In this document: piece by piece, positions 1 through 64,000 of the stretch
Layout: every line of letters starts with the position of its first letter
Position numbering within the stretch: position 1 is the first letter of the stretch
From: Blastococcus litoris
Lineage (GTDB): Bacteria > Actinomycetota > Actinomycetes > Mycobacteriales > Geodermatophilaceae
NCBI RefSeq assembly: GCF_003075095.1
Contig: NZ_QCZF01000006.1
Location: 225,881-289,880 of the forward strand
Reading direction: 5' to 3'
Length of the DNA: 64,000 bases
Position numbers and translations under genes: made by a program
The notes under the pieces: model-generated
What the model was told of the DNA's origin: nothing
What the model saw: only the letters and a program-made list of their open reading frames with translations
Database searches by the model: none

Positions 1-554
1 AGGTACTGCGCCGTCCCGACCACCATCCCGGTCCGGGTCAGCGGCGTGGTGTCGCGTGCCTGGGCGATGCCGAAGTCGGTGAGCTTGACGACGCCGTCCG
101 GCCGGACCATGAGGTTGCCCGGCTTGATGTCGCGGTGCACGACGCCGGCCCGGTGCGCGGCGGACAGCCCGTCGGCGGACTGGCTGAGCACGTGCAGCGT
201 CCAGTCGACGGGGAGGGCGCCCTCCTCGTGCAGGATCGTGACGAGCGGTTGCCCCTCGACGAACTCCATGACCAGGAAGGCCAGCTGCTGGGTCCCGGTG
301 TCGTCGACGGTCTCGCCGTAGTCGTAGACCGAGGCGATGTTCGGATGGGTCAGGGCGGCGGTGTGCCGGGCCTCGTTGCGGAAGCGCGCGAGGAAGCTCG
401 GGTCGTTGGTGTACTCGCTCTTGAGCACCTTCGCGGCCACGATCCGGTCGAGGACGTTGTCGCGGGCCTTCCACACCTCGCCCATGCCACCCACCGCGAT
501 GGGGGCGGTGATCTCGTAGCGCCCGGCCAGCAGGCTCCCGGTGGACAGGGCCAT
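1..554 (-). CDS. pknA: Serine/threonine protein kinase PknA (N-terminal part, cut by window edge)
   Basis: This is the N-terminal 184 residues of a Hanks-type Ser/Thr kinase; the rest lies beyond base 1. Visible kinase motifs are the glycine loop (VGGMGEVW), the catalytic lysine region (AAKVLK), the catalytic loop HRDIKPGN and the DFG motif (TDFGIA). The ATG overlaps the TGA of pbpA in an ATGA arrangement, so the two are translationally coupled. Position right after pbpA matches PknA rather than PknB in the mycobacterial order, where these kinases phosphorylate cell-division and peptidoglycan-synthesis proteins. The membrane segment and any C-terminal extracellular domain cannot be seen, so the PknA assignment rests on gene order. 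Confidence 0.9.
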   Translation of the reverse strand, partial: MALSTGSLLAGRYEITAPIAVGGMGEVWKARDNVLDRIVAAKVLKSEYTNDPSFLARFRNEARHTAALTHPNIASVYDYGETVDDTGTQQLAFLVMEFVEGQPLVTILHEEGALPVDWTLHVLSQSADGLSAAHRAGVVHRDIKPGNLMVRPDGVVKLTDFGIAQARDTTPLTRTGMVVGTAQY

Positions 555-1999
555 CAGTTCCCCTGCCCGTTCAGGTAGGCCTCGATGACCTGGCGGGCGA
601 TCGGTGCCGACCGCTCGCCACCGGTGCCGCCCCCGTTGGCCACGAAGACCGCGACGGCGATCTGCGGGTCGTCGGCCGGGGCGAAACCCATGAACCAGGT
701 GTGGTCGGCGACCTCGTCGCTCACCTGCGCCGTCCCCGTCTTGCCGGCGACCTGCACCCCCGCGATGCGGGCGGCGCGGCCGGAGCCGTTCTCGACGACG
801 CTGAGCATCATCTCGGTCAGCTGGTCGGCCACCTCGGCGGAGATCGGCTCCCGCCACTCCTCCGGCTCGGTCGAGTCGATGACCGTGAGGTCGGGGGCCT
901 GCACCTGGTCGACCAGGTAGGGCTTCATCTGCACGCCGTCGTTGGCCACGGTGGCGGCCACCAGGGCGGCCTGCAGCGGGGTCATGCGGACGTCGCGCTG
1001 CCCGATGGAGGTCTGGCCGAGGGCCGCCTCGCTCTCGATCTCCCCGATGCCGCTGGGCTCCACCTTCAGCGGGATGTCGAAGCCCTCGTCGTCCAGCCCG
1101 AACGCCTCGGCCATCTCGCGGATCTTGTCCTCGCCGAGGTCGATCCCCAGCTGGGCGAAGGCGGTGTTGCAGGAGATGGTGAGGGCCTCGATGAGCGGCT
1201 GCTCCTGGGTGGGGCTGCACCGGGAGTTGCCGAAGTTGCGCAGCTGCGTGCTCGTCTGCGGCAGCGTCAGGATGTCGGGCGCCGGGATGACGGTGTCGGG
1301 CGTACGCCCCTCCTCGAGCGCCGCCGCCGACACGATCACCTTGAACAGCGAGCCGGGCGGGTAGTTGTCGCCGATGGCGCGGTTCAGCCGCGGGTCCGGG
1401 TCGGCGGCCTCCAGCTCGTCCCAGTAGGCGCGGATGTCGGCCGGGTCGTGGCTGGACAGCCGGGTCGGGTCGTAGCTGGGCGTGCTGGCCATGCCGAGGA
1501 TCGCCCCGGTCTGCGGGTCCAGCGCCACGACGGCGCCGGTCACGCCCTCGAGACCGGCCATGGCGGCCTCCTGGACGGCGGGGTCCAGGGTGAGGACGAC
1601 GTCGCCGCCGGCGGGGTCGCGCCCGGTGAACATGTCGGCCAGACGCCGGAACGTGAGGCGGGGGTCGGTGCCCGCCAGGATCTCGTTCTCGGCGTACTCG
1701 AGCTGCGAGTTGTTGTAGATCAGCGAGTGGTACCCGGTCACCGCCGCGTACAACGCGCCCTGCGGGTAGTTGCGCAGGTACTTCAGCCGGCCGTCGGTGG
1801 GCACCGACTCGGCGATCGCGGTGCCGTTGACGATGATCGCCCCGCGCTCGCGGTCGTACTCCGCGGCCAGCACGCGGGTGTTGGACTGGTTCGTCCGCAG
1901 CTCGTCGGAGCGGACCACCTGGATCCAGTTCACGTTGACGATCAGCAGCGTGAACAGCACGAGCACGCTGATCGCGACGCGGCGCAGGGGTGCGTTCAC
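554..1999 (-). CDS. pbpA: Class B penicillin-binding protein PbpA (peptidoglycan transpeptidase)
   Basis: The 481-residue product is a D,D-transpeptidase that cross-links peptidoglycan outside the membrane as partner of the SEDS protein encoded just upstream. Residues 7-28 form one N-terminal membrane anchor. The penicillin-binding motifs are all present: SLFK with the acylated serine near residue 217, SCN near 276 and KTG near 418. The start is a GTG that overlaps the rodA stop (GTGA); reading further upstream in this frame only enters the antisense of rodA. The length is close to the roughly 490 residues of mycobacterial PbpA. It is expected to be controlled by the co-transcribed kinase and PstP phosphatase. 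Confidence 0.95.
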   Translation of the reverse strand: MNAPLRRVAISVLVLFTLLIVNVNWIQVVRSDELRTNQSNTRVLAAEYDRERGAIIVNGTAIAESVPTDGRLKYLRNYPQGALYAAVTGYHSLIYNNSQLEYAENEILAGTDPRLTFRRLADMFTGRDPAGGDVVLTLDPAVQEAAMAGLEGVTGAVVALDPQTGAILGMASTPSYDPTRLSSHDPADIRAYWDELEAADPDPRLNRAIGDNYPPGSLFKVIVSAAALEEGRTPDTVIPAPDILTLPQTSTQLRNFGNSRCSPTQEQPLIEALTISCNTAFAQLGIDLGEDKIREMAEAFGLDDEGFDIPLKVEPSGIGEIESEAALGQTSIGQRDVRMTPLQAALVAATVANDGVQMKPYLVDQVQAPDLTVIDSTEPEEWREPISAEVADQLTEMMLSVVENGSGRAARIAGVQVAGKTGTAQVSDEVADHTWFMGFAPADDPQIAVAVFVANGGGTGGERSAPIARQVIEAYLNGQGN

Positions 2000-3411
2000 G
2001 GGGTGACCACCTCGGTGGGTGCCTCCCCCAGGCGCGGCGGCGGCGAGCCGTGCGGCGTGGCCGGGCGGCGGGCCGCGTCGCTGATCCGGACCAGCAGCGC
2101 GACGAGCACGAAGTTGGCGACCAGCGACGAGCCGCCGTAGGCGAGGAACGGCGTGGTGAGGCCGGTGAGCGGCAGCAGGCCGGTCACCCCGCCGAGGACG
2201 ACGAACACCTGCCAGGCGATCGCGAACGACAGGCCCGCGGCGAGCAGCTTGCCGAAGGCGTCGCGCACGACCAGCGAGGTGCGCAGGCCGCGCTCGACGA
2301 GGATCAGGTACACCACGATGACCGCGACCAGGCCGAAGAGGCCGAGCTCCTCGCCGACGGCGGCCGCGATGAAGTCGCTCTTGGCCACCGGCACCTGGTC
2401 GGGCCGCCCCCCGCCGAGGCCGGCACCGAAGATGCCGCCGGTGCCCAGGCCGAACAGCGACTGGACCAGCTGGTAGCCGGCGCCGTCCTGGTAGGCGAAG
2501 GGGTCCAGCCAGGTGTCGACGCGGGCCCGGACGTGGCCGAAGACCTGGTAGGCGATGAAGGCGCCACCGGCGAACAGGCCGACGCCGATCAGCAGCCAGC
2601 TCGACCGCTCGGTGGCGACGTAGAGCATCACGACGAAGATCCCGAACAGCAGCAGGGAGCTGCCCAGGTCGCGCTCGAAGACCAGCACGAGGATCGACAG
2701 GACCCAGGCGAGCAGCACCGGCCCGAGGTCGCGGCCGCGCGGCAGCTCGATGCCCGCGACCCGGCGGCTGGCCAGGGCGAGCACGTCGCGCTTGTCGACG
2801 AGGTAGGCGGCGAAGAAGACGACGAGGCAGATCTTCGCGAACTCGCCCGGCTGGATGGAGAAGCCGGCCAGCCGGATCCAGATCTTGGCGCCGTTGACCT
2901 CCGACAGGGACGCCGGGAGGACCGCCGGCAGGGCGAGCAGCGCCAGCCCGGCGAGCGCCAGCGTGTAGGCGTAGCGGGAGAGGGTCCGGTGGTCCTTCAC
3001 GAACACCAGGAAGGCGACGAACAGCGCGACCCCGAGCGTCGCCCAGACCAGCTGGACCGGGGCGTCCTCGCGGGTCACGTTGCTCTCGATCTGCTCCGCG
3101 GCGAGGTCGAGGCGGTGGATGACGGTGAGTCCCAGCCCGACGAGCAGGGCCACCGCGGGCAGGATCAGCGGGTCGGCGTAGGCCGCCCACTTGCGGATGA
3201 CCAGGTGGGCGACCACCCACAGGGCCGTGATCCAGGCGCTGAAGCCCGCCATCTCGGGGCGCAGCGAGCCGGTGATGGTCAGGTCGACGATGCACTGCGC
3301 GACCACGGTGATGAGGACGGCGAAGCCGAGGAGCACCGCCTCGGTGCCGCGCCGGGTGGGCAGCGCGGTGCCGGCCGCGGCTCCGCGGGGGTCGGTCACC
3401 GGGCCGGCCAT
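1996..3411 (-). CDS. rodA: SEDS-family peptidoglycan glycosyltransferase RodA/FtsW
   Basis: This 471-residue polytopic membrane protein belongs to the SEDS family, which polymerises glycan strands from lipid II with a class B PBP. Roughly ten to twelve hydrophobic segments run through the sequence. Family-typical stretches are visible, such as the FSIQPGEFAK segment, the FERDLGSSLL segment and the C-terminal FLAYGGSS motif. Its ATG overlaps the pstP stop (ATGA), and its own stop overlaps the pbpA start, so the SEDS/PBP pair is translationally coupled. The assignment as the operon's RodA homologue (also called FtsW-like in this locus) follows from family and synteny. Confidence 0.94.
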   Translation of the reverse strand: MAGPVTDPRGAAAGTALPTRRGTEAVLLGFAVLITVVAQCIVDLTITGSLRPEMAGFSAWITALWVVAHLVIRKWAAYADPLILPAVALLVGLGLTVIHRLDLAAEQIESNVTREDAPVQLVWATLGVALFVAFLVFVKDHRTLSRYAYTLALAGLALLALPAVLPASLSEVNGAKIWIRLAGFSIQPGEFAKICLVVFFAAYLVDKRDVLALASRRVAGIELPRGRDLGPVLLAWVLSILVLVFERDLGSSLLLFGIFVVMLYVATERSSWLLIGVGLFAGGAFIAYQVFGHVRARVDTWLDPFAYQDGAGYQLVQSLFGLGTGGIFGAGLGGGRPDQVPVAKSDFIAAAVGEELGLFGLVAVIVVYLILVERGLRTSLVVRDAFGKLLAAGLSFAIAWQVFVVLGGVTGLLPLTGLTTPFLAYGGSSLVANFVLVALLVRISDAARRPATPHGSPPPRLGEAPTEVVTP

Positions 3412-4811
3412 CAGTCGGCCTCCCGGCAGTTCTCCCCCGGCTCGGACGACGCCGTCGTCCGGGCCGACGTGGACGGCGTGGCGGTGGCCCCGGCCGCCGG
3501 CGCGTCGGTCGCCGGGGTCCCCGTGGGCAGCGGGGCGCCCGGGTCCGGCGTCGGCGCCGCGGACGGAGACGGCGAGGGCTGGGAGGAGCCGGTGACCCGG
3601 CAGGGCGGCAGCCGCTGGTCGTGCAGGGCGGCGAGGATCCGGTCGGCGTCCTCGGCGTCGTCGGCGGTGATGCCGCCGCGGACCCGGTTGCGCGCCGCCG
3701 GGGTGAGGTCGCCGACCGCGAGGCCGGTGTCGCGGTCGAGCTCGAAGAAGTCGAAGCCGACGATGGAGACGTCCAGGCCCCGGAAGACGGCGACCTGCTC
3801 GTCCTCGCCGGTGCCGTCGACGCCCACGAACCAGTGCCCGAGGGCCCACACGTACGTTCCGACAGCTCCCGCGACGAGCACCACGAGAGCTGCCACCGCC
3901 ACCAGGAGAAGTCGCAGCGGGCGGCGGCGGGCGGAGGGGCCGCCGCCCGTCGGCGGTGTAGGTGGTGGCGGTGCCGTGGGCTGCGGATCGGCGAGGGCCG
4001 CGCGGCCGGCGGCCGACCGGGCGTCGACCTGGCGCTGACCGATGTTGTCCCCGGCGGCGCCGTCGATCACCGGGTCCAGCCGTCCGCGGCCGCCGTCGTC
4101 CTCGACGACGTCGGCCACGATCACGGTGATGTTGTCCGGGCCGCCGCTGCGCAGCGCCAGCTCGATGAGCCGGTCGGCCGTCGACTGGGGGTCCGGGTCC
4201 TGGAGCGCCGAGGCCAGGGTCTCCTCGCTGACCACTCCGGACAGGCCGTCGGAGCACAGCAGGTAGCGGTCGCCGGCGCGGGCCTCGCGCATCGAGAGGT
4301 CCGGCTCGACCTCCTGCCCGTTGAGCGCGCGCAGGAGCAGCGAGCGCTGCGGGTGGCTGTTGGCCTCCTCGGCGGTGATCCGGCCGTCGTCGATCAGCGT
4401 CTGGACGAACGTGTCGTCGTGGGTGATCTGCGAGAGCTGGCCGTCGCGCACCAGGTAGGCCCGGGAGTCGCCGACGTGGCAGAGGGCGAGGCGGCCGCCG
4501 GCGAACAGGATCGCGGTGAGGGTGGTGCCCATGCCCTCGAGCTGCGGCGACTCGCGGATGACCTCGCGCAGGTGCTCGCTGCCCTCGAACACCGCCTCGC
4601 GCAGGGCCTGGAGCATGTCGCCCGAGGGCGCGTCGTCGTCGAGGTGCTCCAGCGCGGCGATGACCACCTTGCTGGCCACGTCGCCGGCCGCGTGCCCGCC
4701 CATGCCGTCGGCGACGGCGAGCAGGCGCGGGCCGGCGTAGACGGAGTCCTGGTTGTTGCCGCGGATCAGTCCGCGGTCCGAGCGCGCCGCATACCTCAGG
4801 ACGAGGCTCAT
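3411..4811 (-). CDS. pstP: PP2C-family Ser/Thr phosphatase PstP
   Basis: This metal-dependent phosphatase of 466 residues reverses phosphorylation by the PknA/PknB kinases. The catalytic PP2C domain spans about residues 1-240 and carries the metal-binding motifs DGMGGH, GDSR, DGLSG and GGPDN. A proline-rich linker follows, then one membrane segment near residues 300-322, an extracytoplasmic domain, and a Pro/Ser/Thr/Ala-rich tail ending in NCREAD. The start chosen is the ATG giving MSLVLRYAA, the usual beginning of this family; longer readings upstream enter the antisense of fhaB. It overlaps rodA by four bases. The architecture matches mycobacterial PstP, although the tail here is unusually rich in Ala, Thr and Pro. 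Confidence 0.95.
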   Translation of the reverse strand: MSLVLRYAARSDRGLIRGNNQDSVYAGPRLLAVADGMGGHAAGDVASKVVIAALEHLDDDAPSGDMLQALREAVFEGSEHLREVIRESPQLEGMGTTLTAILFAGGRLALCHVGDSRAYLVRDGQLSQITHDDTFVQTLIDDGRITAEEANSHPQRSLLLRALNGQEVEPDLSMREARAGDRYLLCSDGLSGVVSEETLASALQDPDPQSTADRLIELALRSGGPDNITVIVADVVEDDGGRGRLDPVIDGAAGDNIGQRQVDARSAAGRAALADPQPTAPPPPTPPTGGGPSARRRPLRLLLVAVAALVVLVAGAVGTYVWALGHWFVGVDGTGEDEQVAVFRGLDVSIVGFDFFELDRDTGLAVGDLTPAARNRVRGGITADDAEDADRILAALHDQRLPPCRVTGSSQPSPSPSAAPTPDPGAPLPTGTPATDAPAAGATATPSTSARTTASSEPGENCREAD

Positions 4812-4884
4812 GCATCCACCTCGCTGGCGCTCGGGGGGCGCGTGCGCCCGGTAGCTGTCCTCATGTCGGTGCCGGCACGTGCGG

Positions 4885-5352
4885 TCACGTGCGCAGCTCC
4901 AGGGCAGTCTGCCCGATGCGGATCGGCTGACCGGGACCGACCAGCAACGGTCCCTGGACGCGCTGCTGGTCGAGGTAGGTGCCGTTGGTGGAACCCAGGT
5001 CCTCCACGTACCACTGGCCGCCGCGGTTGGTGAGGCGCGCGTGCCGCGAGCTGGCGAAGTCATCGGTGAGGACGAGGGTCGAGTCGTCGGCCCGGCCGAT
5101 GAGGATCGGCTGGTCGCCGAGGGTGATCTTCGTGCCGGTCAGCGGGCCCGCCGTGACCACGAGGGTCTTGGGCCCGCGCTGACCCCGCTTGCGGCCGGTG
5201 ACCGCCGCGGCGGCGCGCGGCGGGACCGAGGCGACCCGGCCGGTGCGGCCACCGAAGAGGTCGGCCCGCACCACGCGGAAGGCCGCGAAGATGAACAGCC
5301 AGAGCAGCAGCAGGAACCCGAAGCGGAAGACCTGCAGGACGATCTCGCTCAC
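4885..5352 (-). CDS. fhaB: FHA-domain protein FhaB (FipA)
   Basis: This 155-residue protein has one N-terminal membrane helix (about residues 8-28) and a C-terminal FHA domain (about 75-145) that binds phosphothreonine. The FHA signature residues are visible as LIGR, SSRHAR and GSTNGTY. In mycobacteria this protein bridges the PknA/PknB kinases with division proteins. The start codon is GTG, and the gene ends 16 bases after fhaA in the same direction, so it is part of the operon. A 73-base gap separates it from pstP, the largest gap in the cluster. Confidence 0.93.
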   Translation of the reverse strand: MSEIVLQVFRFGFLLLLWLFIFAAFRVVRADLFGGRTGRVASVPPRAAAAVTGRKRGQRGPKTLVVTAGPLTGTKITLGDQPILIGRADDSTLVLTDDFASSRHARLTNRGGQWYVEDLGSTNGTYLDQQRVQGPLLVGPGQPIRIGQTALELRT

Positions 5353-5368
5353 GGCAGCAACAGCCCTG

Positions 5369-6202
5369 TCACTGGCCGTCCTGGCGGTACACCAGCACCG
5401 AGTGACCGATCCGGATGACGTCGCCGTCGGAGAGCGCGTGCCGGTTGACGCGACGGCCGTTGACCAGCGTGCCGTTGGTGGAGCCGAGGTCCTCGACCGT
5501 CGCCGTCCCGCCCTCGAGGACGACGTCGACGTGCTTGCGGCTGACGCCGGTGTCCGGGAGCCGGATGTCGGCCTCCGTGCCGCGCCCGATGACGTTGCGG
5601 CCGTGGGTGAGCTCGTGGCGGGTGCCGGGGCCGTCGACGACGAGGACGTGCGTGGCGCCCGGGCGGCTGCCGGCGCGGCCGGTGAACGACGGGCCCTGCT
5701 TGCCGGTGTCCGTCGCCGTGCGCCCGCGCAGCGGCGGGAGCGGGGGCAGGGGCGGCAGCGGCGGGTGGGCGCCGGTCGCGGGGCGCGGGGGAGCGGCCAC
5801 CGCGAAGTCGTCGCGCGAGGGGGGTCGCGCCGGGTCGGCGACGTGCGAGCTGACCTCGAAGACGCCGGTGGGCAGGTCGGCGTCCTGCTCGAGGCGCACC
5901 GTCACCTTGTCGAAGACCTGGTAGCCCTCGTCGTCGATGTGCTCGGCCACCATGTCGGCGAGCTCGCCGGCCAGCTGGTCCGACCACTGGCCCAGGTGCT
6001 CGAAGTCCGTGCGGCCCAGGGTCACGACGTAGACGTTGGGCGCGAGCACGCGGCCCTCACCCATCACCGACCTCTGCTCGTCGGCCTCCCGCTGGAGGGC
6101 CTTGGCGATCTCGGCCGGGTGCACCTTGCCCTTGAAGATGCGGGCGAACGCGAGGCCGACCATGCCCTCGAGGCGTCGCTCGAAGCGCTGCAGCACACCC
6201 AC
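5369..6202 (-). CDS. fhaA: FHA-domain protein FhaA (DUF3662-FHA)
   Basis: The protein (277 residues) starts with the DUF3662 domain (about residues 1-115, MGVLQRFERRLEG), continues with a proline-rich linker containing repeated PPLPPL units, and ends with a phosphothreonine-binding FHA domain (about 190-270; IGRG, SRKHV, GSTNGT). In mycobacteria FhaA is a kinase substrate and binds the phosphorylated pseudokinase domain of MviN, restraining lipid II export. The GTG start was chosen because AGAGGAG sits about five bases upstream; longer readings in frame cross the tRNA gene on the other strand. It is the first gene of the cell-wall operon. The linker is shorter than in M. tuberculosis FhaA, whose full length is about 527 residues. 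Confidence 0.93.
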   Translation of the reverse strand: MGVLQRFERRLEGMVGLAFARIFKGKVHPAEIAKALQREADEQRSVMGEGRVLAPNVYVVTLGRTDFEHLGQWSDQLAGELADMVAEHIDDEGYQVFDKVTVRLEQDADLPTGVFEVSSHVADPARPPSRDDFAVAAPPRPATGAHPPLPPLPPLPPLRGRTATDTGKQGPSFTGRAGSRPGATHVLVVDGPGTRHELTHGRNVIGRGTEADIRLPDTGVSRKHVDVVLEGGTATVEDLGSTNGTLVNGRRVNRHALSDGDVIRIGHSVLVYRQDGQ

Positions 6203-6373
6203 AGTCGCTCCTCTGCGCTCGGTCGGTCGTCCAGCTGTCCCAACGGTGATCGTAGCCGGGACGTGCCCTGCTGACCGGCCGGTAACTCGCCGGTACGTCA
6301 CACCTGTCCCATGCGTCGTCGACATCGACCGGGGAACGACCCACCCCCCGGCCGGGTCACGGTCTCCGACTGC

Positions 6374-6379
6374 TAATCT
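6374..6379 (+). promoter_or_regulatory. Candidate -10 element for tRNA-Leu
   Basis: TAATCT lies twelve bases before the first base of tRNA-Leu, in a locally AT-richer stretch. No convincing -35 hexamer is visible, so this is a weak call based on position and base composition. Confidence 0.35.
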
Positions 6380-6391
6380 CTGCGGGCGCCA

Positions 6392-6477
6392 GGGCAAGTG
6401 GCGGAATGGCAGACGCGCACGGTTCAGGTCCGTGTGTCCGAAAGGACGTGGGGGTTCAACTCCCCCCTTGCCCACCA
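6392..6477 (+). tRNA. tRNA-Leu (anticodon CAG)
   Basis: The 86-base cloverleaf has a perfect seven-pair acceptor stem (GGGCAAG with CTTGCCC), an encoded 3' CCA, a T arm with GGTTCAACTCC, and an anticodon loop TTCAGGT with CAG at 6425-6427. The long variable arm (GTCCGAAAGGAC) is typical of class II leucine tRNAs. Location beside fhaA matches the leuT position in Mycobacterium and supports the synteny with the oriC-proximal region. Confidence 0.97.
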
Positions 6478-6493
6478 CGAGCACGATCACCAG

Positions 6494-6526
6494 GGATGCC
6501 GGGAGCCCGTCAGGGCCCCGGCATCC
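6494..6526 (+). terminator. Stem-loop terminator after tRNA-Leu
   Basis: GGATGCCGGG pairs perfectly with CCCGGCATCC; inside, GCCC pairs with GGGC after a one-base bulge, leaving a GTCA tetraloop. It lies 17 bases after the tRNA and just before the stop of the convergent histidine kinase, so it may act for both. There is no U-tract, as usual in actinobacteria. Confidence 0.7.
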
Positions 6527-6540
6527 GTCGTCCCGCCCGG

Positions 6541-7641
6541 TCAGGCGGCGGCCGGCAGCCGGACCGTGACGCACAGGCCCCCCGTGGGCCGGGCCGCGAG
6601 GGCGAGCGTCCCCCCGTGGGCCCGCGCGATGCGCTCGACGATGGCGAGGCCGAGGCCCGCACCGTCGTGATCGGTGCGGACGCGCTCGGTGCCCCGCTGG
6701 AACGGTTCGGTGAACGTGGCGACCCGCCGCGCGTCCAGCTGCGCCCCGGTGCTCTCGACGACGAGGGTCGCGACCCCGCCGCGCGCGCTCGTCCGCACCC
6801 GCACGGTGCCCCCGGCGGGGAGGTTGTGGACCACCGCGTTGTGCAGCAGGTTCGTCACCAGCTGCAGCAGCAGCGGGTGCGAGCCCGGCGCGACCGCCGT
6901 CCCGCCCGAGGTCTCGACGCCGACGCCGCGTCCCTCCGCGAGCGGCAGGAGGGTCTCGGCGGCCTCCTCCGCCACCAGGGAGAGGTCCACGGGTTCCGGC
7001 GCGAAGGACCCCTGCTCGGCGCGGCTGAGCAGCAGCAGCGCCTCGGTGAGGTCGATGGCGCGGGTCGTGACGGCGTGCAGCCGTTCGACGAGCCGGGCGG
7101 CGTCCCGGTCCGGGTCCTCGCGGGCCACGTCGAGCAGCGTGCGCATGACCGTCAGGGGCGTGCGGAGCTCGTGCGAGGCGTTGGCGGCGAAGCGGCGCTG
7201 CTCGTCGACGTGGGCCTCGAGCCGCCCGAGCATGCCGTCGAAGGCGTCGGCGAGCTCGCGGAACTCGTCCTGGCGCCCGGGCAGCGCGATCCGGTGCGAG
7301 AGCGAGCCCTGCGCCGCCAGCCGCGTCGCCTCGGTGATGCGGGTCAGCGGCGCGAGCATCCGGCCGGCGAGGAACCAGCCGCCCGCCAGCCCGAGCAGGA
7401 GCAGGAATGCCAGCGCCGCGGCCGCGCGCGGGACGAAGGCGCGCTCGAGGTCGGACCGGTTGGGGACGAACAGCCCGGGGCCTGGGCCCCGTGCGTCGCC
7501 GGTGACGAGCACGCCGTCCGGCACGTACCGCAGGAGGAACAGCCACACGACGGCCAGGAGCAGGGCACCGGCGAGCACCAGGAAGCCCGCGTAGCTGAGG
7601 GCGAGCTTCAGCCGGGCGCTCGGGCCCGGCGGCCTACCCAC
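6541..7641 (-). CDS. Two-component sensor histidine kinase
   Basis: This inner-membrane sensor kinase of 366 residues has two membrane helices (about residues 12-38 and 72-94) that frame a short extracellular loop of about 35 residues, then a HAMP domain, a HisKA domain with the phosphorylated His157 in FAANASHELRTPL, and a HATPase domain with N-box HNAVVHN and G-box DGAGLGLAI. The GTG start overlaps the end of the response regulator by eight bases, so the two are co-expressed. The short sensor loop suggests detection in or at the membrane. The VanY-like gene divergent from this pair makes a role in cell-wall response a reasonable inference, similar to VanRS. Confidence 0.93.
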   Translation of the reverse strand: MGRPPGPSARLKLALSYAGFLVLAGALLLAVVWLFLLRYVPDGVLVTGDARGPGPGLFVPNRSDLERAFVPRAAAALAFLLLLGLAGGWFLAGRMLAPLTRITEATRLAAQGSLSHRIALPGRQDEFRELADAFDGMLGRLEAHVDEQRRFAANASHELRTPLTVMRTLLDVAREDPDRDAARLVERLHAVTTRAIDLTEALLLLSRAEQGSFAPEPVDLSLVAEEAAETLLPLAEGRGVGVETSGGTAVAPGSHPLLLQLVTNLLHNAVVHNLPAGGTVRVRTSARGGVATLVVESTGAQLDARRVATFTEPFQRGTERVRTDHDGAGLGLAIVERIARAHGGTLALAARPTGGLCVTVRLPAAA

Positions 7642-8311
7642 GGGCGTCGGTGCCGGGGTCGATCCGGTACCCCACGCCCGGCACGGTGGCGATGACCCAC
7701 GGCTCGCCGAGCCGCTTGCGCAGCGCCGACACGGTGATCCGCACGGCGTTGGTGAACGGGTCGGCGTTCACGTCCCAGGCCCGTTCGAGCAGCTCCTCGG
7801 CGCTGACCACGCCGCCCTCCGCGGCGACCAGCACCTCGAGCACGGCGAACTGCTTCCGGGTGAGCGCGACGTGGCGGCCGTCGCGCTGGACCTCCCGTCG
7901 GAACGGGTCGACGCGCAGCCCGGCGATCTCCCGCACCGGCGGCCGGACGTGCGCGCGCCGGCGGTCGAGCGCCCGGAGCCTGAGCACCAGCTCCCGCAGC
8001 GCGAACGGCTTGGTCAGGTAGTCGTCGGCCCCCAGCTCGAAGCCGGAGGCCTTGTCGTCGAGCCGGTCCGCGGCGGTGAGCATCAGGATGGGCAGGCCGC
8101 TGCCCGACGCGACGATGCGGGCGGCGATCTCGTCCCCGGACGGGCCCGGGACGTCGCGGTCGAGCACGGCGACGTCGTAGGTGTTGACCTCGAGCAGTTC
8201 GAGGGCGGTGTGCCCGTCGCCGGCGAGGTCGGCGGCGATCGCCTCGAGGCGCAGGCCGTCGCGGATCGCCTCGGCCAGCAGGGGTTCGTCCTCGACGACC
8301 AGCACGCGCAC
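7634..8311 (-). CDS. OmpR/PhoB-family response regulator
   Basis: This 225-residue regulator has an N-terminal receiver domain with acidic pocket residues in VEDE, phospho-acceptor Asp51 in VLDRDVPG and the conserved lysine in LTKPF. A C-terminal winged-helix DNA-binding domain (about residues 125-220) ends in the typical VPGVGYRID. GTG is the start. It is transcribed ahead of its cognate kinase and diverges from a D,D-carboxypeptidase gene. A cluster of CGTAT half-sites between the two genes is a candidate binding site, so it probably regulates both itself and the peptidase. Confidence 0.94.
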   Translation of the reverse strand: MRVLVVEDEPLLAEAIRDGLRLEAIAADLAGDGHTALELLEVNTYDVAVLDRDVPGPSGDEIAARIVASGSGLPILMLTAADRLDDKASGFELGADDYLTKPFALRELVLRLRALDRRRAHVRPPVREIAGLRVDPFRREVQRDGRHVALTRKQFAVLEVLVAAEGGVVSAEELLERAWDVNADPFTNAVRITVSALRKRLGEPWVIATVPGVGYRIDPGTDARG

Positions 8312-8330
8312 GCGCCGAGGTTAGAGAGCT

Positions 8331-8367
8331 GGGCGTATCGCCGACGTATGCAGAAGCGCATACGCCC
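8331..8367. promoter_or_regulatory. Nested inverted repeat, candidate response-regulator operator
   Basis: GGGCGTAT (8331-8338) mirrors ATACGCCC (8360-8367), and within it CGTATGC (8345-8351) mirrors GCATACG (8358-8364) around six bases. This gives three CGTAT half-sites in the 86-base gap between the divergent response regulator and the carboxypeptidase. OmpR-family regulators commonly bind repeated half-sites of this size; the link to this regulator is inference. Confidence 0.55.
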
Positions 8368-8397
8368 CGGCAACACGCTCCGGCCTTGGCTGCCGGC

Positions 8398-9060
8398 ATG
8401 CCCGACAGCGAGCGAACACGAACTCCCGCCCACCGCGCACGGTCGACGGCCGTCCTTCTCCTGGCGCTCTGCGCGGCGGCGGTCCTCGGCGTCGTCCTGG
8501 GGTACCGCGCGGTGGCCGGCCACGCGGCGGGCCCGTGGACGGCGGACCCCCCGTTCCTGGCCCGGCCCGAGGTGCCCCGCCTGCTCGCGGGGGGTGACGC
8601 CGGCGGTGTGGGCCCGGACGACGGGGTCGTACCGGACGGCGTGACGGTCTTCGACGACGCGTTCCCGGCGGTGACCGGCCTCGACCCGGAGCTCCGGGAC
8701 GCCCTGCGCCGGGCCGCGACGGAGGCCGCGGAGGACGGGATCGCCTTCTCCGTCAGCAGCGGCTGGCGCTCCGCGGCGTACCAGGAGCAGCTGCTCCGCG
8801 AGGCGGTCTCCGAGCACGGCTCCGCGGAGGAGGCGGCCCGCTGGGTCGCGACGGCGGAGACGTCGCCCCACGTGACGGGGGACGCGGTCGACATCGGGCC
8901 CACCGACGCCATGTCGTGGCTGTCGGCCCACGGCGACGCCTACGGGCTGTGCCAGATCTACGGCAACGAGCCCTGGCACTACGAGCTGCGCCCGGCTGCC
9001 GTGGACGACGGGTGCCCCGCCCCCTACGCCGACCCCACCCACGACCCGCGCATGCGGTGA
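8398..9060 (+). CDS. VanY-type D-alanyl-D-alanine carboxypeptidase, membrane anchored
   Basis: This zinc peptidase of the M15B family trims the terminal D-Ala from peptidoglycan stem peptides. One N-terminal membrane helix (about residues 17-38) places the catalytic domain (about 90-200) outside. The M15 zinc and catalytic residues are visible in SPHVTGDAVDIG (His and Asp ligands) and EPWHYEL (catalytic Glu and His ligand); SGWRS is the typical substrate-binding segment. The ATG was preferred over a TTG twelve bases upstream; neither has a strong ribosome-binding site. Family and divergence from a two-component system suggest regulated cell-wall remodelling; glycopeptide resistance is not implied without VanHAX, which is absent here. 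Confidence 0.88.
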   Translation: MPDSERTRTPAHRARSTAVLLLALCAAAVLGVVLGYRAVAGHAAGPWTADPPFLARPEVPRLLAGGDAGGVGPDDGVVPDGVTVFDDAFPAVTGLDPELRDALRRAATEAAEDGIAFSVSSGWRSAAYQEQLLREAVSEHGSAEEAARWVATAETSPHVTGDAVDIGPTDAMSWLSAHGDAYGLCQIYGNEPWHYELRPAAVDDGCPAPYADPTHDPRMR

Positions 9061-9069
9061 CGGCGGCGG

Positions 9070-9522
9070 TCAGGGGAGCCGGCGGCGCCCGTCACCGTCG
9101 TCGCCCCGCCGGGTCACGGTCTGGGCCAGCAGGACCGCGCCCCAGGGGCCGATGACCCAGACCGGCCAGAAGTAGAGGAACTCCCAGGTGGCCAGCGAGG
9201 TCGCCGCCCAGATCACCAGCACGATCAGGGAGGTCGTGGCCCAGGACCGCCAGGAGTTCGGGTCGTGGTCCCACCCGCCGGCCCGGGCCGGGCTCGCCTG
9301 CGGGGAGGCGACGGGCGGAGCCGGCGGCCGGGCCGCCAGGCCGGTGGAGGGCAGGTCGGCGGTGATCTGGTCCAGCTCCCCGTAGGTCTTCGCCGCGTAC
9401 ACCCGCGCCAGGCGCTCGTCGTACTCGTCCACGGTCAGCCGGCCGGCGGACATGTGCTGGCCGAGGACGGTGGCGACGGTGGCGCGGTCGGCGTCGGCGG
9501 CGCGCAGGTGGGGCTCGGGCAT
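9070..9522 (-). CDS. DUF1707 and 2TM-domain membrane protein
   Basis: This small membrane protein (150 residues) has an N-terminal DUF1707 domain (about residues 6-58, with the ADRATVATVLGQHMSAGRL pattern, often followed by membrane modules in actinobacteria), a Pro/Ala linker and a C-terminal pair of membrane helices with a FWPVW turn. AGGAGAA precedes the ATG. It ends ten bases from the convergent carboxypeptidase gene. The biochemical function of DUF1707 proteins is unknown; a regulatory or scaffolding role at the membrane is only a guess. Confidence 0.85.
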   Translation of the reverse strand: MPEPHLRAADADRATVATVLGQHMSAGRLTVDEYDERLARVYAAKTYGELDQITADLPSTGLAARPPAPPVASPQASPARAGGWDHDPNSWRSWATTSLIVLVIWAATSLATWEFLYFWPVWVIGPWGAVLLAQTVTRRGDDGDGRRRLP

Positions 9523-9612
9523 CGCGGTTCTCCTGGTGCGGGGGTCCCCAGTCTGCTGCGGCGCCGGTCTCCGGGTCCACTGACGGACGTCACGGGTTGC
9601 CCGTGCACCCGG

Positions 9613-10092
9613 TCAGGTGCGCCGGCTGCGGGTCAGCCCCGTCCCGGGCCGCCACGACGTGACCACCAGGGCGGTCTTCTCCTCGTCCAGCGCCACGAGG
9701 ACGACCTGGTCGAGCTCGACGCGGAACAGCTCGAACCCCAGGTCGCCGGGCGGCAGCCCGGCCGCGGTCGCGAAGCCGGCCCGCTCCTCGGTGCCGGTCA
9801 CCGGGAGGGCGCGCCCGGCGAGCTTCGCGTCCGCCTCGAACGACTCCGGCTCGGGGCTGCCGCTGTGCAGCATGAAGCGCGGATCGCGGCGGAGGTCGGT
9901 GAATTTCACCGAGCCGGGCATGCCGGCCAGCCACGGCTCGCCTCCGACGAAGGACATCTCGATCCCGCTGATCCGCGGTGAGCCGTCGCGGCGGAGGGTG
10001 GCCAGGTACTTGTGCCGGTGCGCGTCGAAGGTGGCGCGGACACGGGCGGCGAACTCCGGTTCCTGCGCCTCGACGTCGGCGAACGTGGTCAT
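9613..10092 (-). CDS. Pyridoxamine 5'-phosphate oxidase-like split-barrel protein
   Basis: The 159-residue protein has the flavin-binding split-barrel fold of the PNPOx/F420-type family. Typical segments are the early HKYLATLRRDGSPRIS strand pair and a middle stretch with KFTDLRRDPR. Such proteins bind FMN, F420 or haem and act as small oxidoreductases; which cofactor is used here cannot be told by eye. The ATG giving MTTFADV was chosen; an in-frame GTG nine bases upstream is possible. It is a single gene, with the acyl-CoA dehydrogenase gene upstream in the same direction after 37 bases. Confidence 0.85.
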   Translation of the reverse strand: MTTFADVEAQEPEFAARVRATFDAHRHKYLATLRRDGSPRISGIEMSFVGGEPWLAGMPGSVKFTDLRRDPRFMLHSGSPEPESFEADAKLAGRALPVTGTEERAGFATAAGLPPGDLGFELFRVELDQVVLVALDEEKTALVVTSWRPGTGLTRSRRT

Positions 10093-10129
10093 GCGGCGCA
10101 CTCTGCACCCGACCGCCCACAGCTGGGGG

Positions 10130-11293
10130 TCAGCCGGTCGCGGGGACCGCGTCGCGCGCGAGGGACTTCCCGATCACCATGCGCTGGATCTGGTTGGTCC
10201 CCTCGAAGATCTGCATGACCTTCGCCTCGCGCATGTACCGCTCCACGGGGAACTCGCGCGTGTAGCCGGCCCCGCCGAGCACCTGGACGGCGTCGGTGGT
10301 GACCTTCATGGCGGCGTCGGTGGCGACCAGCTTGGCGATGCTGGCCTGGCGCGAGTAGTCCTTGCCGGCGTCCCTGCGGCGCGCGGCGACCAGGTACGTG
10401 GCCCGGGCGGACTCCACCGCGGCCGCCATGTCGGCCAGGAGGAACGCCAGGCCCTGGTGCTCGATGACCGGGCGGCCGAACGCCTCCCGCTCGCTCGCGT
10501 ACCGGACGGCGACGTCGAGGGCCGACTGCGCCAACCCGACGGCGACCGCGCTGACGCCGAGGCGGCCCGAGTCGAGGGCGGCGAGGGCGATCGAGAGGCC
10601 GCGGCCGCGCTCGCCGACGAGCCGGTCGGCCGGCACCGGGACGTCGTCCAGCCGGATCGCCGCCGTCGTGGAGCCGGTCAGGCCCATCTTCTCCTCGGGC
10701 CGGGCAGGGGAGAAGCCGGGCAGGTCGGGGGTGAGGTGGAAGCAGGAGATGCCTCTCGCGCCGTCGTCCGGCGTCCGGAGGAACGTCGAGTAGAAGTCGG
10801 CGTGGCCGCCGTGGGTGACCCAGGCCTTCTCCCCGTTGGCGACCCAGCCGTCGTCGGCGGACGTCGCGGCGGCGCGCATGGCCGCCGGGTCGGAGCCGGC
10901 GTGCGCCTCGGACAGGCAGTAGGCGCCGAGCAGCCGGCCGCCCACCATGTCGGGCAGCAGGTCGCGGCGCTGCTCGTCGGTGCCGAACCCGTCGATCGGG
11001 AAGCAGGCGAGCGTGTGCACGCTGACGCCGAGCGCGACGCTGGCCCAGCGGGCCGCCAGCTCCTCGACGACCTGGAGGTAGACCTCGTAGGGCTGGCCGC
11101 CGCCGCCGACGTCCTCGCCGAAGGGCAGGCCGAGGAGCCCGGCGTCACCGAGGGTGCGGAACACCTCGCGCGGGAACCGCTCCTCGCGCTCGTGCTGCGC
11201 GGCCTTCGGCGCCAGCTCGGCGTCGGCCAGCTCGCGCGTCAGCGCGATCAGGTCGTGGGCCTCGGGGGTGGGCAGTTCGCGGTCGACCGGCAC
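10130..11293 (-). CDS. Acyl-CoA dehydrogenase
   Basis: The 387-residue product is a flavoprotein of the short/medium-chain acyl-CoA dehydrogenase family, which introduces a double bond in acyl-CoA thioesters during beta-oxidation or branched-chain amino acid breakdown. The FAD/substrate segments CLSEAHAGSD and AWVTHGG are present, and the catalytic glutamate sits in the C-terminal IFEGTNQIQR motif. Length is typical for the family. The GTG start lies about 18 bases from a strong palindromic operator shared with a divergent TetR gene, so this enzyme is probably the main target of that repressor. The exact acyl substrate is not visible from sequence. Confidence 0.94.
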   Translation of the reverse strand: MPVDRELPTPEAHDLIALTRELADAELAPKAAQHEREERFPREVFRTLGDAGLLGLPFGEDVGGGGQPYEVYLQVVEELAARWASVALGVSVHTLACFPIDGFGTDEQRRDLLPDMVGGRLLGAYCLSEAHAGSDPAAMRAAATSADDGWVANGEKAWVTHGGHADFYSTFLRTPDDGARGISCFHLTPDLPGFSPARPEEKMGLTGSTTAAIRLDDVPVPADRLVGERGRGLSIALAALDSGRLGVSAVAVGLAQSALDVAVRYASEREAFGRPVIEHQGLAFLLADMAAAVESARATYLVAARRRDAGKDYSRQASIAKLVATDAAMKVTTDAVQVLGGAGYTREFPVERYMREAKVMQIFEGTNQIQRMVIGKSLARDAVPATG

Positions 11294-11311
11294 GGTGCTC
11301 CCTCGTCGTGA

Positions 11312-11341
11312 ACAGTACTGGGAACGGTACCGCAGTACTGT
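11312..11341. promoter_or_regulatory. Palindromic TetR operator between acyl-CoA dehydrogenase and tetR
   Basis: ACAGTACTG (11312-11320) and CAGTACTGT (11333-11341) form a perfect nine-base inverted repeat with a 12-base spacer. CAGTACTG is itself palindromic, and CGGTACCG (11325-11332) is a third self-palindromic eight-mer in the spacer. The block fills the short gap between the divergent genes and would cover both promoters, the expected arrangement for an autoregulated TetR repressor. Confidence 0.65.
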
Positions 11342-11382
11342 CTCTCGTCCAGGGCCATGCTGACCCGCCGGAAGGAGGACCG

Positions 11383-11964
11383 ATGACCGACACCGTGGAC
11401 ACCGCGCTCACGCGGCGGCAGGCCGAGCTGCTGGACCAGCTCGAGGCGATCTTCCTGGCGGAGGGCTTCGCCCGGTTCACCCTGGAGGACCTCGCCGTCC
11501 GGCTGCACTGCTCGAAGAGCACGCTGTACGCGCTCGCCGGGTCCAAGGAGCAGCTCTCGCTGCGGGTCATCCGCCACTTCTTCCGCAAGGCGACCGACGC
11601 CGTGGAGGCGCACACGGTCTCCGAGAGCGACCCGGCGCTGCGGGTCACCGCCTACCTCAGCGCCGTGGCCCGGGCGCTGTCCCCGGCGGGCCCGTCCTTC
11701 CACCGCGACCTGGACTCCTTCGCCCCCGGCCGCGAGGTCTACGAGCGGAACACCGCGCTGGCCGCCGACCGGGTCCGCGAGCTGATCGCCGAGGGCGTGG
11801 CCCAGGGGCGGTTCCGCGAGGTGCACCCGGCGCTCATCGCCGACACGGTCACCACCCTCATGCTGCGCATCGGCCGCGGGGAGACCGAGCGCGCGACCGG
11901 GCTCGACGATTCGGCCGCCTACCGGGAGCTGGCCGCCCTCCTGCTGCACGGGATCGCGCTGTGA
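11383..11964 (+). CDS. TetR-family transcriptional regulator
   Basis: The protein of 193 residues carries a TetR N-terminal helix-turn-helix (about residues 10-60; the recognition region reads LHCSKSTLYALAGSKEQL) and a C-terminal ligand domain resembling the TetR_C subfamily often linked to acyl-CoA metabolism. GAAGGAGGA precedes the ATG with ideal spacing. It diverges from an acyl-CoA dehydrogenase gene across a palindromic operator, so repression of that gene with an acyl-CoA-type inducer is the likely role. Its TGA overlaps the GTG of the following acetyltransferase, giving a two-gene operon. Confidence 0.92.
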   Translation: MTDTVDTALTRRQAELLDQLEAIFLAEGFARFTLEDLAVRLHCSKSTLYALAGSKEQLSLRVIRHFFRKATDAVEAHTVSESDPALRVTAYLSAVARALSPAGPSFHRDLDSFAPGREVYERNTALAADRVRELIAEGVAQGRFREVHPALIADTVTTLMLRIGRGETERATGLDDSAAYRELAALLLHGIAL

Positions 11965-12446
11965 GGGTCGGGCCGGCCTTCTGGGACGACCCCGACGTCC
12001 AGCGGCTCACCCGCGAGCAGCAGGAGGAGGTCCGGGCCCGCTACGGCGGCAAGGACGAGCCGGGCACGCACCCGTCGGCGGCCGACGTGAGCGTCGTCCT
12101 GGTGGCACGCGACGACGACGGGACCCCGCTGGGGTGCGGGGCCCTGCGGGCGCTCGGGGACGGCGCCGCGGAGGTCAAGCGCATGTACGTCGTGCCGGCG
12201 GCCCGGGGCAGGGGGGTCTCCCGAGCCGTCCTGGCCGGGCTGGAGGACGCCGCCCGGCAGCGCGGCTGGACCACCCTCCGCTTGGAGACCGGGCCGCTGC
12301 AGCCCGAGGCGATCGGCCTCTACACCTCCGGTGGCTACCGCCCGATCCCGGCCTTCGGCGCCTACGTCGGCGACCCGGACGCCGAGGGCTCCCTGTTCTT
12401 CGAGCGGGTCCTCGTCGGGGACGACCGCGGCGCTGTGGTGAGCTGA
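11961..12446 (+). CDS. GNAT-family N-acetyltransferase
   Basis: The 161-residue protein fits the GNAT fold, transferring an acyl group from acyl-CoA to an amine. The acetyl-CoA pyrophosphate-binding motif is visible as VVPAARGRGVSRAVL, preceded by the VKRMYV strand, and followed by the C-terminal GLYTSGGY segment typical of this family. The GTG start overlaps the tetR stop in a GTGA arrangement, so it is translationally coupled. The acceptor substrate is unknown. Confidence 0.9.
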   Translation: MRVGPAFWDDPDVQRLTREQQEEVRARYGGKDEPGTHPSAADVSVVLVARDDDGTPLGCGALRALGDGAAEVKRMYVVPAARGRGVSRAVLAGLEDAARQRGWTTLRLETGPLQPEAIGLYTSGGYRPIPAFGAYVGDPDAEGSLFFERVLVGDDRGAVVS

Positions 12447-12451
12447 CGCCC

Positions 12452-13369
12452 ATGCCCGCTGCGCCCTGGCCCGAGTCCCGCCCCGCCGAGGTCCACCTGA
12501 GCGCCGGTGACGCGGACCTGGTGGTCGACCTCCGGGGCGGCGGCATGCGCCGGCTGGCGGTGGGGGGCTGGGAGGTCGTCGACAGCTACCCGGCCGGCAC
12601 GGTCGTCGAGGGGTGGCCCGGCGCCGTCCTGATCCCCTGGCCCAACCGCATCCGCGACGGCCGCTGGACCTGGCAGGGGCGCGAGCTCCAGCTCCAGGTG
12701 CAGTCCCCGGAGGCGCCGAACGCCATCCACGGTCTGGTCGCGTGGCAGCCCTGGGAGGTTCTGGCCTCGGCGGGCGGCAGCGCCACCGTCGGCACCGTCG
12801 TCCCGCCGCACCCGGGCTACCCCTTCCGCCTCGAGGCCGCCGTCGACTACCGCCTGGCGCCGGACTGCATGGAGGTCACCGTCCGCGTCCGCAACGCCGG
12901 GGACGACGCCGCGCCGGTGGGCGTGGGGCTGCACCCCTACCTGTCCGTCGGCGCGGAGCGGGACGGCGACGTCGGCGAGGCCGTGCTGACCCTGCCGGTG
13001 CGGACCGCCCTCGAGCTCGAGGGCGGGCTGCCCACGGGCCGGCGGGCGCCGTTCGACGGCGCCGTCGGCCGGATCGGCGACCGCGTGTTGGACGACGCCT
13101 TCACCGACCTGGTGCGGGACGACGACGGCTGGGCCCGCACCCGGCTCACCGGTCCCGCGGGCACGCTGGAGCTGGCGGTCGACGGCGCGTGGTCGTGGCT
13201 GCAGGTCTTCAGCGGCGACACGCTGCCGGAGGGCCGACGCCGCCGCAGCGTCGCGGTCGAACCGATGACCTGCCCGCCGAACGCGCTCGCCGACGGCACG
13301 GACCTCGTCGTGCTCGAGCCCGGAGCCGAGTGGTCCGGGAGCTGGACGCTGTCCTGGACGGCGGCCTGA
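12452..13369 (+). CDS. Aldose 1-epimerase family protein
   Basis: The 305-residue protein belongs to the galactose mutarotase-like superfamily that interconverts alpha and beta anomers of sugars. Family segments are visible: an early AVLIPWPNRIRDGRW motif, NAIHGLV with the catalytic-region histidine, and GLHPYLSVG with the second histidine. A conserved glutamate expected near the C-terminus is plausible in VAVEPMTCPPNA. The ATG begins three bases after the acetyltransferase stop; longer readings in this frame are antisense-like continuations of the upstream gene. It is probably co-transcribed with the GNAT gene and the MOSC gene that follows after one base. Confidence 0.9.
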   Translation: MPAAPWPESRPAEVHLSAGDADLVVDLRGGGMRRLAVGGWEVVDSYPAGTVVEGWPGAVLIPWPNRIRDGRWTWQGRELQLQVQSPEAPNAIHGLVAWQPWEVLASAGGSATVGTVVPPHPGYPFRLEAAVDYRLAPDCMEVTVRVRNAGDDAAPVGVGLHPYLSVGAERDGDVGEAVLTLPVRTALELEGGLPTGRRAPFDGAVGRIGDRVLDDAFTDLVRDDDGWARTRLTGPAGTLELAVDGAWSWLQVFSGDTLPEGRRRRSVAVEPMTCPPNALADGTDLVVLEPGAEWSGSWTLSWTAA

Positions 13370-13370
13370 C

Positions 13371-14102
13371 GTGCGCGTCCTGGAGCTGTGGCGCTACCCC
13401 GTCAAGTCGCTGCAGGGCGAGCGACTGCAGGAGGTCGCCGTCGACGAGCTCGGGATCGCCGGCGACCGGCGGTGGGCGCTGTTCGACCGGGACACCGGCC
13501 TGGGGCTGACCGCCCGCCGCGTCCCGGAGCTGCTCTTCGGCTCGGCGCGGGTCCGGGACGACGGCGGCGTGGAGGTCGTCCTGCCCGACGGGACGGTGAC
13601 GACCGACGAGGACGTGCTCTCCGGCTGGCTGGGCCGGAGGGTGGAGCTGCGCTCGGCCGGCGACCGCACGGAGGCCGCACCGACCTACGAGGCGCCGGTG
13701 GACGAGGACGTCCCCGACCCCACCGAGTGGCTGCAGTGGGAGGGGGCACCGGGGCCCTTCCACGACAGCCCCCGGATCCGGCTCTCGCTGGTGTCCACCG
13801 GCACGCTCGGCACCTGGGACCGGCGCCGGTTCCGGGCCAACGTCGTGCTCGACGGAGACGGGGAGGACGCGCTGCGCGGTCAGGAGGCCGACCTCGGCTC
13901 GGCCCGGCTGCGCTTCGGGCTCCCGGTCTCCCGCTGCGTGATGACCACCCGGCCCCAGCCGGGCGGCATCCCGCGCGACACGTCGGTGCTCAAGACCATC
14001 CACCGCGAGCGCGACGGCAACCTCGCCGTGCGGGCCGCCGTGCTCCGGGCCGGCGTCCTCCGCACCGGCGACGAGCTCGTCCCGGCCGGGCCGTCACACT
14101 GA
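13371..14102 (+). CDS. MOSC-domain protein
   Basis: This 243-residue protein has an N-terminal MOSC beta-barrel domain (about residues 3-75, with the opening RYPVKSLQGE) and a C-terminal MOSC domain (about 110-235) with the conserved cysteine in the SRCVMTT segment. The family includes molybdenum cofactor sulfurase C-domains and YiiM-like or mARC-like proteins that handle sulfur or molybdopterin-bound substrates. A GTG one base after the previous stop is the start. No iron-sulfur domain is fused. The exact reaction is unknown. Confidence 0.88.
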   Translation: MRVLELWRYPVKSLQGERLQEVAVDELGIAGDRRWALFDRDTGLGLTARRVPELLFGSARVRDDGGVEVVLPDGTVTTDEDVLSGWLGRRVELRSAGDRTEAAPTYEAPVDEDVPDPTEWLQWEGAPGPFHDSPRIRLSLVSTGTLGTWDRRRFRANVVLDGDGEDALRGQEADLGSARLRFGLPVSRCVMTTRPQPGGIPRDTSVLKTIHRERDGNLAVRAAVLRAGVLRTGDELVPAGPSH

Positions 14103-14107
14103 GCGGC

Positions 14108-14323
14108 ATGCGCACCGTCGACCTGCGTCCGGGCGAGGACACCATCCGGCTGGGCCAGCTGCTCAAGCTCGTCGACGCGGTACCCACCGGGGCGCAGGTG
14201 AAGGACGTGCTGTTCTCCGGCACGGTCCGCGTCAACGGCGAGCCCGAGGAACGCCGGGGCCGCCAGCTGCGCCGGGGAGACGTGGTCTCCGTGGAGGGCA
14301 TGGAGGACGTCCGCCTGGGCTGA
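14108..14323 (+). CDS. Small S4-domain RNA-binding protein
   Basis: Of only 71 residues, this protein is essentially one S4 RNA-binding domain of the YbcJ/RlbA kind: IRLGQLLKLVDAVPTGAQVK forms the first helices, followed by the SGTVRVNGEPEERRGRQL hairpin that contacts RNA. Such proteins associate with ribosomal RNA or tRNA. The ATG lies six bases after the MOSC gene stop, so it belongs to the same transcription unit. Downstream, a parS-like palindrome separates it from an RNB-domain gene. Confidence 0.9.
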   Translation: MRTVDLRPGEDTIRLGQLLKLVDAVPTGAQVKDVLFSGTVRVNGEPEERRGRQLRRGDVVSVEGMEDVRLG

Positions 14324-14330
14324 GACGTTC

Positions 14331-14344
14331 GTTCCACGTGGAAC
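14331..14344. other. parS-like palindrome (copy 1)
   Basis: The perfect 14-base palindrome GTTCCACGTGGAAC differs from the canonical ParB site core (GTTTCACGTGAAAC) only by the symmetric T-to-C/A-to-G change. An identical copy is at 30325-30338. ParB sites cluster near oriC, where this window seems to lie. Function is inferred. Confidence 0.55.
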
Positions 14345-14369
14345 GCCCGCCTCTGCCAGGCTGGTCGGC

Positions 14370-15806
14370 ATGGTCCGCGCTCCGATCCGGGTGCCCCGGT
14401 GGCCGGCCGCCGCGCAGGAGGGGCCCGACTTCGCGGCGATCCGCGCCGAGTTCGAGGTCCCGGAGGAGTTCCCGGCGGTGGTGCTGGCCGAGGCCGAGCT
14501 CCGGGCGGCGCAGCCGCGGCTGCCGGAGCTCGACGCGACCGACGTCCCGCTGGTCACGCTCGACCCCGTCGGCAGCCGCGACCTCGACCAGGCGGTGCAC
14601 CTGGAACGACGAGGGGACGGTTTCCGCGTCAGCTACGCCATCGCCGACGTCGGTGCCGCCGTCGACCTGGGCGGCCCGCTGGACGCGGAGGCCCGACGGC
14701 GGGGCCAGACGCTGTACAGCCCCGACCGCCGCACGCCCCTGCACCCGCCGGTGCTCAGCGAGGGCGCGGCCAGCCTGCTGCCAGGAGAGCTCCGGGCCGC
14801 GGCGCTCTGGACCGTTGACCTGGATGCCGACGGCGAGGTGGCCGGCGTGCAGCTCCGTCGTGCCCGCGTCCGCAGCCGCGCCCAGCTGGACTACCCGGCC
14901 GTGCAGGCGCAGGCCGACGCCGGCACCCTTCCCGACGCCCTCGCCCTCCTGCCCGCGATCGGCGCCCTGCTGCAGCAGCGCGCGGCCGAGCGCGGCGCCA
15001 TCGAGCTCGGCACGCCCGACCAGTCGGTCGAGGCGGCATCGGACGGCGGCTGGCGGCTGGTGCTGCGCGGCGACCTGCCCGTCGAGGGGTGGAACGCGCA
15101 GATCTCGCTGCTCACCGGGCGCTGTGCCGCCGCGCTGATGCTCGAGGGCGGTGTCGGCGTGCTGCGCACGCTGCCGCCGCCGCGGCCCCAGGACGTCGAG
15201 CAGCTGCGGCTGCTGGCGCCCGCGCTGGGCGTGGACTGGCCCGCGGGTGCCGCGCCCGGCGCCGTCGTGGCGGGCCTGGACCCCGCCCGGCCCGGCCACG
15301 CGGCGTTCCTCGAGGAGGCGGTCATCCTGCTGCGGGGAGCCGCCTACACCGCGTTCGACGGGGCCGCGCCCGAGCAGCCGGGCCACGGCGGGGTCGGCGC
15401 GCCGTACGCCCACGTCACCGCGCCGCTGCGGCGGCTGGTCGACCGCTTCGGCACCGAGGTGTGCCTCGCGCTCGCCGCCGGCCGGGAGCCGGACCCCGCA
15501 CTGCGAGCCGCGCTCCCGGAGCTGCCCGCGCTCATGGCGGCGTCCGACCGCCGCACCCGCGACGCGGAACGCGCGGTCGTGGACGCCACCGAGGCCTGGT
15601 TGCTGCGCGGCCGGGAGGGCCAGGACTTCCCGGCCGTCGTCGTCGAGGCCGAGGACGGCCGGGGGACCGTCGTCCTCGACGACCTGGCGATCCGCGGCCG
15701 GTGCACCGGCGAGGGGCTGCGGCCCGGCACGCGGGTGCGGGTCCGTCTGGAGACGGCGGACGTGCAGGCCCGCTCCGTCGCCTTCGTCCTGGACGGCGCG
15801 GCATGA
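14370..15806 (+). CDS. RNB-domain ribonuclease (RNase II/R-like)
   Basis: The 478-residue protein contains the RNB catalytic domain of 3'-to-5' exoribonucleases, degrading single-stranded RNA. The metal-binding signature appears as LDPVGSRDLDQA (about residues 64-75), and the later YAHVTAPLRRLVDR stretch is the typical RNB C-terminal catalytic segment. It is shorter than RNase II/R (over 640 residues) because the flanking cold-shock domains are missing or minimal; the C-terminal 70 residues may form a small S1-like barrel. Its stop overlaps the ATG of the aminotransferase. This short RNB class is common in actinobacteria. Confidence 0.9.
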   Translation: MVRAPIRVPRWPAAAQEGPDFAAIRAEFEVPEEFPAVVLAEAELRAAQPRLPELDATDVPLVTLDPVGSRDLDQAVHLERRGDGFRVSYAIADVGAAVDLGGPLDAEARRRGQTLYSPDRRTPLHPPVLSEGAASLLPGELRAAALWTVDLDADGEVAGVQLRRARVRSRAQLDYPAVQAQADAGTLPDALALLPAIGALLQQRAAERGAIELGTPDQSVEAASDGGWRLVLRGDLPVEGWNAQISLLTGRCAAALMLEGGVGVLRTLPPPRPQDVEQLRLLAPALGVDWPAGAAPGAVVAGLDPARPGHAAFLEEAVILLRGAAYTAFDGAAPEQPGHGGVGAPYAHVTAPLRRLVDRFGTEVCLALAAGREPDPALRAALPELPALMAASDRRTRDAERAVVDATEAWLLRGREGQDFPAVVVEAEDGRGTVVLDDLAIRGRCTGEGLRPGTRVRVRLETADVQARSVAFVLDGAA

Positions 15807-16990
15807 CCCGCGCGCCGTACCTGTCCGCCCGCCTGCAGGGCTTCGGGACGACGGTGTTCGCGGAGATGAGCGCGCTGGCGGTGGCCACCGGCTCGGTGAA
15901 CCTCGGGCAGGGCTTCCCCGACTACCCCGGCCCGCCCGAGGTGCTCGACGTCGCCCGGGCCGCGATCGGCACGCCCGCCGACCAGTACCCGCCGGGCCCG
16001 GGCACGCCGGAGCTGCGGACCGCGATCGCCGACCACGTGCGGCGCTTCCGCGGGACGGAGCTGGACCCCGGCACCGAGGTGCTGGTCACCGCGGGTGCCA
16101 CCGAGGCCCTGACGGCCGCCCTGCTCGCGCTGCTGGAGACCGGCGACGAGGTCGTCCTGTTCGAGCCGATGTACGACTGCTACGCCGCCGGGATCGCGAT
16201 GGCCGGCGGGGTCGCCCGCCCGGTGCCGCTGCTCCCGCCCGCGAGCGGCACGGGTGCCTGGACGTTCGACCCGGTCGACCTGCGCCGGGCGGTGACCCCG
16301 CGGACGCGGCTGCTGCTGCTCAACACCCCGCACAACCCGACCGGCAAGGTGTTCACCCGCGAGGAGCTCGAGCTGGTGGCCGAGGTCGCGACGACGGAGG
16401 ACCTGCTCGTGCTGACCGACGAGGTCTACGAGCACCTGGTCTTCGACGGTGCCGAGCACCTGTCGATCGCCACGCTGCCCGGGATGCGCGAGCGCACCCT
16501 CGTCGTCAGCAGCGCCGGGAAGACGTTCAACGTCACCGGCTGGAAGATCGGCTGGGTCCACGGCCCGCCGCCGCTGGTGTCCGCCGTCCGGACCGCCAAG
16601 CAGTTCCTCACCTACGTCAGCGGTGGGCCGTTCCAGCCCGCGGTCGCCGCCGGTCTCGCCCTCCCCGACGGGTACTTCGCCGCCGCCGCGCGCGACCTGC
16701 AGCACCGCCGCGACGTCCTGGTGCGGGGGCTGGCCGCCGCGGGGCTGCCCGTGGTGAGCCCGGAGGCGACCTACTTCGCGACCGTCGACGTCCGGGGTGC
16801 GCAGCCCGACGGCGACGGCCTGGCGTTCTGCCGCGCGCTGCCGCAGCGGGCCGGCGTCGTCGCCGTCCCGACCGGGGTCTTCTACGGTCCTGAGCACGCG
16901 CACCTGGGGCGGCACCTGGTCCGGTTCGCGTTCTGCAAGAGCGAAGCGGTGCTGGGGGAGGCCGTGGAACGGCTGGGGAGGCTGGCATGA
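15803..16990 (+). CDS. Class I/II pyridoxal-phosphate aminotransferase (KAT/MtnE/YbdL type)
   Basis: The product (395 residues) is a fold-type I aminotransferase. The PLP lysine lies in SSAGKTFNVTGWKIGW, preceded by LTDEVYEHLVF with the conserved Asp and Tyr; the N-terminal NLGQGFPDYPGPPEV is typical of the glutamine transaminase K/kynurenine aminotransferase/YbdL group. Such enzymes transaminate methionine or aromatic 2-oxoacids, often with glutamine as donor. The next gene encodes an omega-amidase-like nitrilase with overlapping start (ATGA). Together they fit the glutamine transaminase to omega-amidase route used in methionine salvage. The donor and acceptor specificity remain inference. 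Confidence 0.92.
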   Translation: MTRAPYLSARLQGFGTTVFAEMSALAVATGSVNLGQGFPDYPGPPEVLDVARAAIGTPADQYPPGPGTPELRTAIADHVRRFRGTELDPGTEVLVTAGATEALTAALLALLETGDEVVLFEPMYDCYAAGIAMAGGVARPVPLLPPASGTGAWTFDPVDLRRAVTPRTRLLLLNTPHNPTGKVFTREELELVAEVATTEDLLVLTDEVYEHLVFDGAEHLSIATLPGMRERTLVVSSAGKTFNVTGWKIGWVHGPPPLVSAVRTAKQFLTYVSGGPFQPAVAAGLALPDGYFAAAARDLQHRRDVLVRGLAAAGLPVVSPEATYFATVDVRGAQPDGDGLAFCRALPQRAGVVAVPTGVFYGPEHAHLGRHLVRFAFCKSEAVLGEAVERLGRLA

Positions 16991-17772
16991 GGATCGCCGC
17001 GGTGCAGCACGACATCGTCTGGGAGGACCGGGACGCCAACTTCGCCCGGCTGGCCCCGCAGGTGGGTCGGGCGGTCGGCGCCGGCGCCGAGCTGGTGCTG
17101 CTCACCGAGACGTTCAGCACCGGGTTCTCCATGACGCCGGGCATCGGCGAGCCCGAGGGCGGGCCCTCGGCGCGGTTCCTGGCCGGGCAGGCGGCCGAGC
17201 ACGGGGTGTGGGTCGGCGGGACGTGCCCGGAGGTCGAGGACGGCGTCGGCGAGATGGGTGGGGCAGGAACCGAGCTGCCGTACAACTCCTTCGTCCTCGC
17301 CGGCCCCGACGGGACGGTGCACCGGTACCGCAAGCTGCACCCGTTCACCCACGCCGGCGAGCACGAGCGGTTCCGCGCGGGGGAGAAGCCGACGACGGTC
17401 GAGGTCGGCGGCCTGCGCATCACCCCGTTCATCTGCTACGACCTCCGCTTCGCGAACGTCTTCTGGGACGCCGCGCCGCAGACCGACGTCTACCTGGTGC
17501 CCGCCAACTGGCCCAGCCCCCGACGGCACCACTGGCAGACGCTGCTCCAGGCCCGGGCGATCGAGAACCAGGCCTACGTCGTCGGCTGCAACCGGGTCGG
17601 CACGGCCGGTGACGGGACCGAGCACGTGGGCGACAGCCGGGTCGTGAGCCCGATGGGCGAGCTGCTGGCCACGGCCGCCGGGATCGAGACCATCGTGCTC
17701 GCCGACGTCGACGCCGCGGAGGTCGCCGCCACCCGGGACCGGCTGCGCTTCCTGCCCGACCGGCGGGTGTGA
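16987..17772 (+). CDS. Carbon-nitrogen hydrolase, omega-amidase (YafV/Nit2) type
   Basis: The 261-residue nitrilase-superfamily hydrolase has the full Glu-Lys-Cys triad: Glu in LLTETFSTGF, Lys in YRKLHPF, Cys in FICYDLRF. Sequence order and length agree with the omega-amidase branch, which hydrolyses alpha-ketoglutaramate or alpha-ketosuccinamate to the dicarboxylic acid and ammonia. Translational coupling to the preceding aminotransferase, which would form alpha-ketoglutaramate from glutamine, supports this. The longer frame that enters the aminotransferase gene is only antisense-like, so the overlapping ATG is the start. Confidence 0.9.
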   Translation: MRIAAVQHDIVWEDRDANFARLAPQVGRAVGAGAELVLLTETFSTGFSMTPGIGEPEGGPSARFLAGQAAEHGVWVGGTCPEVEDGVGEMGGAGTELPYNSFVLAGPDGTVHRYRKLHPFTHAGEHERFRAGEKPTTVEVGGLRITPFICYDLRFANVFWDAAPQTDVYLVPANWPSPRRHHWQTLLQARAIENQAYVVGCNRVGTAGDGTEHVGDSRVVSPMGELLATAAGIETIVLADVDAAEVAATRDRLRFLPDRRV

Positions 17773-17820
17773 CGGGAGGAGGACTCCCGTCGGAAACCTT
17801 CCGGCCCTAGCGTTCCCCCG

Positions 17821-20442
17821 GTGACCATTCTCGCCGGGTCGAGCCGCGCCGGGTCCACCCACCTCGCCGCCCAGCTGTCGAACCCGGTCCGGCGGATGAT
17901 GCGCTCGGGCGTCGCGGGAGCCGGGCTGATGGTGGCCGCCACCCTCGTCGCCCTGGTCTGGGCGAACTCGCCGTGGGCCGGGTCCTACGACACCTTCTGG
18001 CACACCGAGGTGGCGGTCAGCTTCGGCGCCGCCGAGATCGCCATGAGCCTGCAGCACTGGGTCAACGACGGCCTGATGGTGTTCTTCTTCTTCCTGATCG
18101 GCATGGAGGTGCGGCGCGAGCTCTCGATGGGCGAGCTGGTGCAGCGCAGCCGGCTGACCATCCCCACCCTGGCCGCCGTCGCCGGTCTGGTGCTCCCGGC
18201 GCTGCTCTACCTGGCCATCAACGCCGGTGGCGAGGGCGCCGTCGGCTGGGGCATCCCGATGGCCACCGACACCGCGTTCGTGCTGGGTGCGCTCGCCCTG
18301 TTCGGGCGGCACACCCCCATCCAGCTGCGGGTCTTCCTGCTGTCGCTGTCGGTGGTCGACGACATCGGCGCGCTCAGCGCGATCGCGATCTTCTACTCCG
18401 ACGAGATCGACCTCGTCGCGCTGTCGATCGCCGGGCTGTGCGTGTTCGCGTTCATCGGGCTCTCCCGCATGCAGGTGTGGCGCGGGCCGGCCTACTTCGC
18501 CGTCGGCGCCGTCATGTGGGTCGCGATGTACGAGTCGGGCGTGCACGCCACGATCGGCGGCGTCGTCCTCGGCCTGCTGGTCAGCGCCTACCCGCCCCGC
18601 CGGGCCGAGGTGGAGCGCGCCGGGTCCCTCGCCCGCGCCTTCCGGCAGTCGCCGGAACCCTCGCTGGCGCGGGAGGCCAAGCTCTCGGTGGAGCGCGCCA
18701 TCTCGCCCAACGAGCGGATCGGCGCGGTCCTGGTGCCGTGGAGCAGCTACGTCGTCGTGCCGGTGTTCGCGCTGGCGAACGCCGGCGTGCGCATCGACGG
18801 GCCGCTGCTCGAGCGGGCGCTCACCTCGCCGGTGACCATCGGCGTCTTCGTCGGCCTCGCCGTCGGCAAGCTGCTCGGGGTCGGGCTGGCCGCCTGGTTC
18901 GGGGTGCGGCTGCGGCTGGGCGTCCTCCCGCCCGGCGTCACCCTCGGCAACGTCTGGAGCGGGGCGGCGCTGTGCGGCCTGGGCTTCACCGTCTCGCTGT
19001 TCGTCACCGACCTCGCCTTCGACGACGAGGCGCTGCGGGAGGAGGCGACGGTCGGCATCCTGGCCGCCGCCGTGGTCTCGGCCGCGCTCGGCGCCCTCTT
19101 CTTCCGCCTGCTGAGCCGGGAGAGCAGCACCCCCGAACGCCCCCTCCGGCTCGACCCACCGGTCGACCCGGCGGTCGACCACGTCCGCGGGCCGGTCGAT
19201 GCGCCGCTCACCCTCGTCGAGTACGGCGACATGGAGTGCCCCTTCTGCGGCCGCGCCACCGGCGTCGTCAGCGAGCTCCGGGGCCGCTTCGGCGACGACC
19301 TCCGCTACGTGTTCCGCCACCTGCCGCTGGTCGAGCTCCACCCGCACGCGCAGCTGGCCGCCGAGGCGGTCGAGGCCGCCGGCGCCCAGGGCATGTTCTG
19401 GGAGATGCACGACAAGCTGTTCGCCCACCAGGACGCCCTCGAGGCGACCGACCTGCTCGACTACGCGTCCGCCCTGGGACTGGACCTCGAGCGGTTCGCC
19501 CGAGAGCTCGGCGACGGCACCCACGCGCCCCACGTCCGGGACGACGTCGCCGGCGCGGAGGCCAGCGGGGTCGAGGGCACGCCCACGTTCTTCGTCAACG
19601 GCGTGCGGCACACCGGTCGTGCCGGCACCGACGAGCTGGCGGCGGCGCTGCTCGCCACCGATCCGCGCGGCACGCCCGTCGAGCGCTCGACCGCGCCGGC
19701 CGGGCGGGTGCCGGGCCCTCGGCCGCCCGCGCCGCAGTCCCCGCCGGCGCGGCTGCCCGCCGTCGAGGGGCTCGAGGAGACCGAGGACCCCAGCGGTGCC
19801 TCGCCGCGGCTCGACGACCGGCAGCTCGCCGTCCTCCGCCGGGCGGGCCGCCGGCGCACGACGAGCAAGGGCGAGGTGCTGGTGCAGGGCGGCGCCAGCG
19901 AGTGGGACTTCGTCGTGGTGCTCGAAGGCACCGTGGCGGTGGTCGAGGACCCGGAGCCCGGTGACGGCGACCAGCCCCGCGTGGTGATGGTCGCCGGGCC
20001 CGGCCGGTTCCTCGGGGGGCTCAACATGCTCGCCGGTCAGCGCGCGGTGCGGACGGTGGTGGCAGCGCGGCCCGGGGTCGTGGTCACGCTGACGGTGCAG
20101 CGACTGCGCGAGGTCATGGCGGCCGACCGCGACCTGGCCGACCTGATCATGCGGTCGTTCCTGCTGCGCCGGGCCATGCTGATCGGCCGGGCGACCGGCC
20201 TGCGGGTGGTCGGCGACCCGGCGTGGCCGGCCAGCGCGGCGCTGCGCGTGCTCCTCGACGAGCACGGCATCGCCCACCAGTGGCTCGACCCGGCGGAGAA
20301 CGAGGCCGCACGGGCGGTGCTCGCGGAGAACGACGCCCTGGACGAGGAGCGACCGGTCGTCGTCGCCTCGGACGGCCGGGTCCTGGTCGACCCGGGTCCG
20401 GACGAGCTGCTGCGGGCGGCCGGGACCGACCGGGTCGGCTGA
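17821..20442 (+). CDS. nhaA: NhaA Na+/H+ antiporter fused to DsbA-like, cyclic-nucleotide-binding-like and glutaredoxin-like domains
   Basis: This 873-residue protein has four modules. Residues 1-430 are a complete NhaA sodium/proton antiporter with about twelve membrane helices and the ion-binding aspartate pair Asp180-Asp181 in SVVDDIGAL. Residues about 450-615 are a DsbA-like thioredoxin domain with a C473-P-F-C476 active site and a cis-proline in GTPTFFVNG. Residues about 664-784 resemble a cNMP-binding domain, but the phosphate-binding cassette reads FLGGLNML, with Gly where the ligand-binding Glu is expected. The last 85 residues resemble the small Grx-like module seen in CNB-type thioredoxin reductases (GLRVVGDPAWP). 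NhaA-thioredoxin fusions are known in actinobacteria; the additional C-terminal pair is unusual. The GTG start follows the amidase gene by 48 bases. The C-terminal domains should be cytoplasmic, suggesting redox-controlled antiport. Confidence 0.9.
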   Translation: MTILAGSSRAGSTHLAAQLSNPVRRMMRSGVAGAGLMVAATLVALVWANSPWAGSYDTFWHTEVAVSFGAAEIAMSLQHWVNDGLMVFFFFLIGMEVRRELSMGELVQRSRLTIPTLAAVAGLVLPALLYLAINAGGEGAVGWGIPMATDTAFVLGALALFGRHTPIQLRVFLLSLSVVDDIGALSAIAIFYSDEIDLVALSIAGLCVFAFIGLSRMQVWRGPAYFAVGAVMWVAMYESGVHATIGGVVLGLLVSAYPPRRAEVERAGSLARAFRQSPEPSLAREAKLSVERAISPNERIGAVLVPWSSYVVVPVFALANAGVRIDGPLLERALTSPVTIGVFVGLAVGKLLGVGLAAWFGVRLRLGVLPPGVTLGNVWSGAALCGLGFTVSLFVTDLAFDDEALREEATVGILAAAVVSAALGALFFRLLSRESSTPERPLRLDPPVDPAVDHVRGPVDAPLTLVEYGDMECPFCGRATGVVSELRGRFGDDLRYVFRHLPLVELHPHAQLAAEAVEAAGAQGMFWEMHDKLFAHQDALEATDLLDYASALGLDLERFARELGDGTHAPHVRDDVAGAEASGVEGTPTFFVNGVRHTGRAGTDELAAALLATDPRGTPVERSTAPAGRVPGPRPPAPQSPPARLPAVEGLEETEDPSGASPRLDDRQLAVLRRAGRRRTTSKGEVLVQGGASEWDFVVVLEGTVAVVEDPEPGDGDQPRVVMVAGPGRFLGGLNMLAGQRAVRTVVAARPGVVVTLTVQRLREVMAADRDLADLIMRSFLLRRAMLIGRATGLRVVGDPAWPASAALRVLLDEHGIAHQWLDPAENEAARAVLAENDALDEERPVVVASDGRVLVDPGPDELLRAAGTDRVG

Positions 20443-20445
20443 GGG

Positions 20446-21279
20446 TCAGACCCGGTTCGGTGCCGTGTCCTGGTCGACGGTGCTGCGGGGAGCGGCGTCC
20501 TGGTCGACGACGACCTGCTCGCGCTGGACCTGCTCGGTGACCGTCTCCTGACCCTCCACGACCACGGTGCGCAGGCGGACCCGCTCGGTCGGCACGACCT
20601 CGACGGTCACCACGGGCCGCTCGGTGTGCAGGACGATCTCGTCGGGCAGCCCACCGGAGCCGGTGCGCGGCTGCTCGGCCACCAGCGTCTCGCCGGTGAC
20701 GTCGTCGGGGGCGTCGATCGGCACCTCCTCGAGCCGGACCTCCTCGCGGCGGATCGGGACGGTGATCTGCACCTGCTCGGTCACCACGTACTTCACGAGT
20801 CGGGCCCGCGTGGTGGCCACCCGCTCGGTGCCGACGACGAGCTGCTCCTCGCTGCGGGTCATCGCGCCGTCGTCGGCCTGGACCGGCGGCTGGGGACGCG
20901 CCGCGGGCATCTCGACGGTGGGTGGGGCGGCCGCCTGCGGGGGAACCGTCCCGTCCCGCACGGGCTCCTCCGCGCCGGCCCCGTAGTGACGGCGCAGCTC
21001 CGCCTCGTCGTCGGGCGTGAGGTGGTCGCCGGTCAGGTGCGGCGAGGACCTGACCGCGTCGACGGCGACCGGCAACCGGAGACCGCCGTCGTCGAACGTG
21101 GCGTCCACGGCCGGGACGACGGACTGCCGGGTGCCGAAGAGGCCGGTGGTGACGGCGACCCAGGTGGGCGCACCGGTGCGGTCGTCGACGTAGAAGTGCT
21201 CGACGGTCCCGATCTTCTGGCCGGTCGCGTCGTACGCGGTGCTGCCGATCGCCGCGGACACCTGTCGTTCGTCCAGCAT
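20446..21279 (-). CDS. PRC-barrel and DUF2382 domain protein
   Basis: This 277-residue protein has an N-terminal PRC-barrel (about residues 8-75; GSTAYDATGQKIGTVEHFYVD) and a C-terminal DUF2382 domain (about 135-245) rich in alternating charged and hydrophobic residues (REEVRLEEVPI). Proteins of this pairing are frequent in desiccation- and radiation-tolerant actinobacteria and are linked to general stress, though the molecular role is unknown. The ATG giving MLDERQV was preferred over a longer reading because GGAGGGGAG is placed just upstream. It converges with the nhaA fusion gene across a three-base gap. Confidence 0.9.
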   Translation of the reverse strand: MLDERQVSAAIGSTAYDATGQKIGTVEHFYVDDRTGAPTWVAVTTGLFGTRQSVVPAVDATFDDGGLRLPVAVDAVRSSPHLTGDHLTPDDEAELRRHYGAGAEEPVRDGTVPPQAAAPPTVEMPAARPQPPVQADDGAMTRSEEQLVVGTERVATTRARLVKYVVTEQVQITVPIRREEVRLEEVPIDAPDDVTGETLVAEQPRTGSGGLPDEIVLHTERPVVTVEVVPTERVRLRTVVVEGQETVTEQVQREQVVVDQDAAPRSTVDQDTAPNRV

Positions 21280-21421
21280 GGGTCTGCTCCCCTCCGCGCG
21301 GCGCCCCTCGACGGCACCTCCTGGCACATCAGGCGTGCCCAGGAGGGGTCGCGGCTGAACATCGGCCGCCTAGGGTCGGGAGCAAGCGGCCGGGCAGCGC
21401 GGCCGGGGAGGGAGGGCCGGC

Positions 21422-22948
21422 ATGCCCAGCGGGCACCTCGAGGTGGAGAGCAAGTACGACGTCGACGAGGCATACGCCCTGCCTCCGCTGGAGGGCCTGG
21501 ACGGCGTCGTCAGCGTGGACGCGCCCGTCGAGCACGCCCTGGAGGCGGTGTACCACGATGCGGCGGACCTCCGGCTCCTGCGCGCCCGGGTGACGCTGCG
21601 CCGGCGGACCGGGGGACCGGACGCCGGCTGGCACCTCAAGCTGCCCGCCGGTGCCGCCCGCTACGAGCTGCACGCGCCCCTCGGCCGGGCCGTCAGACGG
21701 CCACCCCAGGCGCTGGTCGCACCCGTCACCGGCCTGCTGCGCGGCGCGCCGACCGGGCCGGTGGCCACGCTGCGCACGCGGCGGGTGGTCACCGCCCTGC
21801 GCGACGGCGAGGGCCGGCTGCTGGCCGAGATCGCCGACGACGTCGTGGCCGCCAGCGTCCCGGCCCTCGGACCCGACCGGCCCGCGGAGGCCCACACCTG
21901 GCGCGAGGTGGAGGTGGAGCTCGGCGACGGGGACGCCGCGCTGGCGGAAGCGGTGGCCGAGCGCCTGGTCGCGGCCGGGGCGCGTCCGTCGGCGAGCGCG
22001 TCGAAGCTCGGCCGGGTGCTGGCCGCCCGGCGGGCCGAGCTCGACGGCTGGGTGCCGAAGGTGCGGAAGAAGGGCCCGCGCGCCGGCGAGTTCGCCCGTA
22101 CCGCCGTCCGTGACCAGCTCGCCGGCCTGGAGGCGGCCGACGTCGCCCTGCGCACCGAGCAGCCCGACGCCGTGCACCAGGTGCGCGTCGCGGCCCGGCG
22201 GCTGCGCAGCACGCTCGCGGCCCTGCGGGAGGTGCTCGACCCGGAGGTCACCCGGGCGGTGCGCGACGAGCTGCGGTGGCTGGGCGGGCAGCTCTCGGCG
22301 GCACGGGACACCGAGGTCGCCGTGGCGCACCTGCGGGAGCTGGTCGCGGCCGAGCCCGAGGACCTGGTGCTCGGGCCGGTCGCCGCCCGCCTGCAGCAGC
22401 TGCAGATCGAGGAGGACCGGGCGGGACTCGACCGGGCGCTGGACACGCTGGCGGATGCCCGGTACCTGCGGCTGCTCGAGGACCTGCACGGGCTCGTCAC
22501 CGATCCGCCGCTGACCGGGCGTGCGGACGACCGGCTGGAGCCGGTGCTCCGCGAGGCGGTCGCCCGGTCGGTCACCCGGCTGCGCCGGCACCTGCGGACC
22601 GCCCGCCGGGCAGCACCCGAGCACCGGTCGGAGGCGCTGCACGCCGTGCGGAAGGCGGCGAAGCGGGTCCGCTACACGACCGAGGTCGTGGCTCCCCGCC
22701 TGGACGGGGCCGACGCGGCCACCAAGGCGGCCAAGCGGGTCCAGACGGTCCTGGGGGAGCGGCAGGACACCGTCGTGACCCGCGAGCTGTGCCGCCGGCT
22801 GGCCGTGGTGGCGCTCGCCGAGGGGGAGAACGGGTTCACCTTCGGCCGGCTGCACGCGCTGGAGCAGGCGCGGGCCGACGCGGCCGAGCGGCGGTTCTGG
22901 GAGCTGGAACCGTCCTTGCGCAGGAAGCTGGCTAAGGCGGGGTCCTAG
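21422..22948 (+). CDS. CYTH and CHAD domain protein
   Basis: The 508-residue protein joins a CYTH triphosphatase-type domain (about residues 4-190; the ExExK motif is seen as EVESKYDV) with a CHAD helical domain (about 215-500), which carries many conserved histidines and arginines such as VHQVRVAARRLRS and LHAVRKAAKRVRY. CYTH enzymes hydrolyse triphosphates such as inorganic triphosphate; CHAD domains bind polyphosphate. A link to polyphosphate metabolism is therefore likely. The ATG has a GGGAGGGAGGG region upstream. The intergenic region on the left is shared with the divergent PRC-barrel gene. Confidence 0.92.
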   Translation: MPSGHLEVESKYDVDEAYALPPLEGLDGVVSVDAPVEHALEAVYHDAADLRLLRARVTLRRRTGGPDAGWHLKLPAGAARYELHAPLGRAVRRPPQALVAPVTGLLRGAPTGPVATLRTRRVVTALRDGEGRLLAEIADDVVAASVPALGPDRPAEAHTWREVEVELGDGDAALAEAVAERLVAAGARPSASASKLGRVLAARRAELDGWVPKVRKKGPRAGEFARTAVRDQLAGLEAADVALRTEQPDAVHQVRVAARRLRSTLAALREVLDPEVTRAVRDELRWLGGQLSAARDTEVAVAHLRELVAAEPEDLVLGPVAARLQQLQIEEDRAGLDRALDTLADARYLRLLEDLHGLVTDPPLTGRADDRLEPVLREAVARSVTRLRRHLRTARRAAPEHRSEALHAVRKAAKRVRYTTEVVAPRLDGADAATKAAKRVQTVLGERQDTVVTRELCRRLAVVALAEGENGFTFGRLHALEQARADAAERRFWELEPSLRRKLAKAGS

Positions 22949-23021
22949 CGGGTCGTCCCTGGTCGGCGGCGCCCACCTGGGAGAGTGGGGCCGTGACGGT
23001 CGCCGGTTCCAGGGTGCGCCG

Positions 23022-24254
23022 GTGTCGGTGATCGCCCTGGTCGGTTTCGGCACCGTGGTGCTACTGGCCATGCTGCTGCTGCACGGGTACCTGTGGTTCC
23101 GGCTGGTCCGGAGCACGACCCGCCCCGGCCGGCTGCGCCGCCGGCTCACGCTGCTCACCCTCGTGCTGGCCGTGCTGCCCGCGCTGGCGGTGGGGTTGCG
23201 CCGGACGCTCCCGCTCGAGGCCGCCGCGCCCCTGGACTGGGTCGCCTACTGCTGGCTGGGCGTCGCCTTCTACGCCTTCCTCTCCCTGCTGGTCCTCGAG
23301 CCCGTCCGGCTGGTCGGGAGCGTCGTCCTGCGACGCCGGGAGCGCCGGGCACCCGCCGCGCCCGAGACCACCGCCAGTGAGACCGGGGTGCCCGACGCCC
23401 CGCCGGATCCCTCACGGCGGCTGTTCCTCGCCCGCGGGCTGGCCGTGACCGCGGGTGCGGTCGCGCTGGGCACTGCGGGCACGGGCGCGTACTTCGCCAA
23501 CTCGCCGCCCGTCGTCCGCCGGGTGCCGGTGACGTTGGCGAACCTCGACCCCGCCCTCGACGGTGTGCGCATCGTCACCTTCTCCGACGGGCACCTGTCG
23601 GCGACCTACGGGGGACGGCGCTTCGAGCGCCTGGTCGAGCTGGTCAACGAGCAGCGCCCCGACGTCGTGGCGATCGTCGGCGACCTGGTGGACGGCGACG
23701 TGCCCGAGCTGCGCGAGGAGGCCGCGCCGCTGGCCGACCTGGTGAGCGAGCAGGGGGTCTTCTTCGTCACCGGCAACCACGAGTACTTCGTGGACACGAA
23801 CGCGTGGCTGCGCCACCTGCCCACGCTCGGCGTCGACGTCCTGCGCAACGAGCGGGTGGCGATCCGGCGGGGCGGGGCGTCGTTCGACCTGGCCGGCATC
23901 GACGACCGGACGGCGGCCTCGTCCGGGCTGCCCGGCCACGGGGCCGACCTCGACGCGGCGCTGGACGGCCGCGACGACGCCGTCCCCGTCGTCCTCCTGG
24001 CGCACCAGCCGGTGCTGGTGGAGCAGGCATCCGCGGCGGGGGTGGACCTCCAGCTCTCCGGCCACACCCACGGGGGCCAGCTGTGGCCCTTCGACTACGC
24101 GATCCGGCTGGACCAGCCCGCCGTCGAGGGGCTCTCCCGGCACGGGGACACGCAGCTGTACGTGACCTCGGGCGCGGGGTACTGGGGCCCGCCCATGCGG
24201 GTCGGCGCCCGCCCGGAGGTCACCGTGGTGGAGCTGCGGGCGCCGAGGTCCTAG
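23022..24254 (+). CDS. Membrane metallophosphoesterase
   Basis: This 410-residue protein starts with about three membrane helices (residues 4-25, 42-60, 72-95), a twin-arginine-like RRLFLARG segment near 132 followed by a hydrophobic helix, and then a calcineurin-like metallophosphoesterase domain (about 165-400). The metal-binding motifs are in the expected order: SDGHL, GDLVDGD, GNHEY, LAHQP and SGHTHGGQ. The domain should lie outside the membrane. Substrates of this YkuE/YaeI-like group include phospholipid derivatives. The GTG start lies in a plausible context. The TAG stop overlaps the CTA (reverse stop) of the convergent TetR gene. Confidence 0.9.
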   Translation: MSVIALVGFGTVVLLAMLLLHGYLWFRLVRSTTRPGRLRRRLTLLTLVLAVLPALAVGLRRTLPLEAAAPLDWVAYCWLGVAFYAFLSLLVLEPVRLVGSVVLRRRERRAPAAPETTASETGVPDAPPDPSRRLFLARGLAVTAGAVALGTAGTGAYFANSPPVVRRVPVTLANLDPALDGVRIVTFSDGHLSATYGGRRFERLVELVNEQRPDVVAIVGDLVDGDVPELREEAAPLADLVSEQGVFFVTGNHEYFVDTNAWLRHLPTLGVDVLRNERVAIRRGGASFDLAGIDDRTAASSGLPGHGADLDAALDGRDDAVPVVLLAHQPVLVEQASAAGVDLQLSGHTHGGQLWPFDYAIRLDQPAVEGLSRHGDTQLYVTSGAGYWGPPMRVGARPEVTVVELRAPRS

Positions 24255-24829
24255 CGGCCCTCGAGGGCGTCGAACGCCTCGTCCATGAGCTCCTCGAGCT
24301 TGCGTTCGCCGTTGCAGTCGGCCCAGGCGAGGAGCCCCGCCGTGTAGGCCGACATGTAGGCGTTGATCACGATGAGGTCCGACGTGCGCGGCGCCGCGCC
24401 CGGCTCGACGGGCATCGCGTCGGCCACCACGTGACCGGAGGTGCGCTCGAACTCGGCCGCTCGCGTGCGCAGGGTGGGGGTCGTCGCGATGACCTGCCAG
24501 CGGGCCAGCGCGTCGCGCCGGAACTCCGCGCTCCACTGCGCGATCCACGCCCCGACCGCCTGCCGGAACCGCACGGAGACCGGCAGCTCGGCGGGCAGCT
24601 CGACGAGCACGTCGGCGAAGTCCGCCGCGCTCGGCACCTGCATGACCAGGTGTTCCTTGGACGGGTAGTGCGCGTAGAAGGTCGGCACCGACACGTCCGC
24701 GGAGCGCGCGATCCGCCCGACGTTGACCGCGTCGAAGCCCTCGCGCTGGAACAGCTCGAGAGCTGTGTCGTAGATCCGCTGGTGCGTGGCGGCCCAGCGC
24801 CGGGCGCGCCAGTCCGGCGTCTCACTCAC
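24251..24829 (-). CDS. TetR-family transcriptional regulator
   Basis: This repressor has 192 residues, with a TetR helix-turn-helix at about residues 13-60 (VGRIARSADVSVPTFYAHYPS) and a helical ligand domain ending in an acidic C-terminus. The GTG start was picked because GGAGGACGAAC lies just upstream. It converges with the metallophosphoesterase gene and overlaps it by four bases at a CTAG. Upstream, 154 bases separate it from the end of pfkA, so it may form its own transcript. Targets and ligand are unknown. Confidence 0.9.
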   Translation of the reverse strand: MSETPDWRARRWAATHQRIYDTALELFQREGFDAVNVGRIARSADVSVPTFYAHYPSKEHLVMQVPSAADFADVLVELPAELPVSVRFRQAVGAWIAQWSAEFRRDALARWQVIATTPTLRTRAAEFERTSGHVVADAMPVEPGAAPRTSDLIVINAYMSAYTAGLLAWADCNGERKLEELMDEAFDALEGR

Positions 24830-24983
24830 GTTCGTCCTCCGTCGCCCCGTCGCGAACGCGCCACCGGACCGAGGGTCGCAGCGCGGTGGCGGTGCCCATT
24901 CTGCGCCACCTACCCCGCTCCGGGACGGCGAACCGGGCACAACGTCACGCGCTCCAGCTGGGCATATGTCGCCCACGGGGTGG

Positions 24984-26015
24984 TCAGCCGGTGAAGGCCG
25001 CCGTCTCGGCCAGGCGGGAGCGGGTGACGGTCTTGAGCCGGGAGACCGCCTTCTCCAGCGGGACCAGCTCGATCTCGGTGCCCCGCAGCGCGACCATCTG
25101 CCCGTGGTTGCCCTCGTGGGCGGCGATCGTGGCGTGCAGGCCGAACCGGGTGGCCAGCACCCGGTCGAAGGAGGTCGGGGTGCCGCCGCGCTGGACGTGG
25201 CCGAGGACGGTGGTGCGGACCTCCTTGCCGGTCCGCCGCTCCAGCTCGGCGCCCAGCTGCTGCGCGACGCCGGTGAACCGGCGGTGGCCGAACTCGTCGA
25301 GGCCGCCGTCGCGCAGGTCCATCGTCCCGGGGAGCGGGGTGGCCCCCTCGGCGACGACGCCGATGACGTGCGTGTCACCGCGCTCGAACCGCTCGCTGAC
25401 CAGGCGGCAGACCTGCTCGACGTCGAAGGGCTCCTCGGGCACCAGCGTCAGGTGGGCGCCCGACGCCAGCCCGGCGTGCAGGGCGATCCAGCCGGCATGC
25501 CGCCCCATGACCTCGACCAGCAGCACCCGCTGGTGCGACTCGGCGGTGGTGTGCAGGCGGTCGATCATCTCGGTGGCGATGCTGACCGCGGTGTCGAAGC
25601 CGAAGGTCAGATCGGTCTCGTCGATGTCGTTGTCGATCGTCTTCGGGATCCCGACGACCGGCACGCCGGACTCCGACAGCAGGTGGGCAGCGGTGAGCGT
25701 CCCCTCCCCGCCGATGGGGATGAGGACGTCGATGCCGTGCGTGGCCAGCACGTCCTTCATCTGCGGCAGCTCGGCGTTCAGCCGCTCGGGGGCGACGCGG
25801 GCCGACCCGAGCGTCGTCCCGCCCCTGGTGAGCAGGCCGTCGACGGCCGCGACGTCGAGCGGTGTGGTGCGGTCCTCGAGGAGGCCGCGCCAGCCGTCGC
25901 GGAAGCCGACGACCTCGCTGCCGTAGTGGGCGGACGCGGTCCGGACGACGGACCGGATGACGGCGTTGAGGCCGGGGCAGTCGCCCCCGCCGGTGAGGAC
26001 ACCGATGCGCAACAC
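24984..26015 (-). CDS. pfkA: ATP-dependent 6-phosphofructokinase
   Basis: This glycolytic enzyme phosphorylates fructose 6-phosphate to the 1,6-bisphosphate. The 343-residue length equals that of mycobacterial PfkA. Motifs are [13 protein letters not shown] at the nucleotide site, [16 protein letters not shown] with the catalytic Asp, and MGRHAGW. Glycine in GGEGT (rather than Asp) points to ATP rather than pyrophosphate as donor. The GTG was chosen over an upstream alternative because GAGGGAGA sits four bases before it and the protein then starts at the family-typical position. It diverges from a GntR regulator; imperfect direct repeats in the shared control region suggest common regulation. 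Confidence 0.94.
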
Positions 26016-26042
26016 GCTCTCCCTCGAGTGGCGAAAGCCGAC

Positions 26043-26065
26043 CATACGTCATGACGTCCTGACGT
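26043..26065. promoter_or_regulatory. Direct-repeat operator copy 1 (pfkA/gntR control region)
   Basis: CATACGTCATGACGTCCTGA plus CGT is repeated 74 bases downstream with only three changes, each T to A. Copy 1 lies closest to pfkA. GACGTC is an internal palindrome. It is a candidate binding site of the divergent GntR-family regulator. Confidence 0.5.
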
Positions 26066-26116
26066 TTCCGCATTGCGAGCGGGATGTCCCGGTAGGTGGG
26101 ATCGGATGTGACGTCC

Positions 26117-26139
26117 CATACGACATGACGACCAGACGT
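26117..26139. promoter_or_regulatory. Direct-repeat operator copy 2 (pfkA/gntR control region)
   Basis: CATACGACATGACGACCAGA plus CGT matches copy 1 at 20 of 23 bases. It lies 25 bases before the gntR start, so binding here would repress the regulator's own gene. Confidence 0.5.
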
Positions 26140-26164
26140 CTTGCGATCCCGTACCTTTGCGGAC

Positions 26165-26905
26165 GTGGTCAGCCCCGTCTCCGGACCCAAGTACCTGGCC
26201 GTCCGGGAGCACCTCCGGCGCCGGGTCGCCTCCCTGCCCGAGCTGACGCTCCTGCCGCCGGAGCCGGTGCTCTGCGCCGAGTACGGGGTCAGCCGCATCA
26301 CCCTGCGGCGCGCCGTCGACGGCCTCGTCGCCGACGGCCACCTCGTGCGGGAGCAGGGACGGGGCACCTACGTCACCCGCCCGGCGATCCGGCACGAGTA
26401 CCGGGAGAGCTTCGTCCACCGCATCGCCGGCTTCAGCTCCGTGATGAGCGAGCAGGGCGCGCAGGTCGGCACCGAGGTGCTCACCCAGCGGGTCACCCCG
26501 GTACCCGCCCTCGTCGCCACGGAGCTGGCCCTGGACGGCACCGCCGACGTCGTCGAGCTGGAGCGGCTGCGCAGCGTGGACGGCGAGCCCAACCACGTCG
26601 CGCACAGCTTCCTCCCGGCGGCGCTCTACCCGCGGGCCGCGGAGGAGGACTTCAGCGAGGGCTCCCTGTACGAGTTCCTGCGCCGCGAGTACCAGGCCGA
26701 CCTGGCCCACGCACGCATCGTCGTCGACGTCGGCACGGCCGACCCGGGTGAGGCCGACCTGCTCCGGATCGTCGCCGGCTCGCCCCTGCTGGTGGTGCGG
26801 ACGACGGTCCGCGACAGCTCGGGCCACCCCCTCGTGCACAGCTTCTCGCGGCTGCGCCCCGACGTCAGCCAGGTGGAGTTCGAGGTCTCCGTGGGCGGCC
26901 GCTGA
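26165..26905 (+). CDS. GntR-family (HutC/UTRA) transcriptional regulator
   Basis: The protein of about 246 residues has an N-terminal winged helix-turn-helix (about residues 8-75; PEPVLCAEYGVSRITLRRAVDGLVADGHLVREQGRGT) and a C-terminal UTRA ligand-binding domain (about 90-240), which commonly senses sugars or related metabolites. A GTG at this position was preferred over a TTG 24 bases upstream because the upstream one lies next to an operator-like repeat; no strong ribosome site distinguishes them. Divergence from 6-phosphofructokinase and shared direct repeats suggest control of sugar use. Its stop overlaps the next gene (TGATG). Confidence 0.9.
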   Translation: MVSPVSGPKYLAVREHLRRRVASLPELTLLPPEPVLCAEYGVSRITLRRAVDGLVADGHLVREQGRGTYVTRPAIRHEYRESFVHRIAGFSSVMSEQGAQVGTEVLTQRVTPVPALVATELALDGTADVVELERLRSVDGEPNHVAHSFLPAALYPRAAEEDFSEGSLYEFLRREYQADLAHARIVVDVGTADPGEADLLRIVAGSPLLVVRTTVRDSSGHPLVHSFSRLRPDVSQVEFEVSVGGR

Positions 26906-27390
26906 TGACGCCGACCATGCCGACGACCACCGCGACGGGTGTCCGCGAGGTCCCGCAGCCGCCGAAGCAGGTGTGGCGCGCGCTCGCCGTCCTCGAGCCC
27001 TACTGCTCGGTGTGCGACGTCTCGTACGTCCTCGGCGAGGACGCCCGGCGCCCGGGGATCGGGACGACGTTCGTCTGCGCGCCGGGCCGGCTCGACGGGC
27101 CGCCGGCGGAGGGGGCGCCGCAGGGCGAGATCGTCGAGTGGGACCCGCCCCGCGTGGTGGCGACCCGGCTGCGGCTCACCCCCGAGACGTGGACGACGCG
27201 GATCGAGCTGGCCGGGACCCGCGGGGGCGGCACGCGCGTGACCATGACCGTCACGCACGAACCGGTGGGCGGGAGCCGGGTGGTCCGCCGGCTGCAGCGG
27301 GGGGCGCTGCGCCGGCTGGTCCAGCGCACGGTGGAGGCCGAGCTGGCCAAGGTCCCCGCGCACGTGGAGCGCGCTGCGTCGCCGGCCTGA
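26905..27390 (+). CDS. SRPBCC-fold (START-like) protein
   Basis: This 161-residue protein resembles the polyketide cyclase/dehydrase branch of the SRPBCC superfamily, which binds hydrophobic ligands in a deep cavity. Indications are the early VPQPPKQVWRALAVLEPY segment, a middle IVEWDPPRVVATRLRL strand and the late MTVTHEPVGGS. The ATG overlaps the gntR stop, so it is translated from the same transcript as the regulator. The ligand is unknown; whether it works with the regulator is open. Confidence 0.82.
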   Translation: MTPTMPTTTATGVREVPQPPKQVWRALAVLEPYCSVCDVSYVLGEDARRPGIGTTFVCAPGRLDGPPAEGAPQGEIVEWDPPRVVATRLRLTPETWTTRIELAGTRGGGTRVTMTVTHEPVGGSRVVRRLQRGALRRLVQRTVEAELAKVPAHVERAASPA

Positions 27391-27410
27391 CCACCCCGTT
27401 CGGGCGAACC

Positions 27411-27437
27411 GTGCTTCAGCGGCGATCTTGGGGGTAC
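27411..27437 (+). promoter_or_regulatory. Candidate stress sigma-factor promoter (SigB/SigF type)
   Basis: GTGCTT (27411-27416) and GGGTAC (27432-27437) are separated by 15 bases, matching the pattern known for SigB/SigF-group promoters of actinobacteria (GNNTN14-16GGGTAC/T). The site is 80 bases upstream of a GlsB/YeaQ-like gene whose family is often under general stress control. Confidence 0.5.
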
Positions 27438-27516
27438 GGAACACCGTCGTGCACCGGTGTGCGCAACCGGCGACTGCCGGGATGGGGGCCACACCGGTCG
27501 AACGAAGGAGAACGCT

Positions 27517-27789
27517 GTGCAGATCCTCGGCCTCATCGTGGTCGGCCTCATCATCGGCGCGCTCGCCCGGCTCATCAAGCCCGGCCGGCAGCGGCTGAGC
27601 ATCCTCGCCACCCTGCTGCTGGGCGTCGTCGGCGCCCTCATCGGTGGCGTCGTCGCCAGCCTGCTGGGCACCGGTGACATCTGGGAGCTCAACGTGCTCG
27701 GCTTCATCGTCGCCGTCATCGCAGCGGTGCTGCTGATCGGCGTCGCCGAGGGCGTGTCCGGCGGCCGGTCCCGCGGCGCCGTCCGCTGA
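27517..27789 (+). CDS. GlsB/YeaQ/YmgE family small membrane protein
   Basis: This 90-residue protein has three hydrophobic helices and the glycine-rich signature of the transglycosylase-associated/GlsB family: GLIVVGLIIGALARLIKPG at the start, LLGVVGALIGG in the middle, then a final helix. These proteins are induced by general stress in several bacteria, with unknown mechanism. The GTG start was chosen because GAAGGAG sits nine bases upstream and the protein then begins at the family's usual MQILGLIV-like start. A stress-type promoter candidate precedes it and a strong stem-loop follows. Confidence 0.9.
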   Translation: MQILGLIVVGLIIGALARLIKPGRQRLSILATLLLGVVGALIGGVVASLLGTGDIWELNVLGFIVAVIAAVLLIGVAEGVSGGRSRGAVR

Positions 27790-27794
27790 TCCCT

Positions 27795-27840
27795 CCCCGG
27801 GGGACTCGACCGGCTCAGAGCTCGGTCGAGTCCCCCGGGG
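27795..27840. terminator. Bidirectional terminator between convergent genes
   Basis: An 18-base perfect stem (27795-27812 with 27823-27840; arms begin CCCCGGGGG and end CCCCCGGGG) with a ten-base loop. It lies six bases after the GlsB-like gene and includes the last codons and stop of the convergent metallo-hydrolase gene, so it can stop both transcripts. Confidence 0.85.
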
Positions 27841-28453
27841 CCAGCCGGCTGAACGGCGTGGGCGTCCCCGGACCCCGCTCGCCCAGCAGCCCGCTCACGA
27901 GGCCCAGGCCCGTCTCGTTGAGCAACCCGTCGTGCACGGCGAACGCCTGGTCGGCGTGCACGGCCCGCACGTAGTCGATGAGCTCCGCCGTCTTCGACCA
28001 CGGCGCGTGCATCGGCAGCAGCAGCGTCGCGACCGGCTCGTCGGGCACGGTCAGCGCGTCACCCGGGTGGAAGACCTGACCGTCGACCAGGAACCCGATG
28101 TTCGCCACCCGCGGGATCTCCGGGTGGATCTCCGCGTGCAGCTCGCCGTGCACCCGGACGTCGAAGCCCGCGACCGTCACCGCGTCGCCGTTGCCGACCA
28201 CGTGGACCCGCCCGCCCAGCCCTTCGAGGCGGCCCGCCACGGACTTGTTCGTCCACACCTCCAGCGCCGGGTCGGCGTCCAGCGCCGCCCGCAGCCGCTC
28301 CGGCTCGAAGTGGTCCGGGTGCTCGTGCGTGATGAGCACCGCGCTCGCGCCCTGCAGCGCCGAGGGGTCGGTCCAGGCACCCGGATCGATCACGAGGGTG
28401 CGGTCCCCGTCGGTGAGGACGACGCACGCGTGACCCTGCTTCGTGAGCTCCAT
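27815..28453 (-). CDS. Metallo-beta-lactamase-fold hydrolase (UlaG/YtnP-like)
   Basis: The protein of 212 residues has the metal-binding motif HEHPDH (about residues 43-48) of the metallo-beta-lactamase fold, the middle HAEIHPEIPR stretch, FHPGDA with a further ligand Asp and MHAPW with another His. It is a short, single-domain member of the L-ascorbate lactonase-like (UlaG) group, widespread and largely of unknown substrate. The ATG gives MELTKQGHACV, the usual start. The last six codons form part of a terminator stem. Confidence 0.9.
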   Translation of the reverse strand: MELTKQGHACVVLTDGDRTLVIDPGAWTDPSALQGASAVLITHEHPDHFEPERLRAALDADPALEVWTNKSVAGRLEGLGGRVHVVGNGDAVTVAGFDVRVHGELHAEIHPEIPRVANIGFLVDGQVFHPGDALTVPDEPVATLLLPMHAPWSKTAELIDYVRAVHADQAFAVHDGLLNETGLGLVSGLLGERGPGTPTPFSRLAPGDSTEL

Positions 28454-28569
28454 GACCGCATCCTGCCCCGGCGTCCGGAGCCGCGCAGGCCGCCCCTTCC
28501 TCCCTCCTCGGGGGGAGGGGAGAGGTCGCGCCCGTAACCCTCGCGCAGGGTCCTGCCGACGTCCTCCGC

Positions 28570-28788
28570 ATGATGCTGCAGACGTCCGTCTTCGCCGCCG
28601 CCCGGAGCCGTGCGCACGGGCCGACCGCCGCCCTCTGGCACGCGGTCGAGGTCCACCGGCCGCCGGCCGAGGTGGACGGCGCCTGCGAGCTCACCCTCTG
28701 CGGGTCGCTGGCCCGGGTGTCGACGGAGGAGCAGTGGCCGGTGGCCGCGCGCGACGTCTGCCCGGCCTGCGCCGTGCTGACCCGCTAG
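28570..28788 (+). CDS. Small cysteine-containing hypothetical protein
   Basis: This is a 72-residue protein with no recognised domain. It contains CELTLCG and CPAC motifs spaced about 35 residues apart, which would allow one zinc ribbon with four cysteines, and a conserved-looking ALWHA segment. Codon use is typical of real genes here (third positions nearly all G or C). The start may be either of two consecutive ATG codons; the ribosome-binding site is weak. It stands alone between the metallo-hydrolase and a convergent membrane protein gene. A transcription-linked or metal-binding role is only a possibility. Confidence 0.6.
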   Translation: MMLQTSVFAAARSRAHGPTAALWHAVEVHRPPAEVDGACELTLCGSLARVSTEEQWPVAARDVCPACAVLTR

Positions 28789-28884
28789 GCGGGCCCCCCG
28801 ACGCCCTGTCGCCGGGTGGGGGAGCTCGCCCCGACGGCAGGTGCACTCTTCGCGGCTCGGCCCGCGCGCACCGGGTGCGCACGC

Positions 28885-28915
28885 ACGGTGGTCATGACGC
28901 CCTCGTGACCACCGT
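28885..28915. terminator. Inverted repeat between convergent genes
   Basis: ACGGTGGTCA (28885-28894) and TGACCACCGT (28906-28915) form a perfect ten-pair stem with an 11-base loop. It sits between the small cysteine protein and the convergent membrane protein, so a terminator is the simplest reading; an operator cannot be excluded. Confidence 0.5.
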
Positions 28916-28945
28916 TCGCGCACGTCCGGTGGACGACGAGCCCGC

Positions 28946-29461
28946 TCAGCCTGCGCGCTCGTCCAGCTGGACGAGCAGGTCGTCGAGGGTTGCACCGCGT
29001 CGCTCCGCGTAGATCCGTGAGCCGGCCGCAACGCCGGCCAGGAAGAGCCCGATGCCCAGGACGGCGCCGAGCGGGCCACCGGACAGGAAGAAGGTGGCCA
29101 CGGCGCAGACGACGGCAGACACCCCCAGCAGCAGGGGAAGCAGCCACCTCCACACCCACAAGGCACCGCGGTGGTGCTCGAGCGCGGCGCGCCAGAGTTC
29201 CGGATCGACGTCGCGCGGCAGGCGGCCGCGGTAGATCGCGCCCGAGAGCGGGCGCTGGACCGCCTGGAGCCTCTTCGGCGGGATCACCGCCGCGACCATG
29301 AGCGCCAGGACGCCGCCCAGCGCCGCCCGGGCGGCGATCTCGAGCCAGTCGACCTCGCCGTCGCCGACCAGTGTCGCGGCGAGCCAGGCGACCAGGGCCA
29401 GCCAGCCGGCGGCGAGCGCGAAGACGATCCCCAGCGCCCGGCGGCGCGACGTCCGCCTCAC
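28946..29461 (-). CDS. Hypothetical four-helix membrane protein
   Basis: The 171-residue product shows four hydrophobic helices (about residues 12-34, 42-62, 98-118 and 124-145) and a charged C-terminal tail (ERRGATLDDLLVQLDERAG). No known domain is recognised. The GTG start overlaps the stop of the enoyl-CoA hydratase gene in a GTGA arrangement, so it is translated together with it. A longer reading into the hydratase gene is only an antisense-like extension. A function in lipid or membrane metabolism would fit the neighbour but is not shown. Confidence 0.75.
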   Translation of the reverse strand: MRRTSRRRALGIVFALAAGWLALVAWLAATLVGDGEVDWLEIAARAALGGVLALMVAAVIPPKRLQAVQRPLSGAIYRGRLPRDVDPELWRAALEHHRGALWVWRWLLPLLLGVSAVVCAVATFFLSGGPLGAVLGIGLFLAGVAAGSRIYAERRGATLDDLLVQLDERAG

Positions 29462-30234
29462 CGGCCGGTGAAGCGCGGTGCCCGCTTCTCCAGGAACGCC
29501 TCGACCGCCTCCAGGTGGTCGGCCGTCTGCCCCAGGCGCGTCTGCAGCCGCGCTTCCAGGGCCAGCGTCTCCTCCAGCGAGTCGGTGGCCGCCGTCGCCA
29601 GGACGGTCTTCATCGCCCGGTAGGCCGCGGTCGGCCCGGCAGCCAGCCGTGCCGCGAGCGCCTGCGCCTCCCCCAGCACCTCGTCGGCCGGGACGACGCG
29701 GTGCACCAGGCCCCACTGCTCCGCGGTCTCCGCGGTGAAGGGGTCGGGCGTGAGCAGCAGCTGGGCCGCCCGCGACCCGCCCACGCAGTGCACCAGCCGG
29801 GACGCCAGGGCCGAGTCGCTGCCGAGCCCCACCCCGGCGAACGCCGTCGTGAACTTCGCGCCGGCCGCGGCCACGCGCAGGTCGCCGGCGAGCGCGATGC
29901 CCAGGCCGGCCCCAGCGCACGAGCCGTTGATCCCGACCACGACAGGGACGCGCAGCGCCGACAGCGCCAGGACCAGCGGGTTGTACTCGTCCTCGACCAC
30001 CGACAGCGACGTCGCCGCGTTCCCGCGCAGCGACTCGATGTGCTCGGCGAGGTCCTGCCCGACGCAGAAGGCGCGGCCGGTACCGGTGAGCAGGACGGCG
30101 CGGACCGACCCGTCCGCCGCCACCTCCTGCACGGCGGCCAGCAGATCCCCGCGCAGCGCGGAGGAGAGGCCCGGCCGCAGCAGGGTCAGGGTGGCCACGC
30201 CGCCGTCGTCGGTCCTGGTCACGGTCTCGGACAT
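29458..30234 (-). CDS. Enoyl-CoA hydratase/isomerase (crotonase family)
   Basis: The 258-residue protein has the crotonase fold that stabilises an acyl-CoA enolate through an oxyanion hole. The FCVGQDL segment and GSCAGAGLGIAL region contribute the oxyanion-hole backbone amides, and the length is typical. In the position of the second catalytic glutamate of classical hydratases the sequence reads SDSALASRL, similar to the PaaG/PaaB-type isomerases, so hydration is not certain. The ATG giving MSETVT was chosen; a reading 42 bases longer is less likely. The next gene overlaps it. Confidence 0.9.
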   Translation of the reverse strand: MSETVTRTDDGGVATLTLLRPGLSSALRGDLLAAVQEVAADGSVRAVLLTGTGRAFCVGQDLAEHIESLRGNAATSLSVVEDEYNPLVLALSALRVPVVVGINGSCAGAGLGIALAGDLRVAAAGAKFTTAFAGVGLGSDSALASRLVHCVGGSRAAQLLLTPDPFTAETAEQWGLVHRVVPADEVLGEAQALAARLAAGPTAAYRAMKTVLATAATDSLEETLALEARLQTRLGQTADHLEAVEAFLEKRAPRFTGR

Positions 30235-30324
30235 CGTCGTCCCGTCCTGTCGTCTCCGGTGGTCGTCGCCGGTCACCCTGTCACGGGCCCGCCGGCTGGT
30301 GCCCGTGTGGCGGACGGCGCTCCC

Positions 30325-30338
30325 GTTCCACGTGGAAC
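30325..30338. other. parS-like palindrome (copy 2)
   Basis: An identical copy of GTTCCACGTGGAAC, in the region between the divergent crotonase gene and the efe operon. See copy 1 at 14331-14344. It sits seven bases before an IdeR-like box, so a regulatory role for the iron operon is an alternative. Confidence 0.5.
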
Positions 30339-30344
30339 TGCGGG

Positions 30345-30363
30345 TAAGGTCAGCCTGCCCTAG
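30345..30363 (+). promoter_or_regulatory. IdeR/DtxR-like iron box upstream of efeUOB
   Basis: TAAGGTCAGCCTGCCCTAG matches the consensus TTAGGTTAGGCTAACCTAA at 13 of 19 positions, including the outer GGT and CCTA blocks. It lies 45 bases before the EfeU ATG, where an iron-dependent repressor would block transcription. Confidence 0.55.
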
Positions 30364-30407
30364 GTCATCCGACGGGGCTGTCCTCGCCGCAGATCGGGTC
30401 CGTCGTC

Positions 30408-31298
30408 ATGGGTCAGGCCTTCCTCGCCAGCTACCTCATCGGTCTCCGCGAGGGCCTCGAGGCCACCCTGGTCGTCAGCATCCTGGTCGCCTACCTGGTG
30501 AAGTCGGGGCGTCGTCGCCAGCTCCTGCCCCTGTGGGGCGGCGTGGCCGCCGCGGTCGCGCTGTCGGTCCTCTTCGGGGCGCTGCTGACCTACACCGAGA
30601 CCTCGCTGCTGGCCGACTACCGGTCGCGCGAGCTGTTCGAGGCCATCGCCTCCGTCCTCGCCGTCGTCCTGGTCACCTGGATGATCTTCTGGATGCGCCG
30701 CACCGCCCGGCGCCTCAAGGGAGAGCTCACCGGCAAGCTCGAGGCGGCCATCGGCGTGGGCGCCCTGGCGGTCGCCGGCATCGCCTTCGTCTCGGTGATC
30801 CGCGAGGGCCTGGAGACCGCGCTGCTCTTCTACGCCGCGGCGCAGGGCGCCACGTCGACCGCCACCCCGCTGATCGCGATCTCGCTGGGCGTCCTCACCT
30901 CGATCCTCATCGGTTTCGGCCTCTACGCCGGCGCGATCCGGGTGAACCTGCAGAAGTTCTTCACCGTGAGCGGCGTGCTGCTGGTCTTCGTCGCGGCCGG
31001 GATCCTCAAGTACGGCGTCCACGACTTCCAGGAGGCCGGCGTCCTGCCCGGCCTCGACGTCATCGCCTTCGACATCTCCGGCGTCCTCGACCCGAACAGC
31101 TGGTACGGCGCGGCCATCGCCGGGATGTTCAACATCACCGCGGCCCCGACCGTCCTCGAGACGATCGCCTACCTGGCCTACCTCGTCCCGGTGCTCACGG
31201 CCTTCCTCTGGCCGTCCCGGCCGGCCCCTGCTCCCCGGACCGGTACGGCTCCGGGTTCCTCGACCCAGTCGGAGACCTCCCAGCATGTCCCTGCATGA
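30408..31298 (+). CDS. efeU: Iron permease EfeU (FTR1 family)
   Basis: This 296-residue membrane protein is the permease of the EfeUOB ferrous/ferric iron uptake system. About seven hydrophobic helices are seen, and both REGLE signature motifs of FTR1 permeases are present (LREGLEATL near the N-terminus and IREGLETAL near residue 130). The ATG has only a weak ribosome-binding site. The 3' end overlaps efeO by 14 bases. An IdeR-like box upstream suggests iron repression. Confidence 0.95.
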   Translation: MGQAFLASYLIGLREGLEATLVVSILVAYLVKSGRRRQLLPLWGGVAAAVALSVLFGALLTYTETSLLADYRSRELFEAIASVLAVVLVTWMIFWMRRTARRLKGELTGKLEAAIGVGALAVAGIAFVSVIREGLETALLFYAAAQGATSTATPLIAISLGVLTSILIGFGLYAGAIRVNLQKFFTVSGVLLVFVAAGILKYGVHDFQEAGVLPGLDVIAFDISGVLDPNSWYGAAIAGMFNITAAPTVLETIAYLAYLVPVLTAFLWPSRPAPAPRTGTAPGSSTQSETSQHVPA

Positions 31299-32427
31299 CC
31301 GCCGGCTCGCCCTCCTCCCCGCCCTGGCGCTCGCCGTCCTGACCGCTGCCTGCGGTGGCTCGGACGGCGGCGACGGCGGGAGCAGCGGCGCCGCCGACAC
31401 CATCCCCGTCGCCGCGACCGACGACGCCTGCGACGTCGAGGCCTCCGAGCTCGAGGCCGGCACCCACGAGTTCGCCGTGACCAACAACGGCAGCAAGGTC
31501 ACCGAGTTCTACGTCTACGCCGAGGGCGACCGGGTGATGGCCGAGGTCGAGAACATCGCCCCGGGGCTCAGCCGCGACCTGCTGGTCGAGCTGCCGGCCG
31601 GCGAGTACGAGACCGTCTGCAAGCCCGGCATGGTCGGTGACGGGATCCGGAACGCGCTGACCGTGACCGGCGAGGCGGCGCAGCTGTCCGAGGACGAGTC
31701 GCTCGCGCAGGCCGGCGAGGACTACCAGCGGTACGTCCAGAGCCAGACGGCCGCGCTCCTGGAGCAGACGACGGCGTTCACCGAGGCCGTCAAGGCCGGT
31801 GACGTCGAGGGCGCGAAGGCGCTGTTCCCCGTCGCCCGCACCTACTGGGAGCGGATCGAGCCGGTCGCCGAGATCTTCGGCGACCTCGACCCGCTGATCG
31901 ACGGCCGCGAGGGCGACCAGGAGGAGGGGCAGGACTTCACCGGCTTCCACCGCATCGAGAAGGCCCTCTGGGAGACCGGTGACGTCTCGGACATGGGCCC
32001 CTACGCCGACGACCTGCTCGCCGACGTCCAGCGGATCGTCGAGCTCGCGAACGAGACGACGCTCGAGCCGCTGCAGCTGGCCAACGGGGCGAAGGCGCTG
32101 CTCGACGAGGTGGCCACCGGCAAGATCACCGGCGAGGAGGACCGCTACTCGCACACCGACCTGTGGGACTTCGCCGCCAACCTCGAGGGCTCCCAGGCCG
32201 CCGTCCAGGCGCTGCGCCCCTACCTCGAGGAGGCCGACCCCGACCTGGTCGCCGAGATCGACGAGCGCTTCGCCGAGACCGAGGCCGAGCTCGAGCAGTA
32301 CCGCGCGGGCGACGGCTGGATGCTGCACGACCAGCTCACGCAGGAGCAGCTCAAGGGGCTGTCCGACAGCATCACCGCCCTGACCGAGTCGGTCAGCCAG
32401 GTCGCGGCGGTCGTCGCGGACCGGTGA
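31285..32427 (+). CDS. efeO: Iron uptake lipoprotein EfeO
   Basis: The 380-residue lipoprotein delivers iron to EfeU from outside the membrane. Residues 1-23 are a lipoprotein signal with the lipobox LTAAC. Residues about 40-125 form a cupredoxin-like domain with two cysteines and a methionine (VCKPGM), and residues about 140-375 are the M75 imelysin-type domain with the metal motif FHRIEKALW (HxxE). The full two-domain form is the classical EfeO rather than the short EfeM. It overlaps efeU by 14 bases and is followed by efeB after four bases. Confidence 0.95.
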   Translation: MSLHDRRLALLPALALAVLTAACGGSDGGDGGSSGAADTIPVAATDDACDVEASELEAGTHEFAVTNNGSKVTEFYVYAEGDRVMAEVENIAPGLSRDLLVELPAGEYETVCKPGMVGDGIRNALTVTGEAAQLSEDESLAQAGEDYQRYVQSQTAALLEQTTAFTEAVKAGDVEGAKALFPVARTYWERIEPVAEIFGDLDPLIDGREGDQEEGQDFTGFHRIEKALWETGDVSDMGPYADDLLADVQRIVELANETTLEPLQLANGAKALLDEVATGKITGEEDRYSHTDLWDFAANLEGSQAAVQALRPYLEEADPDLVAEIDERFAETEAELEQYRAGDGWMLHDQLTQEQLKGLSDSITALTESVSQVAAVVADR

Positions 32428-32431
32428 CGTC

Positions 32432-33733
32432 ATGAGCGAGCAGCACCCCGAGCAGCGGCCGGCGGGCGTCTCCCGCCGGCGCCTCTTCGGCTGGATGGGC
32501 GCCGGGACGGCCGGCGTGCTTGCCGCCGGCGCCGCAGGCGGCGTGATCGGCCGGACGACGGCGCTCGACACCGCCTCGGCGTCCGAGCCGGGTCCGGACG
32601 CGGCGGTCCCGTTCACCGGCCGCCACCAGGCCGGCATCGTGACCCCCGCGCAGGACCGGCTGCACTTCGTCGCCTTCGACGTCACCACCGACGACCGGGA
32701 CGAACTGGTCGACCTGCTGAAGACCTGGACGGCTGCCGCGCGCCGCATGACGGCCGGTCAGGACGCCGGGCCGGTGGGCGCCGTCGACGGCGAGCGGTTC
32801 GCCCCGCCGGACGACACCGGCGAGGCCATCGGCCTGCCGCCCTCGGGCTTGACCCTGACCATCGGCTTCGGCCCGACGCTCTTCTCGACCCCCGAGGGCG
32901 TCGACCGCTTCGGCCTGGCCGGGCGGCGCCCGGCGCCGCTCACCGAGCTGCCCTCGTTCGCCGGGGACCAGATCGACCCGGCGATCAGCGGGGGCGACAT
33001 CTGCATCCAGGCGTGCGCGAACGACCCCCAGGTCGCGGTGCACGCCGTCCGCAACCTGGTCCGGCTGGGGGCCGGCGTGGTCAGCGTCCGGTGGTCGCAG
33101 CTCGGCTTCGGCCGCACGTCGTCGACGAGCACCGGGCAGGCGACCCCGCGCAACCTGTTCGGCTTCAAGGACGGCACGAACAACCTCAAGGCCGAGAACG
33201 AGCAGGCCCTCGAACGGTTCGTGTGGGTGGGCGACGGTGACAGCGGGGCGGACTGGCTGGCCGGCGGCTCCTACCTGGTCACCCGCCGGATCCGCATGCT
33301 CATCGAGCCCTGGGACACCTCCACCCTCGACGAGCAGCACCGGACCATCGGCCGCACCAAGGGGACCGGCGCGCCGCTCGGTCAGCAGGCGGAGTTCGAC
33401 CCGGTCGACTTCACGAAGCAGGTCGACGGCGAGTTCGCGGTCCCGGAGACCTCGCACGTCTTCCTGGCCAACCCCACGAACTCCGGCACGGCGATCCTCC
33501 GCCGCGGCTACAGCTTCGTCGACGGCTCCGACGGCCTCGGCCGGCTGGACGCCGGGCTGTTCTTCATCGCCTACCAGCGCGATCCGGGGACCGGCTTCGT
33601 GCAGGTGCAGCGCAACCTGCGGCTCGACGCGATGAACGAGTACATCCGGCACACCTCCTCGGGCGTCTTCGCGTGCCCGCCCGGTGTCCGGGGCGATGAC
33701 GACTGGTGGGGCCGGGCGCTGTTCGAGGGCTGA
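32432..33733 (+). CDS. efeB: DyP-type peroxidase EfeB, Tat-exported
   Basis: This haem peroxidase (433 residues) completes the EfeUOB system. A twin-arginine signal (SRRRLFGW, then an alanine/glycine-rich hydrophobic stretch) exports the folded protein. The DyP catalytic motif GFKDGTNN (catalytic Asp), the proximal haem His in ETSHVFLANP and the distal Arg in TRRIRMLIEPWD are seen. EfeB oxidises ferrous iron or porphyrins with peroxide. The spacing of four bases to efeO shows one operon. Confidence 0.95.
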   Translation: MSEQHPEQRPAGVSRRRLFGWMGAGTAGVLAAGAAGGVIGRTTALDTASASEPGPDAAVPFTGRHQAGIVTPAQDRLHFVAFDVTTDDRDELVDLLKTWTAAARRMTAGQDAGPVGAVDGERFAPPDDTGEAIGLPPSGLTLTIGFGPTLFSTPEGVDRFGLAGRRPAPLTELPSFAGDQIDPAISGGDICIQACANDPQVAVHAVRNLVRLGAGVVSVRWSQLGFGRTSSTSTGQATPRNLFGFKDGTNNLKAENEQALERFVWVGDGDSGADWLAGGSYLVTRRIRMLIEPWDTSTLDEQHRTIGRTKGTGAPLGQQAEFDPVDFTKQVDGEFAVPETSHVFLANPTNSGTAILRRGYSFVDGSDGLGRLDAGLFFIAYQRDPGTGFVQVQRNLRLDAMNEYIRHTSSGVFACPPGVRGDDDWWGRALFEG

Positions 33734-33951
33734 GCGGACGTACCCGTCCGGACACGCAGCGCAGTCGGCACGCCGTCCGCGCCGCCGTGTGACCAGGAGC
33801 GCACGGAGGGATCGAACGGCCCCCGCGCGGGCCTCGTCCAGCATGTGTATCCGGGTCCCGAAATGGACAGAAGAGACCGGGGGCTCACCCCCCCGGGCGG
33901 CGACGTGGCGGCCTTCAGCAGCAGGGCCGGACAGGCGAGGAGTGACCTCCG

Positions 33952-35535
33952 TTGGTCGAACCAGGACGTCGGTGCCTGGGCGACCGCTACGAGTTGCACC
34001 AGCTGATCGCCGCAGGCGGGATGGGTCAGGTCTGGCGCGGGCACGACCTGGCGCTGCACCGCCCGGTGGCGGTCAAGGTGCTCCGCAGCGAGTACACCGG
34101 TGACCCCACCTTCGTGGCCCGCTTCCGGGCCGAGGCCCAGCACGCCGCCTCGCTGAGCCACCCCAACATCGCCGCCGTCTTCGACTACGGCGAGGAGACC
34201 GCCCAGGACGGCACCGGCGAGACGCTGGCCTACCTGGTCATGGAGCTCGTCGAGGGGGAGCCGCTCTCCGCCCTGGTGCGGCGTGAGGGCCCCCTCGGCA
34301 CCGGGACCACCCTGTCCCTGCTGCGGCAGACCGCCTTCGGCCTGGGTGAGGCCCACGGGGCCGGCATGGTCCACCGCGACGTGAAGCCGGGCAACATCCT
34401 GGTCCGGCCCGACGGCAGCGTGAAGATCACCGACTTCGGCATCGCCTGGTCGGCGCGCAGCGTCGCGCTCACCCGCACCGGCCAGGTCATCGGGACCCCC
34501 CAGTACCTCTCCCCCGAGCAGGCGGAGGGCCGCGCGGCCACACCGGCCAGCGACGTCTACGCGCTCGGCCTGATCGGCTACGAGTGCCTCACCGGGACGC
34601 CGGCGTTCGAGGGCGACAACCCCGTCACCATCGCGCTCAAGCAGGTCCGGCAGGAGCCCGAACCGCTCCCCGCCGACCTGCCGGCCGACGTCCGGGCGCT
34701 GGTCGGCAGGGCGCTGGCCAAGGACCCGGCCGCCCGCTTCCCCGACGGCGCCGCGTTCGTCGAGGCCATCGACGACGTGCAGGCCGGGCGCCCGCTCACC
34801 GCGGCGCCGCCCACCGTCAGCGTCGCCTCGGCGGCCGCCGTCGCGCCCGTCGGCCCCGGGACCGTCACCACCGGCCCCGTCACCCAGCCGCCCGTGGGCA
34901 GGCGCCGGAGCCGGGCCGCGGTCCTGCTGCTCCCGCTGCTCGGCCTCCTCGCGGGCGCCGGCATCGCCGTGGCGCTGCTGCTGGCGCTGGCCGACGACTC
35001 CCCGGGCAGCCCGGCGACCGCCGCCGAGCAGCGCGAGGCCGGCAGCATCGTCCTCGACGCCGAGCAGTACGTGGGCCGGCCGGTGGACGAGGTCGTCCGG
35101 CGGCTGAACCGCCTCGGGCTGGACGTCGAGCCGGTCCCCGAGCCCCGGGACGACGTGGTCCCCGACCAGGTCACCGCCATCGAGCCCGACGGGAAGCCCC
35201 TGTCGGCAGGGGACCGGGTCGTCGTCACCTACGCCACGCCGGCCGCCTCGGGCGGCGGCGGCCCCGCGAACCGTCCCGCGGTGACCGGTGCCGCCGGCGG
35301 CGGGAGCACCCCCGTGGTGGAGGAGCAGGCTCCCGTCGAGGAGCCCGCACCCGTGACCACGGCTCCCCGCACCTCCGCCCCCGCGTCGACGATGGCCGGG
35401 ACGCCGACCAGCTCGCAGCCCGGCGGGTCCTCGTCGTCGTCCTCGTCCTCGGCGGCCGAGAGCAGCGGCAGCGGATCGCCGTCGTCCTCCGCGGCGACGA
35501 GCAGCCCCACGACGCCGACGAACACGGCCGGGTGA
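33952..35535 (+). CDS. PASTA-containing Ser/Thr protein kinase (first of a tandem pair)
   Basis: The protein of 527 residues has a cytoplasmic Hanks-type kinase domain (about residues 12-275; AAGGMGQVW, AVKVL, HRDVKPGN, TDFGIA, SPEQA), a membrane helix near 322-347, one extracellular PASTA domain (about 367-425) and a Ser/Thr/Pro-rich tail with a run of ten serines. PASTA domains bind muropeptides or lipid II; one copy is few compared with four in PknB. The start is TTG, selected because GAGGAG lies about ten bases upstream and the kinase fold begins right after. A closely related kinase follows 83 bases downstream. The KVLRSEYTGDP stretch is shared with the PknA-like gene at the left edge, which indicates duplication. 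Confidence 0.92.
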   Translation: MVEPGRRCLGDRYELHQLIAAGGMGQVWRGHDLALHRPVAVKVLRSEYTGDPTFVARFRAEAQHAASLSHPNIAAVFDYGEETAQDGTGETLAYLVMELVEGEPLSALVRREGPLGTGTTLSLLRQTAFGLGEAHGAGMVHRDVKPGNILVRPDGSVKITDFGIAWSARSVALTRTGQVIGTPQYLSPEQAEGRAATPASDVYALGLIGYECLTGTPAFEGDNPVTIALKQVRQEPEPLPADLPADVRALVGRALAKDPAARFPDGAAFVEAIDDVQAGRPLTAAPPTVSVASAAAVAPVGPGTVTTGPVTQPPVGRRRSRAAVLLLPLLGLLAGAGIAVALLLALADDSPGSPATAAEQREAGSIVLDAEQYVGRPVDEVVRRLNRLGLDVEPVPEPRDDVVPDQVTAIEPDGKPLSAGDRVVVTYATPAASGGGGPANRPAVTGAAGGGSTPVVEEQAPVEEPAPVTTAPRTSAPASTMAGTPTSSQPGGSSSSSSSSAAESSGSGSPSSSAATSSPTTPTNTAG

Positions 35536-35618
35536 CGCTCCCGCTCCCGGCAGGTGCTGCGGGCGCCGCGGTGCCAGGCTCGGAGGTCGGTGCCGGACAG
35601 GGACGGGGGGTGCGCGGG

Positions 35619-37088
35619 ATGGGGCCGGGGCAGCAGCTGCTCGGGAACCGCTACGAGCTGCGTGCGCTGCTGGCCACCGGGGGGATGGGCCAGGTCTGGC
35701 GCGCGTGGGACAGCCTGCTCGACCGCCCGGTCGCGGTGAAGGTGCTGCGCAGCGAGTACACCGGCGACCCGACGTTCGTCGCCCGGTTCCGGGCCGAGGC
35801 CAGGCACACCGCCGCCCTGGCGGACCGCAACATCGCCGCGCTGCACGACTACGGCGAGGTGCCCGCCGACGACGGCACCGGCGAGCAGCTCGCGTTCCTG
35901 GTCATGGAGCTCGTCGAGGGCGAGGCGCTCTCCGACCTGCTGGCGCGGGAGCCGCGGCTGCCCGTCGACCGCACGCTGGACGTGCTGCAGCAGACCGCCT
36001 CCGCCCTCGCCGCGGCCCACGCCGCCGGCGTCGTGCACCGCGACGTGAAGCCCGGGAACGTCCTGGTGGGCACCGACGGCGTCGTCAAGATCACGGACTT
36101 CGGCATCGCCTGGTCGGCGTCCAGCATCCCGCTGACCCAGACCGGGCAGGTCGTCGGCACCGCCCACTACCTCTCACCGGAGCAGGCGGCCGGCGCGAAG
36201 GCCGGCCCGGCCAGCGACGTCTACGCGCTCGGGCTGATCGGCTACGAGTGCCTCGCCGGCCGACGGGCGTTCGACGGGGAGAACTCCGTCCAGATCGCGC
36301 TCATGCAGCTGCGGGACACCCCGGACCCGCTGCCCGACGACGTGCCGGAGAACGTGCGGCGGCTGATCGGCCGGGCGCTGCTCAAGGACCCCGGTGCCCG
36401 GTTCGCCGACGGCGCGGCCTTCGTCGCCGCGGTCGCCGACGTCCGCGCCGGTCGCATGCTCACGCCGCCGCCGGTGGGCGGGGGCACCCGGCAGTTCGCG
36501 GCCCTGGGGCTCGCGCCCGCGCCACGCCGCCGTGCCCGGCGCGTCGTCGGGCCGCTCGCCGCGCTGCTGACCGGTGCCGGCATCGCGCTGGGCGGGATCG
36601 CGTTCCTGGGCCAGGAGCCGGTCGCGCCCGTGGCGGAGGCCGGGCCCGCCACCGTGGTGCTCGCCGCCGCCGACTACGTCGGCCGGCCGGTGGACGAGGT
36701 GGAGGCCGCGCTCGGCCAGCTCGGGCTGACCGTCGAGCGGGTCGCCGAGGAGACCAGCGACCAGGCGCCCGGGCTGGTCACGGCGCTCACGCCCGCCGGC
36801 GCGGTCCGGCAGGGCAGCACCGTGACCGTCGCCTACGCGGTCGCGCCTCGGGCGCAGCCCCGTCCCTCGCCGGAGCCCGAGGTTCCCGAGGCACCTGCCG
36901 TCGCGCCTCCGGGGCCCGTGACCGGAGCCGCCGTCCCCGCACCGGCCGGCGGAGCCGGGACCGGCGCCGAGGACGTCCCCGCCCCGCGCGCCGACGGGAA
37001 GGCCGGTGGCAACGGCAACGGGAACGGCAACGGCAACGGCAAGGGCAACCAGGGGGGCAACGGCCGGGGGAACGGCAAGGGGGGCTGA
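35619..37088 (+). CDS. PASTA-containing Ser/Thr protein kinase (second of a tandem pair)
   Basis: This 489-residue kinase is a paralogue of the preceding one. The kinase domain (about residues 9-275) has all catalytic motifs (ATGGMGQVW, AVKVL, HRDVKPGN, TDFGIA). A membrane helix lies near 310-330, a single PASTA domain near 347-405, then a Pro/Ala-rich segment and an extraordinary C-terminus made of Gly-Asn repeats ending in lysines. The ATG giving MGPGQQL was preferred; a GTG nine bases upstream is also possible because a GGACGGGG stretch precedes both. It is followed by a PP2C phosphatase gene after 107 bases, which could reverse signalling. Confidence 0.92.
   Translation: MGPGQQLLGNRYELRALLATGGMGQVWRAWDSLLDRPVAVKVLRSEYTGDPTFVARFRAEARHTAALADRNIAALHDYGEVPADDGTGEQLAFLVMELVEGEALSDLLAREPRLPVDRTLDVLQQTASALAAAHAAGVVHRDVKPGNVLVGTDGVVKITDFGIAWSASSIPLTQTGQVVGTAHYLSPEQAAGAKAGPASDVYALGLIGYECLAGRRAFDGENSVQIALMQLRDTPDPLPDDVPENVRRLIGRALLKDPGARFADGAAFVAAVADVRAGRMLTPPPVGGGTRQFAALGLAPAPRRRARRVVGPLAALLTGAGIALGGIAFLGQEPVAPVAEAGPATVVLAAADYVGRPVDEVEAALGQLGLTVERVAEETSDQAPGLVTALTPAGAVRQGSTVTVAYAVAPRAQPRPSPEPEVPEAPAVAPPGPVTGAAVPAPAGGAGTGAEDVPAPRADGKAGGNGNGNGNGNGKGNQGGNGRGNGKGG
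37005..37085 (+). repeat. Hexanucleotide-type Gly-Asn coding repeat
   Basis: Units of GGCAAC and close variants encode the Gly-Asn tail of the second kinase. Pure runs of two to four units alternate with GGGAAC, AAGGGC and CAGGGG variants. Such tracts can change length by slippage in multiples of six bases, which would keep the reading frame. Confidence 0.6.
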
Positions 37089-37195
37089 GCGCGCCCCGCT
37101 CCGGTTCGGCGCCCCCGTGCGAGGATCGATGGGCCCGGTGACGGCCGGGCGCCACATCGAGGGGGACGCCGGGCGCGGCCCGGACGGGAACTGGC

Positions 37196-38989
37196 GTGCC
37201 TGAGCGGTCCGGCGAGGAACTGCTCATCGACCACGCCGCGGTGTTCAGAGCGATGCCGACGCCCTACCTCGTGATGACCCCGGACCTGGTCATCGCCGAC
37301 GCGAACCCGGCCTACCTGGCGACGACGGGTCGCACGCTCGACGACCTCGTCGGTCGCGACGTGTTCGACGCCTTCCCCGGCAACCCCAACGAGACCGACC
37401 CCGACGGCGGCGTCGGCAAGGTGCGGGCGTCGTTCGAGCGGGCCCGGGACACCGGCCTGGTCGACACGATGGACCTGCAGGAGTACGACATCCCCGACGG
37501 GCGGGGCGGGTTCGACAAGCGCTTCTGGAGCCTCATCAGCATCCCGCTGCTCGACGGCGAGGGCGTGTGCCGGTACGTCATCCAGCGCGCGGAGGACATC
37601 ACCGACTACGTGCTCGACCAGCGGCTCGGGGGCTCGGGCAACCACGGCATGGAATGGCACCGGCGCGTGCTCGAGGTGGAATCCGACCTCTACGCCCGCG
37701 GGCTGGAGCTGTCCGCGTCCCGGGAGGCGGAGCTGGCCACCGCCCGCCGGCTGGCGGCGCTCGCCGGGGTGGCGCTCGACCTCGCCTCCGCCGAGAGCGT
37801 CGACGACCTGGTCGCCACGGTCACCGGCAGCGGCCTGGAGGCGCTCGGCGCGAACGGCGCGGGGATCGGTGTGCGCGAGGACGCCGATCGGCTGCGGGTC
37901 GTCAGGGTCGGCAGCTTCGCCGAGGGGCTGGGGCGCTACGGCGACCTCCCCCTGGAGGCCGCCGTCCCGGCGACGATGGCGGCGCGCCGGGGCCGCACCG
38001 TGGTGGTCCGCGACCGTGCCGAGGCCGCCGAGCTGTCGGGGCAGGCGGCGGACGTGCTCGCCGCGACGGGTACCGAGGCGTGCATCGCGCTGCCGCTGCA
38101 GGCCGGGTCGCGTGCCCTCGGGTCGCTCACCGTCGGCTGGTCGGAGGGCCGCGAGTTCAGCGGGCAGGACGTCGAGCTGCTCGAGGCGTTCGCCGCCCAG
38201 TGCGCCCAGGTCCTCGACCGCATCCAGACGCGGCAGGCCGAGCGGGCGGCCCATGCGGCCGTCCGGGGCATGGCCGAGGCGCTGCAGCGGAGCCTGCTGA
38301 CCGAGCCGCCGCAGACAGCTGACCTGGAGATCGCCGTCCGGTACGTGCCTGCCGCCGCGCAGGCCCAGGTCGGTGGCGACTGGTACGACGCGTTCCAGGT
38401 CGGCGACGGCAGCACCATGCTGGTCATCGGCGACGTCACGGGGCACGACCGCCACGCGGCCGCGGCCATGGCCCAGGTGCGCAACGTGCTGCGGGGCGTG
38501 GCGCACAGCCAGCCCGAGTCACCGGCCCGGGTGCTGGCCGCGCTCGACCGGGCTCTCGGCGACCTCGCGGTCGACACGCTCGCCACCGCGGTCCTGGCGC
38601 GGGTGGAGCGCTACGGCGAGGACGGCGGCCAGCGGCTGCTGCGCTGGTCCAACGCCGGGCACCCCGCGCCGCTGCTCGTCGAGCGGGACGGCACGGTGAC
38701 CCTGCTCGAGCGCACGCCCAACCTGCTGCTCGGGGTGGGGCCGGAGGCGCTGCGCGTCGAGCACGCCGCCGCGCTGCCGGCCGGCTCGACCCTCCTGCTC
38801 TACACCGACGGGCTCGTCGAACGGCGCGGCGTGAGCCTGGACGACGGCGTCACCTGGCTGTGCCAGGAGCTGGCGGAGCTGGGCTCGCTGCCGCTCGAGG
38901 AGCTGTGCGACCGCCTGCTCGGCGTGCTGCCGGACGAGCTGGACGACGACGTCGCCCTGCTCGTGCTCCGCGCCCACGCCGTGGGCTGA
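37196..38989 (+). CDS. PAS-GAF-PP2C (SpoIIE-type) phosphatase
   Basis: The protein is 597 residues long and has no membrane helix. A PAS domain (about residues 12-135), a GAF domain (about 190-335) and a PP2C-like SpoIIE domain (about 355-590) follow in order. The phosphatase part shows VGGDWYDAF, IGDVTGHD and the late LDDDVALLVL (metal-binding aspartates). Such proteins usually dephosphorylate anti-anti-sigma factors and so activate partner-switching stress sigma factors; an RsbW-like kinase occurs elsewhere in the window. The GTG start is the first plausible one after the kinase gene. Confidence 0.93.
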   Translation: MPERSGEELLIDHAAVFRAMPTPYLVMTPDLVIADANPAYLATTGRTLDDLVGRDVFDAFPGNPNETDPDGGVGKVRASFERARDTGLVDTMDLQEYDIPDGRGGFDKRFWSLISIPLLDGEGVCRYVIQRAEDITDYVLDQRLGGSGNHGMEWHRRVLEVESDLYARGLELSASREAELATARRLAALAGVALDLASAESVDDLVATVTGSGLEALGANGAGIGVREDADRLRVVRVGSFAEGLGRYGDLPLEAAVPATMAARRGRTVVVRDRAEAAELSGQAADVLAATGTEACIALPLQAGSRALGSLTVGWSEGREFSGQDVELLEAFAAQCAQVLDRIQTRQAERAAHAAVRGMAEALQRSLLTEPPQTADLEIAVRYVPAAAQAQVGGDWYDAFQVGDGSTMLVIGDVTGHDRHAAAAMAQVRNVLRGVAHSQPESPARVLAALDRALGDLAVDTLATAVLARVERYGEDGGQRLLRWSNAGHPAPLLVERDGTVTLLERTPNLLLGVGPEALRVEHAAALPAGSTLLLYTDGLVERRGVSLDDGVTWLCQELAELGSLPLEELCDRLLGVLPDELDDDVALLVLRAHAVG

Positions 38990-38994
38990 CGGCG

Positions 38995-39771
38995 TCAGTC
39001 GTCCCCGCGCGGGCCCACCCAGAGCGCGCCGCCCAGCGCGGCCAGCGCCGCAGTGAGCACGAACCCGCGGTCGGTGGCGACGACGGGCAGCACCACCAGC
39101 AGCCAGAAGACGGCGAGGCCGACCAGGCCCGCGGCCGCGATCCGCCACAGCAGCCCCGCCCGCAGACGCTCGCGCGCGGCGACGAAGGCGACGAACGCCC
39201 CGAGCCCGAGGACGGCGCAGAGCGTCGCGAAGCCCGACCACAGCGGGATGTCCTGCCAGTAGGAGTCCGGTGAGCCCATCGTGAGGCCGAGCTCGAGCAG
39301 CACGAGCGAGAGCAGGCCGAGGCCGGCACCGACCAGCGTGGCGCGGTCCCGCGGTGCCCGGACCCGGGTCCGCCGGGGCCGGTCGCCGGTCGCGGTCTCC
39401 GACTCCAGCGTGTCGGGCCACGAGCGGGCGGCGGGGGCGGGACCGGTCGCCGCCGCCGGGGCGGGATCGGTGGAGGGGGCGGCGAGAGGCTCCGGCTCCT
39501 CGGTCGCCGGCTCCTCGATCACCGGGGCCGGCCGGACCGGCGGGGGTGGCGGGGGTGTGCCGAGCCCCGGCAGGCCGGGGACGAAGTCGACCGGCCCGGT
39601 CGGCGCCGCTGCCTCGACCGGCTGCACCGGCGCGGGCGTCGTCGCGCCCGGGTGCGGCGGCAGCTGGACGGCGGTGGCGCCTGTCGCCGGCTTCACCACC
39701 GGGATCTCCTGCGTGGACGGCGGCGTGCTGCGGCCGGGCTCGTCGGGCGGCTGGGGGTCGGACGACGTCAC
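38995..39771 (-). CDS. Proline-rich membrane protein
   Basis: The 258-residue protein has an N-terminal half that is rich in Pro, Ala and Glu (with PPPPPP), followed by four hydrophobic helices (about residues 145-165, 172-195, 205-225 and 230-248). No conserved domain is recognised. The GTG start was chosen because GGAGGAGCC lies just upstream; the longer reading into the cinA antisense is not credible. It converges with the PP2C gene and diverges from cinA. Confidence 0.75.
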   Translation of the reverse strand: MTSSDPQPPDEPGRSTPPSTQEIPVVKPATGATAVQLPPHPGATTPAPVQPVEAAAPTGPVDFVPGLPGLGTPPPPPPVRPAPVIEEPATEEPEPLAAPSTDPAPAAATGPAPAARSWPDTLESETATGDRPRRTRVRAPRDRATLVGAGLGLLSLVLLELGLTMGSPDSYWQDIPLWSGFATLCAVLGLGAFVAFVAARERLRAGLLWRIAAAGLVGLAVFWLLVVLPVVATDRGFVLTAALAALGGALWVGPRGDD

Positions 39772-39880
39772 GGCTCCTCCTCGGCATCGGGCGATCGGAC
39801 CGCTCTGCCCCGCACGGTATCCGCGCCCGCGCTGGCGCCCTGCGAGGCGCCCCGTCCGGCCCGGCCCTAGGGTCGGCCGG

Positions 39881-41164
39881 GTGGGTACGCGCGCCGGCAT
39901 CGTCGTCACGGGCACCGAGGTCCTGACCGGCCGGGTCGCTGACCGGAACGGGCCGTGGCTGGCCGAGCAGCTGCGTCTGCTCGGGGTGGACGTCGGCCAC
40001 GTCGTCGTCGTCGGCGACCGGCCGGAGGACCTGCGGGCAGCCCTGGCCTTCCTCGTCGGGACCGGCGTGGGCCTGGTGATCACCTCGGGCGGGCTCGGGC
40101 CCACGGCCGACGACCTGACGGCCCAGGTGGTGGGCGACGTCCAGGGCCGCCCCTCCGCCGTCGACACGGCGCTGGAGCAGCGGATCGCGGCGGTCGTCGA
40201 GCGGCTGATGGCGGGGCGCGGCTGGCGGGCCGACCCCGAGGCGACCGCGGCCGGCGTGCGCAAGCAGGCCCGGGTGCCCGCAGGGGCAACCGTGCTCGAG
40301 CCCGTCGGGACGGCCCCGGGCCTGGTGGTGCCGCCGGAGGAGGGGAGCGACGGGCCGACGGTGCTCGTCCTGCCGGGACCGCCGGGAGAGCTCCAGGGCA
40401 TGTGGCCTGCCGCCGTCGCGGCCGCCCCGGTGCGGGCGGCGCTGACGGGGGCCGAGGAGCTCCGCCAGGAGACCGTGCGCCTCTGGGGCACGCTCGAGGC
40501 CCAGCTGGCGGTGACGTTGCGGGAGCACGAGGACGAGATCGCCGGGCTCGAGGTCACCACCTGCCTGCGCGAGGGCGAGCTGGAGATCGTCACGCGGTTC
40601 CCGCCCTCGGCCCAGTCGGCGTACGACCGGCTGGAAGCGGTGCTGGCCGAGGAGTACGCCGGGACGTTGTTCTCCACCGGGCCCACGCTCGACGAGCTGG
40701 TGGCCCGCGGGTTCGCCGACCGCGGCTGGACCGTCGCGACGGGGGAGTCCTGCACCGGCGGTCTGCTGGCCGCGCGGCTGACCGAGCAGCCCGGCTCCTC
40801 GGCCTGGGTCCTCGGCGGGGTCACTGCCTACGCGAACGCGGCCAAGGAGCAGCTGCTCGACGTCCCGGCCGGTGTGCTCGCCGAGCACGGGGCGGTCAGC
40901 TCCGAGGTCGCCGTCGCCCTCGCGGAAGGGGCGCGGGCGCGGTTCGGCGCCGACATCGGCGTCGGCATCACGGGCGTCGCCGGGCCCGGAGGCGGTACCG
41001 GAGGCAAGCCGGTGGGCACGGTGCACCTGTGCGTCGCGGGCCCCGCCGGCCCAGAGCTGCGGGCACTGCGTCTGCCGGGTTCCCGGTCCGCCGTCCGGGA
41101 GCGGACGGTCACCCGGGCGATGCACCTGCTGCGCTGGACCCTCCTCGGCGGCCCGCCCGCCTGA
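39881..41164 (+). CDS. cinA: CinA-family protein (MoCF-like plus nicotinamide-nucleotide amidase domains)
   Basis: This is a full-length 427-residue CinA. The N-terminal COG1058 domain (about residues 1-255), related to molybdopterin-binding enzymes, starts with AGIVVTGTEVLTGRVADRNGPW and has the ITSGGLGPTADD motif. The C-terminal CinA domain (about 265-420) shows TGESCTGGLLAARLTE and GVTGYAN-like GGVTAYANAAK, typical of NMN deamidase. In the full-length form the N-terminal part hydrolyses ADP-ribose derivatives and the C-terminal part deamidates NMN to nicotinic acid mononucleotide, recycling NAD. The GTG start gives the family-typical N-terminus. Confidence 0.95.
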   Translation: MGTRAGIVVTGTEVLTGRVADRNGPWLAEQLRLLGVDVGHVVVVGDRPEDLRAALAFLVGTGVGLVITSGGLGPTADDLTAQVVGDVQGRPSAVDTALEQRIAAVVERLMAGRGWRADPEATAAGVRKQARVPAGATVLEPVGTAPGLVVPPEEGSDGPTVLVLPGPPGELQGMWPAAVAAAPVRAALTGAEELRQETVRLWGTLEAQLAVTLREHEDEIAGLEVTTCLREGELEIVTRFPPSAQSAYDRLEAVLAEEYAGTLFSTGPTLDELVARGFADRGWTVATGESCTGGLLAARLTEQPGSSAWVLGGVTAYANAAKEQLLDVPAGVLAEHGAVSSEVAVALAEGARARFGADIGVGITGVAGPGGGTGGKPVGTVHLCVAGPAGPELRALRLPGSRSAVRERTVTRAMHLLRWTLLGGPPA

Positions 41165-41173
41165 GCGGGCCGC
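41148..41173. terminator. Stem-loop at the end of cinA
   Basis: GCGGCCCGC (41148-41156) pairs with GCGGGCCGC (41165-41173) around an eight-base loop containing the cinA stop. It lies between cinA and the convergent small membrane protein gene. Confidence 0.6.
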
Positions 41174-41179
41174 CCGGCA

Positions 41180-41338
41180 TCACTGGTCGACGGTGACGTT
41201 GGTGAAGGGCAGCAGCGGCTCGACCTCGGGGAAGACGACGAACAGCAGCAGTGCGGCGACGGCGAGGACCAGCACCAGGGCGGCCGCAGCCTTGGCTGCG
41301 GTGCCGCCGGGCAGGTGCCGCCAGATCCAGGTGTACAT
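41180..41338 (-). CDS. Small single-helix membrane protein beside sortase
   Basis: A 52-residue protein begins MYTWIWRHLPG, continues with one hydrophobic helix (about residues 18-37) and ends in PFTNVTVDQ. The ATG and codon use are sound. Small proteins with a similar MYxWIWRxLPG start are, as I recall, common in actinobacteria, but their function is unknown. It lies 34 bases after the sortase gene in the same direction, so it is probably the last gene of the sortase transcript. Its orientation should place the short C-terminus outside. Confidence 0.8.
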   Translation of the reverse strand: MYTWIWRHLPGGTAAKAAAALVLVLAVAALLLFVVFPEVEPLLPFTNVTVDQ

Positions 41339-41372
41339 GCGGTCTCCGGTCGGGTCGGTCGAGGGTGGCGGG

Positions 41373-42218
41373 TCAGCCGTTCAACGCGGGCGGGCCGTCC
41401 GGCGCGGAGGCCTTGCTGACCGGGGCGCCGTCCAGCCGCGCGTGGATGACCAGCCGCTGGGCGGCGGAGTACTTGGGGTGGCAGGTGGTGAGGGTCAGGT
41501 AGGCGCCCGAGGTGGCCGTCCCGCCGCCCGGGGTCGGCGCGATGACGCCGACGTCGGAGGGCCGGACGATCTGCTGCCCGGGGATGCCGCTCGGGTCGGT
41601 GCCGAAGTCGCCCGTCGCCGGGTCGCCGAGGACCCGGTAGACGTACCAGTTCAGCTCCGTCTCGACGACGATCGCGTCGCCGGGCCGCATGGTGTCGAGG
41701 TCGAGGAACGGGGATCCGCGGCCGACCCGGTGGCCGGCCACGGCGAAGTTGCCCTCCTGGCCCGGCATGGCGGTGTCCAGGTAGTGGCCCGGACCCTGCG
41801 CCAGCTGCACCTGGGCGGTGCCCTCGACGATCACGCGGTCGAAGTCCTCGCCCAGGCGAGGGATGTGCAGGACGGCGAACGGCTCGCCCAGCCCGACGTC
41901 GATCGTCTCGGGGGTGGGCGCCGGGGCCGGTGAAGGGGCGGGGGCACCCGCGGAGGGGGCGGGTGCGGGCGCCTCGACGGTTGGCGCGTCGGCCCACTGG
42001 TCCTGGATCTGCTGGCTGAGCTGGTCCTGCTCGCGAGCCGCCAGGATGTCGGTCACGTAGAGCTCGTAGACGACGAACAGCAGAGCGACGAGCCCGAAGG
42101 TGATGAGCGTCTGGCCCACGCCGCGGATGACGGTGCGGACCAGGTCACCGGGTCGGCGGGGTTCCGGCGCGGACGGGGTGTCGCTCGGCGGGTTCTCGAC
42201 GTCGACTGCGCTGCTCAC
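41373..42218 (-). CDS. srtE: Class E sortase
   Basis: This 281-residue transpeptidase anchors LAxTG proteins to the cell wall. One N-terminal membrane helix (about residues 33-55) is followed by a Pro/Ala-rich linker and the sortase barrel (about 115-270). The catalytic residues are visible: His in FAVAGHRVG, Cys in LTTCHPKYS, and Arg in AAQRLVIHA. In Streptomyces, class E sortases recognise LAxTG. Two proteins with LAYTG sorting signals are encoded just upstream, transcribed in the same direction, so enzyme and substrates form one module. The GTG start yields the family-typical length. A stem-loop separates this gene from the substrate genes, so it may have its own promoter. Confidence 0.94.
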   Translation of the reverse strand: MSSAVDVENPPSDTPSAPEPRRPGDLVRTVIRGVGQTLITFGLVALLFVVYELYVTDILAAREQDQLSQQIQDQWADAPTVEAPAPAPSAGAPAPSPAPAPTPETIDVGLGEPFAVLHIPRLGEDFDRVIVEGTAQVQLAQGPGHYLDTAMPGQEGNFAVAGHRVGRGSPFLDLDTMRPGDAIVVETELNWYVYRVLGDPATGDFGTDPSGIPGQQIVRPSDVGVIAPTPGGGTATSGAYLTLTTCHPKYSAAQRLVIHARLDGAPVSKASAPDGPPALNG

Positions 42219-42253
42219 CGCGGGTCCTGTCTGCCGGAGGTAGGGCGGTGGAC

Positions 42254-42287
42254 GCCGCCTGCCGGGGACTGCTTCCCGGCAGGCGGC
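42254..42287 (-). terminator. Stem-loop after LAYTG protein 1
   Basis: A 13-pair perfect stem (GCCGCCTGCCGGG with CCCGGCAGGCGGC) with an eight-base loop lies 64 bases after the end of LAYTG protein 1 and before the sortase start. It should end or attenuate transcription between substrate and sortase. Confidence 0.75.
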
Positions 42288-42341
42288 GCCACCTGGAACG
42301 AGGTGGAGCCCGGCCCGCCGCCCTGGGTCGTCCGGGCGGCG

Positions 42342-43419
42342 GGCCGGTGGATCAGACCGCCGCGGTGGTGCTGCGGCGGCGGCCGGCCAGCGTGAGAGCG
42401 CCACCGGCGCCGAGGGCGATCAGGCCCAGGGCGAGGGGAGCGGTGGTCTCAGCGCCGGTGTAGGCCAGCTCGCCCTTGGGCTGGGCGTAGGTGTTCATCG
42501 GAGCTGCCCGGTGAGCGACCGGAGCGGCCTTGTGCGGCATGGGCGCCACAGCCGGCTTGGCGTGCTCGGGGCAGTCGGCCTCGTAGCCCGGCTTGTGGTG
42601 GTCGGCGTGCGGGTGGCCGTAGTCCTTGTCGCCACCGCCGATCGTCTGGTTCGCGTAGTTGGAACCAGTGGTGCCGGACTGGTTGATCTCGAGGCCCTCG
42701 ATCTTGATGAGGTACTCGCACTTGGTGCTCTGCTCGGTGCTCAGGACCATGGTCCCGCCGCAGTAGAAGGCAGCGTTCGAGAAGTCGATCACCACGCTGT
42801 TGTTGACCGAGCCGGTGGTCTGGTCGGGGGCGTTGATGATCGTGGTGCTGCCGTCGAGCAGGTTGAGCTGACCGGTGAGGTTGCCGTTCCCGGCCTCGGC
42901 GTCGTCGCCGCCGCCACCGTTGCTGTTGAGCGCCCGGGGGCCGTTGTTGTTGCCGGGCTTGCCCGGGTGCCAACCCTCGTCGCCCTCGGCCTCGGCGACC
43001 TGCACCGTCTCGTTGCTGTTGGACTGGCTGACGTGCTGGTCGGGCAGGTCGGACACCGTCTGGTCGGCGTGGTTCGAGCCGGTGGTGCCGGACTGGTTGA
43101 TGCTGACGTCCTCGATCTTCACCACGGCCGGGGCCGAGGGAAGGACGACCTCGACGCTGTTGGTGACCGAGCCCGTGGACTGGTCGGGCTTGTTGACGAT
43201 CGTGGTCGAGGTGTCGGCCGCGTTGACCTGCAGGGTGCCGTTGCCGTTGCCGGCGGCGGCGTCGTCGTGACCGGACTCGGCACCGGCGGTCTGGCTGGTG
43301 CCGTTGCTGTTGTCCTGGGCGACTTCGCCGCCGTCAGCGCTGGCCACCGCCTGACCGAGGAAGAAGATCCCCCCGGCCATACCGGCGACGGCCAGGCCGT
43401 TGCGCACAGTTCGATTCAT
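42342..43419 (-). repeat. Tandem gene duplication, copy 1
   Basis: This block and 43562-44627 encode paralogous LAYTG proteins. The first 243 bases (42342-42584 compared with 43562-43804) are identical, as is the signal-peptide end; the middle differs by substitutions and a net 12-base indel. The identical stretch includes ten bases beyond the stop codon. Confidence 0.9.
42352..43419 (-). CDS. LAYTG-anchored repeat surface protein 1
   Basis: This 355-residue secreted protein belongs to no family I recognise. Residues 1-28 are a signal peptide (cleavage likely after ASA). Two related units follow: unit 1 at about 33-121 and unit 2 at about 130-260. Each carries an NSN-rich lead, a DDAxAGNxN segment, STTIxNxPDQxTGSV, a hydrophobic strand ending in KIE, and INQSGTTGSNxAxQT. 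Unit 2 has an extra loop with two cysteines (C220, C234). A His-rich linker (about 268-305) precedes the sorting signal LAYTG (318-322), a hydrophobic helix and RRR. The ATG is preceded by AAAGGA. The neighbouring class E sortase is the expected anchoring enzyme. N/Q-rich repeats recall curlin or chaplin-like assembly, but neither signature is present. Confidence 0.88.
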   Translation of the reverse strand: MNRTVRNGLAVAGMAGGIFFLGQAVASADGGEVAQDNSNGTSQTAGAESGHDDAAAGNGNGTLQVNAADTSTTIVNKPDQSTGSVTNSVEVVLPSAPAVVKIEDVSINQSGTTGSNHADQTVSDLPDQHVSQSNSNETVQVAEAEGDEGWHPGKPGNNNGPRALNSNGGGGDDAEAGNGNLTGQLNLLDGSTTIINAPDQTTGSVNNSVVIDFSNAAFYCGGTMVLSTEQSTKCEYLIKIEGLEINQSGTTGSNYANQTIGGGDKDYGHPHADHHKPGYEADCPEHAKPAVAPMPHKAAPVAHRAAPMNTYAQPKGELAYTGAETTAPLALGLIALGAGGALTLAGRRRSTTAAV

Positions 43420-43530
43420 CGTGCGTGTCCTTTGCGAGTGTGCGCGCCACGATTGGGTAGGAAGTGACGCGCTGATCAGTGGGTGATGAGCGAGCGGTGC
43501 GGTCGGCACCGCGGTGCGTGCTGGAGGAGC

Positions 43531-43565
43531 GGGCCGGCCGCCCGGTTGCAGCCGGGCGGCCGGCC
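43531..43565 (-). terminator. Stem-loop after LAYTG protein 2
   Basis: GGCCGCCCGG (43535-43544) pairs with CCGGGCGGCC (43551-43560) around TTGCAG; after a one-base bulge, GGCC on each side extends the stem. It lies just downstream of LAYTG protein 2, in the position equivalent to the stem-loop after protein 1. Confidence 0.7.
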
Positions 43566-44627
43566 GGTGGATCAGACCGCCGCGGTGGTGCTGCGGCGGC
43601 GGCCGGCCAGCGTGAGAGCGCCACCGGCGCCGAGGGCGATCAGGCCCAGGGCGAGGGGAGCGGTGGTCTCAGCGCCGGTGTAGGCCAGCTCGCCCTTGGG
43701 CTGGGCGTAGGTGTTCATCGGAGCTGCCCGGTGAGCGACCGGAGCGGCCTTGTGCGGCATGGGCGCCACAGCCGGCTTGGCGTGCTCGGGGCAGTCGGCC
43801 TCGTGGCCCGGCTTGTGGTGGTCGGCGTGCGGGTGGCCGTAGTTGTTGTCGCCACCGCCGATCGTCTGGTTCGCGTAGTTGGAACCAGTGGTGCCGGACT
43901 GGTTGATCTCGAGGCCCTCGATCTTGATGAGGTACTCGCACTTGTTGCTCTGCTCGGAGGTCAGCGAGTAGAGCTCGTTGCCGCAGTAGAAGGCGGCGTT
44001 CGAGAAGTCGATCACCACGCTGTTGTTGACCGAGCCGGTGGTCTGGTCGGGGGCGTTGATGATCGTGGTGCTGCCGTCGAGCAGGTTGAGCTGACCGGTG
44101 AGGTTGATGTTGCCGGCCTCGGCGTCGTCACCGCCGCCACCGCCGCTGAACTTGTTCGGGCCGTTGTTGCCCGGGTGCCAGCCCTCGTCGCCCTCGGCCT
44201 CGGCGACCTGCTTGGTCTCGTTGCTGTTGGACTGGCTGACGTTCTGGTCGGGCAGGTCGGACACCGTCTGGTTGGCGTGGTTCGAGCCGGTGGTGCCGGA
44301 CTGGTTGATGCTGACGTCCTCGATCTTCACCACGGCCGGGGCCGAGGGGAGGATGACCTCGACGCTGTTGTCGACGTAGCCCGTGGACTGGTCGGGCTTG
44401 TTGACGATCGTGGTCGAGGTGTCGGCGACGTTCCCCTGCAGGGTGCCGTTGACGTTGCCGGCGGCGGCGTCGTCGTGACCGGACTCGGCACCGGCGGTCT
44501 GGCTGGTGCCGTTGCTGTTGTCCTGGGCGACTTCGCCGCCGTCAGCGCTGGCCACCGCCTGACCGAGGAAGAAGATCCCCCCGGCCATACCGGCGACGGC
44601 CAGGCCGTTGCGCACAGTTCGATTCAT
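43562..44627 (-). repeat. Tandem gene duplication, copy 2
   Basis: Second copy of the duplicated gene block described at 42342-43419. The offset between copies is 1220 bases at the 3' end of the genes and 1208 at the start codons. Confidence 0.9.
43572..44627 (-). CDS. LAYTG-anchored repeat surface protein 2
   Basis: The 351-residue protein is a close paralogue of the next gene on the left, with the same signal peptide, two internal units, His-rich linker and LAYTG sorting signal. The differences concentrate in the unit 1 to unit 2 linker (a shortened stretch, NNGPNKFSGGGGG) and the cysteine loop of unit 2 (CGNELYSLTSEQSNKCEY). The C-terminal 77 residues before the first nucleotide change are encoded by identical DNA. 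Same strand and 152 bases of spacing suggest separate or read-through transcripts. It is the presumed second substrate of the class E sortase. Confidence 0.88.
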   Translation of the reverse strand: MNRTVRNGLAVAGMAGGIFFLGQAVASADGGEVAQDNSNGTSQTAGAESGHDDAAAGNVNGTLQGNVADTSTTIVNKPDQSTGYVDNSVEVILPSAPAVVKIEDVSINQSGTTGSNHANQTVSDLPDQNVSQSNSNETKQVAEAEGDEGWHPGNNGPNKFSGGGGGDDAEAGNINLTGQLNLLDGSTTIINAPDQTTGSVNNSVVIDFSNAAFYCGNELYSLTSEQSNKCEYLIKIEGLEINQSGTTGSNYANQTIGGGDNNYGHPHADHHKPGHEADCPEHAKPAVAPMPHKAAPVAHRAAPMNTYAQPKGELAYTGAETTAPLALGLIALGAGGALTLAGRRRSTTAAV

Positions 44628-44798
44628 CTGAGTTCGTCCTTGTCGGATCGTGATCTGTGGGTGGGATGCGCGCACCAGGGCCATGGATGGGGCGCGCGGA
44701 TGTGCGGAACTGCTGGTGGATCGGGGCGGCTGCACGTGGTCGGTGATGTGCCCCCCGTGGCACACCTGAGGACAGGCGCAGGCGCTCGAGCGGCCGCG

Positions 44799-45893
44799 TC
44801 AGTCCGGGCGCGTGCCGGGGTCGGTCGCCGTGGTGGTGGGCGACCCCGTGGCCGGCGCGGTGAGGCCGGCGTCCTGCGATGCCAGGGAGAGGGAGAAGAA
44901 CGAGCCGAGGACGGCCGTCGCGGAGCCGGGAGCACCCGTCTGCGTGCCGCTGCCGGCCCCCTGCGTCCCGCAGCCGGCGCCACCGATCGCGGTGGCGGGG
45001 CCGGGGGTGACGGGGAGCACGGGGGCGGCCGGCTCGTCGGCGGGGGCCCCGCCGAGCAGGGTGACGACCTGCTCGGCCACGGGGCCGGCCGACGGCGCGG
45101 GCGAGGTGGGTGCCGTCGCCGGGGCGTCGGAACGGGCGGTGGCGGTGTCGTCGGAGGCGGACGTCGCGGTGGCTGCCGCGGTCGCGACGGGGGCGGTCCC
45201 CGAGGAGACGATCGCGGGGCTCGAGCAGACGGTGGGAGCCACGACCACCGGCGCCGCGGCCGGCGGGGCCGGTGCGACCGTCGTGGTCGTGGTGGTGCAC
45301 ACCGGCTTGGCGTCCTCGTCGCGCTCCGCGGAGGACGTCGTCGTGCACGTCGCCTGGGTGGAGCCCTCGGTGACGGTGGTCGTCCGGGTGACGGTCCCGT
45401 CGTCGGACGTCGTCCTCACCGTCGTCGTGCTCGTGCTCGTGCTCGTGGTGGAGCTGGTGCTCGTGCTCGAGCCGGCGCTGGTCGAGGAGGTGGCCTTCGC
45501 CTCAGCGCTGTCCGCGGTCGTCCCGGCACCGGTCGCGGTGGTGGCCGGAGCAGGGGTCGGGGTCGGCGACGGTGCGGTGGTGGACGTCTGCGACGTGTTC
45601 GTCTGCGAGGTGGACGACGTCGCGGTGACCGTGCTCGACGAGTTGGCGGAGTTGGAGCCGGACGTCGACGTCTGCGTGACGGTGACCCCCGAGGGCGCCT
45701 CCGAGCTCTGCTCCGGGGCGGAGTCGGCCGCCGCCGGTGCCGGCTCCTCGGCGTGTGCCGCGGTGTCGGTCGCGACGGCGATGCAGGCGTACGCGCCGGC
45801 CCCCAGGAAGCAGGCTGCCGCTGTGCGGCGGAGCCACGACCATCGCGCAGGCGACGGCGCACGGCCGTTCCTGATCGCAGTGGTCCCCGTCAT
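44799..45893 (-). CDS. Secreted Ser/Thr-rich low-complexity protein
   Basis: This 364-residue protein has a signal peptide (about residues 1-47, hydrophobic core CFLGAGAYACIAVAT, cleavage near AHA) and then a long Ser/Thr/Ala/Pro-rich region with stretches of alternating Ser-Thr. Two cysteine-containing segments (QATCTTTSS and KPVCTTTTT) could form a disulfide loop. There is no sorting signal. An early segment reads VTQTSTSGSNSANSSS, loosely like the INQSGTTGSN element of the neighbouring anchored proteins. Such composition fits an O-glycosylated or stalk-like secreted protein. It is the first gene of the minus-strand surface cluster, but a 171-base gap separates it from the next. The opposite-strand reading lacks a signal peptide and was rejected. 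Confidence 0.75.
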   Translation of the reverse strand: MTGTTAIRNGRAPSPARWSWLRRTAAACFLGAGAYACIAVATDTAAHAEEPAPAAADSAPEQSSEAPSGVTVTQTSTSGSNSANSSSTVTATSSTSQTNTSQTSTTAPSPTPTPAPATTATGAGTTADSAEAKATSSTSAGSSTSTSSTTSTSTSTTTVRTTSDDGTVTRTTTVTEGSTQATCTTTSSAERDEDAKPVCTTTTTTVAPAPPAAAPVVVAPTVCSSPAIVSSGTAPVATAAATATSASDDTATARSDAPATAPTSPAPSAGPVAEQVVTLLGGAPADEPAAPVLPVTPGPATAIGGAGCGTQGAGSGTQTGAPGSATAVLGSFFSLSLASQDAGLTAPATGSPTTTATDPGTRPD

Positions 45894-46027
45894 GGCGCGG
45901 ACGTTATGAACGAGTCCGTCTCGTGACCACCAGGTCGTGCACGATCCGGATTCGTGCGGCGTGTCACAGACGATCGCCCGACCGAGGGATTGCGGAGAGT
46001 GATCGAAACAAGGCCGTTACCGAATCT

Positions 46028-46044
46028 GGTATCACTCTGATACC
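46028..46044. promoter_or_regulatory. Perfect palindrome upstream of the toxin-antitoxin operon
   Basis: GGTATCA (46028-46034) and TGATACC (46038-46044) flank three bases, 44 bases before the antitoxin ATG. This is the size and position of an autoregulatory RHH operator. Confidence 0.65.
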
Positions 46045-46087
46045 TGGCCGCTGACAGGCTGGGAACCGCCGACGGGGTGGAGACGGC

Positions 46088-46300
46088 ATGGCGATGACGC
46101 TCCGGTTGAGCGCGGCGCAGAGCGACGCCCTGCGCCGTCGTGCGCTGACCGAGGGGGCCTCGATGCAGGACGTGGCCCGGCGTGCGGTGGAGGCGTACCT
46201 GCGGGCCCACGAGCCGGAGATCCCGATCGGCGTGGTCATCGACGAGGAGCTGTCCCGGTTCTCCGGGGCCGTCGAGCAGCTGGCCCGATGGCAGGACTGA
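46088..46300 (+). CDS. Ribbon-helix-helix antitoxin-like protein
   Basis: The 70-residue protein begins with a short beta strand (MTLRLSAAQ) followed by two helices (SDALRRRALTEGASMQDVARRAVEAYLRA), the layout of CopG/Arc-type ribbon-helix-helix DNA-binding domains. Residues about 45-70 form an acidic tail suited to wrap a toxin. The stop lies 13 bases inside the next gene, a Doc-like protein, so both are made together. A palindrome upstream supports autoregulation. The ATG is the first of two close ATG codons. Confidence 0.8.
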   Translation: MAMTLRLSAAQSDALRRRALTEGASMQDVARRAVEAYLRAHEPEIPIGVVIDEELSRFSGAVEQLARWQD

Positions 46301-46656
46301 GCGTCGAGGACCTCCTCGAGGTCGCGCGGCGCAGCGTCGGACCCGACATGCGGGTGCGCGACCTGGGCCTGCTCAGCGCCGCCCTCGCCCGCGTGGAGGC
46401 CCGGGCGCTCGGTCGCGACGTCTACCCGAGCGTCGAGGAGCAGGCGGCCGCGCTGCTCCACTCCCTCGCCACGACCGCACCGCTCGTGCGCGGCAACCGG
46501 CCCTTCGCCTGGGCGGCCACGGCGGTGTACCTGGCGCGGCGCGGGCGACCCTGCACGCTCACCGACGCCCAGGCGGTCGGGCTGGTGACCGACGTCCTGA
46601 CCGGCCGCGTCGAGGCGGTGGAGTCCATCGCCGAGCGGCTCCGGGGGACCGCCTGA
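46288..46656 (+). CDS. Doc/Fic-like toxin with degenerate active site
   Basis: The 122-residue protein has the layout of Doc toxins: VRDLGLLSAALAR, a D-x-YPSVEEQAAALLHSLA helix and the AWAATAVYLARRG helix. In Doc the Fic motif is HPFxDGNKR; here the segment reads TAPLVRGNRP, so the catalytic His, the Asp and the Lys-Arg pair are replaced by Ala, Arg and Arg-Pro. Phosphotransfer or AMP transfer by the standard mechanism is therefore unlikely. The protein may be an inactive relic or a binding-only partner that tunes the antitoxin. It overlaps the antitoxin gene by 13 bases. Third-position base use is normal, which argues against a fresh pseudogene. Confidence 0.75.
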   Translation: MAGLSVEDLLEVARRSVGPDMRVRDLGLLSAALARVEARALGRDVYPSVEEQAAALLHSLATTAPLVRGNRPFAWAATAVYLARRGRPCTLTDAQAVGLVTDVLTGRVEAVESIAERLRGTA

Positions 46657-46711
46657 CCCGTCCTGGCCGGGCACTGCCCGGGCGTGCTCGCCGCCACGTA
46701 CGGTGCGGCTC

Positions 46712-48331
46712 ATGAGCGCGACGCACGAGGTCACCAACCAGGTCCCGCCCCTGGTCGGTCACGACCCGATCGCCGGTGACGCGGTACTCGCCGAGGCCTG
46801 CATGCGGCACGCGGACGCCGCGACGCTCGACTCGCTGGCAGCGCTGGGCCGGCTCGCCGGCAGCGAGCAGGCCCAGGAGTGGGGGCGGCTGGCCAACGAG
46901 AACCCCCCGCGGCTGCGGACCCACGACCGGTACGGCCACCGCGTCGACGAGGTGGAGTTCCACCCCTCCTGGCACGAGCTCATGCGCACCGCCGTGGAGA
47001 ACGGGCTGGCCGGGGCGCCGTGGGTGGACGCGTCGCCGCACGCCCACGTCCGCCGCGCCGTCGGGTACTTCGGGTGGACGCAGAACGAGATGGGCCACGG
47101 CTGCCCGGTGACCATGACCTACGCCGTCGTCCCCGCACTGCGGCGCACGCCCGAGCTGGCCGCGCGGTACGAGCCCGGTCTCACCGCGCGCGCCTACCAG
47201 TTCGGCCTGGCCGAGCCGACGGGCAAGCGCGGCCTCGTCGCCGGCATGGGCATGACCGAGAAGCAGGGCGGTTCGGACGTCCGCGCGAACACCACGCGCG
47301 CGGTCGGCCAGCCCGACGGGTCCTACCGGCTGACCGGCCACAAGTGGTTCACCTCGGCGCCGATGAGCGACCTGTTCCTCGTGCTCGCCCAGCTCGACGA
47401 GGGGGTCTCCTGCTTCGTCGTCCCGCGCGTGCTCCCCGACGGCAGCCGCAACGTGTTCCACGTGCAACGTCTCAAGGACAAGCTCGGCGACCGGTCCAAC
47501 GCCTCGAGCGAGGTGGAGTTCGAGGGGACGGCGGCCTGGCTGGTCGGCGAGCCGGGCCGGGGGGTCCCCGCGATCATCGAGATGGTCAACATGACCCGCC
47601 TGGACTGCGTCCTCGGGTCGGCCGCGACGGTGCGGGCCGCGCTCACCCAGGCGGTGCACCACGCCCGGCACCGCCGGGCCTTCGGCGCGCTCCTGGCCGA
47701 CCAGCCGCTCATGCAGAACGTGCTGGCCGACCTTGCGGTCGAGAGCGAGGCGGCCACGGCGCTGGCCGTCCGGCTGGCGGCCGCCGTGGACGCGGGTGAG
47801 CAGGCCTTCCTCCGGCTGGCCGGCGCCGCTGCGAAGTTCTGGGTCTGCAAGCGCACGCCGGGCGTGGTCGCCGAGGCGATGGAGGTGCTCGGCGGCAACG
47901 GCTACGTGGAGGACTCCGGCCTGCCCCGGCTCTACCGGCAGTCGCCGCTGAACTCCATCTGGGAGGGGTCGGGCAACGTGATCGCCCTGGACGTGCTGCG
48001 CGCGATGGGGCGCTCGTCCGACACGCTCGCCGCGGTCAGCGCCGAGATCGAGCTGGCCCGCGGGGCCGACAGCCGGTTCGACGACGCGGTGAAGCGCTTG
48101 CACGCCGAGCTCGGCGACCCCGACCAGCTGCCCTTCCGGGCGCGCCGGATCGCCGGTCTCCTGGCGCTGTGCCTCCAGGGCTCGTTGCTCCTGCGCTTTG
48201 CGCCGGCGGCCGTCGCGGACGCCTTCTGCGCCTCTCGCCTGGGCCTTTCCGGAGGAGGGGCGCTGGGCATGCTCCCGGCGTCGGCGGCCGTCGGCGCGAT
48301 CGTCGAGAGAGCCGCGATCGCCCCTGTCTGA
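46712..48331 (+). CDS. AidB-like acyl-CoA dehydrogenase
   Basis: The 539-residue flavoprotein is longer than classical acyl-CoA dehydrogenases and matches the AidB group, involved in alkylation resistance in E. coli. Visible features are GMTEKQGGSDVRANTT and GHKWFTSAPMSD at the FAD site, KDKLGDRSNASSEVEF, and the C-terminal NSIWEGSGNV, where the usual catalytic Glu region is present. A C-terminal extension of about 110 residues beyond the dehydrogenase core is typical of AidB. The ATG giving MSATHEV was chosen; a GTG nine bases upstream is possible. It appears to be a single gene. Confidence 0.92.
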   Translation: MSATHEVTNQVPPLVGHDPIAGDAVLAEACMRHADAATLDSLAALGRLAGSEQAQEWGRLANENPPRLRTHDRYGHRVDEVEFHPSWHELMRTAVENGLAGAPWVDASPHAHVRRAVGYFGWTQNEMGHGCPVTMTYAVVPALRRTPELAARYEPGLTARAYQFGLAEPTGKRGLVAGMGMTEKQGGSDVRANTTRAVGQPDGSYRLTGHKWFTSAPMSDLFLVLAQLDEGVSCFVVPRVLPDGSRNVFHVQRLKDKLGDRSNASSEVEFEGTAAWLVGEPGRGVPAIIEMVNMTRLDCVLGSAATVRAALTQAVHHARHRRAFGALLADQPLMQNVLADLAVESEAATALAVRLAAAVDAGEQAFLRLAGAAAKFWVCKRTPGVVAEAMEVLGGNGYVEDSGLPRLYRQSPLNSIWEGSGNVIALDVLRAMGRSSDTLAAVSAEIELARGADSRFDDAVKRLHAELGDPDQLPFRARRIAGLLALCLQGSLLLRFAPAAVADAFCASRLGLSGGGALGMLPASAAVGAIVERAAIAPV

Positions 48332-48451
48332 TCGCCGCTCGGAATGACTACTCTCGTTGTCATTCACCCGGCCCGGCGACGTCGTCGGACGGTGCCGTGC
48401 CGTGATCTCCGCCCTGGGCGGATCGACTTCTGGGGACAGAGCGGGGGGAAC

Positions 48452-50572
48452 GTGCAGGCACAGGACGGTGAGCCCCGCAGGGGGCAACCCGATGTGCTGG
48501 CCGGCGTCCCCGACGCGGTGTACCGCCTCGACCCCGAGGGCCGCGTGACCTACCTCAACGCCGCGGCCGAGTCCCTGTTCCAGCTGAGCGCCGCCGAGCT
48601 CATCGGCCGCCGGCTGCTCGACGTCTTCCCCGCAGCCAAGGGGACCCTCGTCGAGGACCAGCTCCGCGAGATCCTGGGGGACGGGCAGCCGCGCCAGTTC
48701 GAGTACTTCTACGAACCGCGCGACCACTGGTTCGAGATCCGCGCCTTCCCTTATCCCGACGGCGTCGCCGTCTTCCTCCGGGACGTCGACGACCGGTACC
48801 GGACCGACCTGCGGCGCGACACGGAGCTGCGCGAGCTGACCGCGGTCCTCGAGGCGCTGCCCTCGGCCACGGTGCTCGTCGGGGACGACGGCCGCATCCT
48901 CGTGGTCAACCGCGCGTGGGAGGCGGACGGGGAGCTGCTGCGCAGCGGTGGCGTCGAGCCGGGCGGCGTGGGGGACGTCTACCTGGAGTGCATGTCGCGC
49001 GGGCTGCTGCCGACGCACCACGCGGCGATCGCCGCGGGCGTCATCCGCCTGCAGGCCGAGGAGCCCGACGGCGTGCCCGGCTCCTTCGAGTACGAGTACT
49101 CGACGCAGCTCGGGTCCTTCGCGACCTGGTTCCACCTGCAGGCGGCCCGGGTCCCGTTCTCCCGGCGGGTGGTGGTCACCCACACCGACGTCACGGAGCG
49201 GGTGCGCGGCGAGCAGGCCATGGCCTGGCGCGCGGGCCACGACGAGCTGACCGGCCTGCCGAACCGGGCCACCCTGCTCGACATGATCGCCGACGCGCTG
49301 ACCGGCGGGGCCCCCGGTGCGCCGGGCACCGCGCTGCTCGTGCTCGACCTCGACGGCTTCAAGACCGTCAACGACTCCCTCGGCCACCAGCTCGGCGACC
49401 GGCTGCTGCGGCAGGTGGGCGAGCGGCTGGCCGAGCAGGTCCGGCCCGGGGACGCCGTCGGGCGGTTGGGCGGCGACCAGTTCGTCGTCCTGGCCCGGGA
49501 GTGCGACCAGGCCGAGGCGGCCGCGCTCGCGTTCCGGCTGCAGACGACGTTCGCCCTGCCCTTCACGGCCTCCGGCATCTCGGTGCCCCTGTCGGCCAGC
49601 ATCGGCGTCGCCGTGTCGCGGTCCGACGTCCGCGACCCGCACCAGCTGCTCAGCGACGCCGACGCCGCGATGTTCGCCGCGAAGAGCTCCGGCCGCGACC
49701 GGGTGCACCTGTTCTCCCCGGGCCTGCGGGAGGCCGCGCGCTGGCGGCTCGAGGTGGCCACCCGCCTGCGCGGCGACGCGATCGACCAGCTCGTCGTGCA
49801 CTACCAGCCGGTGGTCCGCCTCGACACCGGCGAGGTGGACGGCGTCGAGGCGCTGGTGCGCTGGCAGCACCCGGAGCGCGGCCTCCTGCCGCCGGACAGC
49901 TTCCTGTCCGTCGCCGAGGAGACCGGCCAGGTCATCCCCATCACCCGGTGGCTGCTGCGGGAGACCACGCGCAAGGCCGCCGAGTGGGCGGCGCAGGGTC
50001 TGCCGCTGCGGATGTCGGTCAACGTGAGCGCCCGCCACTTCTCCGCCGAGACGCTGGTGCGCGACGTGCGGACAGCCCTGCGGGACTCCGGGCTGCCGCC
50101 CGACCAGCTCGTGCTGGAGCTCACCGAGACCAGCGTCGCCGAGGACCCGACCCGCGCCGAGGACCAGCTCACCGTCCTGCGCAGCTTCGGCGTCCGGGTG
50201 GCCATCGACGACTTCGGCACCGGGTGGTCGTCGCTGGCGCAGCTGTTCGCGCTGCCCATCGGCACGCTCAAGATCGATCGGTCGCTGCTCAACGCGGCCG
50301 AGCGTGCCGTCGCGGGGGAGACCGGCGCCGTCCTGCACGCCATCGTCGAGCTCACCCGGACGCTCGGCATCAAGTCGGTGGCGGAGGGGATCGAGACGCC
50401 CGAGCACCTGCGGATGGTCCGCGCCGCCGGCTGCGACCTCGCGCAGGGCTGGCTGCTCGGCCAGGCCATGCCGGCCGAGGAGGTCCCCCGGTTCGTGCGG
50501 TCGGTACAGGCAGCGGGCGGCGACCTCTGCGCGCTGGCGGTCGCCGGCGACGCGGTGCCGCAGGCCGGGTGA
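48452..50572 (+). CDS. PAS-PAS-GGDEF-EAL cyclic-di-GMP signalling protein
   Basis: The 706-residue protein has two PAS-like sensor domains (about residues 12-130 and 135-265), a GGDEF domain (about 275-430) and an EAL phosphodiesterase domain (about 445-690). The GGDEF active site reads GGDQF, so diguanylate cyclase activity is doubtful. The EAL domain keeps the key residues: EALVRW, NVSARHF, ELTETSV, IDDFGTGWSSL and VAEGIET. The protein thus most likely degrades cyclic-di-GMP with the GGDQF domain as a GTP or scaffold sensor. The GTG start was chosen because GGGGGGAA lies just before it; the longer reading lacks a site. No membrane helix is present. Confidence 0.93.
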   Translation: MQAQDGEPRRGQPDVLAGVPDAVYRLDPEGRVTYLNAAAESLFQLSAAELIGRRLLDVFPAAKGTLVEDQLREILGDGQPRQFEYFYEPRDHWFEIRAFPYPDGVAVFLRDVDDRYRTDLRRDTELRELTAVLEALPSATVLVGDDGRILVVNRAWEADGELLRSGGVEPGGVGDVYLECMSRGLLPTHHAAIAAGVIRLQAEEPDGVPGSFEYEYSTQLGSFATWFHLQAARVPFSRRVVVTHTDVTERVRGEQAMAWRAGHDELTGLPNRATLLDMIADALTGGAPGAPGTALLVLDLDGFKTVNDSLGHQLGDRLLRQVGERLAEQVRPGDAVGRLGGDQFVVLARECDQAEAAALAFRLQTTFALPFTASGISVPLSASIGVAVSRSDVRDPHQLLSDADAAMFAAKSSGRDRVHLFSPGLREAARWRLEVATRLRGDAIDQLVVHYQPVVRLDTGEVDGVEALVRWQHPERGLLPPDSFLSVAEETGQVIPITRWLLRETTRKAAEWAAQGLPLRMSVNVSARHFSAETLVRDVRTALRDSGLPPDQLVLELTETSVAEDPTRAEDQLTVLRSFGVRVAIDDFGTGWSSLAQLFALPIGTLKIDRSLLNAAERAVAGETGAVLHAIVELTRTLGIKSVAEGIETPEHLRMVRAAGCDLAQGWLLGQAMPAEEVPRFVRSVQAAGGDLCALAVAGDAVPQAG

Positions 50573-50622
50573 TCGGCCGCCGGACCGGCCGCCGGGCGAC
50601 CGCACCGGCGGGACCGCCGCGA

Positions 50623-50644
50623 CCGGTGGAGGTGCGTCCACCGG
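50623..50644 (+). terminator. Stem-loop between the GGDEF-EAL and NYN genes
   Basis: CCGGTGGA pairs with TCCACCGG around six bases, 50 bases after the GGDEF-EAL stop and 44 before the NYN gene. Strength is moderate. Confidence 0.45.
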
Positions 50645-50688
50645 CCCCGGAGCGCACCCGGACCCGCCCGGCGCGGCAGACTGCTCCC

Positions 50689-51420
50689 GTGCCCGACAGC
50701 TTCGACGCCGAACTCGCGACCCTCACCGACGAGGAGACCGCGACCGGCGGCGCCCCGCTGCCGGCCGCCGCGCCGGCCGAGGGCCGCCCCCAGCCGGCGC
50801 TCGACCTGCTCATCTGGGACGCCCCCAACATCGACATGACGCTGTCGACGGTGATCGGGGCGCGCCCCACGGCGGCGTCCCGGCCGCGGTTCGACGCGAT
50901 CGCCGCCTGGTTCGTCGAGGGGGCGGGGGATCCCTCGGCACCGGGCGCGCCCGAGGTCGAGGCGTGCGTCTTCGCCAACATCCCGCCGCAGCCGGGCACC
51001 CTGCAGCGGTGGGTGGAGGCCCTGCGCGGCTTCGGTTACTCCGTCTTCGCGCGGCCGAAGTCGCAGCCGGACGACGACATCGACCAGGACATGCTCGACC
51101 ACATCGCCGTCCGCGCGCACAGCCACCGGCTGCGGCGCCTGGTGGTGTTCTCGGGGGACGGGCGGAACTTCGCCGAGCCGCTGGAGCAGCTGGTCCGCGA
51201 GGGCACGCACGTCGTCGTGGTCGCCTTCAGCGAGGTCGCGGGCTACGCGATCAGCTCGGAGCTGCTGGAGTTCATCGACATCGAGGACGTCCCCGGGGCG
51301 TTCGTCGAGCCGCTGGACCGCGTGCGCCTGGACGCGCTGCCGCCGGACGGCGCCTGGCTGCGGCCCACCCGCAGCCTGCGGGACTTCGTCAGCAGTTTCA
51401 CCGCGCGCCGGGACCGCTGA
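50689..51420 (+). CDS. NYN-domain (PIN-like) protein
   Basis: The 243-residue protein has an N-terminal unstructured stretch (about 1-40) and a NYN domain (about 42-190), a PIN-like fold found in putative RNases. The metal-binding acidic residues appear in LLIWDAPNID, DDIDQDMLDH and FSGDGRNFAEPL. In this fold RNA cleavage is typical, although only some members are proven nucleases. The start is GTG. The gene sits between two cyclic-di-GMP genes; a regulatory link cannot be shown. Confidence 0.85.
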   Translation: MPDSFDAELATLTDEETATGGAPLPAAAPAEGRPQPALDLLIWDAPNIDMTLSTVIGARPTAASRPRFDAIAAWFVEGAGDPSAPGAPEVEACVFANIPPQPGTLQRWVEALRGFGYSVFARPKSQPDDDIDQDMLDHIAVRAHSHRLRRLVVFSGDGRNFAEPLEQLVREGTHVVVVAFSEVAGYAISSELLEFIDIEDVPGAFVEPLDRVRLDALPPDGAWLRPTRSLRDFVSSFTARRDR

Positions 51421-51509
51421 GCAGGCGCGCATCACCCGGAGGGGGCGGACCCGATCACCGCGCACCGGGAACGGCTCAGGGGCCCGGCCGGCCGTGCCGA
51501 TGGGGGCAC

Positions 51510-52670
51510 ATGCAGCTGACCGCGCCGAGCGCGTCCCCCGGCCCCGCGGCCGTGGACCGCGAGCCGGTGCCGGCGGCGATGCGGGAGGGGGCCCGCACCT
51601 CGGGGCTGGTCATCGCCGCCGCCGCGGTCGTGCTCCTCCCCGCGGGGTCGGGGTTCGACCTGCTCCTCGAACCACACCTCGCCCCGGCGTTCCTGGTGGT
51701 CCGGCTCAGCGCCCTCCTGCCGATCCTGGTCGCGGGCTGGGCGCTGTGGCGCCGCCCCCTCGGCCGCCGCCGACCGGACGCCCTCGCCATCGGCGTCCTC
51801 GTCGTGGTCCAGACGGCCATCGTGTGGATGATCCCGCAGGTCCAGGCCGTCGAGGCCTACGTGCTCGGGCTGTCGATCCCCCTCTTCGCCACCGGTTGCC
51901 TGCTGGCGGCCCGCCCGCGGTGGACCGTGGGCCTCGCCGTGGGGACGTGGGCTGGTCTCGGAGCGGTCGTCGTCCTCGATCCCACACCCATGCCGGTCGA
52001 CGCCCTGGCCATCGGCGCCTTCCACCTCGCCACCGCGACCGTGGTCGCGGTCGTCGCACACGTCCACCGGTACGGTCTCGTCGCCCGCGAGGCGATGGCC
52101 CGCGGGCGGCTCGAGCGGGAGCGTCAGCGGACCGGTGTGCTGCTCGCCCAGCTGGAGCGGCTCAGCCACGAGGACCCGCTCACCGGCCTGGCCAACCGCC
52201 GCCGGTGGGACGCCGAGCTGGCCGGCGTCTGCGCCGTGGCCCGTCAGCGCGGCGAGGACGTCGGTGTCGTCCTGCTCGCCATCGACCGCTTCACGACCAT
52301 CAACGACCGCCACGGGCTCCCCGGTGGCGACGAGGCGCTGCGCCGGGTGGCCGGTCTGCTCACCGATCGGGTGCGGGGCGGGGACCTCGTGGCCCGGCTC
52401 GGCGGCGACGAGTTCGCCGTGCTCCTGCCCGGCGCGGACCTCGACCGCGCGGTCGAGCTCGCCGAGCGGCTGCGCGCCGAGGCGGCGCTGCTTGTCCCGG
52501 CCGGCTTCGGCCCGGACGAGGTCAGCCTCTCCCTGGGCGTCGCCTCCACCTCCGGCGACGCGGCCTACCCGCTGGAGCTCATGTGCCGGGCCGACCAGCA
52601 GCTGTACCGGGCCAAGATCACCCGCAACGCGGTCGGGGCACCGCCGCGCGAGCTGCCCGTCCCGTCCTAG
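51510..52670 (+). CDS. Membrane-bound GGDEF diguanylate cyclase
   Basis: The 386-residue protein begins with a cytoplasmic stretch, then about six membrane helices (residues about 30-190), a short coiled segment and a C-terminal GGDEF domain (about 215-375). The active site reads LGGDEFAVLL, the intact form, and the substrate-binding elements (DPLTGLANRRRW and INDRHG) are present, so it should form cyclic-di-GMP from GTP. No inhibitory RxxD motif five residues before the active site is evident. Its TAG overlaps the CTA of the convergent gene. Confidence 0.92.
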   Translation: MQLTAPSASPGPAAVDREPVPAAMREGARTSGLVIAAAAVVLLPAGSGFDLLLEPHLAPAFLVVRLSALLPILVAGWALWRRPLGRRRPDALAIGVLVVVQTAIVWMIPQVQAVEAYVLGLSIPLFATGCLLAARPRWTVGLAVGTWAGLGAVVVLDPTPMPVDALAIGAFHLATATVVAVVAHVHRYGLVAREAMARGRLERERQRTGVLLAQLERLSHEDPLTGLANRRRWDAELAGVCAVARQRGEDVGVVLLAIDRFTTINDRHGLPGGDEALRRVAGLLTDRVRGGDLVARLGGDEFAVLLPGADLDRAVELAERLRAEAALLVPAGFGPDEVSLSLGVASTSGDAAYPLELMCRADQQLYRAKITRNAVGAPPRELPVPS

Positions 52671-53113
52671 CCGACGCCCGCGCGCAGCATCTCCAGCGCC
52701 TTGGTCACGCGCCGCTGCCGCGTCTCCGGCGTCTTCGCGTCCTCGATGGCGAGCACGTGCCGCCGGCGGTGGCTGTAGGACAGCGCGTCGAACGCTGCCC
52801 GCGCCGCCGCGTCCCCCTCGAGCGCCGCCGCCAGGTCCTCGGGGACGGTGACCTCGCGGGGCGCGGTGTCCAGCTGCACGTCGACGTCCACCTCGTCGCC
52901 GGCGGACACCCCGGCCGCGGTCCGGTTCTCCGCGCTCAGCGGCAGCAGGTACCGCCCGCCCATGACGGCGACGGTGCTGCGGTAGCTGTGCCCGCCGATG
53001 CGCACCACCACCGGCGGCTTCCGCCCCGCGCCCAGGGCGTCCACGACCTCGGCGGGCACCTCCAGGCCGGTCGCCGTCCTCCCGCCCAGCTCGACCGTCG
53101 TCCGGAACTCCAC
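52667..53113 (-). CDS. DUF1905/YdeI-type small protein
   Basis: This 148-residue protein has an N-terminal DUF1905 beta-barrel (about residues 1-90; GRKPPVVVRIGGHSYRSTVAVMGGRYLLPL) and a C-terminal YdeI/OmpD-associated segment (about 100-148; SHRRRHVLAIEDAKTPETRQRRVTKALEMLR). The function of this family is unknown. The GTG start is only moderately supported, since no strong ribosome-binding site is visible. The stop overlaps the GGDEF gene at a CTAG. Confidence 0.82.
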   Translation of the reverse strand: MEFRTTVELGGRTATGLEVPAEVVDALGAGRKPPVVVRIGGHSYRSTVAVMGGRYLLPLSAENRTAAGVSAGDEVDVDVQLDTAPREVTVPEDLAAALEGDAAARAAFDALSYSHRRRHVLAIEDAKTPETRQRRVTKALEMLRAGVG

Positions 53114-53299
53114 GATCGGGCAGTGTGACGGGTCCGGCCCGCCACCGCCAGGGCGGGGCGGGGCGGTGGGATGGTTGCGTCCAGCGGCGCGTCGGGGCGG
53201 GCGGCGTGCCCGCCGCGGAACGCGCGGGCTACGGTCCCCCCGCGGCGTGCCTGAGCGGGTCGAACCGGCCCGTGCCGCGGAACCGATCGGAGAGGACCC

Positions 53300-53962
53300 A
53301 TGACCAGCGTTCCCGGAGTGGACCACCCGGAGGAGCAGACGGAAGCCGAGATCACGCTCTCCGGCCGCGGGGTGTCGGTCAGCTCGCGGGTCGAGGTCGT
53401 CCAGAACGAGTTCATCTCGGTGCGGCCGTCGGTCGGCGAGTTCGTGGAGCAGGTGGTCGTCAAGGTCGGCGACGTCGTCGAGGTCTTCTGGAAGACCGAG
53501 GAGTCCCAGCGGGCCATGCCGGCGGAGATCACCGACGTGGAGACCGGCACCGTCGTGCGCTGGCGCATGCGCACGACCGGCCCCGCCGAGATCAGCCAGC
53601 GGCGCAAGGCGGTGCGCGGCCGGGTGGTCGTGCCGATCCTCGCCGGCTACGGGGCCATCGAGCTCAAGGGCACGACCGTGGACCTGAGCGAGGCGGGCGT
53701 GCGGGCCGAGTTCGAGGGGCTCGGCGCGCCGCCGGAGGCGGGGGCCAAGCTGGACCTGGTCATCGAGCTCGAGGAGGGCGTCACGAAGACGAAGGCCGAG
53801 GTCGTGCGCACGCAGGCCCGCGGCGCGCGCTGGGTCATGTCCATCCGGTTCGCCGGCATCCAGGAGCGGGACCAGGACCGCGTCCGGAAGCGGGTCTTCC
53901 AGGCGCTGCGCGAGGAGCGTGCCAAGCGGGCCGACGACTCCCCGCCCGACCTCCGGGGGTAG
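53300..53962 (+). CDS. PilZ-domain cyclic-di-GMP effector
   Basis: The 220-residue protein has an N-terminal YcgR-like barrel (about 20-95) and a C-terminal PilZ domain (about 98-205). The cyclic-di-GMP-binding residues are seen as RRKAVR (RxxxR pattern) and DLSEAG (DxSxxG). A basic, charged C-terminal helix follows. It is located next to a GGDEF-EAL and a GGDEF gene, so it can act as the local effector for their signal. A GAGAGGA site precedes the ATG. Confidence 0.92.
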   Translation: MTSVPGVDHPEEQTEAEITLSGRGVSVSSRVEVVQNEFISVRPSVGEFVEQVVVKVGDVVEVFWKTEESQRAMPAEITDVETGTVVRWRMRTTGPAEISQRRKAVRGRVVVPILAGYGAIELKGTTVDLSEAGVRAEFEGLGAPPEAGAKLDLVIELEEGVTKTKAEVVRTQARGARWVMSIRFAGIQERDQDRVRKRVFQALREERAKRADDSPPDLRG

Positions 53963-53991
53963 CGGGTCGTCCGACGGGGCAGTTCTCCCGT

Positions 53992-55692
53992 GTGACCGCC
54001 TCGCCCCCGCGGCTGCCCGACGCCCTCGCGGCGCTCCGGGACCAGCTCGCGACGACGCCCCTCGGGCTCGCCACGCCCGGGCGGGACGGCGCGGCGCGGG
54101 CCGCGCGGGCCGTGCGCGACCAGGTCGACGACTACCTGCTCCCGCGGCTCGGTGACCTCGACGCCCCGCTGCTGACCGTCGTCGGCGGCTCCACCGGCGC
54201 CGGCAAGTCCACGCTCGTCAACAGCCTGGTCGGCAGCCCGGTCAGCACGGCCGGCGTGCTCCGCCCGACCACCCGCGCGCCCGTCCTGGTCTGCTCCCGT
54301 GCCGACGTGGCCGCGTTCGCGGGCGACCGCGTCCTGCCCGGCCTGGCGCGCGTCACCGGCGGCGACGGCGGCCCCGGCACCGTCGCGCTCGTCGCGCGGG
54401 ACGACGTCCCGCCCGGGCTGGCGCTCCTCGACGCGCCGGACGTCGACTCGGTCGTCGAGTCCAACCGCGAGCTGGCCGGGCAGCTGCTGGCCGCCGCCGA
54501 CCTCTGGGTCTTCGTCACCACGGCCGCCCGCTATGCCGACGCCGTGCCGTGGGACCTGCTCCGGACGGCGCAGGAGCGCGGCACGGCACTGGCCGTCGTC
54601 CTCGACCGCGTCCCCCCTGAGGCGGCCGGTGAGGTGGCCGCCGACCTGCACGGGATGCTGCAGCGCGCCGGGCTGTCGAGCGCGCGGCTGTTCGTCGTCG
54701 AGGAGCGGCCGCTGGTCGAGGGCGCCCTGCCCGAGGACCAGGTGGCGCCGATCCGGACCTGGCTGCACGACCTCGCCGCGGACCAGGAGGCGCGCGCCGC
54801 CGTGGTGCGGCAGACGTTGACCGGTGCCCTGGACAGCCTCGAGCAGCGGGTCGGGGGGATCGCCGCTGCCGTCGACGAGCAGGCGGTGGCCGGGAACGCG
54901 CTGCGCGCAGCGGCTGCCGCCGCCTACACGGCGGCCTACGACGGCATCGAGCAGGGCGTCCGCAGCGGCACGCTCCTGCGCGGCGAGGTGCTGGCCCGCT
55001 GGCAAGAGTTCGTGGGCACCGCTGAGTGGATGCGCGCGCTGCAGAACCAGGTGGGCCGGTGGCGCGACCGGCTGGTCAGCGCCGTCACCGGCCGCCCGAC
55101 GCCCGCCGAGGACCTGCAGGGCGCCCTCGAGAGCAGCGTCGAGCACCTGCTGCGCGCCGAGGCCGACCGCGCCGCGGAGCGCACGGTGACCACCTGGCGG
55201 TCGCTGGCCGGGGGCGCGCAGCTGCTCGCGGGGGCCGAGCGGGAGCTCGAGCAGGTGTCGGCCGACTTCCCCGAGGCCGCGGCCGCGCAGGTGCGCGACT
55301 GGCAGGGCGCGGTGCTGGACCTGGTGCGCGAGCAGGGCGCGGAGAAGCGGTCGACGGCGCGCATCCTGTCGTGGGGCATCAACGGCGCGGGCGCGGTGGT
55401 CATGGTCGCCGTCTTCGCCTCGACCGGCGGGCTCACCGGCGGCGAGGTCGCCGTCGCGGGCGGCACCACCGCGGTCGGCCAGCGGGTGCTCGAGGCCGTG
55501 TTCGGTGACTCCGCCGTCCGGGCCATGGCCGACCGCGCGCGGGAGGACCTGCAGCGCCGGGCCGACGCCCTGCTGCGCTACGAGCAGACGCGCTTCGACG
55601 ACCGCGTGGACGACGCGGCGCCGGCACCCAGCGCGGCCGACGCCCTCCGCCGCGCCGTGCGCGACCTGGCCGCGGCCCGGCGGAGCGCATGA
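53992..55692 (+). CDS. Dynamin-like GTPase (first of a pair)
   Basis: The 566-residue protein carries a P-loop VVGGSTGAGKSTL (about residues 61-73), a switch-like LLDAPDVDSV in place of DxxG, and long helical regions that follow, with a hydrophobic hairpin near 458-490 that could touch the membrane. This composition fits bacterial dynamin-like GTPases found in pairs in actinobacteria, where they remodel or protect membranes. The GTG start gives the MTASPPRLPDAL beginning. The stop overlaps the start of the second GTPase by four bases. In mycobacteria the IniA/IniC pair is a similar arrangement, but these proteins are not close to it by eye. Confidence 0.85.
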   Translation: MTASPPRLPDALAALRDQLATTPLGLATPGRDGAARAARAVRDQVDDYLLPRLGDLDAPLLTVVGGSTGAGKSTLVNSLVGSPVSTAGVLRPTTRAPVLVCSRADVAAFAGDRVLPGLARVTGGDGGPGTVALVARDDVPPGLALLDAPDVDSVVESNRELAGQLLAAADLWVFVTTAARYADAVPWDLLRTAQERGTALAVVLDRVPPEAAGEVAADLHGMLQRAGLSSARLFVVEERPLVEGALPEDQVAPIRTWLHDLAADQEARAAVVRQTLTGALDSLEQRVGGIAAAVDEQAVAGNALRAAAAAAYTAAYDGIEQGVRSGTLLRGEVLARWQEFVGTAEWMRALQNQVGRWRDRLVSAVTGRPTPAEDLQGALESSVEHLLRAEADRAAERTVTTWRSLAGGAQLLAGAERELEQVSADFPEAAAAQVRDWQGAVLDLVREQGAEKRSTARILSWGINGAGAVVMVAVFASTGGLTGGEVAVAGGTTAVGQRVLEAVFGDSAVRAMADRAREDLQRRADALLRYEQTRFDDRVDDAAPAPSAADALRRAVRDLAAARRSA

Positions 55693-57272
55693 GCCGCCGG
55701 GACCTGCCGCTGGCCGACCGGCTGGCCGCCCTCCGCGACGCCGTCGAGGTGGCCGAGGGGCGGCTCGACGTGCCGGAGGTGGCGCAGGCACGGGCCCTGC
55801 TCGCGAAGGCCGGGGCCCGGGCCGCGCTGGGCGACGCGACCGTCGTGGCGCTCGCCGGGGCGACCGGCAGCGGGAAGTCCACGCTGTTCAACGCGCTCTC
55901 CGGCGCCGAGGTCAGCACGCCCGGGGTCCGGCGGCCGACCACCGGTGTCGCGCACGCCACGACGTGGGGGGAGGACGGGGCGGACCGGCTGCTCGACTGG
56001 CTGGAGGTGCCCCGCCGGCACCGGCACGGCCCCGAGCCGGCGCTCGACGGGCTGGTGCTGCTCGACCTCCCCGACCACGACAGCGTCCGGCTGGAGCACC
56101 GGCTGGAGGTGGACCGGCTGGTCGGCCTCGTCGACGTCCTCGTGTGGGTGCTGGACCCCGAGAAGTACGCCGACGCCGCCGTGCACGACCGCTACCTCGC
56201 CCCGCTCGCCGGCCACGCCGGCGTGCTGCTGGTCGTCCTCAACCAGATCGACCGGCTCGACGGCCGGGCGGCACAGGAGTGCCTCGCCGACCTCCGCGGC
56301 CTGCTCGACCGCGAGGGCCTGGCCCGCGTCCCCGTGCTCGCCGCCTCCGGCCGGACAGGGACCGGCGTGGCGGAGCTGCGGGGCGAGCTCGCGCACCGGG
56401 TGGCGGCGCGGCGCGCGGCCACCGACCGCCTGACCGCCGATGTCCGGGGGATGGCGGCCGCTCTCGCGACGCACGCGGAGGGCGACGACGCGGCGCTGGG
56501 TCGTCGCGAGCGGGGCGAGCTGAGGGAGGATCTGGGCGACGCGCTCGCCGCGGCCGCGGGGGTGCCCACGGTGACCTCGGCGGTCGAGCGCTCGACGATG
56601 CGCGCCGGGGTGGCCAGCACCGGCTGGCCGCCGCTGCGGTGGGTGCGCAGGCTGCGGCCCGACCCGCTCGACCGCCTGCACCTCGGGGACGAGCGCGCCC
56701 GCACCTCGCTGGCACCGGCCGGGCCGGTGGAGCGCGCTGGGGTGGCGACCGCGGTCCGCCGGGCCCGGGACGTCGTCGGGGACGGCCTGCCGCAGGCGTG
56801 GCGCGACGACCTGCGCCGCACCGTGGAGGTGTCGGAGGACGAGCTGGCCGACCGGCTCGACCGGGCCGTCGCCGGCACCGACCTGGGCTCGGACCGGGTG
56901 CCGTGGTGGCAGCGGTCGGTCGGCGGCCTGCAGTGGCTGCTGGCGCTGGTGGCGCTCGCCGGTGCGCTGTGGCTGCTCGCCCTGGTGGTCCTCGGCTTCT
57001 TCCAGCTCGACGACGTCGTCCCGCTGCCCCGCGTGGAGGGGCTGCCGCTGCCGACGCTGCTGGTCGCCGGCGGGCTGCTGGCGGGGCTCCTGCTGGCACT
57101 GGTGTCCCGGCCGCTGGTCCGGCTGCGCGCGCGGCGCAGGGCACGCGCGGCCGAGCGGCGCCTGCGAGCGGCGGTCCGGGCCGTGGCGGAGGACGCGCTG
57201 CTCGCGCCGATGTCCGCCGTCCGGGAGGACGCCGCCCGGTTCCGCGACGCCGTCCGCAGGGCCCAGAGGTAG
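55689..57272 (+). CDS. Dynamin-like/YfjP-type GTPase (second of a pair)
   Basis: The product (527 residues) has a GTPase domain with P-loop LAGATGSGKSTLF, LDLPDHDSV (DxxG-like) and NQID (NKxD variant), and a C-terminal pair of membrane helices at about residues 415-440 and 455-478, followed by a basic helical tail. It resembles the YfjP-like GTPases linked to membranes. Overlap with the preceding GTPase gene (ATGA) indicates that the two act together, as dynamin-like heteromers often do. Confidence 0.87.
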   Translation: MSRRDLPLADRLAALRDAVEVAEGRLDVPEVAQARALLAKAGARAALGDATVVALAGATGSGKSTLFNALSGAEVSTPGVRRPTTGVAHATTWGEDGADRLLDWLEVPRRHRHGPEPALDGLVLLDLPDHDSVRLEHRLEVDRLVGLVDVLVWVLDPEKYADAAVHDRYLAPLAGHAGVLLVVLNQIDRLDGRAAQECLADLRGLLDREGLARVPVLAASGRTGTGVAELRGELAHRVAARRAATDRLTADVRGMAAALATHAEGDDAALGRRERGELREDLGDALAAAAGVPTVTSAVERSTMRAGVASTGWPPLRWVRRLRPDPLDRLHLGDERARTSLAPAGPVERAGVATAVRRARDVVGDGLPQAWRDDLRRTVEVSEDELADRLDRAVAGTDLGSDRVPWWQRSVGGLQWLLALVALAGALWLLALVVLGFFQLDDVVPLPRVEGLPLPTLLVAGGLLAGLLLALVSRPLVRLRARRRARAAERRLRAAVRAVAEDALLAPMSAVREDAARFRDAVRRAQR

Positions 57273-57290
57273 GCGGGGGGTCCTTCCCCG

Positions 57291-57827
57291 CTAGTCCCGG
57301 CGGACCTCGGGGGAGCGCGGCTCGGGCAGCTGGCCCTTCCGCCGCTCCCCGGTCTCCTCGCGGCCCGAGGGCAGTCGCGCCCACACGTGCTTGCGCCCGG
57401 GCCGCTCCTCCCACCCGTACGCCGTGGACAACTGCGCGACGAGGTGCAGACCCATACCGCCCAGCGAGGGGTCCCGGTCGACGGCGGGGACCGGCGGCCG
57501 GTCGGGCGCCTCGTCGCTGAGGTCGAGCAGCCAGCCGCCGGAGCCGGCGACGACGAGGGCGCGCACGTCACCGCCGCCGTGCCGCAGGGCGTTGGAGGCC
57601 AGCTCCTCGAAGACCAGCAGCAGCCCGTCGCGGGCGTCCTCGGTGGAGGCGGCCGACACCGACGGGTGGGCGATCCGGGCCCGCAGGTCGCTGCGGACGC
57701 GCGAGACGACGTGCATCGTCTCCAGCTGCCAGTGCCAGACGTCGCCGGGGACCGACGGCACGGGGGCGCACGGCCACGGGTCGTGGGCGCCGTCGGGGGA
57801 CCGCTCGTCGCCCGTGTCGCGGGCCAT
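57291..57827 (-). CDS. RsbW-like ATP-binding anti-sigma kinase
   Basis: The 178-residue protein has a single HATPase_c domain (about residues 40-155): the N-box is FEELASNALRHG and the G-box LGGMGLHLVA. There is no kinase dimerisation helix, which matches the RsbW/SpoIIAB group of serine kinases that bind sigma factors or phosphorylate anti-sigma antagonists. It has unusual N- and C-terminal extensions of 35 and 25 residues. The ATG is preceded by GGGGGAGGCG. The SpoIIE-type phosphatase at 37.2-39.0 kb is a possible functional partner; no partner anti-anti-sigma gene is next to it. Confidence 0.9.
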   Translation of the reverse strand: MARDTGDERSPDGAHDPWPCAPVPSVPGDVWHWQLETMHVVSRVRSDLRARIAHPSVSAASTEDARDGLLLVFEELASNALRHGGGDVRALVVAGSGGWLLDLSDEAPDRPPVPAVDRDPSLGGMGLHLVAQLSTAYGWEERPGRKHVWARLPSGREETGERRKGQLPEPRSPEVRRD

Positions 57828-57955
57828 CGCCTCCCCCTCGCGTCGCGTCTCGCACCGGAGCCCGGCCGTGCCTGGGCGCGTCCATCCTGACCGATGGTGA
57901 TGCAGCGCGCACCGGCGGGCGGGCGATCGGCACCCGACCAGGCAGACTGTGCCGC

Positions 57956-58645
57956 GTGGAAGCCATGTTGCGCGAGCTGAGCCGCGTCGTCCTGGTGGAC
58001 CGGACGCTCGACGACGTGCTCGGCGACATCACTCGGATCGCGGCCACGGGCATCCCGGGGGCCGAGGCCACGTCGATCACCCTGCTGCGCGACGACAAGG
58101 CCTTCACCGCGGCCTACCACGGGGAGATGGCCCTGGCCGCCGACGAGCTGCAGTACGAGAAGGGTTACGGCCCCTGCATGGACGCCGGCCGGGGCGGGGT
58201 CCTGCTGCGGGTCGACGACATGGACACCGAGACCCGGTGGCCCGACTACGTGGCGAACGTGCGCGCCGCGACCGGCGTGCGCAGCTCGCTGTCGGTGCCC
58301 CTGCCCTACCAGGGCGCCGTCATCGGTGCGCTGAACAACTACTCCTCGGTGCCGGCCGCCTTCGCGACCCCGGAGAGCCTCGAGGCGGGGCTCGAGGTGG
58401 CCGAGGTGGTGGCGATCGCCGTCGCCAACGCCGACGCGCACTGGCAGCTGGGTGAGCAGGCCCGGAACATGCGCCTGGCCATGGACTCGCGTGCAGTGAT
58501 CGAGCAGGCGAAGGGCGTGCTCATGGCCCAGCGCCACGTCGACGCCGACCAGGCGTTCGAGATCCTGCGCGAGGCCTCGCAGCGCTACAACCGCAAGCTG
58601 CGCGACATCGCCCTGGGCATCGTCGAGGGCACCCAGAAGGGCTAG
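57956..58645 (+). CDS. GAF-ANTAR antitermination regulator
   Basis: The 229-residue protein has a GAF sensor domain (about residues 20-165) and a C-terminal ANTAR RNA-binding domain (about 172-225; SRAVIEQAKGVLMAQRHVDADQAF). ANTAR proteins bind paired hexaloop hairpins in nascent RNA and block termination. Such single GAF-ANTAR proteins are frequent in actinobacteria. The start is GTG. It lies divergent from the RsbW-like gene and converges with a nucleoside hydrolase, sharing a CTAG. Confidence 0.92.
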   Translation: MEAMLRELSRVVLVDRTLDDVLGDITRIAATGIPGAEATSITLLRDDKAFTAAYHGEMALAADELQYEKGYGPCMDAGRGGVLLRVDDMDTETRWPDYVANVRAATGVRSSLSVPLPYQGAVIGALNNYSSVPAAFATPESLEAGLEVAEVVAIAVANADAHWQLGEQARNMRLAMDSRAVIEQAKGVLMAQRHVDADQAFEILREASQRYNRKLRDIALGIVEGTQKG

Positions 58646-59583
58646 CGCGCGTCCAGCGACGCCAGCCGCGACACGAGGAACTCCACCGCGGCCGGGCTGT
58701 CCACCGTCTCCGCGACCTCGACGGCGGTGGGCGCCGTCGAGACGGTCCGCCGGTCGACCAGCGTCTGCCCGCGCCCGGAGCCGAGGCCGGTGTCGACGAC
58801 GACGTCGCGCCGCACCGTGCCCAGCGTCCCCGGCACGACCGCCTCGGTGACGGCGAGCGCGTCGTGCACCACCACGCCGGTGGTCCCGTAGGCGGTGCGC
58901 GCGTGGTCGAGGTACTGCTGGAGGATCGCGGCGGCCGTGGCGCCGATCGGCCCCGCCGCGGCGAACCGGGCGATCCCCTCGGCGTCCAGCACCGTGGGCA
59001 GCGTGACGTCGAGGCCCACGAGCACGGTGGGCAGCGTCGACGCCAGGACCGCCTGGGCGGCCTCGGCGTCGGCCCAGACGTTGAACTCCGCGGCCGCCGT
59101 CACGTTGCCCCCGCGGGCGGCCGAGCCGCCCATGACCACGAGCCGCCCGATCCGCGCCGCGGCCTCGGGGAAGACCCGCAGCAGCAGCGCCAGGTTCGTC
59201 AGCGGCCCGACGGCGGCGACGGTGACCGGCTCCGGCGACGTCATCAGCAGCTCGGCCAGCGCCACCACCGCCGGGCGCGGGTCGACCGACGCCGGCGACG
59301 GAGGGAGCTCCACCCCGCCCAGGCCGGCGCTGCCGTGCACGTGGCCGGCGCGCTCGGGCTGCGGGTGCACCAGGGATTCCGCCGCGCCCGCGGCCACCGG
59401 GACGTCGGAGCGCCCGGCCAGGTGCAGCACCCGCAGCGCGTTGTCCGTCGTCCGGTCGAGCTCGACGTTGCCGTGCACCGTCGTGACCAGCCGCAGGTCG
59501 ACCTCCGGGCTGGCCAGCGCCAGCAGGATGGCGAGCGCGTCGTCGATGCCGGGGTCGGTGTCGATCACCAGGGGAGTGGGCAC
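58642..59583 (-). CDS. Inosine/uridine-preferring nucleoside hydrolase
   Basis: The 313-residue enzyme cleaves the N-glycosidic bond of nucleosides. The calcium-binding signature DTDPGIDDAL is near the N-terminus, AAVGPLTNLALLL and FNVWADAEAA follow, and the late VHDALAV carries the further calcium Asp; each is typical of the IunH/RihB family. The GTG start, with AGGA seven bases upstream, fits the family-typical length; a much longer open reading on this strand crosses the transporter gene in a different frame and is not real. It lies downstream of the APC transporter in the same direction, 20 bases apart, suggesting nucleoside or amine use together. Confidence 0.93.
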   Translation of the reverse strand: MPTPLVIDTDPGIDDALAILLALASPEVDLRLVTTVHGNVELDRTTDNALRVLHLAGRSDVPVAAGAAESLVHPQPERAGHVHGSAGLGGVELPPSPASVDPRPAVVALAELLMTSPEPVTVAAVGPLTNLALLLRVFPEAAARIGRLVVMGGSAARGGNVTAAAEFNVWADAEAAQAVLASTLPTVLVGLDVTLPTVLDAEGIARFAAAGPIGATAAAILQQYLDHARTAYGTTGVVVHDALAVTEAVVPGTLGTVRRDVVVDTGLGSGRGQTLVDRRTVSTAPTAVEVAETVDSPAAVEFLVSRLASLDAR

Positions 59584-59603
59584 CGGAGGATCCTGCCAGC
59601 GGG

Positions 59604-60983
59604 TCAGGCGACCGGCTCGGCCGCCTTCTCGCCGGCCGCCTCGTCGCCCGACCCGGGCCGCTCGGAGTTCCGCCACCACGGCGCCTGCGCGAGCAGGTGG
59701 AGGAGCACGCCGACGGCGAGCATCGCCCCGGCGAACAGCCAGGTCCGGCCCTCCTGCTGCCAGAGCAGCAGGACGCAGGACGCGATGGCGAGCACCGGGA
59801 CGACGACGGGGGCGCGGAAGTGGTCGGCCTCCACCCGGTCGCGGCGCAGCACGAGCACCGCGGTGTTGGTGCTGAGGAACACCAGGAGCAGCAGCAGGAC
59901 GACGGTGTTGGCCAGCGTCGCGAGGTCGCCGACCAGGGTGAGCCCCATCGCCACGGCGGTCGTCACGAGGATCGACACCCACGGCGTCCTCCGCTTCGGG
60001 AGCACGCGGCCGAGCGGGCGCGGGAGCAGGCCCTGCTCGGCCATGCCGAAGACCAGGCGGCTGGCCATGATCATCGTGAGCAGCGCGCCGTTGGCGACGG
60101 CCACGAGGGCGATGGCGCTGAACACCTCGTCGGGGATGCCCGCGTCCGCGGCCCGGACGACGTCGAGGAGCGGCCCGGACGAGTCGGCGAGGTCCCCGGG
60201 CGCGAGGACGACCGAGGCGGCGAGGCCGACGAGGACGTAGACCAGGCCGGCGACGAGCAGCGCGCCGAACAGCGCCTTCGGGTAGACCCGCCGGACGTCG
60301 CGCACCTCCTCGGCGACGTTGGCCGAGGTCTCGAACCCGACGAAGGAGTAGTAGGCCAGGAGCGCCGCGGCCAGCACCCCGGAAGCGACCGAGACGCCCT
60401 GCGGGAACTCGGTCACCCGCCCCAGGTCGCCGTCGCCGCGGCCGAGGACGACGGCGCCGAGGACGACGACCAGGAGCAGGCCGGAGAGCTCCACCACCGT
60501 CATGACGACGTTGGCCCGCACGGACTCCTGGATGCCGCGCGCGTTGAGCGCCGCGACCAGGAGCAGGAAGCACAGCGCCGCGGGGACGGCGGGGACCTCG
60601 AGGAACACACCGAGGTAGTCCCCGGCGAACGCGAGGGAGAGCCCCGCCGCGCTGGTGACACCGGCGGCGAGCATGCAGTAGCCCACGAGGAAGGAGACGA
60701 GGGGGCTGCCGAAGGCGCGCTCGGCGAACACCGCGGAGCCGCCCGCACGCGGGTACTTGGTGACGAGCTCGGCGTAGGAGGCCGCGGTGAGGAGCGCGAG
60801 CAGCAGCGCCACCAGCATCGGCGCCCAGACGGCGCCGCCCACCTCGCCGGCGATCACGCCGAACAGCGCGTAGATCCCGGCGCCGAGGACGTCGCCGAGG
60901 ATGAAGAGGAAGAGCAGCTTGCCGCTGACCGCGCGGTGGAGGCGGGTCCCGGACTCGTGGGGCGCGTCGAGGTCGTGCACCAC
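59604..60983 (-). CDS. APC-superfamily amino acid/polyamine permease
   Basis: This 459-residue protein is a membrane transporter with about twelve hydrophobic helices. The first helix carries LGDVLGAGIYALFGV, similar to the substrate-binding loop of APC transporters, and AYYSFVGFETSANVAEE lies in the sixth. The GTG start giving VVHDLDAPHES was preferred because GGAG lies about nine bases upstream; a longer reading extends 42 residues without membrane character. The substrate may be an amino acid; no specific one can be derived. It is probably co-transcribed with the nucleoside hydrolase. Confidence 0.9.
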   Translation of the reverse strand: MVHDLDAPHESGTRLHRAVSGKLLFLFILGDVLGAGIYALFGVIAGEVGGAVWAPMLVALLLALLTAASYAELVTKYPRAGGSAVFAERAFGSPLVSFLVGYCMLAAGVTSAAGLSLAFAGDYLGVFLEVPAVPAALCFLLLVAALNARGIQESVRANVVMTVVELSGLLLVVVLGAVVLGRGDGDLGRVTEFPQGVSVASGVLAAALLAYYSFVGFETSANVAEEVRDVRRVYPKALFGALLVAGLVYVLVGLAASVVLAPGDLADSSGPLLDVVRAADAGIPDEVFSAIALVAVANGALLTMIMASRLVFGMAEQGLLPRPLGRVLPKRRTPWVSILVTTAVAMGLTLVGDLATLANTVVLLLLLVFLSTNTAVLVLRRDRVEADHFRAPVVVPVLAIASCVLLLWQQEGRTWLFAGAMLAVGVLLHLLAQAPWWRNSERPGSGDEAAGEKAAEPVA

Positions 60984-61307
60984 CGAAGTCTCCGGTCGGT
61001 GCCCGGGCGCGGCAATTCGGCGTCTCCCGGACGGGGTGGACCGGCCCGACACGCCGCGCGCGTCGCAGCCGGGACCGGGATGACCGATACCTGCGCACGC
61101 CATTTCCACGCTCAGAATGCGCCGTTTGTCGACAAGTTGCCGCTGCGAAGAAAGGGTCGTCGACCGATTCGGAATTGCTGCGCAACGGTTCGGTCACGCG
61201 CGTTCCAGCTGGTGTCCGGAATGGCCGAGAAAGGACGTCCGCCTCCCTATCTTTCTCCTTGTCCGCAGCACCTTCCCCGGCTGCGGACATGAACTCGAGG
61301 AGGCGAC
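60984..61307. other. Intergenic region upstream of the permease and the repeat-motif hypothetical
   Basis: This 324-base gap holds the divergent control regions of the permease (minus) and the 61308 gene (plus). It is less GC-rich than its neighbours, mainly from 61080 to 61260. A ten-base palindrome TTGTCGACAA lies at 61126-61135. No further gene is supported. Confidence 0.6.
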
Positions 61308-62171
61308 ATGAGCAGCGACCGCGCGACCGCGACGCCTCTCTCCGGCGCCTCCGCCCGCGGCCTGGCCGGGCTGATCGACGTCCTGGACCGCGTGGACGGA
61401 CCGGTGGCCGCCCGACGGCCCCAGCCGCGGCGGACGTCGGCCCACCGTCCCTCCGGCACGCGGACCGGCGCGGTGCGCACCGTCCCCCTGCGCTCGGTCC
61501 AGCCGGCGCCCATGGCCCGGCCCGCCCCCGCACCGCGTGCCTACGTGCTCCCCGAGCCCGAGCGCGCGCCGGTGACCGGTCTCGCCGATCTCGTGCGCCG
61601 CGCGGCCCTCTGGGGCGCCGGTCCCCGGGGTGAGTACCTGGCCTGGCGCCCGCGTCCCGCCGCCACCGGTTCTCCCGCTGCTCGTCCTGCTGCCGCCGCC
61701 GAGCCTGCGGTCCGGCGGCCTGGACGCCTCCGCGGGCTCCTCCGCCGTGCCGCCCTCTGGGGTGCGGGACCCGCCGGCGAGCACCTCGCCTGGGGTCGCC
61801 CCGCCTCCGCGCCGACCCCGAACCAGGTCGATCCGCCCGTGGTGCTGCGCGAGATGCCCAGCACCCCCACCATCCAGCCCGTGGCGTCTTCCCCCGCCGC
61901 GGCGCTCCTTCCCCGCGGTCCGGCGTCGTCGGCCGGCCCGCGAGGATTGCCGCCGGTCCCCCGCGGAGCAGTGGCCGTCCCCGGCATAAGACACGGTGGA
62001 CCGCCTGAACGCTCCCGAGCCACCGGCTGGCCCGTCCACCAGCGGACGTCGCCCGGAGCGACCGGCCTCGTCCGGACCCGCGGTGACCCGGCGCCCTGCC
62101 GGGCCAGGGGTTCTCCCCCGCCGGCGCGGCGCTCCCGGTCAACGGGCTCCGCCTGGAGCTCGTTCCCCTAG
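61308..62171 (+). CDS. Hypothetical protein with duplicated RRAALWGAGP motif
   Basis: The protein (287 residues in this frame) has no recognised domain. It is rich in Ala, Pro and Arg and contains two copies of a 20-residue motif (RRAALWGAGPxGExLAW) at about residues 96-113 and 146-163. GAGGAGG precedes the ATG with good spacing, and codon use up to about base 61980 (residue 225) is typical. Beyond that, rare third positions appear (ATA, AGA, GGT, GAA), so the last 60 residues may not be genuine; a frameshift or a decayed tail is possible. It may be a secreted or nucleoid-type protein, but no signal peptide is visible. Confidence 0.65.
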   Translation: MSSDRATATPLSGASARGLAGLIDVLDRVDGPVAARRPQPRRTSAHRPSGTRTGAVRTVPLRSVQPAPMARPAPAPRAYVLPEPERAPVTGLADLVRRAALWGAGPRGEYLAWRPRPAATGSPAARPAAAAEPAVRRPGRLRGLLRRAALWGAGPAGEHLAWGRPASAPTPNQVDPPVVLREMPSTPTIQPVASSPAAALLPRGPASSAGPRGLPPVPRGAVAVPGIRHGGPPERSRATGWPVHQRTSPGATGLVRTRGDPAPCRARGSPPPARRSRSTGSAWSSFP

Positions 62172-62880
62172 GACCGCCGCAGCAGAGCAGCACTGCGCGA
62201 CCACGGCAGCCAGCCGCTGGACGCCGTCCTCCGTTCGCCCGAGCACGCCGAGACCGGTCACCCCCTTCCCCGGGTGACCGCGACCGACGACCCGGTCCCG
62301 AGCCACCGATCCGCAGGCCGACCCCGGCCGCCTCCGGCTCACCTCCGACGGTGCACGTCCGGCCGCCGACCGACTTCGACGCACGACGGTTCTCGCCTCG
62401 ACCCACCGCCGACTGCCCCCGAGCAGCGCGCGGACCCTCCAGGGAGGCGCAGACGTGTGCGGCGACGCCGGCCCGGCGACCGGAACCGTCGAGGAGGTGG
62501 CCCCAGGTCCTCCCGGTACCCGGAAGGGACGTCCCGTCCCCCGGGTCTCTGACCGGGCCCCGACCTGGCACACGGCGCCGGAGCACGCGCCGGGCGGAGC
62601 CGGCCGCTCGCGGGACCGGTCCGCGGTCCGGCCGCTCGCGGCCCACGATGCTGGACGACGTCGCCTGGCACCGTGACCTGCGTACGGGGGGACGGAGCAC
62701 GTCGTCCCCCACCCCTCCCGCCGACGGGCGGGCGCCTCCCGGAAGCCCCCGGGGGTGCCCGCCCCGGCCAGGAGCCACCCCGGTGCCGCGCCGCGGAGCG
62801 CGGGCCGGGATGCTGGGACCGGACATCCGGCGCCCGCCGGACGGTGTGTGACCGGCTGGCCCGCGTGGAAGGAACCGACC
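61990..62880. other. Region with no supported gene (possibly decayed)
   Basis: From about 61990 to the next gene no frame shows sustained actinobacterial codon use. One short run in another frame (62087-62168) has coding-like third positions and reads GQGFSPAGAALPVNGLRLEL, but it follows directly on an in-frame TGA and is not preceded by a start. Candidate small readings at 62455-62676 and 62649-62851 lack a ribosome-binding site and have mixed codon use. Remnants of a frameshifted gene or spacer DNA are the likely content. Confidence 0.55.
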
Positions 62881-64000
62881 GTGACCGCCCCCGAGCCGCT
62901 GACCGGCTCCCGCGAGGGGCGGCTGGCGGCGGTGCGGCGGCTCGAACCGACCGCGCTCGGCTCCCGCGCCCTCCAGCGGTTGACCGGCATCGCTGCCCGC
63001 CTCCTCGGCGCCGACGGCGCCTGGGTCTCCCTCGTGGGCGACGTCCAGACCGTCGTCGGCGCGCACGGCCTGCCGTCGGGCAGCCTCGGCCGGCAGATCC
63101 CGTTGACCGAGTCGATCTGCGCGGTGGTGCTCGACGGGGGAATGGAGCCGCTCGTGGTGGCCGACGCCGCCGCCGACGCCCGGATCTCCGCTCTGCCGCC
63201 GGTCGCCGACGGCCCGGTCGGTGCGCTGGTCGCCGTCCCGCTCGTCGTCTTCGACGGTTCCCCCGTCGGGACCCTGACCGCGTTCACCTCCGCGCCCCGG
63301 CGGTGGACCGAGGGCGAGATCACGCTCCTCCGCCAGCTCGCCGACTCGGTCGCCACCGAGCTCGAGCTCTCCGCCCTGGGCCGGGAGTTCGAGGCCCACC
63401 GGCTGCGCGTCGAGCTCGCCATCGACGCCGCCGAGATCGGCAGCTTCGACTGGGACCTGGTCACCCGCCGGCTGGTGTGGGACGACCGCCTCGTCGAGAT
63501 CTTCGGCTACGACCGCGCCACGTTCGACGAGACGATCGAGGCGTTCCGGGCCCGGGTCCACCCCGAGGACCGTGACCGGGTGGCGGATGCGCTGCAGGCC
63601 GCCATCGACACCTGCGGCGAGTACGACGCCGAGTTCCGCATCGTGCTCCCCACCGGGGAGACCCGCTGGATCCAGGGTCGCGGCCGCGCGCTCCCGGACG
63701 ACCGCGGGGTCGCGGTGCGGCTGGTCGGCGCGGGCTTCGACACCACGGAGCAGCGGCACGGCGACGCCCGCGTCGCCCGCGTGCTCGAGGTGATGAAGTC
63801 GGCCTTCTTCTCCCTCGACCCGGAATGGCGCTTCACCTACGTCAACGCCGAGGCGGAGCGGGTCCTCGCCAGCACGCGGGAGAAGCTGCTCGGCGGCTCC
63901 GTCTGGGAGCTGTTCCCGGCGGCCGTGGGCAGCGACTTCGAGGCCAACTACCGCGCGGCCGCGGAGACGGGGGAGGAGCGGGTCTTCGAGGCCTACTACC
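62881..64000 (+). CDS. GAF-PAS-PAS signalling protein (C-terminus beyond window)
   Basis: The first 373 residues of a multi-domain sensor are visible, without a stop codon before the window end. A GAF domain (about residues 20-165; SLVGDVQTVVGAHGLP, LTESICAVVLDGGMEPLVV) is followed by a PAS domain of the PAS_3 type (about 178-300; IGSFDWDL, HPEDRDRV, RWIQGRGRAL) and a second PAS domain (about 305 onward; FFSLDPEWRFTYVNAEAE). The likely C-terminal output, by family, is a SpoIIE-type phosphatase or a kinase, but this is not seen. The GTG start was chosen because GGAAGGA lies eight bases upstream, and good codon use starts exactly here. Confidence 0.85.
   Translation, partial: MTAPEPLTGSREGRLAAVRRLEPTALGSRALQRLTGIAARLLGADGAWVSLVGDVQTVVGAHGLPSGSLGRQIPLTESICAVVLDGGMEPLVVADAAADARISALPPVADGPVGALVAVPLVVFDGSPVGTLTAFTSAPRRWTEGEITLLRQLADSVATELELSALGREFEAHRLRVELAIDAAEIGSFDWDLVTRRLVWDDRLVEIFGYDRATFDETIEAFRARVHPEDRDRVADALQAAIDTCGEYDAEFRIVLPTGETRWIQGRGRALPDDRGVAVRLVGAGFDTTEQRHGDARVARVLEVMKSAFFSLDPEWRFTYVNAEAERVLASTREKLLGGSVWELFPAAVGSDFEANYRAAAETGEERVFEAYY

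Follow-up and report, generated by a model that had tools for sequence, protein, structure and literature searches.

In the window, the whole 64,000-nucleotide stretch of Blastococcus litoris DNA analysed here, five minus-strand genes between 41180 and 45893 can be read as a compact, exchangeable surface-coat cassette, and the probability that this explanation holds as a whole is roughly 0.6. Two proteins ending in LAYTG would be exported via a strongly conserved signal peptide and retained in the membrane by a C-terminal span followed by RRR. The class E sortase encoded downstream would then cut LAYTG between T and G and join each protein to the cell wall. The repeats, rich in Gly, Asn, Ser, Thr, and Asp, may project from the surface and form a hydrophilic brush of acidic character. 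With its Ser/Thr-rich protein, the cassette probably adds another, mucin-like component to the envelope, and the 52-amino-acid membrane protein, where present, probably helps the sortase. Tandem duplication, gene conversion, and the passage of cassettes between genera would diversify and reshuffle the repeats, which is what one would expect of a surface layer exposed to phages, predators, or competitors.

The cassette and its genomic site

All five open reading frames were found where the first-pass annotation had placed them. Along the minus strand, the block begins with a Ser/Thr/Ala/Pro-rich secreted or membrane-tethered protein of 364 amino acids with the C-terminus ...DPGTRPD (44799 to 45893). 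LAYTG-B (351 amino acids, 43572 to 44627) and LAYTG-A (355 amino acids, 42352 to 43419) follow. LAYTG-A consists of a signal peptide, two repeats, a His-rich linker, and LAYTG with a membrane span and RRR; the two proteins are 93% identical, which bears out their description as duplicates. The sortase (281 amino acids from the preferred GTG start, 41373 to 42218) and the 52-amino-acid protein with one hydrophobic span (41180 to 41338) complete the block.

In a survey of 112 genomes of the family, 20 were found to carry the sortase and LAYTG genes together at one site, flanked by cinA and a gene for an acyl-CoA dehydrogenase. These comprise 10 of 16 genomes of the same genus, 10 of 23 of a second genus, and none of 73 from other genera. 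Because of this recurrence, the cassette is a real unit beyond chance, and the proposal of a self-contained display module with the enzyme beside its substrates is upheld as a conserved cassette. Another 15 genomes that were examined lack the entire block; there, cinA shares a stretch with the dehydrogenase gene, and no sortase or LAxTG gene was called between the two. Genes in the fetched loci come from a crude ORF caller that misses or mis-strands some of them; in L047 it placed an antisense frame across the Ser/Thr-rich gene, in L051 it missed this gene, and both cases were re-read. Two genomes of other genera (G080 and G098) match only over the first 53-67 residues. They were left out of the count because an expression search of their loci (L021 and L035) found no such signal-peptide motif, LAxTG tail, or sortase signature in any frame. 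Across the cassettes, identity to the proteins of the window is 26-42% for LAYTG, 65-82% for the sortase, and 85-90% for the dehydrogenase.

Beyond the family, a profile of the 27 LAYTG proteins was run against 394 genomes of the class, only two of which belong to this family. Full-length matches occurred in the source genome alone, and two other genomes matched at the linker-anchor end only. No plasmid-borne relatives were matched with the second repeat of LAYTG-B alone as the query.

The 52-amino-acid gene has a wider distribution. Gene calling detected it in half of the cassettes (10 of 20), and relatives occur in 218 of the 394 class genomes (E <= 0.001). Among the best 30 of these loci, 29 contain a sortase match, and in 25 this lies immediately upstream in the same orientation. 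The gene is thus a widespread sortase neighbor that is optional in this cassette. The same genome carries a second module (L062) that likewise has two LAxTG genes (LAATG and LANTG), a class E sortase, and a 52-amino-acid gene in a row, but its substrates are Gly-rich and fibronectin-III-like and lack the LAYTG-type repeat.

The sortase and its putative substrates

The sortase scores 248.8 bits on the NCBIfam class_E_sortase model (NF033747; cut-off 160) and 103.3 bits on Pfam Sortase (cut-off 26.6), which confirms its class. The blocks with its LAXTG-contacting Tyr, its His, and its active-site Cys and Arg (GHY, AGHR, and TTC(x8)R) can be aligned with those of SrtE1 (5CUW). We take the aligned Tyr to be Tyr229 from a residue count back to the numbered catalytic His. 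Since the active-site residues are conserved, the LAYTG proteins are very likely anchored to the cell wall. For SrtE1, the passages searched name Tyr229, Cys320, and Arg329 (PMC5148588). Scored against the sortase of the window, whole cassette sortases reach 381-607 bits and all other sortases at most 359; for the cassette of G002, the sequence covers a fragment of the sortase where the contig stops, and this scores 91 bits. The source genome encodes three further class E sortases that could serve these substrates, so the word "dedicated", once applied to the anchoring system, is unproven.

On the substrate side, LAYTG-A and LAYTG-B carry the order expected of sortase substrates: signal peptide, LAxTG, membrane span, and basic tail. 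The signal peptide and the LAYTG-span-RRR tail are conserved across relatives, with the exceptions of L061, which reads LAYTR, and a tandem copy (L052:10657) with no recognised anchor. The tails in the window score below the NCBIfam anchor cut-offs (19.3 vs 27 for NF058582, 17.3-18.8 vs 65 for NF058583, and 14.4 vs 15.9 for TIGR01167), and membership in these families is not claimed. At E up to 0.1, NF058583 matches 24 of the 27 relatives, NF058582 23, and TIGR01167 9, with a best E of 1.1e-6.

The region between these conserved ends is the variable part of this fast-changing family of proteins. The repeats are rich in Gly, Asn, Ala, Ser, and Thr. They had been called Asn/Gln-rich; "Asn-rich" fits better, because Asn makes up 9-11% and Gln 5%. 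The HMM search found no Pfam family covering the repeats in any of the 27 relatives, in agreement with the initial failure to assign them. Chaplin and curlin are absent from the 23 Pfam families matched by any relative at E up to 10, a search that is incomplete above 0.1, where HMMER filters drop most matches. The substrates are accordingly without chaplin domains, as first described, and chaplin, curlin, or any other Pfam domain was rejected as the identity of the repeat. Structure prediction gave no trustworthy fold, both AlphaFold models being unusable (mean pLDDT 35.7 and 47.0). For this reason, the suggested surface layer or fibre is unsupported, and the brush is proposed from composition. 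The 27 relatives all have negative GRAVY values (-0.29 to -0.87), and their pI is 4.1-6.1.

Could these proteins instead self-assemble into amyloid-like or fibrous surface structures, as chaplins or curli do? The tandem repeats are Asn/Gly-rich, and an alignment of 10 of the proteins shows two invariant Cys in the last repeat. Strands appear in the poor AlphaFold model, and there is a weak hydrophobic alternation: 24 of 27 proteins exceed their shuffles in lag-2 autocorrelation, but only 6 of them with z above 2. However, none of the strands is predicted with confidence, the chaplin and curlin families are missing from the Pfam matches, and the negative GRAVY values differ from the hydrophobic long chaplins and CwpA/CwpB, as these are described in the passages searched (PMC13251363). 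We consider self-assembly quite unlikely. Wall-anchored repeat proteins are often adhesins, and a variable middle would suit a change of ligand; an adhesin or receptor for a specific ligand, such as a mineral, a polysaccharide, or other cells, is nevertheless an improbable reading of low-complexity sequence in which no known binding domain was found.

The His-rich linker raises the further idea that the LAYTG proteins bind metal in the wall. A comparable case is ZnuG of Corynebacterium diphtheriae, which binds zinc and has a sortase signal according to the passages searched (PMC12445094). The 85 residues that precede the anchor contain 8 and 7 His in the two LAYTG proteins of the window. The linker is therefore truly His-rich here, but this feature is not conserved. 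Over the relatives, the number ranges from 0 to 13 (26 of the 27 proteins, those with a recognised anchor), and L050, L059, and L061 have 0 or 1, so the His-rich linker is not a property of the family. Metal binding was rejected as the family function, and it is very unlikely to be the role of these proteins.

A candidate RNA leader

The LAYTG genes are accompanied by structured elements that form a candidate RNA element. The P1 leader box, GGTGTGCCACGGGGGGCACATCAC, with the stretch to GCCGCCCC after it, occupies 44723 to 44766 on the minus strand. The box is near-invariant, occurs once per cassette, and has a single site in the source genome. With up to two mismatches, 17 sites were found in 16 of the 112 family genomes. 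In all 20 loci with P1, out of 21 sources given, the box is preceded at a distance of 31-37 nt by the stop of an open reading frame that ends in ..PD. The P1 alignment holds 18 of 19 sequences; the near-copy L089 was left out, and L046, in which the start of the first gene was masked, never entered. In the 394 class genomes, no site with zero or one mismatch was found outside the source genome, and two mismatches gave 12 sites in 11 genomes (reversed control, 0). Seven of these 12 are one 23-mer; the six of them that were examined as loci all fall within a single long open frame that encodes YEVHHGVRITDAAL or a close variant, which makes this a coding match. The genome L102, which lacks the cassette, contains a single copy of a relaxed 13-base version of P1.

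P2 is a covarying hairpin 5' of most LAYTG genes. It lies on the minus strand at 43438 to 43476 in front of LAYTG-A (z -5.16), and a variant at 44664 to 44701 in front of LAYTG-B is weak by itself (z -1.89; 10 of 200 shuffles as good). Covariation was counted over 21 of 28 hairpin candidates (19 distinct), a selection that favours the hairpin. L046:4839-4869, L047:9666-9721, and L058 were dropped because the scan took another or truncated hairpin, and the alignment is also without L047:8401-8443, L059, L061, and the near-copy L089.

Strong minus-strand hairpins also lie 3' of both genes. The one behind LAYTG-A (42310 to 42347) is terminator- or processing-like with no U-run, and the surrounding stretch 42305-42352 folds at -39.8 kcal/mol (z -5.31; 0 of 200 shuffles as good). 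Behind LAYTG-B (43532 to 43565), the stretch 43525-43570 folds at -37.3 kcal/mol (z -5.17; 0 of 200). With a hairpin leader in front and closing hairpins behind, the LAYTG messages could supply substrates in excess of the sortase. A search of 41000-46300 against Rfam 15 gave no match with an E value of 1 or less, so that an Rfam element was rejected as the identity of the leader, and no sigma-70-like promoter was found (0.1 expected).

The leader has a larger part in another version of the cassette model, a surface-identity island in which the chromosomal slot flanked by cinA and the dehydrogenase gene is fixed, entire and quickly diversifying protein coats are swapped by homologous recombination in the flanks, and a structured RNA leader sets expression through P1, with two mutually exclusive foldings, and through P2 before most coat genes. 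We regard this version as rather unlikely. The alternative pairing B of P1 (CGGGG with CCCCG) is 97.2% paired, yet no pair is changed on both sides, and this pairing was rejected. In one relative, this slot is occupied by a repeat pair that is Asn/Gln-rich but unrelated; under the island reading, the slot would therefore be the conserved entity, as in capsule loci.

Probable exchange between genera and relation to known systems

The exchangeability of the surface-coat cassette is suggested by conflicting trees. In a quick tree, the AU test rejects a single clade for the sortases of the same genus (p 0.010; 18 of 20 genomes), whereas the dehydrogenase tree (16 genomes) separates the two genera with a support of 92, below the 95 mark of the tool. 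Since the flanking gene separates the genera and the sortase does not, cassettes have probably been exchanged between them. The well-supported branches of the sortase tree alone are compatible with one origin, and sortase divergence weakly tracks the flanks (Spearman 0.20-0.37; 1 to 15 of 1000 permutations as high). Tandem LAYTG copies mostly evolve in concert. Between LAYTG-A and LAYTG-B, dN/dS is 0.94, and all 12 synonymous differences lie in codons 61-240; a ratio near 1 for one pair need not mean diversifying selection and may stem from relaxed constraint. The leader, the likely exchange, and the 52-amino-acid gene as a widespread sortase neighbor go beyond the first-pass annotation.

The anchoring chemistry is of a known kind, and a locus with a sortase plus substrates is already known. 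In Streptomyces coelicolor, SrtE1 and SrtE2 attach the long chaplins ChpA-C, according to the passages searched, and the present system shares with them a class E sortase and wall-attached LAXTG substrates (PMC5148588). Cys pairs in the repeats are also common to the chaplins (PMC13251363). In contrast to the chaplins, the substrates here are hydrophilic, lack a chaplin domain, and are encoded in one cassette with the sortase. Non-chaplin class E substrates, the second likeness, have been described for SrtE of Actinoplanes missouriensis, namely SspA, CwpA, and CwpB (PMC13251363, PMC13293333). In the passages searched, SspA is predicted to be disordered (PMC13251363, PMC13293333), while for the LAYTG proteins no fold could be predicted; CwpA and CwpB are hydrophobic (PMC13251363), unlike the LAYTG proteins. 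A. missouriensis has five sortase genes at separate loci instead of one cassette, and tandem copies and a leader element, present here, were not found in the passages searched on that species (PMC13251363, PMC13293333).

In the literature searched, the LAYTG proteins, their likely exchange between relatives, and the conserved leader appear to be undescribed, and little seems to be known about class E sortase display outside Streptomyces and Actinoplanes. The Geodermatophilaceae are known for life on stone and in dry soil, and the cassette provides a small, testable enzyme-substrate set in this family. It also draws attention to a small membrane protein gene beside sortases across the class and to a candidate RNA leader. 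If coats are indeed swapped, free-living actinobacteria would have a protein equivalent of the exchange of capsule loci.

Gene content and site of the cassette

Five minus-strand genes form the cassette at 41180-45893 of the window, in a host genome of 4.63 Mb, which confirms the sortase and LAYTG block that the first-pass annotation had observed at this place. In transcript order they encode a Ser/Thr-rich protein, LAYTG-B, LAYTG-A, a class E sortase and a 52-aa membrane protein. The cinA frame, oriented opposite to the cassette, ends at 41164 on one flank. On the other flank lie two small genes, encoding 70 and 122 aa (46088-46656), and then the acyl-CoA dehydrogenase gene (46712-48331). The names cinA and acyl-CoA dehydrogenase are assignments by eye, and the two small genes presumably resemble an antitoxin and a Doc-like toxin. 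A pair of this type also lies beside the cassette in several relatives (L045, L049, L050 and L053).

A survey of related genomes, as the first-pass annotation had proposed, finds sortase and LAYTG genes together at one site in 20 of the 112 family genomes. With the window sortase as the query, the cassette sortase is found in 19 of them (381-607 bits), and all other sortase matches reach at most 359 bits, leaving a gap below the cassette sortases. In the twentieth genome (G002), the LAYTG gene is accompanied by part of a sortase gene where the contig ends. Cassettes are present in 10/16 genomes of the own genus, 10/23 of a second genus and 0/73 of other genera. In all 20, LAxTG and sortase genes lie at the cinA-dehydrogenase site, and the contig carries at least one of cinA and the dehydrogenase gene; the G037 site is divided between two contigs, and a contig end cuts the region off in G033 and G016. 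Two or three LAxTG genes are present in five cassette genomes (the window, L046, L047, L048 and L052), and in G024 a second contig ends in a further copy of the region (L089).

For comparison, 20 cassette-free genomes were tried, 17 had a dehydrogenase match and 15 were fetched. In all 15, cinA and the dehydrogenase gene share one stretch, and gene calling placed neither a sortase nor an LAxTG gene between the two. A 936-aa ORF fills the site in L103, and in another of these genomes (L090:444-3481; G026:C38:79000-88000) two other repeat proteins occupy the site, their genes oriented as the dehydrogenase gene and opposite to the usual cassette direction. The first, of 379 aa, is rich in Asn, Gln and Ser, contains near-identical repeats (SGDQSNEQSNNNVAASEASNEN...), lacks LAxTG and matches no Pfam family at E up to 1; the second, of 577 aa, is rich in Ser, Thr and Ala and hydrophobic at both ends.

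The 52-aa gene is called in 10 of the 20 cassettes; the L056 contig ends before its position, and L046 and L047 have no room for it. A 127-aa protein (MTTTTLHATGP...PAEVWERYR) is encoded in this position, between sortase and cinA, in L054, L055 and L060, and several cassette-free genomes (L094, L100, L101, L102 and L103) encode similar proteins of 127-133 aa in the cinA-dehydrogenase interval. Relatives of the 52-aa protein occur in 218 of 394 class genomes (E up to 0.001). A match to the window sortase, whatever its sortase class, accompanies 29 of the best 30 of these loci. The match is directly upstream on the same strand in 25 of these 29; in the other four (L116, L120, L131 and L134) it lies on the other side, more than 1 kb away, and two of the matches are short. 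No mention of this protein was found in the available excerpts of the sortase literature.

The sortase and the LAYTG proteins

Four sortases of the genome pass the class E model (cut-off 160), among them the window sortase with 248.8 bits. The GHY, AGHR and TTC...R blocks of the window sortase align with SrtE1 of Streptomyces coelicolor (5CUW). The accessible part of the SrtE1 report names Tyr229, Cys320 and Arg329, and a conserved Tyr of the beta3/beta4 loop is proposed there to read the Ala of LAXTG (PMC5148588). The LAYTG proteins are predicted, very likely correctly, to be anchored by the cassette sortase. As far as the available text of the two reports goes, the closest precedents for non-chaplin substrates of class E sortases are CwpA/CwpB with SrtE (PMC13251363) and SspA (PMC13293333).

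Two other loci of the same genome were noted. A second LAxTG module (L062:4685-8622; G000:C1) consists of a Gly-rich LAATG protein of 468 aa, a LANTG protein of 389 aa with fibronectin III, a class E sortase and a 52-aa protein. At L064:6264-8014 (G000:C6), an LPNTG protein with a PKD domain adjoins a further class E sortase.

LAYTG-A and LAYTG-B are identical in the signal peptide and the last residues. Between these lie two repeats of 94 and 130-134 residues, lengths that depend on our own choice of boundaries, and a His/Pro-rich linker. All 10 LAYTG proteins aligned share two Cys in the last repeat. The first-pass annotation had taken the two for non-chaplin proteins of no known family, maybe forming a layer or fibre, and had called for a profile search of the repeats. 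This interpretation is supported in part, namely that the repeats are non-chaplin and outside known families. P0001-P0003 have no fitting Pfam family at E up to 1, and a match to chaplin or to curlin is absent from all 27 relatives up to E 10. The Pfam matches of the relatives are weak and scattered over 23 families (DUF6264 in seven members, best E 0.0016). In NCBIfam, the window proteins score below the cut-offs of the anchor models, and LAXTG_small_WW is touched by 24 of the 27 relatives (best E 1.1e-6). The available parts of the literature on class E sortases, LAXTG substrates and sortases or surfaces of Blastococcus and Geodermatophilaceae yielded no description of the cassette proteins.

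Over the part that separates signal peptide from anchor, GRAVY is -0.29 to -0.87 and pI is 4.1-6.1. Hydrophobic residues alternate weakly, with lag 2 above shuffles in 24 of the 27 relatives and z above 2 in six. The mean AlphaFold pLDDT is low both for LAYTG-B (35.7, 10 rows) and for a single repeat of the relative L041 (47.0, 23 rows), and therefore no structural claim is made. On the plus strand, terminator-like sites with the stem CGGCACCGGC and a T-rich tail (43278-43303 and 44486-44511) face the 5' part of both LAYTG genes and may be a chance product of coding sequence.

Leader elements and the Ser/Thr-rich gene

A leader hairpin (P2) precedes the LAYTG genes. Twenty-one hairpins (19 distinct) of 28 candidates were counted and seven left out; for 18 of the 21, the distance from the 3' end to the start codon is 20-24 nt, and for three it is 40-55 nt. 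In P2, 93.5% of cells are paired, against 11-66% in slid controls. Both sides change in four of nine pairs, a number that 12/500 shuffles reach, and the paired percentage and the covariation score are each reached by 0/500. Very strong hairpins also follow LAYTG-B (-37.3 kcal/mol, z -5.2) and LAYTG-A (-39.8 kcal/mol, z -5.3).

A second element, the box GGTGTGCCACGGGGGGCACATCAC (P1), is restricted to the leader of the first LAYTG gene, where it lies 114-186 nt ahead of the start (18 leaders measured). The own genome has one site at up to three mismatches. Across the 112 family genomes, at most two mismatches give 17 sites in 16 genomes, all at the cassette by position; three mismatches add two sites elsewhere, and a reversed control pattern gives three. 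Variants occur in three more cassette genomes (L048, L052 and L057), and the L058 contig ends before P1. Either an RNA element or a DNA operator would fit P1. Aligned as a hairpin, 100% of cells pair; six of eight pairs are invariant and a single pair varies on both sides. In one sequence, a U-G pair replaces the U-A or C-G of the others. The pairing and covariation of the hairpin are equalled by 14/500 shuffles. Taken alone, the window P1 stretch (68 nt) has no folding advantage over shuffles (z -0.29) and favours an alternative pairing, for which no covariation was found.

All 20 P1-bearing loci have an ORF ending ..PD whose stop lies 31-37 nt ahead of P1 (21 sources, 20 genomes; the L046 contig includes only about 40 codons of it), and the Ser/Thr-rich gene thus belongs to the cassette wherever upstream DNA is present. 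In its product, the N-terminal part includes a hydrophobic stretch, the C-terminus is conserved and LAxTG is absent. We infer a mucin-like envelope protein.

Divergence and probable exchange of cassettes

Identity of the relatives to the window is 85-90% for the dehydrogenase, 65-82% for the sortase and 26-42% for the LAYTG proteins (best blastp segments, whole genes, contig-end fragments set aside). In 11 of 13 cases, tandem LAYTG copies are closer to each other than to any copy of another genome (for example 0.93 vs 0.43 in the window and 0.98 vs 0.55 in L052); the L046 copies are the exception (0.72 vs 0.72 and 0.74). LAYTG-A and LAYTG-B differ by dS 0.048 and dN 0.045. The 12 synonymous differences are all confined to codons 61-240, a stretch that contains only about half of the synonymous sites; by our own arithmetic, an even spread of differences would produce such clustering with a chance of about 2 in 10,000. 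The pattern suggests that both ends undergo gene conversion, with the middle free to change.

The dehydrogenase tree separates the two genera (support 92, not starred; 16 rows), whereas the sortase tree needs three genus changes (18 rows) and a single own-genus sortase clade is rejected (AU p 0.010), all by a quick method. The well-supported sortase branches alone force no more than one genus change. A weak correlation between sortase and flank distances persists (Spearman 0.20-0.37, a level reached by 1 to 15 of 1000 permutations). Ancient duplication followed by loss may also explain the tree conflict. We read these sequence comparisons as cassettes exchanged over a partly vertical history.
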